Shown: positions 1 through 64,000 of the stretch, piece by piece
How positions within the stretch are numbered: position 1 is the first letter of the stretch
Layout of the letters: every line of letters begins with the position of its first letter
Assembly (NCBI GenBank): GCA_021292105.1
Contig: CM037865.1
Coordinates: forward strand, 65,655,630 to 65,719,629
Direction: 5' to 3'
DNA from: Anadara kagoshimensis
Taxonomy: Eukaryota; Mollusca; Bivalvia; Arcoida; Arcidae
Length of the DNA: 64,000 bases
Notes under the pieces: generated by a model
What the model saw: only the letters and a program-made list of their open reading frames with translations
The model's database searches: none
Told to the model about the DNA's origin: nothing
Translations under genes and position numbers: made by a program

Positions 1-668
1 ACTGTTAAAACCTTTTTCCCCAATATTCATGATGTACTTAGGAATTGATAAAAAAAGATGGATAATTGAATTTCACACACACAGTAATCACATCATGGAT
101 CATGACAATTTTATGTTATGAAATACATGTAGTTGTTTGTTCAACACACTATTCTCCAAAAAGATGTTACAAATTCAAAGCTATATGCATGACCTAATGA
201 TACAGTAAATTAAAAAAAATGGATATCTTAAAATGCAAGTACACCACTGTATGCTGCAATAATATCAAAAGCATAATGTCTTTGTCTGTCTCTCTTTCTG
301 TTTGTTCTTCCATCCATTCATGACTTTCCTTCTGTGCATGTTATCATGTCTTTTCAGATAAGAACTGGTAATGGAGTACTGTAAGTCTACTAAGGCAAGA
401 ATGTTTTTAAAATCAGTAAAATACAAATGTAATATGACAGGGAAACAAAACATTTGCAAACATATTACATAAATCATTTGCATTTTCTACTGACTACCCT
501 CCAATAATGCTCAAATAAAACTACAGGAATGTTTTGAAATTACGATTCACAAAATTTTAGGATTTAATATACATAGATATGCAACATCTAGCCTTTTTGT
601 CTTGTGTTATAACTTTTTACATTTATTGTTCATTAATTATACTGTCCATACCGGTGTATTTATAATAG
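1..668 (+). other. Intron of HDAC8 upstream of the first visible exon
   Basis: AT-rich, with no exon matching the preceding part of HDAC8. It ends in the acceptor at 667-668. Confidence 0.7.
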
Positions 669-3600
669 GTTATGACTGTCCAGTACATGAAGGTTTATAT
701 AACTATGCTACACTCTATTCTGGAACAACAATACAAGCTGCAGAGGAGTTAAAGGATGATAAATGTGATGTAGCTATAAACTGGTACGGAGGCTGGCATC
801 ATGCTCACAAGTAAGGTTTTATTATTAGAATTTTATTGTAATTTGTAATAACCATCACAGACATACCTTTTCATATGATAACATTTTGTTTTTAAATGAT
901 CAATTTGTTATGCTATCCAGATATTTCCTATTGCTAGACTGTTGGTTTACATATTTTAAAAATGTTTGCAAAAAATAAAAATATTTTTGTGATTGTAATA
1001 CTGGTGCATGCATCATATAACTTGACATAAAATGTTCTTTCTTATCCTTTCTATTTAAAATGAGCCTATTTCCTTAAATGGTATGAGATGATGGTTTTGT
1101 ATTAGATACTTTAAGACTCTGTGTTGCCATATAGTGTACTGGATAAGTCAGTATGTTGGACCTAACTATATAGCTGTAATAATTACTGTACTTGACTACT
1201 TGTAGTGGAGTTTTTTCATACAAATCTATTTCTTTCATTTATTGTAGAGATTCTGCCTCTGGGTTTTGCTACATAAATGATATTGTATTGGGGATTCTTA
1301 AGTTAAGGGAGAAATATGAAAGAGTTCTGTATGTTGATCTTGATCTTCACCATGGTGACGGTAAGTAAAATCTATTTACATTTCAGGAATGTTTAAAATA
1401 ATTTAAAGTTGTAACTTGTTCAATTTTTTATTAATACATTTACTATCCAATGACCCTGAAAGTTTAGTAATATGACTGAATCAAACACAAACATACTGGC
1501 CAATGTCCAAATCACAATCCCAAAAGTAAAGCATAAAGTTTGAAAACTAAACATGCAAACTCCCAACAGGGAAGTGAGGTCAGGTGCTACGGAAGGTTAA
1601 GTACCCGTCACATGTAAAATCAAAATATTAGAATGAAAGGAACGTGTATGATGGAACTATGTGACACCAAACACCCAGAATGATTTAGGATACAGAGGCA
1701 CTATATTATCAGCAATTTCTTGATGACATCATCATGGTGCCAGTTAAACTTAAGGGCCTTGATAGGCCTAGGTTTGCAATAACAAAATGAAATGATAGTA
1801 TCATGTGTCAAAAAATTAAACAATTTCAAGCCCTGGATCAATCATTATTGTATACATACAGTTATTGCTTGCTAGTCTTTTTGTCTGTAAAAGATGTTTT
1901 AGTCTTATCTTTCTCTTATAGAAGCTAAGTTGAATACAACTTTTTTAAATACCTGTACTTATGAAATTATATATTGCAGGTGTCGAAGAAGCATTTAGTG
2001 TTACATCTAAGGTTCTGACATTTTCTGTACATAAATATGCTCCAGGATTTTTTCCAGGTAAGTGCAAAAACATCTACAGAAATATTAAACATATTTACTC
2101 TGTTTCATTTAGGATAATAGCTTCACTGTGAAAGTATTACCTGTGAAATCACCGGTACATGTAATTGTACACAAGTGAAGGAATTATATATTTTTCAGTG
2201 GTGTTTATAACTGAAAAAAAAAGATCGTTATGAAAAAACAAGTCCAGTTGTGTTAATTTTCTGACTAAATCCTTACATTCCTCAAGTAAGAATGGGATTG
2301 TATTTACAGAAAAACTTCAAACTAGGGTTGTCGTAAATTTCTGACTCAAAAACAATTTCTTTGTTTTTGATTGGTCACTACACAAACCATATTTATCCCA
2401 TATCAGTTATGTGTGGGACAAGTGAGATAGGAGGATTAAGAAGTGAGTCAACATACCATAAAACCTTGCTCAACTCACACAGGCCCTAATTGAGGAATGG
2501 AACAATATCCATCTAACGGGGACAATATTAAGGAGAATAAGGGCAGTGACTGAAGCCAGGGGTGGTCAGACAAGCCACTGATTTCCCTCAAGAAAACTTT
2601 AGGTTACTCTTGTTTTAATGATATTCATGCAAATGCCGTCATAGATAGGACAAAACAAAATTTTCAAAAAATAATATTCAGTAAGGATGAAATAATTAAG
2701 AAACCTAAACAATGAAATAATTGACAAAATTAATCATATCAAATGATAAAAATCATATATATATATGTAGTAATTTTTGTATCTTTTTCTCTTTTAGGAA
2801 GTGGTAAACTAGACAGTATAGGATGTGGTAAAGGTAAATACTATACAGTTAACATACCTCTGATGGATGGTGTTAGGGATTCTGATTTTATACCTGTGGT
2901 TTGTAGGTAAGTAACAGGTATTAAATTTGTGTAAACATAACAGTTAAACCCATTACTTAGATTTTAAGTAACGATCTTGGGGGTTGTTGTTGTTGAATGT
3001 TGCTTAACATGGTATCAGTAATTTTTCAGTTATTCTCACTGAGAACTACTATATTAATCTCCATGGATTAATCTATGCTAGTGTGTTTTATGGTCTGCCT
3101 TGTATCAGCGCACACTCAAGGAAACTTCAAGGTGCTAGCTCACTGAGTCAATATGCCGCAGACAAGCGTACCACTCCCCCAGTTACATACTGACATGGGG
3201 TGAACCAGTAAAGGTCAGCGACAAGGAAAATTCACTTTTCTCACATGTGGATCTTGGGGTACCTGTTAAATGTGTATTTTAGAGTTGCATCCCCTTATCT
3301 GGATTTAAAATATGTAATAAACAATTGACTTGGTTAAATGGGTTAAATACACCAGCTAAAATATTTTATTTATGTTGAAATAAGAGATGTTGTGTGGTGA
3401 ATTTGAGAAAAAATTACAAAAACTAAATGCTGTGGTAATGCAAAGAGATTAAAAGTTCTTACTTCACATGTACCGTAATACATAAGATTTGATACAGGAA
3501 AATATAAAATCTAACCACAATATCACAAGTTAAAAGCTATTCATTGCACTTGGCCAGTTTGACATCAGTTTTTCATGATTCCTGTACATGCACATGTCCT

Positions 3601-6600
3601 GTAAATAAAGTAATCATACTCTATATACAGTCGAAACCACTTAATTGCATATCTGATAATCGCATAAATCGGTTAATCGCATAGGATTTTGAAATCCAAA
3701 ACCATTTTTTATTTATTCTATTGAAAATTACCCGCATAATTGCATAGCCAAAAATGCCCAACTCCGGTTAATCGCATAGAAAATTTCCCGACCCGATCCC
3801 AAAACCCTAGGATTTTAAAAAAAATATCATAATTTTTCTTCAAAATACGATGTGCACTTGATTTCATTTCCAGGTTTTGTGACAAATCCAAGATCGTCAC
3901 CGTTATCAAGGGAAAGTGTCAAATATGTTTATTATACAGACGTAGAAGAACATTTGTATTTAATGAATAAAATATGTTGTATAAATTGTGTTTACTTGTT
4001 TGTGTTTTGTATTTTTTCCTTCTTTCTGAACATATCGCGGTACTCCAGTAAAGCAGTCGCCATTTTGAATATTTTATTGGTTTGTCTCCCTTATCGGGAA
4101 TTTACTAAAATGTGTATCGCCGATGACACAAAACCTAACAGAACTCACAGGTGTTTAACTTATTTACAATGGGTCATTCCGATTAGCCATTTAGAGCTGT
4201 TTGAAGTTTTAATTGTGTAAATATTCCGATACAAACAGTAACTTCAGTGACATATGTCAGTTATAATTTTAATTGTTAAAAAAACACAGTGGTAGGTTAA
4301 GAAACTGAAACCAATGATAGTAAAGTAAACATCGGGGATTATTCTATGATCACAGGAGACAACACTTTGATTATTAAAATAACAATGATTGGAATAAAAA
4401 CTGCAATTAAAATTAGAAAAAGTTCTAATGTTGTTAATCACGATCTTTGATGGTGATCCGAAAAAAGAAGAAACTAACAAAAAGTTCAGTTACTTCACCA
4501 ATAGACGGAATTTATTTTCATGGAATTTTTCCTAAGTTTCTTATTTTACAACTTAAAAATTATTATAACTTAATAAAATTATTTTAAAAAATATCGTTTT
4601 AATAACTTGATGTAGATGCCGTTTTATTTACACATTATCGAGCACATGTTACACTTCTTAGTAATACCATCAAACCGGAAGTTATCAAGTTTTTGTATTC
4701 TATTCAACTCGTGGCTAAAAAACGACAACAACAAACACTTTTTAAATTATTTTATTCTCGGGATTATCATCTTTCTTTTTGTTAAAAACAAGAAGTGTAG
4801 ACATGTTACTTATTCTGAAATTATTTACAAGCACAATGTACTTTATGACAACTGTAGATGTAGACCCCCCCAGCATGCGTCTCGAGTCCCGACATCGGAT
4901 ATTCTTGCTTATCGGTTAATTGCATATATCGGTTAATCGCATAGAATTTTGAATCACGGAGCCTATGCAATTAACCGGGTTCGACTGTATATTTCCAGAC
5001 TTCTACAAAAAGTTAAAGATATATACAAACCAGAAGCAGTTGTTTGTCAGTGTGGAGCTGATGGTTTGGCTGGAGACCCTACAGAGTCCTTTAATCTGAC
5101 ACACTTAGCTTTAGGTCGATGTGTGTATTTTATTCTTAGTTGGGGTTTAAAGACACTTTTGTTGGGAGGAGGTAAGAACTACGTGATAGTTTATTTTACA
5201 TTGTTTACAGACATTAAGCATATATATATATTTGTAACAATAATATAAATATGAGAAATAAAGTATTTTCCCTTGAATTTGACACAGCCTATTTCAAACC
5301 ACTGCTGAGACGGTCTAGGTGCAGAAGTCCCTAGATTGAGAAAGTTTGTCACTTTGCTTTCCGAATGTGGTTTTCTTCAGGAACTCAATTTTGCTTCACC
5401 ATCCCAGGACTGACCTCCCTCAATAAACTGTAAGTGAAGTGCCCTCAACTGAGGTGTAAAACTATTTTACAACACCATATTGCCACCAATATACTTTCAA
5501 AAATTATAGAGACACTGGAAGAATACTGTTTAGTTATTGTGTATTATGTATTACCAAGTTTACTTTTATTTTTGCACACCTTTATTTTGTGTTTCATAAG
5601 TGCATCACAAGTAAAGTGAAACATGCTTGTATTATAAGTTGATCTGAGAATTATATTTTGCAGATCTAGAACTTAGGTGTTTTTTTTTTTTTAAATAAAA
5701 ACATTATTTTATTTCAGGTGGTTATCATCATGCTAATACTGCAAGATGTTGGAGTTTCTTAACAGCACTAGCTGTTAACAAACAGTTACCACCTGATATA
5801 CCTGATAATCAGGTAAATATACTAATACCATAATAGTTGATTGATTGCTCACTTCATATGTGGGAGGTCACGGGTTGGAACCCCATTCAGGTCTGACCAA
5901 GACTAGAAAATAGGTAGTGACTGTTTTTTCGCCAAGCACTCAGCATCTAGAAATGAAAGTCACAGGGTTCTTCTTTGGAAGAGATCTTAAAAACCAATGC
6001 CTCATGTCATGGCAGGCATGGCATATTAAAGAACTTGCCTTGCACATTGGCTTTAGTGAACTGCATAGATAAAAATGTCTGCCACTGCAACTATAGCTGG
6101 TGACATCTGGATATAAGTGAAATATTCTTGACTGGGACATAAAACTCCAATCAATCAATTATACAGTATTGCTCTGGTTCTTTAATACTGGTGCAGCCCT
6201 CTTATATTCAAAGTAAATAGAATTTTGTATCTGTCAGTTTCAAGTCATAAATGACCGCTAAATATAGAGTAGTTTAGAAGTTTTATACAAAAAAAAACCT
6301 ATTAAGATCCCATAATAGCATCCGGTATTTATGTTTGTACAGTTGGATACAGACATGATCCTAAGGGGTTTTGTGGTATATCATTCAGATACAGTAGAAA
6401 GTTTAAATCTTTTTTCTCTAGTATTATAGATAATTTGAGGTCCTTATTAGACTCTAATGCTTTTTCTTTGCATTCATTTGAATTCAATAACTTGATCTTG
6501 TTATTCAGTAATTGATGTTTCTCAGTATGTTATTGTTAGAAGTAGAGTGTTGTCATGGATATTGTTTGATTGGTTTTACCATTCTTTATTTGTAGTTTTT

Positions 6601-9014
6601 CATGGAATATGGACCAGATTATGACCTCGCAGTTTTACCTGGAAATAGAAAAGATTTAAATTCTAAAAGTTATCTTAGAGAAGTTTATACTAAAGTTTTA
6701 AGTATGTACATCAAACATGATCTGTTCACCAAAATTCTCTTGACATTCCGGTTTCCTCCACCATATTTGTAACTTAACTTAATATAAATAGAAAATTTTT
6801 GACTTGGGTGAAAAACTTCACTAATCAACTCAACTCTTAACAGCCTCACATAAAGTATACTACAGTCAGCACTCTTATAACGGCCATGTCCGTGATCAGC
6901 AGTTTTGCCGTTGTAAAGAATATGCTGTTGTAATGAATTTAGCATAATTTTGTAAGAGTTACGTCCCCTGATTCAAGTTGTAGTAGAGAGCCAATGTACA
7001 AGACAACGTAGTGCAATGTAGACACAACAGAAAATGATTAATTCCTTTAAAATATCAACAAATTATCACTAATATAATTTTAATAAAATTTAATAAATTC
7101 TACCTGATCGTTTTTGTCATATTTACCGGTAGATGAAATTTCAAACAGTGAGTAGATGGGTTTTTTTTACAGACCATCGCTGTTAGGTTCGTTCTAGTGT
7201 TTGTATGCAACTTGAACTTTTGTTGTTAATGCCTAGCATTCATTAAACTGTTGCTTATCATATGTAACATTCCCGTTTTGAATTTATTTGCTTCCAAATC
7301 GGCATGCAATTTCCCGTGAATTTGCACACGGCACTCCTTTCACGAAAAGAGAAAGTAAAAAAAAAATGAAAGAAGTCTCGTTAATTTGAAATAAATAACA
7401 ACGTACATCATACCATTATCTTCACCTGACATCGTTATTTGTTTAATAAAAAGTTATAATTTTACGGTATTATTGATCCATTTTTATGAATTAAAGAGGA
7501 CACAAGATTCTGGGAATTCCCGTTGTAATGTGTATCACCACATGTCTAATAATCCAATGAAATTTATTGATAACGTCACTTCCTAAATTCTCAGGGACAT
7601 CCTGAAAAATGTCTTTGATGTTGAATCTGTATGCCGACAGAACATGTTATACACGATTTTTCTCAGCTGGAATGTTTCACTTAACCAACTTTCACTTTCA
7701 AAGAAAATTAAAGTACTTATTTGAGGTATGATTTTATTGAGTTTACTTGAAAATGGTGATTTATACGCGTTCTTAAAAGTTTTGCTCACTAGCCGGTATC
7801 TCTCATTCGAGTGATAATCATCCCGATAATTACCGCCAGGTAAATTTAATTATGGGTACCTATTAATTACTGACCACAACGCATGCAGGTGTTCTCTCGA
7901 CAATCAGTGTCACTGTCACCTGTATACACAACCGGTCAAGCCATGTGCAGCGATGCCTGAAGGCATGGTGTGTATCCTCTGCCAGTTAGCAGTGCCGTTA
8001 TAACGAACAAAATTAGTGTTTATTTTGTACATTCGTTCCCGACTTTTCCTTGCCGGAGCCGGTAGCCGAATATGCCGTTATAAAGTGTTATAATAACGCT
8101 GTGATGGTTTTGTTCCCAACAATTTTTTGCCGTTAACTGAATATGCCGTTATAAAGGGTGTCGTTGTAAAGAGAGTTGACTGTATATACTTTTCTCCCAT
8201 GACAAGTCATGTAATATAGAAATATTCCTGGGGAATATTTCATTTCTGTATGATTCATGCGTACAAATTAGCACTGGAACTACCTTCGGTGACATCAAAA
8301 TCAAAGACAATTGTGTGACGTCATCATGTGGAGAACATGACGTCATTTTGTGGGAAAAAGGCATCAAAGTCCTCAAAATTTAGAAATTTTGAGTGCGTTT
8401 CAAATGTTTATTTTGGGAGTTTAGAATAAATAACATTTGTTTTGTAGTTTATACATTTTGTATAAACCAAAATCAGGTATATTATTTCCGATGGTAATAT
8501 TAAAATAAGTAGAATGTTGAATAACAAAGTTAGTTTTTCCATCATGGCTTTGGTGTCTACCGGTATGTAAATCCAACTTGAATCCAAATATTGGCATTAA
8601 AATGGGAGAAAAACAATCCATTGTGAGTATATCCAGGTAGGATAGGGAAATCTCGCCCTCGGGGTTGAACAATTCAAAGATTTCCCTATGCTACTTGGAT
8701 ACTCATAATGGATTCTTATAATCTCAATCCACCATGAACTGTAAGTGAAAATATCTTAACTAGGGTGTAAAACTCTATTACTCCAATACATTAAAAACAA
8801 TGGATCATCTGAAATAATTCTGTTCCCAATGTTTCTTCTTTTGCATTTTGAACTTGGTCATGTTTTGGTACACTGCAATTTATCAAAGGTTAAATAATCC
8901 TGATTCAGAATGTCAACTGAAAATGTATGAATCAATGTCACCAAATCTGGAAGTAATATTTACTGACAATTATGTTTTATTTCTATTTTAGGAAATTTAA
9001 ATCAGATTTCTTGA
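669..9014 (+). CDS. HDAC8: Histone deacetylase 8, 3' part of the gene (eight coding exons)
   Basis: Class I zinc-dependent lysine deacetylase. Exons read as 669-810, 1248-1360, 1980-2057, 2798-2906, 4999-5171, 5718-5812, 6596-6701 and 8992-9014, all with AG/GT borders and compatible phases, giving 278 residues plus a split first glycine. Seen in order: GGWHHAHK (the two catalytic histidines), DLDLHHGDG (zinc-binding Asp and His), GADGLAGDP (third zinc ligand Asp) and [14 protein letters not shown] (transition-state Tyr). The order, the exon lengths and the short tail ending NLNQIS match HDAC8, which ends soon after the catalytic domain, rather than HDAC1/2/3 with their long tails. The 5' exons, about the first 110 residues of the human protein, lie before the window. 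No frameshift or stop is seen. The assignment to HDAC8 within class I is strong but rests on recalled family sequence. Confidence 0.93.
1470..1800 (+). repeat. Degenerate copy of the abundant ~430-bp dispersed repeat
   Basis: Inside HDAC8 intron 2. It carries recognisable blocks of the family: a start near 'AAACATACT', a 'GGGAAGTGAGGTCAGGTGCT' block and an end near 'CCTTGATAGGCCTAGGTTTG'. It is more diverged than the copies in the 40-64 kb region. Confidence 0.7.
3628..4987. mobile_element. Non-autonomous pogo/Tigger-like TIR element in HDAC8 intron 4
   Basis: The terminal inverted repeats read CAGTCGAAACCACTTAATTG at the left and, on the reverse strand, CAGTCGAACCCGGTTAATTG at the right. 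TA dinucleotides flank both ends (3626-3627 and 4988-4989). The size is 1,360 bp. A 'GGTTAATCGCATA' motif repeats near both ends. No transposase domain was recognised inside. TA target duplication and CAGT termini are typical of pogo/Tigger, but the family is inferred from the ends alone. The right end lies 11 bases before the acceptor-exon border of the next HDAC8 exon. Confidence 0.75.
5280..5480 (+). repeat. Dispersed repeat fragment shared with 8690-8790
   Basis: 'ACTGTAAGTGAAGTGCCCTC..GGTGTAAAACT' at 5429-5472 recurs diverged at 8737-8775 in the same gene. Both sit in introns. The element type was not recognised. Confidence 0.5.
5836..6165 (+). repeat. tRNA-derived SINE with molluscan-type body and tail
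   Basis: A B-box-like GGGTTGGAACCCC lies at about 5872-5885. It is followed by the conserved body (CGCCAAGCACTCAGCATCTA, then 'CATGGCAGGCATGGCA') and the tail 'GTGAAATATTCTTGACTGGG' running into a CAATCAATCAATT end. The order matches the BivaMD/Meta-type SINEs of bivalves as remembered. The A-box head is diverged. It sits in HDAC8 intron 6. Confidence 0.8.
6863..8182. mobile_element. Non-autonomous pogo/Tigger-like TIR element in HDAC8 intron 7
   Basis: Left end CAGTCAGCACTCTTATAACG; right end on the reverse strand CAGTCAACTCTCTTTACAAC. TA flanks both sides (6861-6862 and 8183-8184). The size is 1,320 bp. Repeats of 'GCCGTTATAA' lie inside both ends. No transposase reading frame was recognised, so it probably depended on another copy. 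Confidence 0.75.
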
Positions 9015-10020
9015 TGAGAGTTGCCATATAGAAACCACCCAATGTGTTCAACCTATACAGATACAACAACCTCAAGAGATAATTTAATCTTTTACACAAT
9101 TATATAATAGTTTGAGAATGCTACAGATATTTTAATTGGTGTTGAAGAGATTGTTTTCTTGATGCCTTGTTTACAGTTTCACAGCAATTCTTCATTGTAA
9201 GATTTTGATACTGATACAGAAAGCAGTTTTGATTTTAATTTTTTGTTATATTAGAGCGAAAATCTTACATATCTAATTTAGATTAATTTATATAAGAAAG
9301 TTTGTCAAAATAGAACCTGATTTATATAAGAAAGTTTGTCAAAATAGAACCTGATTTATATAAGAAAGTTTGTCAAAATAGAACCTTATCATAATGATAA
9401 AACCTCATAGGTTAATATACTACGAAAGTGTGAAACATGTTCTTTGTTGCATGAAAATTGCTCAAAACATCAACACATGGCTATACATGAATTGTAATTA
9501 TTTTTATTTACATTTTTCAAGTGTGATTATTTATTTACATAATTTTCCAATTGTTGCATGTAGTCATTTTACTTGGGGAGAATTTGATTCAAGATGGACT
9601 CCAATATTTACTTTGAATGGAAATTGACCAATAATTTCTTTCATATTGAACTTTCCTCAATAATGTTTGATTATAATGAATTAAAATGGTCCTACTACAG
9701 AAAGGTCAATAATGACACCCAATGAAGCAAATGTTTAACTAAAATTAACACTTTGTAACGGACTATATATAAGGACCTTATTTAGACATAAAGTGTAATG
9801 TTTACTGTGACATTTAAATCACAGTTTAGTTTTTGGTTTAAATATGAATCAATATTAATTCTAATGAAGATAAGGTGAGCTCAAAATGATATTCAATATA
9901 ATATATGATGTAAACCCATATCTGATAAATTGTTTGTCAATTTTTGGGCATATTTGAGAATTCTATTTATTGCAGAAAGTATAAATGTAATTGACAATAA
10001 ACTTTAGACTTTTCTTTTTT
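9015..10020 (+). other. Probable HDAC8 3' untranslated region with poly(A) signal
   Basis: The stretch follows the HDAC8 stop codon without another convincing exon. An AATAAA hexamer lies at 9996-10001, followed by a T-rich stretch. The region contains the 34-bp tandem repeat at 9287-9388. The extent is inferred. Confidence 0.55.
9287..9388. repeat. Three tandem copies of a 34-bp unit
   Basis: Copies at 9287-9320, 9321-9354 and 9355-9388. The first two are identical and the third differs near its end. The unit contains AAGAAAGTTTGTCAAAATAG and lies in the probable HDAC8 3'UTR. Confidence 0.95.
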
Positions 10021-10439
10021 TGCAACACACCTAAGTTATTTAGAAGAGGTTGTTAAGAATGTGCTCTTTATGAACAAGTTAACAATGTGTGATAGAAAAG
10101 GGCTAAAATGTAAAAAATTGTACACTTTAATGTCTTTTTAATGCACTTTTAATCAGTAATTGAATTTGATAAGGTATGTATTGATGACACTTTTTAATTG
10201 TTTCATGCCATTTCTTTACCATTTTACTGTTTTAGGACAAATATGGCCAGTCACTACTCCTTCTTAGTGTTTATACCCTACACTGTGTTCAGTGTATCTC
10301 ATTCTACACAAAATTATGTTATTCTGCCATTAAAACTTTTTTTTAGGATATTCAATGTTATTTGACATATTTGCATTGACTAATTATTGTCCTTGTAGTT
10401 AAGCAAAAGATTACTTCAAATGTTTATATCTATTACCAG

Positions 10440-10670
10440 TTAAGACCCTTTAATAACTAGAACTGTCCCGAGAGTCAAATTGCCCCAGACTCCAACAAGT
10501 ACAAGAGTTTAAAGTTTCCCTGCGACCTTGACTTTTCAGATTTTACCTTGGCTTTATGAAGACCCAAAGCAATTGTGAGATATGGCCTGGACACGATTTC
10601 ACATGGATAGACATGGTAATTCCTATATAACCCCCCAAGTTTGCAGGGGACTAAGAATATTAATTGCCTG
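10440..10670 (-). repeat. Dispersed repeat fragment, unclassified
   Basis: The stretch from 'GACTCCAACAAGTACAAGAG' to 'CCCCCCAAGTTTGCAGGGG' is less AT-rich than its surroundings. It resembles interspersed repeats remembered from bivalve genomes. No coding sense was found. Confidence 0.4.
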
Positions 10671-10721
10671 GTAAAACATGCTCCCCGTACTTTATATTTG
10701 TAACTTGTCAGTAAAATCATT

Positions 10722-10818
10722 TAAGGAATGACATTTGCTTTGCTTTCATGGTTATTTGAGACAGTCCATTCTACTGCATAACTCCATGCAGTACAGTCAA
10801 AGCAAATGTCATTCCTTA
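10722..10818. repeat. Short inverted repeat (21-bp perfect arms)
   Basis: Arms at 10722-10742 and 10798-10818 are perfect reverse complements (AAGGAATGACATTTGCTTTG within the left arm). They are separated by 55 bases. It is a possible tiny foldback element. Confidence 0.9.
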
Positions 10819-11600
10819 TATTTACAATCCTTTGTAACTTTTTCAAACAAACACAAAATATAAACTGACATTTTAACACTTTTTATAAAAGAAAAAAAAC
10901 TTTTAACTACCTTGTTAAAAATTGACTGTTCGGCATCATTGAATAGACCACGCCCACACAGAACAATTGACATAGAATAAACTCACGTGCTCCATTCAAC
11001 TGCATTGAGTCATGAAGTAGAATTGAGGTCAAACACTGCATTAAAGCAAAAACAATGTGATTGTAAATATATTAAAATAGTCAACAGATATCAACTATAA
11101 CAACAAAAAAACTACTCAGAACTGAACAAAATAAAATGATATCTGATGTGTAACTTGTCATAATAAAATTTTTAACCAATAACGAACCAGACCAAAGAAA
11201 GAAAAACTGACTTGCTGGAGTGACGGACCTTCATTTTTATAGGCTTCACTGTTAGGGTATAATAGATGATTCAAGCCCTAGCTTTGTTCAACATGTTCTC
11301 CCCTGTCATTTACAAAATGTAATTAGCTTGAACTGCTTGCAACCATGTTATGTGTAGACTAATAATTATTTTTATGTTTTTGTTGTTTTTGCTCGATCAT
11401 GACATAAATTATTTCTTTACAACTTTCTTTTACACGAAAATAAATTTTTTGTTTACAACTTTATATTGCATGAAAACATGTTATATTTTTTGTGAGTTGT
11501 TTATTGTTTTATTAAAGTATTTGTACTATAAAGTTTTTTCTACGAAGAAACTAGCTTTGTTGAAATTTATGAATAAAGTGAGATAAAAAGTATCTTCTTG
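10819..11600. other. No gene seen
   Basis: AT-rich sequence. Short open frames here lack any recognised motif. Confidence 0.5.
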
Positions 11601-11639
11601 ATTTGCAAGATGAAATAGGTTCATCTAAAACAGAATCTC

Positions 11640-12386
11640 ACTTCTCTTTCAGCTCACCTGAACCAAAGTCTCGGATTAGCTATTGTGATTACTCCCTGTA
11701 TGTAGGTAATGTCTGTTCTTTCGCCAAACATTTTGCATTTAGAAATGAAAGCAAAAAGGTCTTTTGGAACAGACCTTTAAATCCTATGCACTGTGTCACG
11801 GCAGGCATGGCATGCCAGAGAGGTAAACATTTTCTGTCAAGCTCATCTATATGCTGTGACATGGGACAGGGGTCTTACAGGCCTGAAAAAGTCCCTATAT
11901 TTTGAGGTTTGTCCTAAAAAGACCCCAAAAACAAGTCTGACCCTAAAAAGCCCTTGAATTTATCATGAAGGCCCTAAAAGCCCTTGAATTAGGACAGTTG
12001 GGTATTAAGTGATTCTATAAATTGATTAATTAATCAATAACTTGCATTGAAATCAGCAATTTAAAGATACCGATTAATTAATCAATAACCAGATAACTTG
12101 CATTGAAATCAGCAATTTAAAGGTACCTGGCCCTCCTGAATGCTTAACTTCAACCTCCACTTCAAGTGTTGTTACTATGGACACATAAGTAATTGTTTTA
12201 TTGATTTAATTGCTCTAGCACAGATATTTTTATTCTAAAATTGTCCCTCTGATTTGGCCTTAAATTTGCAAATAAGACCCTAAAAAGTCCTTGAAGTTGG
12301 AGTCCAAGTGTCTGTACGAACCGTGGGTCAATATAAGTGAAATATTATTGAATGGGACATAAAACCCCATTTAATCAATCTCAAAA
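11640..12386 (+). repeat. Molluscan-type SINE split by inserted sequence
   Basis: The SINE body is seen at about 11,700-11,865 ('CACGGCAGGCATGGCATGCC'). Its tail 'GTGAAATATTATTGAATGGG' with a CAATC end is at about 12,338-12,384. Between them are low-complexity 'CCCTAAAAAGCCCTTGAATT' repeats and a duplicated 'ATTAATTAATCAATAAC' stretch (12,023-12,127). This is best explained by insertion into an older SINE. Confidence 0.6.
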
Positions 12387-12488
12387 ACTTTTAGGGCAAA
12401 TTTGGTTATATTGTAATCTTCTCAAAAACTACTGGGACATATTTGGCAATAATAATGTCTAGGTGAAGGTCTTTCAGATAAGCATAAA

Positions 12489-12708
12489 TTGTACCCCAGT
12501 ATACTCAGGATGTCTTGCACATCGTTTATCTCGTGTTGCTGTCCAATATGTTTGGAGGGAAACGATATTTGTAATAATAACTGGACAAAACCGTTTGACA
12601 TTACCAGCTCTATAGAACCTGATCAAAATCTAATACAAATCGAACCAGATGTTGAGGATCGAGTCTCTGAACAGATAGACAATACTACACTAGTCGAGGA
12701 TTGAGTCC
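12489..12708 (+). pseudogene. Cys-rich C-x-C-x-x-C exon remnant of an uncharacterised invertebrate family
   Basis: Open from 12,489 to a stop at 12,702-12,704 in a frame with SCTSFISCCCPICLEGND and CNNNWTKPF. This recalls the C-x-C-x-x-C...C module seen near the C-terminus of many uncharacterised, probably transposon-related invertebrate proteins. A 3'-splice-like TTTCAG precedes it (about 12,471-12,477). The second half of the same protein type lies at 14,052-14,346, so these are probably two pieces of one decayed copy. The recognition is from memory and no search was made. Confidence 0.4.
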
Positions 12709-13380
12709 CTGAACAAACCACTAATACTAAAGTCTGTTTACAACCAATTAGTCTCTTGGTTTTTGTCCCTTTTCATGGGGTTAACGTGTGAATAAAAATC
12801 ATAGCTTTTTGCATCGTGAAAACAAGCCCATGCCGTAATGTGGCCTGTTGTAACCGGTGTCTAATCTACACTCTTTACTTCATATTAAAACTTTTTAATA
12901 TTGCCTTCGATATCGCTATGTAAATTATTTTAGCGCCATTTTCCTAACCTTTACGGCGATACCAAAAACAGGAGTGAGAGGGTTTTTCATATGCTAATCA
13001 GTTTTTGTTACGGGTCATTTACACAATCTTCTTCGATTCTACGGAGATAGTCACCCCAACCACGTGTATATTAATATCACAACCAGTTTTCCTAAAACTT
13101 TTTTTAAGTGAATGTCTCTAAAAATCAGCACAGTTGTTGATTTATCGTTGTTATTTTATTCATATTTTCTGCTACAATGATCAGAAATATTTGTTATTAT
13201 AATCCGGTTACCAAATTGCTAAAGTCAAACTTGACCGACTTTTACAACACGTGTACACCTGATCATGAATACGATAGTTCTTGCCAACCACCAAGTAGAT
13301 TTGACAAAGTTCTTGCAGTCTTTCTGCTTATCCATACACATTATTTATAATTTTAATTAGTTATCTTAATTTACCATTTA

Positions 13381-13393
13381 AGAATAATGGTAC

Positions 13394-13425
<32 letters not shown>

Positions 13426-13595
13426 CATTGTCTCAAATAATGATTTGCACGTGAATTGTTTTAAGTTTGTCAAGGTTAAGTATCACCGTTCTTACATGAA
13501 TTTCAGTAAGAATTATGGTACAACGAGAGAGAGAGAGAGAGAGAAAGAGAGAGGGTTGTCTCAAATAATGATTTACACGTGAATTGTGGCAAGAA
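13381..13595. repeat. Duplicated ~127-bp segment containing (GA)n microsatellites
   Basis: Two direct copies start at 13,381 and 13,509. Each carries 'ATGGTACAACGAGAGAG', a (GA)n run and 'TTGTCTCAAATAATGATTT'. The GA runs differ in length and purity. Confidence 0.9.
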
Positions 13596-14051
13596 TGCTA
13601 TATTTCGTACAAAAATCTTGTAAATAAAAATTTTTAGTACATGACGTACTCTTACGTGCAGAACTATAACACCATATGTGGATAAATTTAAATAATTTGG
13701 GTAATTTTATAAACAAATTTATGAAAACAATATCCGCCCCTGTCAATCATGAGTAGCGTTGCGTATCAACATATTGTCGATAAGTATTTCTTATGCAAAT
13801 TAGATCAGTATTTCCCTGTCCGAAATGGTTTCGACCGAAATGTAGGACTTAGACAAAATAGCCGTTGCTCAAAATTGACCAAAATTTACGGAGTATGGGG
13901 CAAAACTGAGAAAAGTTTAAGGATAGAAATATTAAAAATTAATTACGGCATGAATTGTATAATAAATGTACGATTTTACTTTTACACTAAAACGTTTCGT
14001 TTTAAAGAATTTTACGAAAGACCGAGAGACTAAAGGATCGTACTAGTCGAG

Positions 14052-14346
14052 TTCACAAATTATGTTGAAGGAATGTTTGTTGATGCAGCTTATGAGTCGG
14101 ATTGGTTCATCAGTAAAGTGACCAATGTCGACAATGATGTAGAAATCACTTTTATGCAAAAAATATGGTTATGGAGACGATATTGGGTTTATTAAATGGA
14201 CATTACGTGATGATACCATATGGGTAATCTACAAAGACATTTTGTCGGTTGTTCCGGAACCAACTCTCACTGGAAAGCGGAAGATAACGTTCAAATTCGA
14301 TAGGGACGTCGTAAACCATATTGGGAAACAACATAATCCAAATTGA
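14052..14346 (+). pseudogene. SH3-like C-terminal domain remnant of the same uncharacterised family
   Basis: Reads VEGMFVDAAYESDWFISKV and EVEITF-like sequence. The frame then slips by one base in an A run at about 14,157-14,162, and continues GDDIGFIKWTLRDDTIWV, ILSVVPEPTLTGKRK to the stop at 14,344-14,346. The pattern (acidic beta-barrel, F-x-W, W-V, P-x-P-T-x-T-G-K) resembles the C-terminal domain that goes with the Cys module above. The single-base slip marks it as decayed or as a sequencing error. Function unknown. Confidence 0.5.
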
Positions 14347-15330
14347 GAAAGACCCGTATACGGTAAGATATCATTTTAAGCGTTTTTTATTATATGTTTA
14401 TAACTTTTGTTTCTTCTAAATTTCTGTTAAAGGTATTTTTGTTTTTAAACGTTGGATTCGTAAATAAAGCACAACCAAATTTCCGGCAGATATGTTACAT
14501 TTACTCAATGAGTAAAAATACATTTTTTTCAATCATGAGTTTGTATTTTGATAGATTCAAATCGTTAAGTGTTTTGCTGAATACTGACCTAAGGCATGAT
14601 TAAATACAAATAATTAATAATTTCCAGAGATATTAAAATTCTTAACGACAAAAAATACGATAATCGTTTTAATGTATAAAATTTGCTTTTCCTCTAACCA
14701 TAAATTTAAAATATATTCATAACAAATTACCGTGAATCAAAACATGTAAATGTTTTTTATTTAGAACATTGTCCATTTATCATATTCCAATTGTTTATAA
14801 TTGCTAGCATTTTCATATTAATAATTTCTTTATTGCTGAATGAATATTTTTGGTGTAACGTATCTTGACAATTAGTAAATTTGGTATCAAAGTTCAATGT
14901 CCCGTATTTTGTCTAAAGAACAGTATTTTGGTGGCATTTTCTTATTTTTGTTCTCAAAACATATGTAGTTTGATGTTAAAATCAATCAATTTTATAGGTT
15001 TATTTTGTGCTTCATTTTTCAAGACTCGCATAAGTTCCACTGGTTAAAATAACAAAAAATCAATGATATAGATGCCTGTCTATTGAATTTTCCAGAGGAG
15101 TTTGCGGATTAAGATGGCTATTCTAAGAACTCAATATACTTGTCCTGCTTCCATTTATTAACAATTCTAGTCCAGTGACAGGTTGTACATTCATTTTGAA
15201 ATACAAAGTGTTTACAGAACCAAGACGAAAAGCGGTCGAGATGTTTGTCAAGATGTAGTCTTTTCTACATTTGACATCTTACCAAATGCGGATTCTAAAA
15301 AGTTCTAAAGAATAACTTGAATATCTTGTT
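14347..15330. other. No gene seen
   Basis: Very AT-rich. Short open frames at 14,394-14,603 and 14,865-15,047 have no recognised motif and biased, low-complexity composition. Confidence 0.5.
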
Positions 15331-15334
15331 TACC

Positions 15335-15458
15335 CTTCGGGAGCACCTGGCCTCACTTCCCTGGTGGAAGTTCACGTGTCTAACTTAACTTGTCAGTTCC
15401 AAAGTTTTTACTTTGCTTCTGGATTGTGATTCTGACATGGATTAGTATGTTTGTTTTT
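15335..15458 (-). repeat. Partial copy of the ~430-bp dispersed repeat, reverse orientation
   Basis: Contains 'CTTCCCTGGTGGAAGTTCAC' and ends in 'GGATTAGTATGTTTGTTTTT', the A-rich end of the family on the other strand. It abuts the next repeat exactly at 15,459. Confidence 0.85.
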
Positions 15459-16490
15459 AGCTCACCTGACCGAAAGGTCATGTGAGCTTATGGCATAGCA
15501 CAGCGTGTGTGCTTCGTTAACACCTATTTTCGACATCTCCTCTGAAACTGCGTGACAGATTTCAATGAAACTTGGTGAGAAGTATATATGGGCCGGTGCA
15601 ATTCAGATTTGTTCGTGTCGTTGCCATGGCTACAATAACTAGGTCAAGGTGACCTAGGGGTGCAAAAATCTTCTCCGAAAGTATTGATTGGAGAAAAAAT
15701 CTGATGTGATATTTGGCTTCTCTAGGGTCTTAAGCCTATAGTTTGTTCATTTTGTAAAATTCGGACATAAAATGGGTTACATGTTTTTGCGTTTAATTTT
15801 GAACAAATCGTAAAATAGCTTCAAATTGTTATAACTTGACTATTTGACTAGATAATGACATGGGGTTTTCAGTTTGACATCTTGTTAGTATCCTTAAAAT
15901 GAGGTCAAGGTCAATTATAAAGGTCGTGACCTAATTTTTTTACCTCTGATTATAATTATTATTTGGAAAACCATAAACTTTTTGTATAGGCATGCATATT
16001 AGAATGTTGTAGGTATTGATGCAACAATCATTTTTAGGTATAGAAAAAGGTCATGGGTTCAAAGGTCACAGATGCAAAACAATACCGAAATGGTTAATTA
16101 TCTCGAAAACTATAAACTTTTTGTATAGGCATGTATATTAGAATGTTGTAGGTATTGATACAACGATCATTTTGATGTATAGAAAAAGGTCATGGGTTCA
16201 AAGGTCAAGGTCACATATGCGAAACAATACGGAAATGGTTTATTATCTTGAAAACTATAAACTTTTTGTATAGGCATGTATATTAGAATGTTGTAGGTAT
16301 TGATACAACGATCATTTTGATGTATAGAAAAAGGTCATGGGTTCAAAGGTCAAGGTCACAGATGCAAAGCAATAATGAAATGGTTAATTATCTTGAAAAC
16401 TTAACTTTTTGTATAGGCTTGTATATTAGAATGTTGTAGGTATTGATACAACGGTAATTATGATGTAAAGAAAATAGTCATTGGGGTTTC
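15459..16490 (+). mobile_element. Element with terminal hairpin and internal ~140-bp tandem array
   Basis: It starts with the imperfect hairpin AGCTCACCTGACC-GAAA-GGTCATGTGAGCT (15,459-15,488), a terminal motif common in bivalve repeats. Inside are about 3.5 tandem units. The marker ATAAACTTTTTGTATAGG lies at 15,973, 16,112, 16,257 and about 16,400, so units are 139-145 bp. Each unit carries 'AAAAAGGTCATGGGTTCAAA'. No coding sense was found. Confidence 0.75.
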
Positions 16491-17160
16491 AGTATTTATG
16501 TTACAAATCCGGTAGATATGAATTAGAATACCTGATGCTGAACAGGCATTCTGGTTATCTTGTCAAGCACCATAAGGATTGCAAAAAATATACTAAGATA
16601 CCAGCCATCGTCAAATCTATGATAGACAACAAACATAATGTTGTGTTTGGCATCAAGCAAACGGTATCTCAATAAACAAAATCTGTGCACTATTGCTTTG
16701 TGATTTGTTTCTTTATTGGAATGAAGCAGACCTTATGCAGAATCTGGAAGGAGTACATCTTTTAACTATAAATGTTAATCACCTTGCACATACCGGTTCA
16801 CTGTTTCCCAAAAAGCAACGTAAAAAGTTTGAACACAATCAGGTTTAATTGAACGCAAGATAGTAAGATGCTCAGATGAACAGATGCTCTGGTAATCATC
16901 TGTTTAGCTACCTACACCAGGCACGTGCAAAATCAAAATTTAGAATGAAAGGAACAATATCCAGGATAATTTTGGGTACGGAAACTTTATATGGATAAAC
17001 CATATTGTGATGATATATTGCCACATACAAAGGAAAGTTGATTATAGAGAAAATGACCACGTTCAAGCTTCAAATTTAGCCTTTCTCTGGGTGTGAAAAT
17101 TGTGTTTTGTTACAAATATTAAATGTGGCAGCTGTTTAGTTTGTGAAGGGTAGACGGATT
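16491..17160. other. No gene seen; one repeat fragment
   Basis: A piece of the dispersed repeat is seen at about 16,915-16,975 ('AGAATGAAAGGAACAATATC'). A 64-codon open frame at 16,481-16,675 has no recognised motif. Confidence 0.45.
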
Positions 17161-17179
17161 TCTCAGGAAACTCGCCTCT

Positions 17180-17330
17180 AACCGATTTAGCTAGACTAAA
17201 TTTGGTTTTATAATTTTGGTCTAAGCACCACTGATGGGGAGTTGTATTCCGAAACGGTCGTCTGGTGCTGTAAAATTAACACTGGTATAATATGTAACAA
17301 GGCTGGAGCCAAAATATGCCATGATATTTG
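17180..17330 (+). mobile_element. Hammerhead-repeat copy 1
   Basis: Shares 'AATTTGGTTTTATAATTTTG' upstream and an 'ACTGGTATAATATGTAA' downstream block with the copies near 18.3, 31.6, 41.7, 43.1 and 44.6 kb. It carries the ribozyme-like core at 17,224-17,269. Confidence 0.75.
17224..17269 (+). ncRNA. Hammerhead ribozyme (type I), copy 1, one core base changed
   Basis: Stem I AGCACCA pairs with TGGTGCT. The core reads CTGATGG (expected CTGATGA, so the conserved A9 is G), then a hairpin GGAGTTGTATTCC, GAAA, a short stem III CGGTCG, and TC before the predicted cut after 17,262. The A9 change makes self-cleavage unlikely. The C:G pair in stem I where copy 2 has T:A is a compensating change. Confidence 0.75.
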
Positions 17331-18234
17331 TAATTGTTAACCTTGTAAAACATAAAATAAAAGCAGTCAGTCGCAGTGATTATAACAGTGTCGTAAAAAG
17401 TGGATTGCTCTACTAACGGGAGTAAATGTCTACGGGCGCAAAATGATTGCTTTACAAAATGAATGATATCACTGTCACATCAGCGGTCAATATTTTATAT
17501 CGGGTAACTATTGTTAATTTATCCCAAAAAGATATCATTTGCATGATATGCTATTCAATTTACACCTGTTCAATTTTCTCGCGGTGACATCCAAGCCAAG
17601 AAGAAACCACCGAGATAGTTATGAAAATCCCTAGAAAACAATTACATGTGTATTTATAATTGAATGTAAAATGACTGTTATCAACAGTAATGTTTTGAAG
17701 GCATCGTCAAGCCCAGATAAAACAAGTCATAATTGAAATACAAGATAGAATATGAAGTAGAATTTAAGGAATTAGTCGTGTCTTTTATTTAAAGCTTACC
17801 AGGATAGTTGGTATTCACATAGTATTATCCCAAGATTTTCGTAGAGATGGATGTATATCTTTATGTGGTTTAGAATGCTTTGGCGACAGTCTTCTCTCTC
17901 CGACAAATTTTAGTGCTAACAAATGAGTTGTAATTATCATCATTTCAGTTAATTGTGGACATTAAGTACTTAATGCGGATAAATTCAGATTGTAAGCAGT
18001 CTGCTTGGTCTTAATGCTAAGACAATTACATGTAATGCTAAAATTGGAAAAGTGTTTGGTGTTGTATGAGTTCAACTGATTGATATGATTTGAAATATAA
18101 CCCTCATAGTAAAGTCTTTAAATTGAGTACATTCCAATCATTGAGCGTATGCATTGATTTTGCTTTCTTTTGATATAGCTAGAAAATAAAAGATACCACC
18201 GATCTTAAAATTCCGCTTCATGACAAATGCATTT

Positions 18235-18700
18235 CTAATGTCAACTTCAATTTCCTTAACTGTTGGTAATATATTTTTTGGTCCTTTGTGTATATGTTCA
18301 ACATCTTGAAAAAAAATTTGGTTTCACAATTTTAGTCTAAGCACTACTGATGAGGAGTTGTATTCCGAAACGGCCGTCTAGTGCTGTATAATTAAAACTG
18401 GTATAATATATTGCTTAAACTACTGACCCGGTATCTCTGCTGTTGGATGTTTCCCCGTGCGTATCGCAAACTTAGTAGGCAATAATTGTGTATTATTTTC
18501 AGAACTATACTATTGTCTAAACTTGCTGCCAGTAAAAATCTTAACTACGATTCCTCAAAAACCAAGGTATACTCCTTCATGCAAAGTATTTCCTTAGCTA
18601 AATTTTGTAAAATATATTTTAGTCTTTTAAATATCTTTTCAACATCTTTGAGAAAAAAATAGTTTCACAGCACTGTGTACTGTGTCATATACCATTTTTT
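18235..18700 (+). mobile_element. Hammerhead-repeat copy 2, with a second partial unit downstream
   Basis: The block 'TTTGGTCCTTTGTGTATATG', 'TTCAACATCTTGAAAAAAAA', ribozyme, 'AAAACTGGTATAATAT' is followed at 18,500-18,660 by another upstream block ('TCCTCAAAAACCAAGGTATA', 'GCAAAGTATTTCCTTAGC'). The second block matches sequence preceding the ribozymes near 31.6 and 43.2 kb. It looks like overlapping or tandem units of one repeat family. Confidence 0.7.
18340..18385 (+). ncRNA. Hammerhead ribozyme (type I), copy 2, canonical core
   Basis: Stem I AGCACTA pairs perfectly with TAGTGCT (7 bp). The core CTGATGA is at 18,347-18,353. Stem II GGAGT..ATTCC has one G:T pair and a 3-base loop. GAAA is at 18,367-18,370. 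Stem III is the palindrome CGGCCG. The cut is predicted between 18,378 and 18,379 after GTC. All conserved core bases of the hammerhead are present. The very short stem III is as in retroelement-borne hammerheads thought to act best as dimers. Confidence 0.88.
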
Positions 18701-18741
18701 TTATTTAATCATACAATACATTCAAAAAATGGTATATGACA
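18683..18741. repeat. Short inverted repeat
   Basis: TGTCATATACCATTTTTT and AAAAAATGGTATATGACA form 18-bp perfect arms around an AT-rich loop. Confidence 0.85.
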
Positions 18742-18749
18742 AATAATTT

Positions 18750-20040
18750 TATACGTGACGGGCAAATTTTCTGGCTTTATTTTTTTAAAGCAACGGGGTT
18801 GGCGTGCTTTTCCGATTACTAACGTTTTCACCTTTTCTCTCGTCATCGATGCTCACAGTGTGATCGTAATAAGTTACTTAGAACGTTTCCCCTAGCACAG
18901 TCACTACCCTTCAATCAACATGTTTTATTCGTCGTATCCCGAAAAAAGACCCGTTTCGCCCATGTTAAAAATAAAAATAAAAAATTGGTCACACCAAGCA
19001 CAAATGTTATTTAATGTTCTTTTTTCTATTCGTCGACTGTTACATCATTAAGTTCCCCTTTACACCAATAAAACTTTAAAATGCGACATTGTGACGTTCT
19101 TTGAACGACTCTATCCACCGGTTAGAAGCTTTAAAATAAGTTTTTTTAAATCCTTTGCGAATAATAACCGTAAAGCTTTTTCTTTGATTAATAGACCTGC
19201 AATGTTGATCAGTTTTGTTGAAGCGCCTTTAAACCATTCAAAGCATAAATCATTCATTTTTCATTATGGGTAAAATGCCTTTTCTGTTTTTGTCTTGGCT
19301 TATATTGCTTTCGACATTCTCAATAAATTTGGATTTTCTTTTCACAATATTCAAAATTTGTGTTCGTCAGACATTATATTCTTCCGCTAATTTGCGTGAC
19401 GACAATCCAGATGCGTTTTTTTTTTTTGATAACGTCAATTTTGTTTAAGCGACGATGCTTGTCCGGACAAACACGTGTACTAACAGGACATTTTATCGGA
19501 CATCTTTTTCCTAAAGGAAAACCGGACTTTTTATCTGTGAATCGAAATGTGGAAACGGCAAGCTTAATTTTGTAAGAATAGCAAGTTCTTTCTTACATAT
19601 GGTGTTTCCTGTGGTTTCTTTTATGTCCGAATTAAGTATCATTGTAAAACGATGTTGGAATCATAAAACCAATGCAACTGCTACAGGTGTTGACATTTGG
19701 CAGCGTTCCCGACTCCATCAATATTGTCACGTGACTTTCACATAATTATCATGTCTTTCCAATATGAAATCGAAAGAATAGGGTTGCTTTGTTCTTATAT
19801 ATTTTCTTTACAAAAGGGTTTGCAACTGATATATAGTTTATGAACACTGAAAAAAACCGTGTAGCTGGATAGTTGGAATTTGTTTGTTTGATAATAATAA
19901 ATGCCTGTTAATGGATAAAATAAATAAATGTTACTGACTATATTATACTATATATCCTAATAACAATTTAAGCTAATCCAAATTTAAACTATATTGATTT
20001 TAAACAATTTATAATATTTCATTTATTTATGAGTTTATTT
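18750..20040. other. No gene recognised
   Basis: Somewhat less AT-rich around 18.8-19.6 kb, with several overlapping 60-70-codon open frames in different frames and no motif. It may be a decayed element, but nothing firm can be assigned. Confidence 0.4.
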
Positions 20041-20045
20041 TTTAT

Positions 20046-21165
20046 TTTACAGGATGAAAATACCAACAAAAGCAAATGCAGAATATATTCACCAGGAAAA
20101 TGGTTATAGCTCTTCAAACATCAGATGTGAAGGAGTGTCAGCTTACAAAACGCTTCAAAGGTTTATGCAATTCTTCAGTCAACTGGAGTTTTTGGGATTA
20201 TCAGTGATGTGATGATACTTTAAAATCTAAGCCTCTTTTGAGCATGGAAGAACAATCTAGATTGGCAGAGAATTTGACCTTCATGGCATCACTTGGATAT
20301 GGATATTCTAGATCTGAAGTGGTAGATATAGCTTCCCAGTATGCTGTAGAGTTTAGAAGAAGAAACCTAGATAATCCGTTTAGTTTGCAATAGTTTAAGT
20401 CCTTTAAAAACGCTGGCCACGTCTCGTCTTGAACTTCACAAACCAAGGAGTTTATCTTTCTCTCGGGCAAAGGCTGCTTCACAGAAAAATAGTTGGATGC
20501 AATTTTGAAAAAATATGACTTACAGAACAAACCATATTGTTTATACAACATTGATGAAAATGGAATAAATCAGGAACATACTCCACCTTTTGTAGTTGCT
20601 GACAAGGGAACTCAGCCTCCTGAAATAACAAGTGAGATGTCGACAAGCATCACTGTTATTGGTCGTGGAAATGCAATTGACACTCGTCTACCTCCATGAA
20701 TTTATTGTTTTTCAAGGAGCTCGCATGAGCAGTGAACTACTGGATGGCTACACACCTGGTACTGATGGGTCTGTCAGTCCTACAGGGTGGTCTAATGGTG
20801 AAATATCCAAGAGAGAGAGAGAGAGAGAGTTGAAGGAACACTATGAAATATGTACAGGACTTATCATCAGATAAACATGTAATTGTTTTTTATATGGGGT
20901 GTAAATCTCATGTGTCGTTAGAACTCATTGACTGGGTTAGACTGAATAACATAATCTTATTTGTGTTTTCAGCTCACACTAGTCATCTAGATGTAGAATG
21001 TTTTGTCCATATTCTGTTGCACTTAATTTTGCTATGCATAAATATATGAAGGCTACAAAACAGAAAATCACAAGGTACAACACTGGTCAGATAGCAACCA
21101 AATCATACACCCAGGCTATGTCTGCTGAAAGAATAAAATCAGCCTTCCGCCAAACTATATAATTT
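20046..21165 (+). pseudogene. Dead pogo/Tigger-type (CENP-B/Jerky-like) DDE transposase
   Basis: Pieces in several frames line up with a DDE_1 transposase. In order: 'GYGYSRSEVVDIASQYAVEF' (about 20,290-20,350), a slipped 'RPRSLSFSRAKA'-like piece, NIDENGINQEHTPPFVVADKG (first catalytic Asp in NID, 20,550s), 'TGWSNGEI', CKSHVSLELIDW, NIILF, and AHTSHLDVECF, where the usual LQPLD stretch is shortened. The second Asp before G-x-K-S-H is replaced (YMGCKSH). Internal stops, at least three frame changes and the lost catalytic residue show it is inactive. A (GA)n run interrupts it at 20,812-20,830. Confidence 0.8.
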
Positions 21166-21169
21166 TTTC

Positions 21170-22000
21170 ACTCTTATCAAGGGTGTTTGTATTAACTATT
21201 GAATATGATTGTAAACCACGAATTGTAGGCAACTGATCACAATTTATTTATTTGAAAATAGATTTTCAGAGTGGCAATTAACAGGAATTATTTCTGTATT
21301 TATGTTTTTTGGTGTTTGTTATTGTTAAATAAGTTCAACTAGTTACATCAAACTATCATATACAGGCAAGATTCCATATATCATTACAAATTAGTGTTCA
21401 TATCAGTTTAATCTATATAATTTTCAATATCTTTCTAAAGGTTCAACAAAGTCCTTCTCTTTCTGAAAAGTCAATATTTCATTAAAAACAATGAATGATA
21501 TTTTCTTTATAACTACTTGAAGATCTAACACAACACAGAAGCTTTTTTTTATTTGTTGTAATGTGATTATTGAATGGCTTATTTTTCTGCAGTTTCACGA
21601 TTTTCCTAAAAATACTTGTCAATATAGGAACGACTCCTGTAATAGCTATAAATGTCGGAACAGCTGGTACTAACGCTAAAATGCACTATTTGAATGAATG
21701 TTCGAAGTCATAGTATTAGTTTAGTCAATATTGGACCAAAAATTATAACTTCGTCTACATGCAGACACAAGTTAAATTAAGTAATCTTTCAATTCTTGAC
21801 AGTTTTTATTTTTGTATGCAACATTTAATTAACATTCGTCTTTAATAATTACATAGGCAAATTATACTTTTACGGTCTATACTGAGCTTTCTCGTGAATG
21901 GTAAACTTTTCAAAGTCTAAATATTATTTAACAGTATTTAAAGTCTTTTGATAATATTTAAGGAACAAAGTCATATTATGCAAAATAAAAGAATAAAATG
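21170..22000. other. No gene seen
   Basis: AT-rich flank of the dead transposase. No matching right terminal inverted repeat could be identified by eye. Confidence 0.4.
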
Positions 22001-22004
22001 TATA

Positions 22005-22170
22005 TAGTTCCATGTTCCTTTCACTTAATCTTGATTACACACGTGGCGGGTTTAGCTAGTCAAACAGGAGGTGCTTACCCTTCCGGAGCACATGACCTCA
22101 ATTCTCTGGTGGAAGTTCACGTGTTTAACCAATTTGTCAGTTTCAAAGTTTTAACTTTGCTCCTGGATTA
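22005..22170 (-). repeat. Partial ~430-bp dispersed repeat, reverse
   Basis: Family blocks in reverse order: 'GTTCCATGTTCCTTTCAC', 'ATTACACACGTGGCGGGTTT', 'CTCTGGTGGAAGTTCACGTG'. It stops at the hairpin element at 22,175. Confidence 0.85.
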
Positions 22171-22174
22171 ATTG

Positions 22175-22374
22175 ACGTATCGCCGGCCACGCCCACACTG
22201 TTCCGTCAAATGGCCGAATGCTTGATTTACATGCAAAAAAGAATGAAAACTCCGCCTGAATAGCACCATTTAATGAGATCACTGACACCTGTACGTCATT
22301 AGTTGCCGTGACGCTGCTTTGGTACCGTGATGGCGGCCAGTGTCGGAACATTGTGGGCGTGGTCGGCGATACGT
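22175..22374. mobile_element. 200-bp foldback element
   Basis: Arms of 31 bp at 22,175-22,205 and 22,344-22,374 (left starts ACGTATCGCCGGCCACGCCC) are reverse complements with two mismatches. It separates a reverse and a forward half-copy of the dispersed repeat, so the whole 22,005-22,600 block is a large inverted structure. Confidence 0.8.
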
Positions 22375-22379
22375 AAATA

Positions 22380-22610
22380 TTACGCCATGTGTGTAATCAA
22401 AATTGTGAAAGGAACATGGAACGTCAAATATATATCCAGGGCAATCCTGGACACAGAGACATCAAACTTATTTACAATAACTTTGATGACGGCCATAAAA
22501 CTTTTTAGGCCCTTGATAAGCCTGGGCTTGCAATATCTCTGGGTCAACATTTTTTGCAAACAGTCCGCTTCGTTTAACAAAAACTTCGTAGTGGGAACAA
22601 ACTACGTATA
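22380..22610 (+). repeat. Partial ~430-bp dispersed repeat, forward
   Basis: Blocks 'AATTGTGAAAGGAACATGGA', 'CCAGGGCAATCCTGGACACA' and 'CCCTTGATAAGCCTGGGCTT'. It points away from the reverse copy at 22,005-22,170. Confidence 0.85.
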
Positions 22611-22869
22611 CCATAGCATATTAATTGGGAAACAAATACTTTATTTTAAAAATTTCCCCCAATAGTGTTGCGATATCAAGGGACCCAGGCTATTATATAA
22701 CTATTTTTGTATTTCTTTTTAGTTTTCCGCCACCAAATAACCCAGTATTTTATCAAGTCGGCGACACAAATTGATATCCTTTTGTGAGAATCAGTCACAA
22801 CAAATGGCATTTATTTGTAAAAAATAAGACCTGTTAAGAGTTAGCTGAGAATGACTGTTTCACTATGCT

Positions 22870-24465
22870 GTGCATCCAGTATACCAGGAACGCCGATATT
22901 GGGATATGTAAGGCAGAGATATGTCAAACTCCGATAAATATTTTCTATGTCCAGAACTCGTTTGACTGTTTTTCTCACACATTTGCAATACATATATATA
23001 CGCGATTTGCGAACGAATATTTGCATCAAATGTTCATCCTTCATCAAGTTGTCTCAATGACACAGATCAATATGCTCAAGACTGTATCGAATGTTTATCT
23101 CTGTGTTTAAATTCTCTATTGTATTTCTGAAAAAAAAGTTCCTCGGTTGGGAATATCCTTCCTAGCCCTAGATTTCTGTGTCAACACCAGATTTGATTTT
23201 TTCCTAGTTCTGGAAAGCTGTAGTTAATGTTATAAAATATAGGCCTATAGTGTCTATATGAAAAAAACATTGATTTATTTAGATAATATTATTTAATGAT
23301 TTATTCATTAACAAAACCAATTTATTTAAGCTTTAGTTGTTATTTATGTATTCATTAATTTGATTAATTTTATTTATATAACAAATGACATGGATTAGTA
23401 TATTTGTTTTTGATTTATGTACAATTTAATTGTTATAGGTGTACTATTTTACCTCTGAACTGTCTGTTCGTCCATCCATCCTTTCAAAACAAAACAAATT
23501 TGTAAGTATTTTCACTAACTACAAAACACAGCCACTTCAAATTTTGGTAGCAATATTAGTAAGAGGTCAAAATATGGCATGTAACAATTTCAAGTCTGTA
23601 GGACACCTACTCCCTGTTTCAACATAAATAGTCCACGGTTGAAAATTTCAGTACCAGCAACGCCGATAATGGTATAACGGTAACAGTGTAAGGCAGCGAT
23701 ATGTCAAACTCTGATGAAAATTTTCTTTGTCCAGAACTCGTTTAAACACTGTTTTCTCACGCGTTTGCGACATATAAATAATACGCGATTTATGAACGAA
23801 TTTGTGCATCAAATGTTCATTCTTCATCAAGTGTCTCATTGACGCAGATCAACGCTCCTGTATCTAATGTTTGCCTCTAATTTTCTATTGTAATTCTGGA
23901 AAAAGTTCCTCGGTTGGGAATATCTTTCCTAGCTCTAGATTTATAAAGGCTCTCAATATTTCTGTGTCAACGCCAGATTTGATTTTTTCCTAGTTCTAGA
24001 AAGCTGTTAATGTTATAATGTATAGGCATATAGTGTTTAACATAAAAAAAGATTTATTTAGAAAATTTCTTTTTAATGATTCATTCATTTATTTATTAAT
24101 TACCAAAACCTATTTATTTAAGCTTTTAGTTATTTATGTATTCATTTATTTGATTAATTTTATTTATATAATAAATGACATGGATAAGTATATTGTTTTT
24201 GATATATATATATATATATATTATTATTATTATTATTATTAATTGTTATAGATATGTACTGTCCGTCCGTCCATCCTTTCAAAACAAAAAATTTGGTAAG
24301 TTTTCTCACTAACTACAAAACACAGCCACTTCAAATTTTATAAGCAATTTTAGTATTGGGTAAAAATACGGCTAGTACCAATTTCAAGTTCGTAGGACAT
24401 CTACTTTCTGTTTCCTGACTTGTGTTTATTTTTTCAACATAAATAGTCCACGGTTGAAAATTTCC
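22870..24465. repeat. Tandem duplication, two units of about 0.8 kb
   Basis: Unit 1 is about 22,870-23,650 and unit 2 about 23,650-24,465. Shared anchors are 'GATATGTCAAACTC' (22,918 and 23,698), 'GTTCCTCGGTTGGGAATATC' (about 23,138 and 23,908) and 'AATAGTCCACGGTTGAAAAT' (about 23,626 and 24,441). They are diverged by point changes and small indels. Unit 2 has gained (AT)n/(ATT)n runs at 24,204-24,241. Confidence 0.85.
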
Positions 24466-24589
24466 GTAACAGTGTTTTTAGCAACTACTGACAACAATCA
24501 CTTTTCTATGAGAGTTCAGTATTAGGTGCCGTACTGCAAGTAATTATGTAGCGCCATGATATCTCGTGTGTTTAATATCGATTCAATAT

Positions 24590-24735
24590 TTATCACTTGC
24601 TTGCCCTGCTTAAGGTATAGTTGTTTCACAATTAACGTACTAAAGTAGAGTTTGTTCCAAACTTTATACAACGAAGCAACCCGCTTACAAAAAAAATGTT
24701 GACATTGGGATATTGCAAGCCTAGGCTTAAGAGAT
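24590..24735 (-). repeat. End fragment of the dispersed repeat, reverse
   Basis: 'TAGAGTTTGTTCCAAACTTT' to 'GATATTGCAAGCCTAGGCTT' matches the 3' part of the family. Confidence 0.8.
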
Positions 24736-24828
24736 GAGAGTTCTCTTTTCGGATATAAATGGCCCTACGATTCGTTCTCCGACGGACATTCAAAAATTGT
24801 GATTTTCCCAATAAGAAAAGAAAGGATA

Positions 24829-25110
24829 AGTCAAAAACAAACATACTCCATGTCCGAATCACAATTCAGAAGCAAAGTTAAAACTTTAGAACTGACAAGT
24901 TAGGTTAGACACGTGAACTTCCACCAGGAAAGTGAGACCGGGTGCTCCGTAAAGGTGAGCACCACCTGTTAAGCTTGCTACGCCACGTGTGTAATCAAAA
25001 TTTTGTGAAAGGAACATGAAACTATGAGACGTCAAATATATCCAGGACAATCCTGGACACTTGGACATCAAACGTATCAACCAACAATACGGTGATGGCG
25101 GCCATAAAAT
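24829..25110 (+). repeat. Dispersed repeat, forward, most of the element
   Basis: Starts at 'CAAAAACAAACATACTCCAT' and runs through 'GTGAACTTCCACCAGGAAAG' and 'TCCAGGACAATCCTGGACAC' to 'GATGGCGGCCATAAAATTTG'. Confidence 0.88.
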
Positions 25111-25582
25111 TTGTAACTAAATTATGTGTAGATCCTCCATCACAATTTTGCAATCGGTGCAAGATGATTTACAAGTGATCCATCGGGATTAAATTTAACT
25201 ACGAATCATTTGTTAAACATTTGTTAATCGATACAGCTGTGTATCAAATTAATCGAGTCATTTAAAAAAAAGTAAGATATCATCTATTAGGTTGTTAATA
25301 ATTAATGTTATGTGCAATAAAACAAACTGGTAAATCCTGATTTTTGTGAGATTGTTATGTCATCTTTTGATTTTTGCAGCGTAACAACTGAATAATACTA
25401 TTAAAATTCTGTTAAATCTTTGTTTTCATTATGGTTACTCGATGCGTCGTGTTTAAATAATGATCTCGACAGAACTGAATAACCCAAAAGGGAGTAATTT
25501 TAATTTCAAAATATTAATTTTTGATTACATTACATATTATGCAAGTATTAATTTTACAGCACTAGGACAGAACATTACGATT
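25111..25582. other. No gene seen; left flank of the Ngaro element
   Basis: AT-rich. An open frame at 25,460-25,687 crosses the left terminal repeat and is not a gene. Confidence 0.5.
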
Positions 25583-25674
25583 ATAGCAGTCATGGGAACA
25601 AATGCTGACGTCATACTTAGACAGACAGCCATACGTCATGATGACGTATGGTCTGTGACGTTCTCAGCTTGTTC
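25583..25674 (+). repeat. Left split direct repeat A1 of the Ngaro element
   Basis: 92 bp, identical to 29,369-29,460. It contains TGACGTCA (25,606-25,613) and the palindrome CCATACGTCAT-G-ATGACGTATGG (25,629-25,651). It may include the promoter. Confidence 0.95.
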
Positions 25675-25701
25675 TCTCCACGAGTGAGGACGTTTTAGAT
25701 T

Positions 25702-26487
25702 ATGGAAGAAAAGTTGGATAAATTATGCTCTTCTATGACGGATAGGCTCAATTCCATAGAGGCAAAAATTGAATTTATTTCGGAGGAAACAAACCGGAAT
25801 ACTCAAATTATCAAAGAAGTGCAATTTGAACGAAAAAGTTCAGATATCATCGAGGACATTCCTCCATTACACCACGTGGTGGCACCCAGTCCCACACAGT
25901 CGTGTGCCACTGGGATAAAACCGGATATCCAGGGCGAGTTTAATTCTTTAAAGGACTCATTAAGCAGAGTTAAATTGCCTAATGAACTAAAAATTAATGA
26001 CTCGCGTCAAGGAATCCAGCGCTCTGACCATGGACTATTAAACGTCATATCTAAATGTGGTCGTTTTGCCGAAACTTCGGTGAAATTATTAAGCACATTG
26101 GAACCTGGTGAAAAGGTTAGTCAAGAAACTTTAGAAAATTTATTTTTAATTAATCATGCACAAATCAAATATTTACAAGACGAATACGCGTCTATATTAG
26201 TGAACAGTCAGTTTGATCCAGCAACCTCGAAACTTTTTAGGTGTTTGCAGAGAAATACATCTGGGCTTAATACTGAATCGTTAGATACTCTGCGTACAGC
26301 GTCCGCTATCGCAGCAACAGCTAAGCCTCCACCCCAGCGTCAGTATCAGGGTCGGGGCCGAGCACGTGCTGGAAAGGACATTTTTTCAAATTTTTCACAT
26401 AGGGGATTTCCAAACCGTAGACCTTATAATATTAACAAACATACCGAGGGAGGAATAATTCCAACAGATACGAATAAAGATGACTAG
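25702..26487 (+). CDS. gag: Ngaro ORF1, gag-like protein (261 residues)
   Basis: First open frame of the element, starting 27 bases after A1. Residues 1-45 are charged with leucine/isoleucine spacing suggesting a coiled coil (MEEKLDKL, LNSIEAKIEFI). The middle is acidic/polar. The C-terminal part (about 205-245) is basic and RG-rich (QGRGRARAGK, RGFPNRRP), as in nucleic-acid-binding gag proteins of DIRS/Ngaro elements. No CCHC knuckle is present. It would package element RNA. The role is inferred from position and composition, since gag proteins of this group diverge fast. Confidence 0.8.
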   Translation: MEEKLDKLCSSMTDRLNSIEAKIEFISEETNRNTQIIKEVQFERKSSDIIEDIPPLHHVVAPSPTQSCATGIKPDIQGEFNSLKDSLSRVKLPNELKINDSRQGIQRSDHGLLNVISKCGRFAETSVKLLSTLEPGEKVSQETLENLFLINHAQIKYLQDEYASILVNSQFDPATSKLFRCLQRNTSGLNTESLDTLRTASAIAATAKPPPQRQYQGRGRARAGKDIFSNFSHRGFPNRRPYNINKHTEGGIIPTDTNKDD

Positions 26488-26575
26488 ATCTAATGATATT
26501 AATTATAACTGTTAGCATCCGTTTAATTGTGACATTATATATTTTACATGACTAACATATTAAAATGCTCTTGAA

Positions 26576-28235
26576 ATGTGTTTTGGATTTTCGAGTAAAC
26601 ATATTAAGTCCTGGGAATCGATATCGGCACCACGTCATGTGTTAGAGTGGTTGGAAAAAGGAGTCCCGATTCCATTTTGTAAGGAACCTAATTCATTTGA
26701 GTTGGAAAATCGCTCTACTACATTTAAGCAAACTGAATTTTTGAATAGTGAAATCAGTAGGTTGTATTCCATAGGATGTATTGAAAAGTGTATTGTTAAG
26801 CCTAAATGTGTAAGTCCTATTGGCTGTGTTCCAAAACGAAAAAACAAGTTTCGTCTTATTACGGATCTTAGAGTATTAAATTCTTATTGTGTTACTCCTA
26901 AATATAGGAATGAGGACATACGAGATGCTGCGGAAATATTAAAACCAGATGACCTTTTTGTGTCTATAGACATTAAAGATGGATTTTATCACATTCCCAT
27001 CGCGGAAAATTTTCGCGATTTTTTAGGGTTTCAATGGCGAAACACGTACTTCCGGTGGAAAGTACTTCCGTTTGGTCTTAGCTGTTCGCCCTTTTATTTC
27101 AATAAAACGTTGCGCCCTATTATAACATTCTTACGTGCTCAACATCTACGCGTCACGGTTTATGTGGACGATTTTTTACTGGCTGCTAACCTTTCGGATA
27201 TTACAGATTGTATCGATCAGTTAATTCATACCGTCGAGGATCTAGGTTTTCAGATAAATTACGAAAAGTCGCAGCTTGTGCCGTCCCCGAAAATTGACTT
27301 TATTGGATATACGATATCTAGTGTTAGTCGTAAGCTAACTATTAAGGTTCAACGTAAACGAGTTATTTTACTAAAACGTTGTATTGCGAAAGTGTTAGGC
27401 TCGGACCGCGTTTCCGCTCGTACGCTTTCTAAGGTAGCAGGTCAATGTGTGTCGGTAACGTGGGCGGTTTCCCCGGGTAAATTGTTACTGCGCGGGGTAT
27501 ATAGACTGTTAAATACTCGTACTAATTGGGAAAGTACATTACTTTTGACTGACGAAGTTACAAAGGAATTGAACTGGTGGTTACAGGCTATTGACCACTG
27601 GAACTACAGGGAAATATGCAACCGTCCGGTCGAGATTCAGGTTGTTACCGACGCGTCCCACCTTGGATGGGGGGCTGTTTGCAACGGGCAAATAGCATCG
27701 GGCGACTGGAATATTCGAATATCTCGCAAATCGTCAAATCATCGCGAATTAATGGCTATTTTGATGGCAATAAAAGCATTCATGCCTATTCTACGTCACA
27801 AGAGTATTCAAATACTTACAGACAATATTTCGGCGATGGCGTATATCAATCACAAAGGTGGTCCCTGCAAAGATCTATCACAGCTAGCTATTGCGATATG
27901 GTCGGAGGCTGTAGAAAATGGGATCTCGCTTCAGTGCGCTCATATATCTGGCAAGCAAAACACGAACGCGGACTTCTGGTCGAGACAACAGACAAACACA
28001 CTGGCAGTTACACCCTCGGTTGTTCGCGTATATCGACAAAATATGGGGTCCGCACACCATCGACCGATTTGCAAATTGTCAGAATACACAGCTGACAAGA
28101 TTCAACAGCCGCTACTGGGATCCGCTATCGGAAGGTATAGATGCACTCGCCCAAACCAACTGGGGACGAGAAAACAATTTTATCAATGCTCCTTTTTGTC
28201 TACTTCCACGGGTTTTGGAAAACGTGAGAGAGTGA
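26576..28235 (+). CDS. RT: Ngaro reverse transcriptase - RNase H (one frameshift)
   Basis: The RT core lies at residues about 85-205: LITDLRVLN, FVSIDIKDGFYHIP and LPFGLSCSPF, with catalytic YVDD at residues 196-199. RNase H follows: TDAS (Asp 359), NHRELMA (Glu 391) and LTDN (Asp 416), so its catalytic acids are present. Past ADFWSR (about 27,985) the frame used to 28,252 loses likeness to the family. The +1 frame instead reads WQLHPRLFAYIDKIWGPHT, DRFAN, RFNSRYWDP and FCLLPRVL up to a stop at 28,233-28,235, the conserved tail of DIRS/Ngaro RT-RH proteins. A single extra base near 27,998 therefore breaks it. It could be mutation or sequencing error; a programmed shift is less likely. Confidence 0.9.
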
Positions 28236-29309
28236 GTGGAGCAAAACTTTAGATAACCATCGTTGGTCTGAGCGCGCCATAAAACGTTTTTCGTCGTCTT
28301 TGGCCTCTAGTACCTTACGGTCCTATAACAACGCAATACTTAAATTATCCAAATTTTGTTCTCGTAATAATTGCGAATTTCCACCTAGGTGTTCTGCAGA
28401 CCTGGCTAACTTTTTATGTGACATTGCTGAAGGTTCTTGTAGACCTAGTTCAGTTTTACACACCACGTCAGCGGCTATTGGCCATTTATATAATGCTAAA
28501 GAAATGGTTAACTTAATGGAGACTGATTTAATCCAAAGGTTAATAACAGCTTTAATAAAATCGGGACTTCAGCACCTATGGCTCGATCTAAAGTGATGCC
28601 AATCAAAAACTTTTATGATCTTTTCCACAACTGGCCTGAAAATTCAGAGTTGGACACTAAACGTTTAAGACTTAAGGCCGTTACTTTGTTATCTTTAACT
28701 GTAATGATAAGACCATCTGATGTGGCTCCTAAAGCCATGTTATATAATAGTTTACTTAATGTTAATGAAAAGGTGTGTTTTTGTGTTAATCAACTAGGGT
28801 TCGATAGTGACAGTTTGAAAATAACGTTTTTCGGGATAAAAAATGACACTAAGCGGTCGGGCTTCGAGATAGTATTGCCGAAAAGTAACCAGCACAAAAT
28901 TGACCCAGTTTCCACGTTATATGACTATGTTAAAAGAACAGAACCTCAGAGGCAGGTTAATGGACCCGTTTTTCTAACTTTAAGAGAACCATTTAAGGCT
29001 CTCGAAGCTTCGTCGATTGCCAAAATATTAGAAAGTTCTATTCAGTTGGCTGGCCTATCCGATCAAGGTTTTACTGCTAAGTCATTTCGGCCCACAGGGG
29101 CTACTGTAGCAATAGAACAGAATATTAACCCAGACATAGTTAGAAAGGTCGGTCGTTGGAAAAATTCAGATGTGTTTTATGCACATTATGTGCATTCTAG
29201 GACTCCGAGTTGTTTTACGGATAATATTCTTAATTTTAAGTGGCTTTATTTTCATGTTTTTATCTCATTATCTTGGCAATTAGTTAATGTTTATTTTTAT
29301 ATATGTTAA
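28228..29309 (+). CDS. YR: Ngaro tyrosine recombinase (one frameshift)
   Basis: Open from 28,228, overlapping the end of the RT tail. The first part reads SSTLRSYNNAILKLSKFC (N-terminal SAM-like DNA-binding region). The frame breaks at the GGG run 28,563-28,565, where a fourth G would restore KSG-T-SAPMARSKVMP, and continues in another frame to 29,309. The catalytic half has LLSLTVMIRPSDVAPKA (first Arg), FRPTGATVAIE (second Arg), VRKVGRWKNSDVF and AHYVH with the Tyr at about 29,187. The enzyme would join the circular cDNA to the genome in place of an integrase. The product end overlaps B1. As written it cannot make full-length protein without a frame change. Confidence 0.88.
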
Positions 29310-29608
29310 ATAAACATTTATATACTTTGTACGTTAGTGTTTGTTCCCTATTACGTAGATTTACAAAAATAGCAGTCATGGGAACAAATGCTGACGTCAT
29401 ACTTAGACAGACAGCCATACGTCATGATGACGTATGGTCTGTGACGTTCTCAGCTTGTTCAGATTGTTGTATGTATAGGTGTGTATATGAGATGTATAGG
29501 TGAGTGAACGAGTGTGTGAGAATATGGCAATTAGTTAATGTATGTTAAATAAACATTTATATACTTTGTACGTTAGTGTTTGTTTCCTATGACGTAGATT
29601 TACAAAAA
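29274..29608 (+). repeat. Right terminal block B1-A2-B2 of the Ngaro element
   Basis: B1 29,274-29,368; A2 29,369-29,460; B2 29,525-29,608. B1 and B2 share 'TAAATAAACATTTATATACT' and 'TGTACGTTAGTGTTTG'. AATAAA in each B copy is a candidate poly(A) signal. Confidence 0.93.
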
Positions 29609-29853
29609 CCAAATATTTGTAGTACTAATTCGTTAATGATATCTCCATAGTAACGACTTTATTTTTGCCTACTTGTATTACGATGAACTCAACCTAGCAT
29701 GGTTACATGAGAAAGTTATGTTCTGATTAATCGATAGTCATTTTCATCCATGGTTATAGTAAAATGGGTATTTTCGATAAGGAGGTCCGTGTTTGGCCTA
29801 AAATATTGTGCAATATTGAATCTAAATTCGTGGTTGAGTTGAAATTTGTCTTC

Positions 29854-30018
29854 ACTCATAGTTTAATGTGTTCAAGATAAAATCCCGTCATACTCACTCA
29901 TAGTTAAATGTGTTCAAGATAAAATCCCGTCATACTCACTCATAGTTTAATGTGTTCAAGATAAAATCCCGTCATACTCACTCATAGTTTAATGTGTTCA
30001 AGATAAAATGCCGTCATA
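29854..30018. repeat. Minisatellite, about four copies of 42 bp
   Basis: The unit contains TTTAATGTGTTCAAGATAAA and CCCGTCATACTCACTC. Copies are nearly identical. The last is cut at 30,018 by the next element, and its continuation 'ATACTCATTAC' is found at 30,684. Confidence 0.95.
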
Positions 30019-30683
30019 CACTAGAAGGGGGTTTTACCGGAATTATTGCGAAAATCCGGAATAATCAGACCAAATCCGGAATAAACCAAATTGATCCGGA
30101 ATAATCAGGTAAAGTCCGGAATAAACCAGTAAAATCCGGAATAATCAGGCAAAATCCGGAATAATCAAGCAAAAATCCGGAATAATTGGACTATTTTGTT
30201 ACGGTAAGTTTTCCGTAATCTAAAAATTACGGTAAGTGTCTGATTATTCCGGAAAATGACCGATTATTACGGAAAAAGTCTAATTATTCCGGCAAATGTC
30301 CAATTATTACGGGAAATTTTCTAAAAAATAATAATTTTTTTAAAAATGTTTACCGTAATAATTGGACATTTGCCGGAATAATTAGATTTTTACCGTAATA
30401 ATCAGTCTTTTACTGTAATAATCAGACAAGTTACCGTAATAATCAGACACTTGCCGGAATTTTTAGAATCCGTAAAATTTACCGTAAAAATATTCTTATT
30501 ATTCCGGATTTTGACCAATTATTCCGGATTTTGTCCGATTATTTCGGATTTGGTCCGATTATTTCGGATTTGGTCTAAAAATTCTGGAATTAATCTAAAT
30601 ATTCCGGATTTTCGCAAAGATTACGGAAAGTGTCTTACTATTCCGGAATTTCGCAATTATTCCGGTAAAACCCCCTTCTAGTG
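30019..30683. mobile_element. Non-autonomous CACTA/EnSpm-like element, 665 bp
   Basis: The ends CACTAGAAGGGGGTTTTACC and GGTAAAACCCCCTTCTAGTG are perfect inverted repeats. A 3-bp duplication ATA flanks them (30,016-30,018 and 30,684-30,686). Both arms are filled with short sub-terminal repeats, TCCGGAATAAT on the left and ATTATTCCGGA on the right, spaced about 20 bp. There is no coding capacity: the open frame at 30,451-30,681 is only this repeat translated. CACTA termini, 3-bp target duplication and dense sub-terminal repeats match EnSpm/CACTA elements. Confidence 0.85.
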
Positions 30684-30689
30684 ATACTC

Positions 30690-31440
30690 ATTACAAAAAG
30701 CGAAACGTATTGTATCATTTTTTGATAAGTTTTGAGCATGAAAGAGAATAATGTGTTTGTCATAACTACCCATTTATATAAATGCATAAAATCTTAACTT
30801 AAACTTGTTCAATGAAATAATTGTTACGTACATATCTAAATATTGCTCTTATGAAAGTATTCACGTGCATATCCTTGATAAGGAAAACAACCTTGACATG
30901 TGAAATACTCTCCTGGTGATTTTTAGAACTTTTAATTACAGAATCATCGGTAATGTTTTGTATTTTTTTTATCTTCAGCTCAAGTTATGTCCTGATTTTC
31001 ACTGAAAATTATTAGTATATTGAATTCTTGGAAACATCCTTGGGGCAAAATATTTAACTGATTAAGAAGGGTCTAAAATTGTTTAATTGGCCAGAACGGT
31101 ATTAAAAAATGTGAACCAAATAACTTACAATCGCCGGTTTAGAGATGTTTTTATAGTATTGTAAGAGATAAATACAAAAAAAGTTTTCAATAAGAGAGAC
31201 GGGATAACAATGGGTTGGTTCAAATATACATTAATCAAATATTTATAAAATTTAAAATACTCATTTTATGTATGTGGTCGATTGTTTTTCTATAATTTTG
31301 TTTGCGTTGGCTCTTACATTTACGTGTTTTTAAGTTATAAGTTCCTTTAATTTTATATTTCTCTCCAAGGTCATTGATTTTTCTCGACCATCACAACATC
31401 GTTGATATTAGTGAAATATCCTCGACTTGGTCATTAAACG
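30690..31440. other. No gene seen
   Basis: AT-rich sequence without recognised repeats or motifs. Confidence 0.5.
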
Positions 31441-31745
31441 TTGCCCTGAGGATATGGGATATCACAAACTAAGTAGGCAATTATTGTGTATTATTGTCAG
31501 AAATATACTATTGTCTAAATTTGCTGCTAGTTAAAATTTTAAATTCCTCAAAAACCAAGACATTCTCTCTTATGCAAAGTATTTTCTTTGCTAAATGTGG
31601 TTCGTTGGGTATCTTTTCTCCGAAAAAAAATTTGGTTTCATTCACTACTGATGAGGAATTGGTATTCCAGTGCTGTAAAATTAAAACTGGTAAAATATGT
31701 AATTTTGTTCCACACAGTACTGTACCTTATAATGTTGCATTGCGG
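31440..31745 (+). mobile_element. Hammerhead-repeat copy 5, ribozyme deleted
   Basis: Matches the 18.4-18.7 kb copy from 'AACTAAGTAGGCAATTATTG' through 'TTCCTCAAAAACCAAG'. It then has CACTACTGATGAGGAATTGGTATTCC joined directly to AGTGCTGTAAAA (31,643-31,680). The GAAA and stem III part is missing, so the ribozyme is broken. Confidence 0.8.
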
Positions 31746-31749
31746 ACTT

Positions 31750-33128
31750 AAATAGTTCTAGCACAGGGTACTTAGGATGGATATTCGACTTTTTAACTCC
31801 AATAAACACAACATGGTTTGTATTTGTACAGATTTATTATATTTAACATGATATAAGAAAAGGAAAAGAGCTCTTAAAAACATCATGCAGTGTAGTATTG
31901 ACATGATAGTTCATATACATAACGTCGAATCTTCACAGTATAAAACATTTTCCAATTTGTGAATTCCAACATTAAATCGGATAATAAATCTTCAGCTTTC
32001 GCGAGTTTTTAAAACACTGAACAAAATATTCTTTTTTGTTAGAATGCATCACCCAGTAGCTCTGGGAATAATAATCTTCATATTAAAATGCCATCTACAA
32101 AATACAAAAAAACGAAAGTGTTTAATTTTCAGCTGCAGGTTTCTACAATTCATTATACACATATTAATCAAAGTAAAATAAATAATGCAACAGTTGCTTC
32201 TTAAATTGTGCATTACAAGAAAGCATTTATAATATAAACTCTAGGTTATATGGTTTAATTCTTCTGAAGCCAGTTTGGTTGATCAGCGCAATATCTGATC
32301 CCGAAATTACATACAGGTCCTTCCACAAAATAAGATCACTCCGTAATTTCCATAAAGAAAGTTCACCCCCTTTTCAAAATATTTTTACCATATCTTATTT
32401 CGTGGAAGGACCTGTATTGTTTGAATTTTGGGGCGTATGATTTTCCACATCAGAATATAAATTTTGCTTAGTTCTTTATAATACAAGTAGTGTTAGAGTA
32501 ATTTTACCTTTTAGAATATACCTTTTCTAGTAAATAAAAAGAAACATCAGTCCATATCCAAACCACAATCCCAAGGCAAATTAAAAACTCAAGGCAAATT
32601 AGGTAACACATGCGAACTTCCACCAGTTAAAGTCCTCCTGATTAGTTAGGGTTTTTTATTATGTATTTATTAGGTTTCTTTGTTACATATTTATTAAAGC
32701 AAAATATTGCAATAGACTTTTTTCATTTAATTTAAATGGGGGTGGGGGCGGCTGAATCTTATATCTAGTCTTTCGATTCGTATATAATTATTGGGTGTAA
32801 GTTGTGTAAAGGCGAACTGCATCATTGAAGATTTTTGGGGTTGTATAAAAAGATTAAACCACACTGCTGGATACCATCGTTTTATACTGTGTCTGCCCAA
32901 AGTAGTTTTAATAATACACCCCCCCCAAAAAAAAAAAAAAAAAAAACCAAACCAACAACATGCCAGTTCATGCCCAGATCACAATCCAAAAGCAAACTAG
33001 ACACTTTAAAACTGACAAATAGTTAAACGTTCGAACTTTCATAAGGTATATGGATTTGGTCTGATATTTTTCTTTTTTCATTCGTTTGCTGTACTTACAA
33101 GAATTTAGTGTAAGTATTTATAATTTGC
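31750..33128. other. 3' flank of the minus-strand peptide gene, with repeats
   Basis: Several TTTATT (AATAAA on the minus strand) motifs, for example near 31,833 and 32,686, could end the minus-strand transcript. An inverted repeat is at 32,313-32,336 / 32,392-32,415 (24-bp arms, one mismatch; ACAGGTCCTTCCACAAAATA). Fragments of the dispersed repeat are at 32,545-32,635 and 32,958-33,030, the second preceded by a C8A20 run. Confidence 0.5.
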
Positions 33129-36100
33129 TTAGCCAAACATAAAGCTAGCCATGGATTTGAAACAGTCGGCCTCTTCATCCTCGTCAAGTATTCTGTTTCC
33201 ATCTTTGTCACAAATGCGTTTGATTTCATGCATAATCATTGATGATCTTGCGTGTCTACTTTGTCGAATCCCCACGTCAGAACTTGGCCTAAAATGTAAA
33301 CAGAATGAGTTATAACAGAAAGTAAAACATCAGATAAGGACGTGAAAGTCTATTGAAAATTCCATTGACTATTTGCAACCATGTTATATTAATCAAAACA
33401 AATTAAGTTAAAAGACTTGTTAAGGGAGCAAAAATTTACAAAATAAGAAATACTTACATTTAGTGACATTTGAAGAGGAGATACTAAAAGTGATATGTTT
33501 TGAATGAAAACGTACTCCGAATTGAAATCTCAAATACATGTACACGGATATAACAATATGAATTATTCTGACTTTGGATTCTCATTTATTCACTTTGATA
33601 GCCTGGACTAGATCATCAGACAAAATTTCCTGCATGGAATAAGATTGTTTGGAAATAAGCAATACAATTTCTGATAAATATATTTGTATTTGGTTCTGAT
33701 AATTCAATTCCATGTGCCACGCGAATATTATGAAAGAAACAACTTCCATCAAAAGTCGATTTGTTTTAGTTACAACTAGATGGAAGACTTCATACTAATC
33801 GTAAAAGTTGTTGTATGCGAAAGGATGGTCAAATTCAGGTCACTGGAGTGTCCAATTATTATTAATGTACAATATTAAGACTCGGTAACGTTGTCGTTTT
33901 GTTGCAACACCATAAACAATTCATTGTTATTAGTGGAAAATGTCTTGCAGTCAAATCAAACGAAATATACACAGTACCTACAGTATTTAAATATAACGGT
34001 TTTATGACAGGAACTGGTGAATTATTTCTTAATAAGATCATACTAATTTAAGTCCAAATCACACTCCTAAAGTAAGGCAAAACGTATGAAACCGACAAGT
34101 TAAATAACGCACGCAAATTCTACCTGGCCATGGTAGGTGAGTCCGGGTGCTCCAGATGGGTAAGCAACTCCTGTTTAGCTAGCTACACCAGTCAGGTGTG
34201 TAATCAAATTTGAGAATGAAAGGAACACGGAACTATAGGACTTCAAATATATCAAGGATAATATTGGATACCCAACATCATATAGTGAATAGATCTAAGT
34301 CTCTTGTTTCTTCAAATGTGATAAGCATTTACACCTCTAGAGTGTTAAATATGTTATTATAAATAAATATTAAAATATGCTCATTCTAGAAAATTATATA
34401 CAGGGTTAATACATCAAGGTTAATCTACAATTTTCATATCTTTCAAAACGTAGAAATATTAAGTTTAATGCTAGACTAGCAAATTAGTTAAACTAGCAGT
34501 GATAAGAGACGGTAATTTGCTGTGGAATGCACTTTTTCAAACATACGTTGTTGAGTTATTTGGTTTATATTTTAAACCAATCTGGTGTATCACTATCTTC
34601 CTTAATTTACTCAAACAATTGCATGTTCAAGTACTGTAGATTACTTATTTTTTCGCGAGTAGAAAATTTCGCGGCAAGACCATCTTGGCCTTATTCGCAA
34701 ATATTTAAATTCGCGTTTGGAATCTGACTGAATACAAAAATTCGCGATTGTTTGCAGCATAAATGTAAATAACAAAATAAAGACGGACATAACACGCGTT
34801 TAAAGAGTTCTTTCTCTGTTAAAATGTTCCGGTGTTTGATCGGAGCACCAATTAGTAGGTTAATCTCTTTAACCAATCAATAAAGAATTATAACAAATGC
34901 ATATAGTTGTTTGGTTTTCTTTCTTTACTAAGGTGAGTAGTATTCACTACTGTAGTGAGTAGTATTTACTGGTCTTATAAATGTACTGGATTTAAAATGA
35001 ACACGCCATCGATTTATAAGTTTTTCAAGAAAGTTGATTCAAATAATTTATGTTTGCCTGTCCCAATAAGTCCGTTACATGAAATTGTTAACAGGGATGT
35101 TGAGAGGGAAATTAAAGCATCCACACCTGGGTCATCTGGCAAAAAAAGAAAACGTTATGGAGATTATTCGGCAGAGACGAGAACTAAAATTGCTCGATAT
35201 GCTTTGGAAAATGGTAACACCGCAGCTGCTCGACATTTTTCCAAGGAGTTGGATTTCCCTATTAATGAAAGCACTGTGCGTAGTATTAAAAGTTCTTATG
35301 AGAAAATACGGAAAAGTTCAAAATCATTTAATGAACAAATTGTAAAACTTCCTAAGTTACCTCGTGGACGACCTCTAAAATTAGGAGAATATGACACAAA
35401 AGTGCGTGACTATATTAAACAGTTGCGTTCAGCTGGGAGAATTTTTAACTCTAGGATTGTTATTGTGGCAGCTAAAGGTATAAATCTCTTTTGGTGGAAT
35501 ATGGAGAAAATATTAGTTTGGCTAAGGCTTGGGCTTCATCTATTTTGCGTCGCTTAAATATGATCAAGAGAAAGGGAACCAAGGGCGTTAAATCGCTACC
35601 AGCTGACTTTGGTGAAATAAAAGAAACATTTCTAAAACGCATTTTCGATGTTGTAAAGGAACACAAGATCCCTGATGATTTGATAATAAATTGGGATCAG
35701 ACTGGATGTAACTTTGTTCCTGTCAGTAACTGGACAATGGATACAGAGGGGGCTAAATAAGTGCCCATTTCACACCTAGTTGACAAACGCCAGATGACTG
35801 TTCTTGTTGGCTGCACTAAATCTGGAGAATTATTGCCACCACAACTTATATATCAAGGGAAGACAGATGTATGTCATCCTACCTTCAATTTTCCAGACAC
35901 CTGGGATATAATTCATAGAGAATCACGCTGGTCCACGGCCGAATCAATGTCAAGGTACGTTAATTTTGATTTTTCACACACACACACACACACAACACAC
36001 ACACACACACACACACAGAGTAAATAAGGAACTATTATATTGTAAACAATCTTGCAATTATTTTATATTTTCAAAATTAGATCGGTTTACTAAACAACGA

Positions 36101-39100
36101 ATTGCTTATCATGCACCCTTGTTTGCGAGTTATATTGTTAGTTAATTGTTAAATATAGTAAATATTTCAAATTATTGTTTTTACATGACTGTATAAGTTA
36201 TTTTGTACTGAAGATCACTCCTGGGATCAATTGTCAGTTATAAAAAAATTCGTGAAAAACATTTTACAATTACCATGAGGCGAATTAACGAAAGTACAAT
36301 GTATCCAACAGTTCATAATTGCATTTTGATCAGATTTTCTTTCCGTCACTTAATTGCATTTTTGTGGAATTAATCAGTAATTTCACACATCCTTAGTTGA
36401 CCCTTGCTATGAAAAACAGCATTTCAATGGACAATGAGTTTTTTATTAAGCGATAAACAACAGCTTTATGAAAGGGTTAATAATCTCTAATCGCACCTAA
36501 AGAAGGTTTCCCGTCAATATTAGTCATGTTTATTGCCACTGTGAACGTGGTTTTAAAAGGCTACAGTTATTATAGTCCATAAAATGAAATTTTATGAAAT
36601 CAAGCAACAAAGATAAAATATCAATCTGGTGATGTTGTGTCGTGTTCTGCAATTGGCTTCCCCCGCTTACGCCAAGTTAACAATATTAAGATGCCAGAGT
36701 ATTTTATTATCAAAACCATAGCGTTAATTTTGTACATACTTAACCATTTATAAAATCACAATCTCAAAGCAAAGTAATAATTTTTAAATCTTACAAACCC
36801 CGAGTTTCTTGGAAACATCAACCATCATTAAAAAGAATAAAATATGGTTTTTAATAATCACAGCATATTATGTATTAATATCGATCAAAATCTCAAAAAT
36901 GTTATATTACCATTGTTAGGAAGGCATTCGGGAATCAACAAGCTTACTAGCGAAATAAACATACAGAAAATTTGTCTCGATCATCGAGTCTTAATTCTTT
37001 TACTGTTTCTATAGTTTTCGAAATTCAATTAACACACGTATTTTCATTAATTTAAGCAATCTTTTACTCTTATGTTTTGCGGATTGTAATTTGTAATTAT
37101 TAAATTAATTGAAATCCCCAGTGAGCTGGATTTATAAAGTATTTTAAATAAAATAAAGTTATTACCGTGACTTTTTTTCAATCATTTTCATTCTGCTCTT
37201 TTCAAATTCTGATCTGTGCATAAGACAATAACCAATTCTACGACGCAACAATAAAACCATCGAATATAAGTTTTATAGTTATGATTTGCAGTAAGGATTA
37301 TATTATACCAAAAATGTAAATTAAGAATTTCAACTTTGAAAGCTCATTTCTAATTAAGGCTATAATTTTCAATAAAAAAGCTTTCCCCGTGATGATATCC
37401 TCGATTGTATAAATTCTTATCCGAAACTTCTTGCGTCACGCTTACAATCCGATTTAAAGTAAGTGTTCTATACAAAGCCAGTATCTTTTTCAATCGGTGA
37501 CTTTTCTTGTGATATGAATGACCACGCTTACAATCCGATTTAAAGTAAGTGTTCTATACAAAGCCAGTATCTTTTTCAATCGGTGACTTTTCTTGTGATA
37601 TGAATGACTTTAATTGTTTTGCAATGACCAAAAATAATTATTCTAAAGTTGTTTTTTCGGATCAAACAACCAGCCCGGAATGTTACTAAAATGCATTATC
37701 CGTTACCATTTAAGTATAGTTTTTGAAGAAAATAGTGTTATTAAGCCAAAAAAATGTTCATATCTAGTACTTTATTGGTGCTGACTAGGAGTGTTCTTTT
37801 TGTTGTTCAGTCGTTTTTAAATGTCAAATTCAATTATTGTTGACAGACAGATTGAGAAGTTGTAGCGACATTTTTCTAAGTAAATATATTGGATAACGTG
37901 TTTTTATGCATCGCGTAATTGTATCTGTCTATGGCGGTAATGGTATTTACAGATAGATATTATAACAATATCTTAACGATGACCCTCGAGAGAAAATTGC
38001 ATTTACAGTCCATTAAATTCATACCCAAGAGTTAACTTAGGTACTTATACGGTAATCAAATAATTAAAGATGGATGGAAATGTTGCTGACGGTCTGTACG
38101 TTACTACAATATTGATAAGCATCTTCTTATCTTGATGGTACATTACTTGTAAGGTATAATGAAATGCATATAAATATCACATTCACTATCTGCTTCATTT
38201 TACTTCCATTGTTGCTGTGTAGACATTTTATTTCGCCACTAAATGATTCTTGTGAAGCATTCAAATTTCAGTAAAATAATAGGTCTTAAGTGATCGCTTT
38301 CCACGGTAAAATTAATGATAAAATTTTCTAAATTGACATCAAAACATTGTGAATGTCATAAAATTTCGTTTTTATGAGTTTTCAGACTTTGTGTTTGTCG
38401 AGATCGTCCTGTATTTTACGTCCATCTTTGACGAGAGTACGCATGCTACAGAATACACAGTCTTGTCTTGTCACACCCAACACTCCTTTATCGCTAATGG
38501 TGGTCTCATTCTGTGGGTGTTACATGTTGGAACAGTCTGCCTCAGCTGACTGATAGTGTACGATTGCTAAAGCATACACACAATCATGTCTTGGCACACC
38601 TAACACTCCTTTACCGCTAATGGTGGTCTCTTTTGTTTGTGATTTTTGTTGATGTTACATGTGGAATCTATTTGTCCCAGCTGGCCGACAGTGCACGCTT
38701 GACAGAGCATACACACGGTCTTGTCTTGTCACACATAACACGCCTTTACAGCTAATGGCGGTTTCTTTCTGTTGTATTCTTGAACAGTCCGTTTCTGGTT
38801 TTGTTTGGTACACCTGTTCTGTTACTTTGTCATATTGTCCTCAAACTTATCTAATTTCCAGAAATTTTTAATATTTTAGTTCCATTTCTTCTTTATTTCT
38901 TGAATTCTCGTTGCCATCTGGTCGACTGTTTGCTATCCATCCTTCTACATTTGAATTATTTCTTTATTAATAGGCTTCTGCTTAAATGGTTCCAGAAGTT
39001 TTTGATGTTCGTTTTTGTTCAACTTGTCATTGTTATTGTTGACTCCGCAAATATGACTTTTACCTTCTTTGGTTAATGTACGAGTGCAATTATCTTTTAG

Positions 39101-42100
39101 CCGTGTCCATAAAGATTATTTTTGCAAAGGCTTCACATATACGGCGGAATATTTTGCTGGTGTTACACATACTATTTTTTAGTTAGGTGGTTTCGAAAAT
39201 ATTCTTCCCCTGCATGATGATGTGACTGGTCCTTTGTTTTTGGTTCATTAGTTCGGCAGTAGAACTTAAAGGCTTTTTCAGTGAAAAACATGAACTATCC
39301 TGTCAACTGACTTCTTCCATTTACAGGGTCTTTACTTTTTACTCATTTTGATGTTTATCAACCAATTTTTGATTCACTTTCGTTAACAAATAAAACTCTT
39401 TACAAGGTTTATAATTGGCACTAGAATCCAACCTATACTAAAATGCATTACAATTATATATGACGATGTGGAAGAAGCAGTTCGCTCCTCATTAATATTC
39501 ATATCTTTTTTTTTTTTGGTCACGTGACTGCGAAGTTTTGTTCCCAGGAAGATATGAAAAACTAGAAGTATTGCCAAATTTAACTTAGTTCGACAGTCTT
39601 GTCCCTTCTTTGATCCCCCTATTCAATTGATAACCGGTGTCCTTATGAATGTTGCGTGAATGAATGAGTTTATTTTATTCCGACAGTTTTGAATGTGGTT
39701 TTCTTTATCCCCCAAAGTTTCAAAATTCTTCACTTTTTCGATTTTTGTTATTTTTGATATTAAAAGGAACCCTTAAATTGAAAGCTAGAATGAAAAAGTT
39801 GGCATGTGACGGATAAAATTTACCAGGTCTCCATGACCAAAGCGGACAATCGATCGGGATCATGTGATTTTGGTTTGAAAAATAGAACCAAAGTTAGCAG
39901 AATTTGCAATTTTGTCAAAACTGAGTATCTGTTACATAGCTATACATGTATATAGAACGGCGTCGCTTCGTTAATTGAAAGTTTAAAGGAACCTTAAAAA
40001 TTAAAGATATTTTAATGAAAACAAGATCATGGTTTTTGTACCGGTGTAGGGTTAAATAAAATAGCAGACATTTGTTCCGCCACTTGGTGCAAGTTCTGTA
40101 TGGCGCCAAATTTAAATTATTTACTATAACGAGTCATTGAGAAAAATAGCAAATCATCATCAAATATGGCGGATATGCAAATTGGATAAGTGAACTCTTT
40201 CTCCGGTATGGTTACGATATATATACGGTTGTTTGGCAATCATCGGTAGAATAGAGACAAATAGCTAAAGACGCTTTTAAGTTCAGCTGGCAAAACCAAA
40301 ATGAGTTTAAAAATGGTGAAAGAAGTGTCTTTCCTACTGTAAACGTTTAACATTTTCAGTCTTTAATCAAAAACAAACATACTAATCCATGTCCGAATCA
40401 TAATCCAAAGTAAAAACTTTGGAACTAGCAAGTTAGGTTAGACACGTGAACTTCCACCAGTGAAGTGAGGCCGGGTGCTCCGGAAGGGTAAGCAAATTTG
40501 CTCTCGATAGACTGGGTAAGATTTTAGATTGTATCTGGCATGTCTGCTCAAAATCCAAGGTGACCGCCGTTACCATAAACAGCCAACAAAAAAGTCAAAA
40601 CCTTATTAATGACCCGATTTTGTTGAAATTTTAAACATAAAAATATCACGGGCTTTTCGGTAAAAAAATAGTTTGCGTAATATTGACACAATATGCCAAT
40701 AAGGCGTATTTTAGTATTAACCTCTGCATGTACTTGGTCAATTCAAACGTAATTGTTATGAAAGGTCCTTTGGTGAATAGATAATATATTGTAACTGCCA
40801 CGCATGTCCGAAATCTAAGATGGCCGTTGTCACCATTACTAACATAAACCTGCATTTAGGAGATTTTGTTGAAATTTTGGAAGATATTAATGACAAATGC
40901 ATGAAGATCATGGCTTTAAAGATCTAAAGCGATGATTTATCTTTTGTGCTCTGTTTTTGCTACTGTTTCATCCCTTTATAAATGTACTGTATATAGACCT
41001 TCAAAAGGAAATTTTTAATCTGGACTTTTGCTGAAGAATGTTTTGATGGCCATTGAAAATTTACAGGGGATATGGAGTATTTCTTCAGGGGGGAGATATG
41101 GCTCATGGGCCTCTTGTAAAATAGTAATAATGAATAATCAAGCAAGATATATTCCGATTAAATCACAAATAAGATACAAATCAGCGGTAGGATTAAATAT
41201 GTCAAATGTCATCAACTATACATTCTTTTTTCATTAAACGTAAAATTGAAAACAAATCATTGTTTAATAAGTCAATATTATCAGATAATTATTGTTGAAG
41301 TGAGACCTAGTGCTCCGGAAGGGTAAGCACCTCATTTTTAGTTAGCTACATGCATCATATGTGAAATGGGTCCTTCGAATGAGACCTTAAAGAGCGATGT
41401 TCCGTGTTCTGGTAGGTATGAGACGCTGATATTTCCATGCATATTACCTTGAGCGCACTGGAAAGCATTAAATATTCTGCCACTTAACTTGTAGCGTCTT
41501 GATTAAATTGAAATATTCTTAACTGGAACATTAAACCCCATTTGATCAATCATTAATCGCTTGTGATCGTTCCAGTTGTTAGTAACTATAGAAATCTTCC
41601 GATAGAATCTTGTTGTTCCAGTAATGTTAATATTGCAAACATAAGGAATTACACGTTATACCAGTTTTAATATTACAACACAAGACGGTCGTTTCGGAAT
41701 ACATTTCCTCATCATTAGTGTTTGAAACAAAATTTTTAAGATGTTGAAAAGAAACCCAAAGAAACAAAAGATATTTTACCTAATTTTGTTAAGGAAATAA
41801 TTTAGTAAAATATAAAGAGGGTCTGATAAACCTGATTGCTGTCTGTATATAGAACAATAAATAAAATTGTCTGAAATTTTCTAATTTTACTTCATATGTT
41901 TACAATTGAATTGTTTTTCTCTCAGAAAATTGGATTCGTCGCTGTACCACGTGATACCCTCTAACGTTTGTGCGGAACAATGGATATGGAATAACATAAG
42001 TCGACGTTTTCCCGCGAAAACGAAGTCATTCCGGGAATCTGTGACGTTGAGATTTTCCAAAACGTTGCGCATAAAACGTTTAGAGGTATTGATTATGTGG

Positions 42101-43531
42101 TACAGCGGCGAACCCCATAATCAAAATAAAACCTTAGTAATAAATAAATACATAGGGACATATGCATAAGAAAAGAAAACAATATAAGCATATTACATAC
42201 AATTTAGTTAATGTAAAAGCCGGGAGTTACATTATGATCTAAATTCGTTGAGAATATCTGATACACATTAACGATTGTTCATTTGATTTCGATAAGACGA
42301 TATCAGATCAAATCATTATGAACTTAATGCAATTTATATCTTTCATCTCATCTTGGAAATGTCCACATCAATATTCGAATAGTGACATCTGGCTTTAGAT
42401 ATGGTCATTGCGATAACACTGATGATGAACTGTCGCCAGAATTAATATTAAGAGATACAGAATGAATATGAAAATTTCCCAAATAAATCTATATTTTGCT
42501 TTTAGAAATATCATAAACCTTAATGTTATGTGTTAATTTATTAATTGAAAACAAACATACTAATTCATGTCCTAATCACAATCCAGCAGCAAAGTAAAAA
42601 CTTTGGAACCGACAAGTCAGGTTAGACACGTGAACTTCCACCAGTGAAGGCCGGGTGCTCCGTTAGGGTAAACACCTTCTGTTTAGCTAGCTACACCCGC
42701 CACGCGTGTAATCAAAATTGTGTGAAAGGAACATGGAACTATGGGACGTTCAATATATCCAGGGCAATACTGGACACAAAAAAAAAACAAAAAAACAAAC
42801 AAACTTATCAACCATATTGTGAAGATGACCATAAAACGTTTTGAGAGGCTTGATAAGCCTAGGCTTGCAATATACCAGAGTCAAAAATTTATCTACAAGC
42901 AGCTTGCTGCGTTATACAAAGTGTAATTATCTAATTATTGTTTTTAATTGTCTAATTATTATTTTTAACAAAATAAGTATTCAAAAATTAGAAAATGACA
43001 GTTTACAAGAAAACCAGTTTGCAAGCGACCTTAATAACATATCAAGTTTCTCCCTATTAATAATAAATTTGTGGGTTTTTTTTACCAATTACATCATTGT
43101 ATCAGTTGAATTTTACAGCACTATACGGCCGTTTCGGAATTTAATTCCTCATCAGTAGTGCTTGGACAAAAATTATGAAACAAAAATTGTTTTCAAGATT
43201 TTGAAAAGATACTCAAAGGACCAAAATATATTTTACCAAATTTTTCTAAGGAAATACTTTGCATGAGGAAGTATACCTTAGTTTTTGAGGAATGTTAAAT
43301 TTTAACTAGCAGCTTTTAACTACCAATCCATTGTCACATTTGAAAACATGTTTATATTTTTAATTTATATAATATTCTATAGGACTTTAAAAAATATACG
43401 GAAATGAAAATGATAAGACTAAAAAAATTATAAGATTACCTTATGTACGCATCGTCATTAGAGTCGCATCGTATCTGGTGGGATAGAAGGCACATCAAAG
43501 TGAACCACATTGTGTAAGAATTCCTGTTCAT
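33129..43531 (-). CDS. Small secreted peptide with EF-hand-like loop (two exons, inferred)
   Basis: Exon 1 is 43,531-43,440 and exon 2 is 33,288-33,129, both on the minus strand, with an intron of about 10.15 kb. Exon 1 starts MNRNSY, has a hydrophobic stretch (TMWFTLMCLLS) and ends IRCDSNDDAYI plus two bases at AAG|GTAATC. Exon 2 begins after TTTACATTTTAG and supplies exactly the one base needed. The joined frame runs 83 residues to TAA. The C-terminal half reads RHARSSMIMHEIKR then ICDKDGNRILDEDEEADCF and KSMASFMFG. D-x-D-x-N...E resembles a calcium-binding EF loop held between two cysteines. A final Gly or single basic sites might suit a processed peptide. I do not recognise the family. 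The exon join is inferred and further exons inside the intron are possible. Confidence 0.55.
34050..34280 (+). repeat. Dispersed repeat copy, diverged
   Basis: Blocks 'AGTCCGGGTGCTCCAGATGG', 'TGTGTAATCAAA' and 'GAATGAAAGGAACACGGAAC' of the ~430-bp family. Confidence 0.75.
34997..35955 (+). pseudogene. Broken pogo-superfamily-like DDE transposase, N-terminal two-thirds
   Basis: Starts MNTPSIYKFFKK. A basic segment (GKKRKRYGDYS) and a helix-turn-helix region (ARYALENGNTAAARHFSKEL, then STVRSIKSSYE) follow, then a linker LPRGRPLKLGE. The frame slips by one base at about 35,485 and continues LVEYGENISLAKAW, ILRRLNMIKRKGTK and NWDQTG, the first catalytic Asp motif. It then meets an in-frame TAA at 35,757-35,759 (AK-stop-VPI, most simply CAA to TAA). 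It resumes DKRQMTVLVGCTKSGELLPP and QGKTDVCHP up to SMSRYV, where a (CA)n tract ends the likeness. The rest of the catalytic domain is absent. Inactive. Confidence 0.78.
35974..36017. repeat. (CA)n microsatellite
   Basis: About 22 CA units with one interruption (CACAACACAC). It marks the truncation point of the transposase remnant. Confidence 0.95.
36030..37430. other. No gene seen
   Basis: AT-rich sequence within the inferred minus-strand intron. No repeats recognised. Confidence 0.5.
37437..37608. repeat. Tandem duplication of 86 bp
   Basis: 37,437-37,522 and 37,523-37,608 are identical as read (CACGCTTACAATCCGATTTA at the start). Confidence 0.95.
38440..38770. repeat. Three diverged tandem units of about 123-135 bp
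   Basis: The marker CTAATGG(T/C)GG recurs at 38,494, 38,617 and 38,752, each preceded by 'CACTCCTTTA'-like sequence and followed by a 'TGTTACATGT'-like block. Confidence 0.8.
38880..40360. other. No gene seen
   Basis: AT-rich. Nothing recognised on either strand. Confidence 0.45.
40367..40500 (+). repeat. 5' part of the dispersed repeat
   Basis: 'AAACATACTAATCCATGTCC' to 'GTGCTCCGGAAGGGTAAGCA'. The copy ends there. Confidence 0.88.
40501..41295. other. No gene seen
   Basis: Two similar phrases ('CTCAAAATCCAAGGTGACCG' at 40,545 and 'CGAAATCTAAGATGGCCGTT' at 40,810) hint at an old repeat. Nothing coding was found. Confidence 0.4.
41296..41556 (+). repeat. Dispersed-repeat fragment followed by a molluscan-type SINE tail
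   Basis: 'AGTGCTCCGGAAGGGTAAGC' at 41,310, then 'GGTCCTTCGAATGAGACCTT' and the SINE end 'GAAATATTCTTAACTGGAAC' with CAATCATT. Confidence 0.65.
41650..41890 (-). mobile_element. Hammerhead-repeat copy 3
   Basis: On the minus strand the copy runs from 'CTTAACAAAATTAGGTAAAA' through 'TTTCTTTTCAACATCTTAAA' and the ribozyme to 'TTAAAACTGGTATAACG'. Confidence 0.75.
41677..41722 (-). ncRNA. Hammerhead ribozyme, copy 3, degenerate core
   Basis: The minus strand reads AACACTA, ATGATGA (the first core C is A), GGAAATGTATTCC, GAAA, CGACCG, TC, TTGTGTT. Stem I has one mismatch. The core change predicts loss of activity. Confidence 0.65.
42546..42928 (+). repeat. Dispersed repeat, nearly full length
   Basis: Runs from 'AAAACAAACATACTAATTCA' through 'GGTTAGACACGTGAACTTCC', 'CCAGGGCAATACTGGACAC' and an A-rich insertion, to 'CTTGATAAGCCTAGGCTTGC' and 'TTATACAAAGTG'. 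Confidence 0.9.
43060..43330 (-). mobile_element. Hammerhead-repeat copy 4
   Basis: The minus strand runs 'CTGCTAGTTAAAATTTAACA', 'TTCCTCAAAAACTAAGGTAT', 'GCAAAGTATTTCCTTAG' and 'TTTGAGTATCTTTTCAAAAT', then the ribozyme. This matches the 18.5-kb and 31.5-kb copies. Confidence 0.8.
43117..43162 (-). ncRNA. Hammerhead ribozyme (type I), copy 4, canonical core
   Basis: The minus strand reads AGCACTA (stem I), CTGATGA, GGAAT-TAA-ATTCC (5-bp stem II), GAAA, CGGCCG (stem III), TA, then TAGTGCT closing stem I. The cut is predicted after GTA. Every conserved base is present, all stems pair perfectly, and stem II is stronger than in copy 2. It lies in the inferred intron of the minus-strand peptide gene and on its sense strand. 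Confidence 0.9.
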
Positions 43532-44035
43532 ACTGATAATTAAAAATCGCCGATGATCGTTATATATGGTTTTTAACACGCTGTTTAATCACGCCGACGC
43601 TTAGTATCACTGTTGATCTTCAAGAGTTATGATCCCAGTAGCTTATTTATCATCCGCTGGCGACTTATAAATCGGATTTGATTGATCATTTATTGGTCAA
43701 TTTCCTCTCGGTTGGGCGATGCTTCAATTATATACTATCACATATTGCAAATCCAGTCATTATCTGTTTTTTATTATGTATTTAATTGCAGATATATTTT
43801 ATCTGTAGGTACAGAGATAATAAAACAATATTTGAAAACCAATCATTTTACACAAAAGAATTACGTTTTTAATTAGGATTGATCTAAATCAAACATAATT
43901 TTGACATTTTACATCGAATATCAACACTGACAATACTCTGGACTTATGTTATCATTAGATATATAAAACTATATAGAGATAAGTAGATACAGAAGTAAAC
44001 ACCAATATTGTGAACATTTTGCTACATATAACAGG

Positions 44036-44350
44036 TCAAAAACAAACACACCAGTCGAAATCGCAATTCCAATGCAAAATTAAAATTGTGAAACTAGAAA
44101 CTAGAGAAAACACATGAACTTCCACCAGAGAAGTGAGGCTAGTTGCTCCAGAAAGGCAAGTACCCCCTTTTTGGCTAGCTATTCCCACCACGTGGAAAAA
44201 AATCAAAACTAAGAATAGAAGGAACATGGAACGTCAAATATATCTAGGGTCAATTTGAAATTAGAAACATCATACTTATAAAAAATATTGCGATGACGGC
44301 CATATAACTTTTAGAGCCTTGATAAGCTTAAGTTTGCAATATCTCGCTGT
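44036..44350 (+). repeat. Dispersed repeat, most of the element
   Basis: 'TCAAAAACAAACACACCAGT', 'ACATGAACTTCCACCAGAGA', 'AGAAGGAACATGGAACGTCA' and 'GCCTTGATAAGCTTAAGTTT'. Confidence 0.85.
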
Positions 44351-44554
44351 GTGGGGATTTAAAATTGTCAAATTAATGTGTAATTGTAATATAGTCTTGT
44401 AGTTGACAATAGTCGGGTAACAAATAATTATCAATAAACAAGAAATTTATATTACAAAATAATAAATATTATAACAAGAAATACTTATATTAAAATAAAT
44501 CGATAGACAAAGAACAATAGATCAACTTGACGCAATAATAATTGATAAAATCAA

Positions 44555-44607
44555 AACTGGTATAATATGTAATTTTGTACATTAACTGTATAAAAAAAGC
44601 AAAAAAT

Positions 44608-44649
<42 letters not shown>

Positions 44650-44650
44650 A
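44555..44650. repeat. Tail fragment of the hammerhead repeat and a long poly(A) run
   Basis: AAAACTGGTATAATATGTAA matches sequence just after the ribozymes. An A run of about 38 bases follows at 44,611-44,648. Confidence 0.75.
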
Positions 44651-45199
44651 TAAAAAATCAACAAACAATAGCTATCATCCGGATCTTCACTCATGAAACT
44701 AGTCAATCATAATAAACATTCACATGGAATTTGTTGCTTCATTCCTACAATATATATTGTGTATCCTCGTGTTATACTGTTAATTGTTCAAGTATTAGTT
44801 AAAATACTCATATATGATGTTTATTTTATACGATTTTTGTTTTTGACTTCTTTACAGCCTACCATAAAATTCAAAATAGATTAAATGAAAAAGGCTTTAA
44901 AGGACGGAAATAATTCCAGATATTGCATTCAAGAAAACAGACACCCATCAATACCCTAATTTCTTTTCTAGCACTCATACACTGAAATATTCCGCATTGT
45001 ATGGCCAAACGAATTCACACAATCGTCAGAGATGTACCTTAGAGATACCCACCTTTCTGGATTAGAATGTTATCTCCTGAAACAAAATAGCCAGTTAAAT
45101 TAATAGACAAAACAACACTGGATGTAAATCCACTCCGCAATCAACAACCTTAATTAATCAACTGTGAAATAATTCCACGTATAACAACAAACAATTCGG

Positions 45200-45420
45200 A
45201 TAGCATAAATCAAAAACAAACATATGTCACAATCGAAGAATAGAGTAAATATTTTAAAAACTAAATTTAATTAACCACCACAAAACAAAGGCAGGTTTGA
45301 ACAGTAAGCACTTCTTGTTTAGCTCGTTACACCCGACATATGTGACATCAAAATTGGGAATAAAAGAAACATTGAACTATGTGACGCGAAATATATCCAC
45401 AAAATTGTTACAAAAATATC
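45200..45420 (+). repeat. Diverged dispersed repeat copy
   Basis: 'TTTAGCTCGTTACACCCGAC', 'ATGTGACATCAAAATTGGGA' and 'AACTATGTGACGCGAAATAT'. Confidence 0.65.
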
Positions 45421-45506
45421 CCGGTTTTATATCGGATCGGAAAAAAAATTCCAGAGAAAGATTTCATTCAGAGTTGTCTACAACCAAACAAAAGTACTGA
45501 ACGTAC

Positions 45507-45731
45507 GCCAAATTTATTTCGGGAAATTCACAAGCTTTCGAAAGCATGCTGTGATCCAAGATGTGAACTTGTGACTTTATGCAGGGCGGAAATGGACCTT
45601 TTTTAAATGAAATAAAATTATCTGAATTGCAAAACAACAAATTTAACGTACGCATTATATGCATCACCTGTAGAGAACATTACATCGGACAAACTGGCAA
45701 TATTCTAAATGAACGTGTCATTACCAAATAA
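45507..45731 (+). pseudogene. GIY-YIG endonuclease domain remnant, Penelope-like or related element
   Basis: Reads NLFREIHKLSKACCDPRCEL, a one-base slip in a T run (45,599-45,604), then NVRIICITCREHYIGQTGNI-LNERV and a stop. C-x-x-x-C before C-x-x-C...YIG-x-T...L-x-x-R is the Cys-rich GIY-YIG module of Penelope-like retroelements and related invertebrate proteins. The GIY motif is weakly kept as CIT. The upstream reverse transcriptase is absent. Its second half is repeated at 47,969-48,056 because the 2.3-kb duplication begins inside it. Confidence 0.7.
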
Positions 45732-48700
45732 AAATACTGGTACCCGGATGTACGCCAACTCCTTCTTGGTGGGGCATTTAAAAATTTGTTCAATTGGTAA
45801 TTTTTCTTTTTAAAAATGTCATTTTACAAAAACAAAAAATAACTTTGGGATCAAGTCAGCTTTTGCAAATTCATATATCTTAATCGGTATATAATAAATG
45901 TAACTAGCTATGTGCGATGCTATTTGTTATAATAAATCAAATTTAGCTTAGAAATATAAATCTTCTATATTTCAAAACATGTTACAGAACAATAGGATAC
46001 AGTAATATTTAGTACCATATATCGTAATATACAATCTGCATGATTATGAAATTGCCCGTTAAATATTATTATTACTATCATTATATGTTTTATATGTAGT
46101 ATTATTATAAGGTGGTATTTTAATGCTGACACAGTTATTTTGCAAAGATGACACACCGAAGTCAAATAACTGGGTTAACATGAAATTACCAGATCAATGA
46201 CTATTTTATTAATTAACATTTCAAATGTTCAACATCAAAAAATTAAGGCATACTTGTCTACCTATCCCATAATTTCCTGTTCCTTTCATTTCAATTTTGG
46301 TTTCATGTGCTGGGGGTTAGCTAACTAAACAGGAGTTGCATATTATCTGGTGACATTTACCGCCCTCTGTTGTGAATGCAAATCAATATAGATCTTTAAA
46401 ACGGTAGATTTATTAATTTTTTAAAACAAATGTTCAAATTGTGATAATTGACCTTTAATGATATAATATTAAACTAGTTATTTTGTTATTTTTACGATTC
46501 ATTGTAAAGATTAAAGTGTTAGTTTATATATAGACCTTCGTCAGTGCATAAGTTATCCGCACTTTCAGCCTAAACGCTTGTGGATATTGAGCTGAGGTTT
46601 GGAATTTTAGTGAACCACAATGAGTTGCAGATCAAATTTAGATGCTTTACAGGTAAAATAGTAAAACCTTAAATTGAAATCTCACGAATGATAACACACT
46701 TCTTTTGCCCCTTCGAGATGAGAAAATCTAAGATAAGAAATTTCGGTGGACAAGGCCATTGAGGAGACGTTCAGGTTACAAGTGCGGGGATAGAAATTTA
46801 TGTTATAGTCGATACTAAGGTATGTCGATGGTGTTGAAACTGAACGCTATATTTTTGTTGTTCATATGTTTGTTGTAGACGATCCTAAAACTTTGATATT
46901 AGGGCATAGTTGTTAGTAGATCCTATGCGAGACAAAATATAATTATTTGTTATAGATATAGTTTCTGATAAGTAATAGTATTTGTGTATTAGAAATCTCT
47001 TATAAACGTGCTCTATCGCATATAAGGTAATTATTTTGTGATTTTGGTCAAGTGCCTAAAGTCCGTTTACAACAAAATCCTCTCAAGATGTCCATAATCG
47101 GAATTCCTAATATGTGTTTATCTTAACAATAACGGTTTTACTATCTCTGGACATCTCTAGAATAAAGCATTCGGCTATTGTAATGTACACAAAAAACCAA
47201 AGATATATACAAAAATTGATCCGGCCGCCGTTTCTAATTAAATGTACTTTACTTTGCCTCATCCCATTCCATTCAGTATTTGTGTCTTACGTGGGATATT
47301 GGTTTTATTGTTATCATTTTATTTTCGGAAATTTACAAAAATTATAACCATCAAGATATACATGTCACTTGGTCGTATCTAACCATTGCTAGCGTATGTG
47401 TAGCCTGAACTGCAGTAACAAGTTGTTTATATGTGGTGGACAAATGTATTTATTATTATTTAATTGTTTAGCTAAAACTATAACCCAGCAAGCAACGCCA
47501 TGGACGTCTTTGTCTCGTCGTATGGTTTAATTCATAAATAAAAATTATGTTTCACAGTTAATCAGTATTGGATTCTTATCATGTTCAAACATCACTAAAG
47601 TGTGCCATAAAGCTGAGAACTTGCTGTTCAGATCGCATCAGAATGCACAATCCATCATTATATATCTATGTAGAAGAAATATTCCGGGAGTGCATGCCTC
47701 GGATCCCCATTAGGTTATTCACAATGTCTCTCCTTAAACATTAAATGTGCGCTACGACCCTGGGTGGACAGTGAAAAAAGCTAATCTCGCACTGTGATTG
47801 ATAACAAAGGATCGTCACCTATAATGTGTATTAGAAAATTGCCGTACCGATATTTCTAGAAATAAAATCATCTTGATCTTTTGATGGAAGAGACAATCGT
47901 GATGTCAACAGACACAAACCCACCAGTTCTATTTTCTTGTCACTATGGCTGACAAAGTGCTTAGCTAAAACGTACGCATTATATGCATCACCTGTAGAGA
48001 ACATTACATCGGACAAACTGGCAATAGTCTAAACGAACGTGCCATTAGCAAATAAAAATACTGGTACCCGGATGTACGTCAGATCCTTCTTGGTGGGGCA
48101 TTTAAAATTTTGTTCAATTGGTAATTTTTTTTAAAAATGTCATTTTACAAATACAAAAAAATAACTTTGGGATCAAGTCAGCTTTTGCAAATTCATATAT
48201 CTTCATCGTTATATAATAAATGTAACTATGTGCGATGCTATTTGTTAAAATGAATCAAATTTAGCTTAGAAATATAAATCTTCTATATTTCAAAACATGT
48301 TACAGAACAATAGGATACAGTAATATTTAGTACCATATATCGTAATATACAATCTGCATAATTATGAAATTGCCCGTTAAATATTATTATTACTATCATT
48401 ATATGTTTTATATGTAGTATTAATATTAAGGTGGTATTTTGATGCTGACACAGTTATTTTGCAAAGATGACACACCGAAGTCAAATAACTGGGACAACAT
48501 GAAATTACCAGATCAATGACTATTTTATTAATTAACATTTCAAATGTTCAACATCAAAAAAATTTAGGCATACTTGTCTACCTATCCCATAATTTCCTGT
48601 TCCTTTCATTTCAATTTTGGTTTCATGTGCTGGGGGTTAGCTAACTAAACAGGAGTTGCATATTATCTGGTGACATTTACCGCCCTCTGTTGTGAATGCA

Positions 48701-50275
48701 AATCAATATAGATCTTTAAAACGGTAGATTTATTAATTTTTTAAAACAAATGTTCAAATTGTGATAATTGACCTTTAATGATATAATATTAAACTAGTTA
48801 TTTAAAAAAATTGGAAATTGTTATTTTTACGATTCATTGTAAAGATTAAAGTGTTAGTTATTATATAGACCTTCGTCAGTGCATAAGTTATCCGCACTTT
48901 CAGCCTAAACGCTTGTGGATATTGAGCTGAGGTTTGGAATTTGAGTGAACCACAATGAGTTGCAGATCAAATTTAGATGCTTTACAGGTAAAATAGTAAA
49001 ACCTTAAATTGAAATCTCACGAATGATAACACACTTCTTTTGCCCCGTCAAGATGAGAAAATCTAAGATAAGAAATATCGGTGGACAAGGCCATTGAGGA
49101 GACGTTCAGGTTACAAGTGCGGGGTTAGAAATTTATGTTATAGTCCATACTAAGGTATGTCGATGGAAGGTGTTGAAACTGAACGCTATATTTTTGTTGT
49201 TCGTATGTTTGTTGTAGACGATCCTAAAACTTTGACATTAGGGCATAGTTGTTAGTAGATCCTATGCGAGACAAAATATAATTATTTGTTATAGATATAG
49301 TTTCTGATAAGTAATAGTATTTGTGTATTAGAAATCTCTTATAAACGTGCTCTATCGCATATTAGGTAATTATTTTGTGATTTTGTCAAGTGCCTAAAGT
49401 CCGTTTACAACAAAATCCTCTCAAGATGTCCATAATCGGAATTTCTAATATGTGTTTATCTTAATAATAACGGTTTTACTATCTCGACATCTCTAGAATA
49501 AAGCATTCGGCTATTGTAATGTACACAAAAACCCAAGATATATACAAAAATTGACCCGGCCGCCGTTTCTAAGTAATTGTACTTTACTTTGCCTCATCCC
49601 ATTCCATTCAGTATTTTTGTCGTACGTGGGATATTGGTTTTATTGTTATCATTTTATTTTCGGAAATTTACAAAAATTATATCCCATCAGGATGTACATG
49701 TTACTTGGTCGTAGCGTATGTGTAGCCTGAACTGCAGTAACAAGTTGTCTATATGTGGTGGAAAATGCATTTATTATTATTTAATTGTTTAGCTAACACT
49801 ATAGCCATGGGCGTTTTGTCTCTTCGTATGGTTTAATTCATAAATAAAAATTATGTTTCAAAGTTAATCAGTATTGAATTCTTATCATGTTCAAACATCA
49901 CTAAAGTGTGCCATAAAGCTGAGAACTTGCTGTTCAGATCGCATCAGAATGCACAATCAATCATTATATATCTATGTAGAAGAAATATTCCGTGAGTGCA
50001 TGCCTCGGATCCCATTAGGTTATTCACAAAATCTCTCCCTAAACATTAAATGTGCGCTACGACCCTGGGAGGACAGTGTAAAAAAGCTTATGTGTCACTG
50101 TGATTAATAACAAAGGATCATCACCTATAATTTGTATTAGAAAATTGCTGTACCGATATTTCTTGAAATAAAATCATCTTGTTCTTTTGATGGAAGAGAC
50201 AATCGTGATGTCAACAGACACAAACCCACCAGTTCTTTTTTCTTGTCACTATGGCTGACAAAGTGCTTAGCTAAA
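45645..50275. repeat. Tandem duplication, two units of about 2.3 kb
   Basis: Unit 1 is 45,645-47,968 (2,324 bp) and unit 2 is 47,969-50,275 (2,307 bp). Both start AACGTACGCATTATATGCAT inside the GIY-YIG remnant and end ACAAAGTGCTTAGCTAAA. Differences are scattered substitutions and small indels, so it is a fairly recent direct duplication. Each unit also holds a fragment of the dispersed repeat in reverse (about 46,275-46,345 and 48,603-48,655). Confidence 0.95.
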
Positions 50276-50480
50276 TACTCGCAAATGTCTTCTCGCTTTA
50301 ACTTTCTTCAATATTCCGCACTTCTCGTGGAACACTTGACAGTTGCGATGGACGCAACACCATTTTGTTCCCAGATCTTTCGATTTCCTTATCTCCATCA
50401 TAGAAGAGTTCCTATAACAAAGTAATCGCGATATGACGTAGTTGGTGTTCGGCACCGACTTGATGAGCGTCTCAAATCGA
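50102..50480 (-). pseudogene. Unidentified minus-strand coding remnant
   Basis: On the minus strand one reads GNKMVLRPSQLSSVPREVRN, then after a frame change CEYLAKHFVSHSDKK, LVGLCLLTSRLSLPSK and QDDFISRNIGTAIF-stop. The last part is repeated in unit 1 (47,831-47,960). Its amino-acid composition is less biased than AT-rich noise. No family was recognised. Confidence 0.3.
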
Positions 50481-52950
50481 GTAAACTGTTTTGTTTACAT
50501 TTTGAGCTATGGCTTGTGTCTGTCAAATATTTTCGATAAGTCTGTCTAATAAACTCCTTTAATGGAATTGATTACAAAGAGCGATTACATACTAGACTTT
50601 AGAATCTTTTCCAATTTCAACGTTTATAAACAGTTCTTGAGCTACTACTAGATTATTAAAGATGAAACTTAGGAAATAGTGGCTCGGGTTTTGATATTTG
50701 CTGCCTTAAGCCCTAATCTTGGTAATAAGGATGACTCATATATACTTTTCTAGTGGCAGTTCACGTGTTTAACATAACAAAATTTGTCAGTTTCTTAGTT
50801 TTTACTTTGCTGTAGGATTATGATCTGGACATGTTTTGGTATGTTTGATTTTGATATTAACTCTAAAAAATCTATTGATAGGTCCACTTATTTGCAATAT
50901 ATATAAAATGTATACCTATGAGAATTGACCAATGTATTGTTAAGATCATTGAGCCTCTTGGTAATTTTATACAATTCGTTAGTTTGTATTTTTTATGTCT
51001 CCACAATATACACCTCTATACTCTTTAATCAAATTTAAAGCAATCTTAAATTAACACGTTATATTTTGTTTTCACCCAGAAGAATATGACGTCTGGTCAC
51101 TTGTAAAAAGTATCCGTGAGACAACTATAAATCATTGTTACATAATGAATTATACAATGGTTTAACCGTTCTTTTCGTCGAGTTTGTAGACATTATCCAG
51201 GCCTCTGTGAGAGTAAAAAAATTCAATTGTAGCTTTTTATATTTCGTCTGATTTTGACTTAATCTTGCTGTAGTATCATCTTTTATTGTTTCGTAAAATT
51301 GAAAAATTGAATATAAAATACATAATTCCAGACAACATTTAGCAACAATTAGTCACAAACTAATATGAAATACGCGTAACATAACGAGCACATGCCAATC
51401 TAATGTACTGTACATAACAAATAACAACAAAACCAAAACAGACCAATGAAACACTAACACAAGATTAGATAAATACTAACACAAGACCAGTTAAATAATA
51501 ACACAAGACCAGATAAATACATATATATTTATTCCTGTATGAATGAGATTTGTATCAGAGTCGAGTCTTGTTCCAATGGCATACTAAAGATTGAGATTAA
51601 AACACTAAATAAGTTTTGAAAAAGAGAGTAATTGTTCTTTTGAGAAACTAAATAATAATTGTGACAGTTTATGTAGTTTATTGTGCAGTTACCGGGCATT
51701 AAGATTTCAGATGAACGGAGCCGGGATGAAATCAACATGGATTTTTTCGTACAAAATTCTAATATTACAACGAATATGGTGGACTGTTTATATTTTCTTT
51801 TTCCGGTTCCATACATAAAATGTTCGACATTTTGTTCTGCATTTCATCAGATGCAAAAGGATAGTTATTCACACTTTGGACGTTTTATTGCCCGACAATT
51901 GCATTATAGTATGAGGTGTGACGCCTGCATGCAAAAGCCGTGTACATTGTACCTTGCTGGAACTCGTGTTTGTTTTTGGTTCGTTTGGTCGAGAATGTTT
52001 AGCCATAGCCATACTTTCCATTACTTTGTAAAGTTTGTGTTCACCTTAAAGTTGAACTATGAACCAATATTCGGAATCTTTTTTCTCTGTTGTGATAGAT
52101 TAAAAAGGAGAGTCATCTTTGATAGTATGAGGTTGGCGTCTGTTTTGGAATTCAGATTTTTTGTTTGTTATAAGGGACAAAAATTGGGATTATCAGTGAT
52201 TTCATAAGCTCTTGGATTAAATGAGATGAGTCTACGTTTCTTCTGTTCTTGTTTTTGTGGCTCTTTCTATATGTTCAAGATACTGTTTTTCATTTTGATC
52301 AATTTTAGCTAATGTCACCCCACTCTAATTTATAGTGTGTTACTTATTCTTTTTTTTTCTGAGTGGGGCAGTATCTATTATAGCTGCGAGTTGAGCTGTC
52401 ATTCCGATATCCGCTCACGAACATTATGTGTCTCAGTTCTAGGCTAGCATGGCTTGGATACAAGTTGGTCTCAAGCAGTGTGTAGTATAATATTTACTGC
52501 AACCAACTTGTCAAGAAACATCGTGCATAAAAAAGTGAATAGATAAGGTTTTATTGGTGATGTATTATACCAGGTTACAGGTTTTAACACACTGGTTGAA
52601 TAAATGTGAACTACTAGGGTCAGTTTTGTTTATAAACAATTTCAGTGAAGCAACAGGGCAATATAAACTACTTGTTATGTGGAGTACATTATTTTATATG
52701 AATGTGATTCATCACTGCTAATCCACCGTTGATAATTTTTCTCTTGTTTCATGGACAAGAAAAATAAAATCCTAGTTATTTTCAACAGAACGAAACTGGA
52801 AACTATTAAGGTTTAATTGGAGGTGAAACTCTAAACCCCTGGACACAAAATGTATGGATAAAAGATACCATATTCTTAGTGCAACAGGAGTTGTTTCTCT
52901 AAACAGAAAATTTTGTATTTTCTGAAGGTCGGATGTAGAAATAATTTCCC
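50460..52950. other. No gene recognised; repeat fragments
   Basis: A reverse dispersed-repeat end is at about 50,750-50,860 ('CTAGTGGCAGTTCACGTGTT'). Three tandem ~24-bp units ('CTAACACAAGA..AGATAAATA') are at 51,448-51,520. A 174-codon open frame at 51,683-52,207 (+) has no recognised motif. Confidence 0.45.
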
Positions 52951-52954
52951 TATG

Positions 52955-53947
52955 TTAAGTAGGCCTAGAAACACATTGTTGCATGTTAAATTTTAATCTA
53001 CCGTCCAATGTATTATTTGCAGGTTTGGACACAGTGTCACGGACAATGTCAAAATTCCTGCCAATATTTTGAATGTGTCTATAGCTGCCCGCACGTTCAG
53101 TAGCCATGTTCTGGGGCATTGATTTACTCCTCATCTCAATATTCTTGGGCTCTATCTCTGCATAGAACCTCCTGAGCTTCTCGCACAAATCATCTGTTGA
53201 AATTGTGTGGAAATCAACCTTTTCTCCGTTGGAATCTACACTTCAAACTGAAAATGAGCTATTTTTTATTTTTAATTCATCTTCAACATTTTGAAGAAAA
53301 AAAACATTATTTTATTAATTGTGTATTGTGTTTTTGTTGTCGAAAAGAGAGAAAATAAATTATCCTAATTTCTAATGTGTGAATACTTGTTTTAAAAAAC
53401 AAAACACTTTACACAAAAAAGTGCAATTAGTGTTTCCCCAATCCAATTGGGACTTTGTTTAAAAATATTACTTCTAAAGCTGAATTTATTTTATCTTCCT
53501 TTCTGATACATGATTCATATTTCCAAAATTTAAATTATTTAAAGTATTAAATTAAATGAACACTTTCTGTTGAAATTCACATATAATTTTTAGAAATGTG
53601 TGTGAAAATTAAAATAAAAAACAATGTGAAACTTTTAATTGAAATGTTGAGGATGTGAACAAAAACAAATGTTTTTTTTGTGTTATTTCATAATAATAAT
53701 ACAGGTGTGTTAGGGTGTTTGCCATGAAAAACTTTAGAGCAGTAAAAAGTAGATCTATATTATATTTGTACCTTTGGAAACATTCCACGCTGAGTTTTCT
53801 TTTGGTAGATTTTGATTGCCTGTATTGATCAAGGTTGTCAGTATTAACAATAATAAGTTTCTTGAATCTTACAGATTTTTCTTGAGGTAGTGTCTGAGTG
53901 GGGACAGCTGTGTGTACGAGGGGGGGGGCTCCTGGTGCTTTGGCCAT
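52955..53947 (-). pseudogene. Crypton-like tyrosine-recombinase protein, truncated after the N-terminal domain
   Basis: Exon 1 is 53,947-53,772 (MAKAPGAPPLV, NTDNLDQYRQSKSTKRKLSV, ECFQ). Exon 2 is 53,240-52,955 (SNGEKVDFHTISTDDLCEKL, RRFYAEIEPKN, ATERAGSYRHIQ, FDIVRDTVSKPANNTLDGRL, SRPT-stop). Donor CCAAAG|GTACAA and an acceptor ending GAAG keep the frame open. D-L-C-x-x-L-x-x-F-Y-x-E, R-A-x-x-x-R-H and a-N-x-x-l-d-g are typical of the helical N-terminal domain of Crypton-derived (KCTD1/ZMYM/QRICH-type) recombinase-like proteins abundant in bivalves. The family continues past SRPT into the catalytic domain, here cut by TAA. Confidence 0.6.
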
Positions 53948-53959
53948 ATCATTAGTGTT

Positions 53960-54725
53960 TTAACCATATGATTAGTATTTGGTGATGAAAATGCACTTAT
54001 CGCTTCTACCAAATAAAATCATCTTGTAAAAGGTCTGGAATTGCGATGCATGGAATATCTTCCGTTTTATATCCGTTTAATTGTAATATAGTATCAACAT
54101 CTCCAAGTCGAAAGCGGATCCGGATATGATGGTCAATATTTACATTTTTATAAATTGTGTATTGCAGACAATCACTGATGTTTACACAAGAAATAATAAA
54201 TAAATCAAGTTTTTTATCATAATTTATTTGTAACCTAAAGTCATTCATGTTGTGAAGAAAGGACGAACATTTACTAAAAACAAAAAAACACAAATGTTGC
54301 TGTCAAGTTCATGCGAGTTGACCCATCCATATTGTTAACCCATGGACCAGCTTATCGGAGCAAAACGTAGTCCCGGAGGACTTAATCGGAGTTATTTCAT
54401 TGGAGTATAACATGAAAAACAAGCACGTGCATTTAGGTTGTGTTTGTATTGCGGTATAATATAACAGTAATTAATTTAACCGATCGGTGTTTCGTCAACT
54501 ATTTTTGTCTTATTTTTTTATACAAAGTATTGATATCGTGTGTCATTATAACACAAAATTCATATATACGTACATCATACTACCTGTAGCTAAAATCCCT
54601 TTGTGAAACATACAGTGTGACATCTAATGTAATACTTTGTAGAATCACCAAAAGCTCATTAACATCGATAATGCAACGCAATACGGAAGCGTATTTGGGA
54701 CATGGTATATTAATATATCAACAAC
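53960..54725. other. No gene recognised
   Basis: A minus-strand open frame at 54,006-54,293 ends RLGDVDTILQLNGYKTEDIP, IAIPDLLQDDFIW. It looks protein-like but has no family I know. Confidence 0.35.
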
Positions 54726-54728
54726 TAC

Positions 54729-54774
54729 CTGCAGCACTCTCAAATCATTTAAAACCTTCCAGTTAGTCTGGACA
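54729..54774 (-). repeat. Duplicated exon-like segment, copy 1
   Basis: 46 bp bounded on the minus strand by an AG before and a GT after. It is identical to 55,508-55,553. The shared block extends to about 54 bp (54,726-54,779). Confidence 0.6.
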
Positions 54775-55085
54775 CTGAAGTCAAAATATTAAAAACAAAT
54801 CTGTATTCATTACGTCACTGACAAACTTCCGTTATTTCATATATCGTAAAAAAGCAAATTAAAATGATATAATTATGAAACAACGCAGTTAAATTTGATG
54901 ACAGTTTCCCGGATCTAATGAAGAATGTTTACGGTAGAATTGTTAAATCTGTAGTCATGCAGTGTTCATTTGTGTTAGATAGCTAAAACAAAAGTTGAGA
55001 ACGAGAACATATTGTTATCAGATATCTGAGATAAGAGGTTTGGACTATATTTGTCACAGTAACGTTTTGTCTTCATAACGGAAGG

Positions 55086-57293
55086 ATGAAGCTAGAAGTC
55101 TGTATTTTTGTGATCCTCAGTGTAATAGCTGTAGTTTATTGCCAAGGTAAGACAGGGTATATAAACGTACATAATTACATATAAAATTTTTACTGAAAAA
55201 CGTGTATAAGCAATAGCAAAAACAACTACCACAATAATATTCCGAGACCATAAAACTCCCTGAATGGTCACTGGACACAATGTCCGGTGTAATGTACCAG
55301 GACCATAGGCAATGGCATACACCAAGTGGCATTTCTCTGGTTGATGTAGCACAGAGCCATAGATAAATGAAATCATGAGATATAATGAATTTGTGGTGAT
55401 ATTCAAAACATTCGAAACTCATCGATAGTAAAAATTGCACTGTAGCACTTGATGGTATAAGTTTCAAGTTCTTTTCTTACATCCCTGTAAGCTATAACCA
55501 ATGCTACCTGCAGCACTCTCAAATCATTTAAAACCTTCCAGTTAGTCTGGACACTGAATGTCAAAACAGCAAAAACTACAATTTCCATGGCCATGATAAT
55601 AGACAATTAATTTGTCATTGTCTATTCTAATGGCCAAAGCTACCTGACTGCAATACAAGACAATTTTGATATAAGTGTGTTTCACTTGTTCATGTAGATA
55701 TGAAAGTCAATGAGAGCCGTTATAGGTATAATTCTCGATATAAGTTATCAATTTTTCTATTGTCAACTTTCCTTTTTTATGCAGCAATATACCTGCTTCT
55801 CCTGCTTATGGTGTATTTGTTTCCCAATTAATACGCTATGGTAGAGCTTGTTCCCACTACGGGGACTTTGTACAACGAAGTAGGCTGCTTGCAAATAAAT
55901 TGTTGACTCGGGGATATTGCAAGCCTAGGCTTATCAAGGCCCTCAAAAAGTTTTATGGCCGTCATCACAGTATTGTTGATAAGTTTGATGTCTCTGTGTC
56001 CAGGATTGCCTTGGATATATTTGACGTCTCATAGTTCCATGTTCCTTTCACACAATTTTGATTACACACGTGACGGGTGTAGCTAGCTAAACAGGAGGTG
56101 CTTACCCTTCCGGAGCACCCGGCCTCACTTCCCTGGTGGAAGTTCACGTGTCTAACCTAACTTGTCAGTTCCAAAGTTTTTACTTTGCTTCTGGATTGTG
56201 ATTCGGAAATGGATAAGTATGTTTGTTTTTGATTACATGTAGCTAACTAAACAGGTGATGCTCACCCTCCCACAGCACTCGACCTCACGTCCCTGTTTTC
56301 ACGTGTTTAACTTGAATGCCATTTTCATAGTTTTTACTTTGCTTTGGAATTGTGATTTGGACATGGATTGTTGTGTTTGTTTGTTTTTTTTGTTACTTGC
56401 ACACAAGCTGATGGGATAACTGATATAAAGTGTTTAAATGTATGTATTTCTTCTTTTGACTAAGACAGTATCCTTTTGCTTTATTAAAAGTAAATATGTA
56501 TAATCCAATGGCGGTATTTTTAAATGAACACAATTTACATTTTATTTATTTTAGATGGTTGTCCAGTAGAAAATCCAAACATAGTATGGGGATGTGCATA
56601 TACGCCACACTGTTTCGGTGACAGTTCTTGTCCTGACGGCCAGAAATGTTGCCGACACACATGCGGCGATCGATGTGTGTCACCTTCATCAAACACAGGT
56701 CAGCATAAACATATTAGTAATAATTTACGAGTCATAGATATATATACAATTTATGTGGAAAGATTTAGGTTGACCTATTAATCTTATCTGTCACTATGAA
56801 AATGAAATGTTCAGTATTACGAAAATGTGTACAGAGTACAAGAAGGAAAATTTCATATATAGTGCAATTATAAACTTTATTTGGATTATTTGTTAAAAAT
56901 AATTAAGTGGTTATTGTTCGGGCTGAAACCTTTAGTTTTTTTCTTTTTGGGGTAAACACCTTATTAAAAGAGCATTTGATTGGCAACATTTGATCACTTA
57001 TATGGATGGTTCCGACATTCTGATAACAAGCTGGCTTTGAAACAAAAGTAAGACATATCCAGATTACTTACAGGCTCAATGACGACTTATTCACAAACAA
57101 AACAAATATACAAATATATTAAATCAGTCTCGCTTTTCTAATCTGTGATCTTAAAATATAAAATATATGTTTTACTTTTTTTTACATTAGCAATTGCAAA
57201 GTACATTTTTTCAGTTATAGATTTCGTTATATCATATCGGACCGTAATCTATGAAAGGCTGATTATACAATTAATCCAGGAGTTGTTATATAA

Positions 57294-57331
<38 letters not shown>

Positions 57332-59297
57332 AAAACATACCAATCAATGTCCAAACCACAATCCAAAGGCATAGTATAAAAATTGAAACTGTCAAATTTA
57401 AACATGTACTTCCACCAGTGAAGTGAGGTCAGGTGCTTTAAAAGGGTAAGCACCTCATTTTTAGCTATTTACACCCGCAACATGTGTAGTCAAAATTAGG
57501 AATGAAAGGACCCCGCATTTATTAGACGTCAAATATATCAAAGGTAAATCGAGACACAGACATCATACTAGACATTATTATACCTCACATATATTAAAAC
57601 ACTTTTCATTGGATGTTTTCCAATCACATGACATGTAATAAATGACATATTTCCCACAGAATCACTGTCAGCGTGTGATAACCTCTCACAGCCATGTGAT
57701 AACCTCTCACAGCCATGTGATAATACTATTATCACCCGGTGATGACCCGGTACAAGGGAAACAACTCGTACAACAGAACTGTGTTGTCATTTGGTAAACA
57801 ATAATAATGGCGGCCAGTCGTTTTTTTGAAGTTCGTCGGAAGCGGACTTGTTATTAATTATGTATGACAAAGATGCAGAAAAAACACAAAAAAGGTCACC
57901 CAAGCTTCAGTGGAAATACTGGAAATGTATTTGATGGAAACGAAAAGAGAGGTAAACCTAGATTCTGCGGAATATAAAGTATGAGCCCCCCCCCACCCCC
58001 CCCCTCCGGGATTGTTGAAAGTGTAAACTGGCAGCATTGAATTTAATTTAAAATTTAGACATTGTTTGCGTCAATTTACATGGTAAGTTTTGTTTCGGTA
58101 TAATAAAATAATAATTGCCCTCTAGGTATGTGGACATCCAGAATTGTCACCCTTCAGAAGGGTTTTTACCCTCGGGCGATGCCCTCGGGTGACAACCCGT
58201 CTGTCGGGTGACAATTCTGGATGTCCACATACCTAGAGGGCAATTATTGTATATTATATATACAAGATGTTTTGATGGGGGCCATTGAAAAGTTTTGAGG
58301 GTCTTAATAAGCCCTAGAACTGCTATATCTAATAGTCAACAATTTATTTTAAGAAGCTTGATTCATTGTATAGAGTTCCTATAGTATATGTTCATGTAAT
58401 ATGCTGTGTTTTGTCGCTGTACATTTTAGCCTTTAAAACTATATAAACTATTCGTAGAATGACTGGAATTTAATATATTGACAAGAGATTAGGTTCACAT
58501 TGAACGTTGTATTATTAAGAAAAAAGTCCTAAATGACAGATGATTTGGAAAAAATAATTAAATGTTTCTTTCATCAAAATAATATTCTTTGTGTAACGAA
58601 TATTATCATTGCCTAGAATTAATAAAATATTTTATTTTATATACAGGAAGTTTACTACCAGACAAATGTCACGGAAAGGTATGTCAACTTTTAATTTACT
58701 CGTTTAAAAACGTCGAAATATTTTCTAGGCTTGACATTAAAATTAATATTGCAGTCGACAGGAATAGTTTGTTGTTACGCTTTACACATATGTAAATGAA
58801 TTATTATTTTTTGATAATAACAATGATGAGTTTATTTAAAATATTGGTATAATATCGCAAAAACATTCTTAGTTCCTAAAGTTTGTTTGCCTTTAGCATG
58901 CAACGTTTTATTAATAACAAACAATCCATTTTACATTTTACATATGTAAAACTGATGAAAACCCTACTACCTAACAAGTACAAAAGTGTTGAAATTAAGG
59001 GATTACAGTCTCTTAACACTATGTAGAAAACGAAACATTTAAACACTTTTTTATTTTGCGTTATAAATTAGCACGTTCTCAATACTTGCCTATCGGCGAC
59101 TATGTATGTGCGTTTCAAGTCATCGTTAATTAGTATTTATAAAAATGATTTTTTTTGTAAAGCACTTAACATCTATGTATTGCTTTCAGTTGCTCAGATG
59201 GCTATTTTTGGTCACTTTGATATTGATAAACGCAAGTGCACTAAGTCTTAACAATCTAGACTTCCCTTTGGCTATGTCTGTTAAGAATTATAAATAA
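55086..59297 (+). CDS. Secreted WAP (four-disulfide core) domain protein, 114 residues, four exons
   Basis: Exons 55,086-55,146, 56,555-56,698, 58,647-58,678 and 59,190-59,297. All borders are AG/GT, phases fit, and the total is 345 bases ending TAA. Exon 1 is a signal peptide (MKLEVCIFVILSVIAVVYC). Exon 2 carries one complete WAP domain with all eight cysteines, including CFGDSSCPDGQKCCRHTCG. Exon 3 is a linker (GSLLPDKCHGK). Exon 4 starts LLRWLFLVTLILINASA, a hydrophobic stretch near the C-terminus that might anchor the protein or be a GPI-type signal. WAP proteins are protease inhibitors, antimicrobials or shell-matrix proteins; which applies is unknown. Exon 2 is strong, exon 1 good, exons 3-4 inferred from frame and splice sites. 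A poly(A) signal AATAAA lies at 59,433-59,438. Confidence 0.75.
55508..55553 (-). repeat. Duplicated exon-like segment, copy 2
   Basis: Identical to 54,729-54,774, with the same AG...GT borders. In this copy an upstream open frame reads MAMEIVVFAVLTF then SVQTNWKVLNDLRVLQ, signal-peptide-like. It is antisense to intron 1 of the WAP gene. Confidence 0.55.
55806..56234 (-). repeat. Dispersed repeat, full-length reference copy (about 429 bp)
   Basis: On the minus strand it starts 'AAAAACAAACATACTTATCC' and ends around 'TGGGAAACAAATACACC'. In between are 'GTGAACTTCCACCAGGGAAG', 'AGGGTAAGCACCTCCTGTTT', 'CAATCCTGGACACAGAGACA' and 'TTGATAAGCCTAGGCTTGCA'. No terminal inverted repeats, tRNA boxes or coding were recognised. 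It lies in WAP intron 1. Confidence 0.9.
56235..56400 (-). repeat. Second, diverged partial copy of the dispersed repeat
   Basis: Directly adjoins the full copy in the same orientation: 'AGCTAACTAAACAGGTGATG', 'CTCACGTCCCTGTTTTCACG', 'GGACATGGATTGTTGTGTTT'. Confidence 0.75.
57294..57580 (+). repeat. Poly(A) run followed by a dispersed repeat copy
   Basis: An A run of about 37 bases is joined to 'CAAAACATACCAATCAATGT', then 'GTACTTCCACCAGTGAAGTG' and 'AGGAATGAAAGGACCCCGCA'. Confidence 0.85.
57673..57735. repeat. Short tandem repeat, about 2.5 copies of 24 bp
   Basis: GTGATAACCTCTCACAGCCAT occurs in tandem, running into 'GTGATAATACTATTATCACC', which folds on itself. Confidence 0.85.
57807..57979 (+). 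pseudogene. Crypton-like element first-exon remnant
   Basis: Starts MAASRFFEV. After small frame changes it reads EADLLLIMYDKDAEKTQK, then VTQASVEILEMYLMETKREV and NLDSAEYK. This 'MAASRF...S/E-x-L...K-D-x-x-N/K-T-x-K' start resembles N-termini of Crypton-like recombinase proteins in bivalves, the same broad group as the minus-strand remnant at 53 kb. It is decayed and lies in WAP intron 2. Confidence 0.5.
58110..58248. mobile_element. 139-bp foldback with perfect 43-bp arms
   Basis: Arms 58,110-58,152 and 58,206-58,248 are exact reverse complements (inner part GGTATGTGGACATCCAGAAT). The 53-base centre has further CCCTCGGG repeats. It lies 0.1-0.5 kb after the Crypton-like remnant, whose 5' side also carries 'TATCACCCGGTGATGACCCGG', so both may be ends of one element. 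It is inside WAP intron 2. Confidence 0.9.
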
Positions 59298-59439
59298 TAA
59301 TGAATGGAAAATGTTATTTTTTAAAGTATTTCAATTTTTTTTTAAATATTGTTTTTAATTTCAGATTTCCTTGTCCTGTCTCTTGGGAAGATAGTGTTTT
59401 TAATAAGAAAGCAAAAACGTATTGCAAATCAGAAATAAA

Positions 59440-60735
59440 ATTATTTGACAATAGTTGTTTTTTTATATTGATAAGGTTAATAAGAATATTATGACATTGT
59501 ACAATTATAAAGAAAACTTGAACCTATTCCTATACACAAGTTAAGAAACGGCAGCTTGATACTCATTACTATATACAATACACAAAAGCCTAGGAAAGGT
59601 AACGTCACGGCCTTTTCCAACATATACAAGCTAAAAAGACAAATTGACACATGCTAGTGATGTACAATCTCAAAGAATTAATTTGACATTTAATTCCTAT
59701 ATACAAGTTCTAGAAGATTTGAAACATTATTCTTATTTACAAGCTCAGAGAAGACAATTTGATGCACACTATATAAACAATAGGGGTTCGTTCTCCCTCA
59801 TGTTGTAATTCTAGTTCAACTATTACTGAACTGCCACGGGTTATTGCAAGTTTATTCTTACGAAGATCTTCAAAACGTTTATGGTCACCCTCACAGTATT
59901 GTTGTTGAGTATGATGTCTCTATTGTAGTTCATTTGATATATAAAACAAATATACCAACTTGTGTTCAAATAATTTAAGTTATTATGTATGAATAATAAC
60001 CTTTAGTTTATTAAGAATCGTTTCAATTGCGCAAGATTTTGAATATGATATGAATTACATAATGCACAAAATATATATTTTGAATTTCAATTCTTGTTAT
60101 AGGAATCTATGTACTCATTGTCTTTGGATAAAACAATTGCCATCGTTAAAAAATCAACCATTTACATTAGTTAAAAACATACAAATTCAATACAGTATTT
60201 TGGATAAAAATGAAATAAAATTATTGTCTCTGTTACCCTTAACAGTATCTATGGTATACGCAGAAATAAATAGCAAATAGTGTTTGAAATATGTCCACAA
60301 ACCAGGAAAATTGACTTATGGCTAGTAATTTGGACCATTTAAAAAGTATGATGCAGATTTAAAGCATCGATACCACATGGGATTTTAATTTGCATATTGA
60401 CAGAGTTAAACGTTCTTTTGTCATTAGATAACGTCTGTGACAATAATTGTTTCTTATGTATTGTTCTTATATATCAGTCTCATTAAGATATGGTTAGAAT
60501 ATTATTTCCAAAATACATACATGAATTTAACAATTATGATGATCCTATTTAACTGTGATAAAAGTATGCGTTTAGAACAAGTTCTATGTACTTTGTAATT
60601 TTTAAGTTCTATAACTCAAACGTCAATGCTGTCGAGTCGATATTGACTTTACCAACCAATGTACATTCCGTATCTAATTTTGTTGTTCTGAATAATTGTT
60701 TACTTAATAAATATTTTATAATAATTTATTAATTT
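59440..60735. other. No gene seen; one repeat fragment
   Basis: A fragment of the dispersed repeat (reverse) is at about 59,865-59,935 ('TATGGTCACCCTCACAGTAT'). The rest is AT-rich. Confidence 0.5.
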
Positions 60736-61145
60736 ATACGTTATGGAAGAGCTTGTTCTAATAACGGGAACCTTATACCACAAAGCAAGCTGCAAATAAA
60801 TAAATTGTTGACCCACGTATATTACAATCCTAGGCTCATAGGCTTATCGAGGGCCTTTAAAAGTTGTTTGCTTGTCATCACATTATTGTTGATAAGCATG
60901 ACGACACCTATATGTCCAGGGTTAATCCGGATATATTTGACGTCCCATAATTAAATGTTCTTTTCATTCTAAATTTTCGTTACACGCGTGGCTTGTGTAG
61001 CTAGCCAAACAGAAGATGCTTACACTTCCAGAACACTCGGTCTCACCTCCCTGTTCACGTGTTTAACCTAATTTGGCAACTTCAATGTTTCTACTTTGGT
61101 TTGGAAATGTCAATTAGACACGGAATAGTTTGTATGTTTTTAATT
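60736..61145 (-). repeat. Dispersed repeat, near full length, diverged
   Basis: 'ACGTTATGGAAGAGCTTGTT', 'TATATGTCCAGGGTTAATCC', 'CGTGGCTTGTGTAGCTAGCC' and 'CCTCCCTGTTCACGTGTTTA'. Confidence 0.85.
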
Positions 61146-61149
61146 ACTA

Positions 61150-63360
61150 AAAGAAAAAAAATATTAACAGAGGTGGCAGTACCACGGGAAATAACACAAA
61201 ATGACCGATCAATCAGCGATATCTTACGAAACCAGCACGTTTGCCCTCAAATTCTCACCAGACTGTAAAATTAATACAGAAGCTATAGCCATACATAAAT
61301 ATTTCGTTATTTATAATTTTTTACATTTTTATATCTTGAATATACTTCTAATTTATCGGTTTACTTTGCAACATTTGGTTGGCTTTATAAGCTTCAGATA
61401 CACGATTTGATAACTTCAAGAGTTTTGGGTCTTTTATTTTGTATTCTTGACAATAACTTAAACTTCTAAAATATAAATAATAGGCATGTATATACCAGCT
61501 TGTACACTTGACATCTTATCCCCCAGCCGGTACAGGATGTACTCATGTTTCGCTGCTGTAATGGGCCGACGACAACGATTAAATTACGACGATTTGTTCA
61601 TACACATACCACAATATGCTCGTAATATTGATTTCATATAACTTATGTTACTTTAGTAAAATATCGAATTTTCATGAAGAATATTGCTGTCATAGAATAG
61701 GGGTTCAAAACCGGTAAACTGTTAATTGTAAATTACGAGTAATTGCAAATTGAGTTGTATTTATCTCAAATATAAATTTTCTTAAGTACCATTTGTATTA
61801 TAATATCTGTAAAACAAATCAATAAAATATGTTTTTATTTAACGTTTAGAGCTTCGTGTAAATTGACAAAGGATGGTCTGTGTAATGTTTTAGAAACGTC
61901 AGTACTTCAAAGATATTTAGGTCATTTTAGTGGTTTTAATTTTAAGAGAATTTTTATAGAAAACCGTAGGGGAGATAATGCCAACTGTACTGTATCACGT
62001 TGTGGTCGAATGACACGAGGACGAAGTTTTTATGCATTTATCTTGTTAATTTTAAGTATTTTGTTGTTTGGATATGTGTTCTTTTATTACGTTCTCTTGC
62101 TCTGTTTGTTCTTACTTGCTTTGATTTTTGCAAAGTCACTTTGTTTCCGCATCTGTTTTCGATATTGCATTATAATACAATGAGAAACCAAATATATCAT
62201 CAGCCCATGATCGTGTTGAATTCACAATTAAAAAACAGGAAACTTAAAAAAAAATCAGTTCAACACGTGAACTTCCACGAAAGGAAGTTAATTTGGGTGC
62301 TCCAGAAGCGTATAACTCTATATTAAATGATAAGTACAAGAAGAACAATCTTAATATTGAAAAATAGACCATTTAACTATTACAACACTAGATTGCATGT
62401 TACATGATACAACCCTTTGAACCTAATATAAATACCAATTAGCGTTTTAAAAGCCATAAATATGCAGTATATTAGGGAAAAATGAAAAAAAACTTCGTTA
62501 AAAATAAAAACAAATAATTTGATTGGAGGATAGAATAATTACATAGTAATAGTTAACAACTGACATGGCAAATACTTAAAGTAATACATATCTATGTAAA
62601 TTATTAAGTGATATTACACAATCTTGCAATCCTTTTCATATTTATTTGTTGTCATTGGCAAATTGTGAAATCATACCCCTTAGGAATACACATACACACC
62701 AACGTTCAATTTCTTGCTTTAATACAGATTTTACTTTCTCTAAATAATTTTCTCAAAATCGTCCATAAATATAACGTGCAGTTTATGCCAAAAATACATT
62801 ACAAATGTTAATTAAATTATCTTTTCAGAAGGTACATTTTGGATGCGATTGATTGTGCTTCACATTTCTTTATCACACAGGTTTGGATAATTATTCAAGG
62901 ACACATTCTGTTCGTCTTTAGTGTACTGCCTTTGGTTTCTAAAATGAAGAAAAAATTGTTGTTTTTACTTAAGCAGAACATTGCTTTCAAGCAGGAACAT
63001 AATTTTTAATGTTTATAAATATAATATGCAAGTTGTTCTGTCATTGTTCAGAGAAAGACTAAATTCAAATGTTTTGATTAAGACACCAACGGTTGTAAAT
63101 GGTGTTGTTACAACATTACAAAAGCGTTTGAATGGCAACAATTTATCATTACGTATTAATCGAGCACCAGTTATTAATTAAATGGAAAGGCTGTGGACTA
63201 ATTTTACTATAACTACACATACTTACTGGCCCACACTTTTACAAACTCAATCCAGTCTCCATCCAAAATGGGGAGCCTAATAACCATTGATCAAATTATT
63301 TGTTTGTGTTTGGTTTCTTCGATTTGGGTTCTTTGTTGCATTGCACATTGTCAAGTAAAT
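61150..63360. other. No gene recognised
   Basis: AT-rich. A 106-codon open frame at 61,863-62,183 is made mainly of Leu/Phe/Ile and has no motif. A dispersed-repeat fragment is at about 62,255-62,310 ('ACACGTGAACTTCCACGAAA'). Confidence 0.45.
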
Positions 63361-63368
63361 GTTATTAA

Positions 63369-63685
63369 TCAAAAACAAACATACTAATCCATTTCCGAAC
63401 CACAATTCAGAAGCAAGGTGAAAACTTTGGAATTGACAATCCAAGTTCGTCTAGCGAACTTCCCCCAGGAAAGTGAGACCGGGTGCTCAGGAAGAGTAAG
63501 CACCCCCTTTTCACTTAGCTACACCCGCCACGTGTGTAATAAAAACTGAGTGAAAGGAACATGGAACTATGGGATGTTAAATATTTCCAGGGCAATCCTG
63601 GACACAGAGACATCAAACTTATCTACAATACTGTGATGATGACCATAAAACTATTTGATGACCTTGATAAGTCTAGGCTACGAAC
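63369..63685 (+). repeat. Dispersed repeat, most of the element
   Basis: 'CAAAAACAAACATACTAATC', 'ACCGGGTGCTCAGGAAGAGT', 'GAAAGGAACATGGAACTATG', 'CAGGGCAATCCTGGACACAG'. Confidence 0.9.
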
Positions 63686-63907
63686 TGTTTTTCTATTTCA
63701 TACCCGACGCAGTCGAAATTCTGTAAGTGAGCTCAATATATTTTGATGTCTGATCAGAAGCATATTTTTTATATGCATTACATATTATTGCTACTAAGAT
63801 TTATATTCGTCTCATGCACTTTTTAAATGATCCGATAAAGTCGAAATATGTAATCAAAGAAAAGACAAGATTTCAATACAAATCCCACAGAATCTTTTAT
63901 GAATTAA

Positions 63908-64000
63908 ATAGAGTACCCGGCCTTACTTCCCTGGTGGAAGTCTGCGTCTTAAGCCTAATTCGGATGTTTCAACGCTTTACTTTGCTTTTGGGTTGTAATT
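63908..64000 (-). repeat. Dispersed repeat, reverse, cut by the window end
   Basis: 'CCGGCCTTACTTCCCTGGTGG' block and 'TTTACTTTGCTTTTGGGTTG'. Confidence 0.8.

Follow-up and report, generated by a model that had tools for sequence, protein, structure and literature searches.

A hammerhead motif and its diverged copies

The window analysed here, a 64-kb stretch of ark clam DNA, carries on its plus strand a complete type I-like hammerhead of 46 nt (18340–18385) that can be read directly from the sequence. Its stem I pairs AGCACTA (18340–18346) with TAGTGCT (18379–18385) over 7 bp and is followed by the core CTGATGA (18347–18353), a stem II hairpin, GGAGT-TGT-ATTCC (18354–18366), and the conserved GAA (18367–18369). 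In stem II, GGAGT (18354–18358) and ATTCC (18362–18366) form 5 bp, one of them G-U, beneath a TGT loop. Stem III is an 8-nt palindrome, ACGGCCGT (18370–18377), which can form its 8 bp only between two copies of the motif (duplex energy, −14.1 kcal/mol; two-copy cofold). Cleavage is predicted after C18378 (18378/18379) from the NUH rule, which is established for hammerheads. Sequence and descriptor agree on the type I traits: three helices surround CUGANGA, GAA(A) and NUH, and stem I is open. Single-strand folding of 18325–18412 adds an outer part of stem I (18330–18397), in which TTTTAGT (18330–18336) pairs with ATTAAAA (18391–18397) past an internal loop; this outer helix is also found in the MFE structure of a young copy of the repeat. 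Canonical forms have a tertiary contact between loop 1 and loop 2; single-strand folding of the motif region gives an internal loop in stem I and a UGU triloop on stem II.

The first-pass annotation of this DNA had placed a 46-nt hammerhead and its cut at exactly these positions, and the motif is real. Its palindromic stem III also stands, but the palindrome is longer than the inner 6 nt that had been given. The description ‘canonical’ was too strong: stem II ends in a triloop and the MFE structure of the monomer is not a hammerhead. A single 46-nt motif RNA instead adopts another fold at −13.1 kcal/mol, the hammerhead fold reaching only −7.8 kcal/mol. When two copies are cofolded, the MFE structure is predicted to be an exact double hammerhead (−34.5 kcal/mol) with an intermolecular 8-bp stem III, whether the window copy or a young one is used, in keeping with the earlier suggestion that the ribozyme acts as a dimer.

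We scored the motif with a descriptor comprising stem I of at least 6 bp, CTGANGA, stem II of at least 4 bp, GAAA, a stem III that is either a palindrome or a hairpin of at least 3 bp, and NUH. Within the window it matched twice, at the 18.3-kb motif and at a copy on the minus strand near 43.1 kb. Searching both strands of 400 dinucleotide shuffles gave no match, so the hammerhead exceeds chance. A loose core pattern lacking stems was discarded as proof, as its 2 matches against 1.25 expected are not above chance. Rfam was likewise set aside as proof: no family reached its gathering score in the whole window, and a relaxed scan of the whole window (E ≤ 5) returned no hammerhead. RF00163 appeared only when 121 bases were searched, at 21.1 bits (E 0.0038) against a gathering score of 34, so that the covariance check proposed in the first-pass annotation fell short. 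Searched genome-wide, RF00163 gave no match among 73 scored of 112716 candidates, and 0 of 14 control genomes matched, which is no proof of absence; nor was an Rfam hammerhead found in three loci with copies in arrays (L009, L013 and L098). The hammerhead claim rests on anatomy, dimer folding and copies, and not on Rfam, whose cut-off can miss ribozymes of this kind.

The motif lies in a stretch of about 1.2 repeat units (18250–18667, plus strand) that aligns to a young unit as unit 208–339 (18250–18378; 87% identity) followed by unit 1–287 (18379–18667; 79%). We read this stretch as an old, decayed relic of a retrozyme insertion. The canonical 3′ end is absent from it, and it holds a single ribozyme. 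Because two cuts are required for a circle, the locus cannot by itself yield one, and the earlier view of it as a circle source with a junction at 18378/18379 is not sustained. Judged from its sequence, it could at most cut a transcript once.

Six pieces of the repeat lie in the window, the other five also being placed by alignment. The first (17197–17297, plus) is 5′-truncated and keeps the canonical 3′ end; its core reads CTGATGG, its stem III is no longer palindromic, and its stem I contains C-G in place of T-A, with a U-G intermediate in L097 and L098. A diverged minus-strand copy (43096–43313), also found by the descriptor, retains a complete hammerhead with the cut site GTA and a stem II of GGAAT-TAA-ATTCC; window self-comparison aligns the 18.3-kb repeat with 43106–43239 over 134 nt at 87% identity. 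In another diverged copy (41656–41803, minus) the core has become ATGATGA, and stem I carries A-T instead of G-C plus a T-T mismatch. A further one (31460–31698, plus) has lost the GAAA/stem III part of the hammerhead, and a 32-nt fragment of the repeat’s tail is located at 25534–25565 (minus). Compensatory changes in stem I are few, and the best of them, that of the 17.2-kb copy, sits in a copy with a mutated core; we regard them as suggestive only.

Insertion ends and arrays of the 339-nt repeat

We searched the genome (1.115 Gb, 36 contigs) with a 121-nt query that gave 3546 first-look candidates, 40 of which were scored; all 40 matched. Of the 3378 and 2317 candidates obtained with two further queries from the repeat, 40 each were scored, giving 43 and 40 matches, respectively. 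Together with the 87% copy and the further pieces in the window, the 40 matches among 40 scored uphold the earlier statement that the repeat is dispersed. Its unit is 339 nt long and occurs both as tandem arrays (6.7 and 6.8 copies in L009 and L010, respectively) and as truncated single copies. No LTRs are seen in the arrays, and the unit (GC 34.5%) is non-coding: the longest ATG frame on the circle has 25 codons on the plus strand and 22 on the minus strand. Of the two families of hammerhead carriers named in the first-pass annotation, the metazoan retrozyme fits these non-coding tandem units, whereas a Penelope-like element (PLE) does not: neither a reverse transcriptase nor a GIY-YIG frame is present.

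Conservation along the unit was measured across 43 diverged copies; the window contributed five of these, and some of the 43 duplicate one another. The ribozyme and its tail (unit 300–339 and 1–40) are 91–95% identical, and the 50 positions just upstream of the ribozyme (unit 250–299) 47–78%; the pattern is patchy, with unit 140–149, 160–169 and 230–249 also reaching 94–98%. Thirty-six of the 43 alignments end at unit 35–47, and the remaining 7, the 18.3-kb window copy among them, reach the end of the reference stretch. Pieces of the repeat also occur as adjacent inverted pairs (L022, 1760–2133; G000:C3:67395930–67396128).

A key observation to emerge from the younger copies concerns their ends. 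We examined 20 loci from the best genome matches and counted 18, leaving out a duplicate (L018, of L017) and a locus with a mutated core that the orientation step missed (L023). In all 18, the 3′ end lies 34–38 nt past the ribozyme cut, with the ribozyme region near this end, while the 5′ starts spread over unit 36–247; the insertions are 0.37–6.75 units long, and 10 of the 18 contain one unit or less. Had the template been an RNA cleaved at GUC and copied from its 3′ terminus, the insertions would stop at GUC. In each of the 18 the end lies further on, so the template spans the cut and is either a circle or an uncut multimer. The anatomy of these insertions thus provides a countable test, since only a template that crosses the cut can leave an end beyond it. 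A Helitron-type insertion was dropped as the 5′ ends vary.

The target sites offer a second set of observations. At none of the 18 loci was a target duplication of at least 7 bp found; the best direct repeat is 6 bp (L026), so that duplications up to this length are possible. For one insertion (L012) we recovered the empty site, CCTAAC^TTGTCAG, in a dispersed repeat present many times, and here 0–2 bp are duplicated. That target repeat is abundant and is represented in the window at 24844–25085, 42545–42802, 63369–63630 and elsewhere. An empty-site comparison at L014, in a diverged 143-bp repeat, was too poor to use; in the window, a tandem repeat of ~143 bp occupies 15923–16494 as four copies of uneven identity. 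The base following GTAA is T in 14 of the 18 insertions (p 1.5e-4 against 0.335, in a test chosen after looking), and none of the junctions examined has a poly-A or microsatellite tail.

We also compared the full units within three arrays (6 in L009, 6 in L010 and 5 in L013). Mean divergence within the array is 0.2%, 2.3% and 1.8%, respectively; 36 of the 39 variable columns vary in a single unit, the 3 shared ones all being in L013, and 9 columns differ fixedly between arrays. By these sequences each array looks to have arisen from a single sequence in a single step, and L009 is young. Had units been duplicated or exchanged stepwise, more shared differences would be expected, although exchange between units could be an alternative source of the homogeneity. 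The three shared columns in L013 count against the explanation that we favour below.

Penelope-like elements and the origin of the copies

A search for GIY-YIG domains, with 150 of its 248 candidates scored, returned at least 50 matches at an E-value no higher than 1e-3. Among three long PLE frames tested, two contain reverse-transcriptase and GIY-YIG domains and one GIY-YIG alone. We scanned 50 GIY-YIG loci with ~1.2–1.5 kb downstream for hammerheads with a palindromic stem III and a stem I of at least 5 bp. Such a motif was present in 30 of the 50, one of which (L033) is a flanking retrozyme copy, leaving 29 of 50 for PLEs. The other 20 lack it under this rule; 7 of them (L034–L037, L045, L050 and L051) have a motif whose stem I is shorter or which differs by a single change. 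The stem III palindrome differs by family (AGCGCT, AGTACT or AGCT; ACATGT in L034–L036). No Rfam hammerhead was found in the four PLE loci L032, L031, L047 and L034, and the putative PLE hammerheads are called from pattern and pairing.

Among the PLE insertions, the end falls ~33–53 nt beyond the cut for 7 of 9 rows in family A, 1 of 5 in family B and 3 of 6 in family C, and ~65–100 nt beyond it for the remaining rows of these families and for all 3 in family D; these counts were read by eye from rows that are not all independent and whose ends are blurred by TA repeats. The similarity of the end rule ties the retrozyme to PLEs of its own genome. Many copies of families A, B and C adjoin TA repeats at their ends (L031, L032, L047 and relatives). 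Some PLEs form close opposite-strand pairs (L035/L036, L038/L039 and L055/L056), and in families D and E the GIY-YIG frame is followed on its 3′ side by a second frame: one (L121, 292–903, plus) matches a C2H2 zinc finger, and another (L035, 734–1471, minus) resembles one by eye.

We did not find a partner by tail: no PLE among the six families tested has a tail clearly like the retrozyme 3′ tail (TGGTATAATATGTAA). Family E was rejected as a candidate (52 of 2000 shuffles scored as high, with six families tested), and nearly all of its matched copies continue past the tail-like place. Retrozyme pieces beside PLE genes (L033, L044 and L047) were also dismissed as a link, such pieces being common, with six in the 64-kb window.

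Taking these results together, we think it likely that the 18.3-kb hammerhead belongs to a metazoan non-LTR retrozyme whose copies arose by reverse transcription. It has been proposed (PMC7229834) that RNA circles mediate the movement of animal retrozymes and that PLEs are a strong candidate source of the enzyme. The same combination, a circle as template together with a PLE enzyme, is what we tentatively favour for this clam, with slightly less than even confidence. Tandem copies would be transcribed, and two successive hammerheads would pair through the ACGGCCGU palindrome, as the computed fold predicts, and cut after GUC. A host ligase would then close the 339-nt monomer into a circle, by extension from published work on other retrozymes. 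On this circle a PLE-type reverse transcriptase, acting at a T-rich target, would start internally, 34–38 nt beyond the former cut site, and might go around the circle several times. The fixed 3′ end, the variable 5′ end and the one-sequence arrays are observed; the circle and the enzyme are what we infer from them. The insertion ends could accordingly be viewed as the footprint of reverse transcription that began inside a closed circle and ran for several rounds, driven by an internally starting PLE enzyme, a reading to which we give not quite an even chance.

The anole PLE provides an analogy. According to PMC11167929, it starts reverse transcription internally, genomic copies end at the start sites, and an optional 30–40-bp tail is left; the retrozyme end at 34–38 nt follows the same logic. 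The same text describes in vitro use of uncleaved RNA and a hammerhead dispensable for insertion, which lends weight to an alternative that overlaps our explanation except in the template, namely that what is copied is not a circle but the uncut, multimeric transcript of an array in the genome. Such a multimer also crosses the cut site. We consider this version unlikely, if by no means negligible, in view of the arrays, which are of one sequence, with star-like changes and 36 of the 39 variable columns confined to single units: the transcript of an older array would bring with it the differences among that array’s units. The argument would not hold for a source array as young as L009, at 0.2% divergence. 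The homogeneity of the arrays favours the circle.

Two other explanations were considered. A fixed 3′ end, a variable 5′ end and a T-rich target are known features of LINE-type insertion, and all three are seen here, so the same retrozyme might, like a SINE, depend on a LINE-type reverse transcriptase for its movement. The junctions examined show neither a poly-A nor a microsatellite tail, however, the 18 loci are uniformly free of target duplications of at least 7 bp, and the L012 empty site shows 0–2 bp; we accordingly judge a LINE mover improbable. The remaining possibility dispenses with an RNA stage: the repeat would be satellite DNA with a fossil ribozyme, spread by unequal exchange or DNA circles. 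While the 339-nt tandem arrays, their internal homogeneity and the relic state of the 18.3-kb window copy would all suit a satellite, a common 3′ end combined with variable 5′ ends at unrelated sites (18 of 18) marks reverse transcription, and many copies (10 of 18) do not exceed one unit. A satellite origin therefore seems to us very improbable.

If the circle-templated mechanism with a PLE enzyme is true, retrozymes would be parasites of PLEs that mimic a recognition site made of a hammerhead plus tail, and circle-templated retrotransposition would become scorable in animal genomes from insertion ends alone.

Related repeats and other features of the region

The ark clam element belongs to a known kind, and what is new is this clam’s member of it. 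Metazoan non-LTR retrozymes are tandem repeats in the ~150–450 bp range with a hammerhead, many dispersed copies, GC below 50% and no coding frame, and the clam repeat (339 nt; GC 0.345) is like them in each respect. As a class they lack LTRs, a PBS and a PPT, and they are expressed as both linear and circular RNA; in the clam arrays no LTRs are seen. Their target duplications, when present, exceed 4 bp; in the clam the best candidate repeat is 6 bp (L026), and the L012 site has 0–2 bp. Metazoan retrozymes are typically, though not by definition, highly self-paired RNA circles, whereas the clam circle is no more stable than its shuffles: extra stability of the circular 339-nt RNA was rejected at z −1.2, with 25 of 200 shuffles as low.

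The closest comparisons, drawn by description, come from PMC7229834. The retrozyme of the mussel Mytilus galloprovincialis is composed of repeats of ~350–390 bp with ~5000 hammerheads, and circular RNA was seen on northern blots of mussel tissues. The clam element is similar in its bivalve host and its many copies (3546 first-look candidates); it differs in its 339-nt unit and in a stem III that is a loopless 8-nt palindrome, and it is known from DNA alone, in contrast to the circular RNA of the mussel. Two features were observed in the clam, the end 34–38 nt past the cut and the absence of long target duplications; an end beyond the cut receives no mention in the accessible part of PMC7229834. 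The hammerhead repeats of newt and axolotl, again following PMC7229834, have units of 330–350 bp and a weak helix III with a palindromic loop, and cut better as dimers, which recalls the clam palindrome; they differ in host phylum, and the clam palindrome is 8 nt long. The minimal hammerheads of PLEs, as PMC7761336 describes them, also have a weak or palindromic stem III and are thought to act as dimers. Putative hammerheads of this kind occur in PLEs of the clam genome itself, with insertions ending tens of nt past the cut; unlike PLEs, the clam retrozyme encodes neither a reverse transcriptase nor a GIY-YIG frame.

Among the matches listed by a literature search, we found no publication on a hammerhead repeat in Arcidae, and none with a title on a fixed end of retrozyme insertions. 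The words ‘retrozyme’ and ‘circular’ are absent from PMC11167929.

Several other features were seen. We read the window at 25702–29309 (plus) as a DIRS-like retroelement, with a reverse transcriptase and RNase H at 26576–28252 and a tyrosine-recombinase match at 28578–29309 that scores 24.8 bits against a Pfam cut-off of 27.1. A tandem duplication with a period of ~2.3 kb and pieces 94–100% identical spans 45905–50275. At 58114–58244 there is a long hairpin that scores 45–47 bits, below gathering, to two miRNA families on both strands. Elsewhere in the genome, a COI copy in the chromosome-sized contig C4, translated with the invertebrate mitochondrial code, shares 90% identity with a protein that carries no name, 87% with Tegillarca granosa, 81% with Barbatia decussata and at most 64% with the remaining matches among the 120 listed of 7998, which places the host with the ark clams (Arcidae). 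Three COI regions (L099, L100 and L101) fall within one 50-kb stretch of that contig (G000:C4:4487676–4537603), the first of them being open under code 5; they represent either a large insert of mitochondrial DNA in the nuclear genome or an artefact of assembly.
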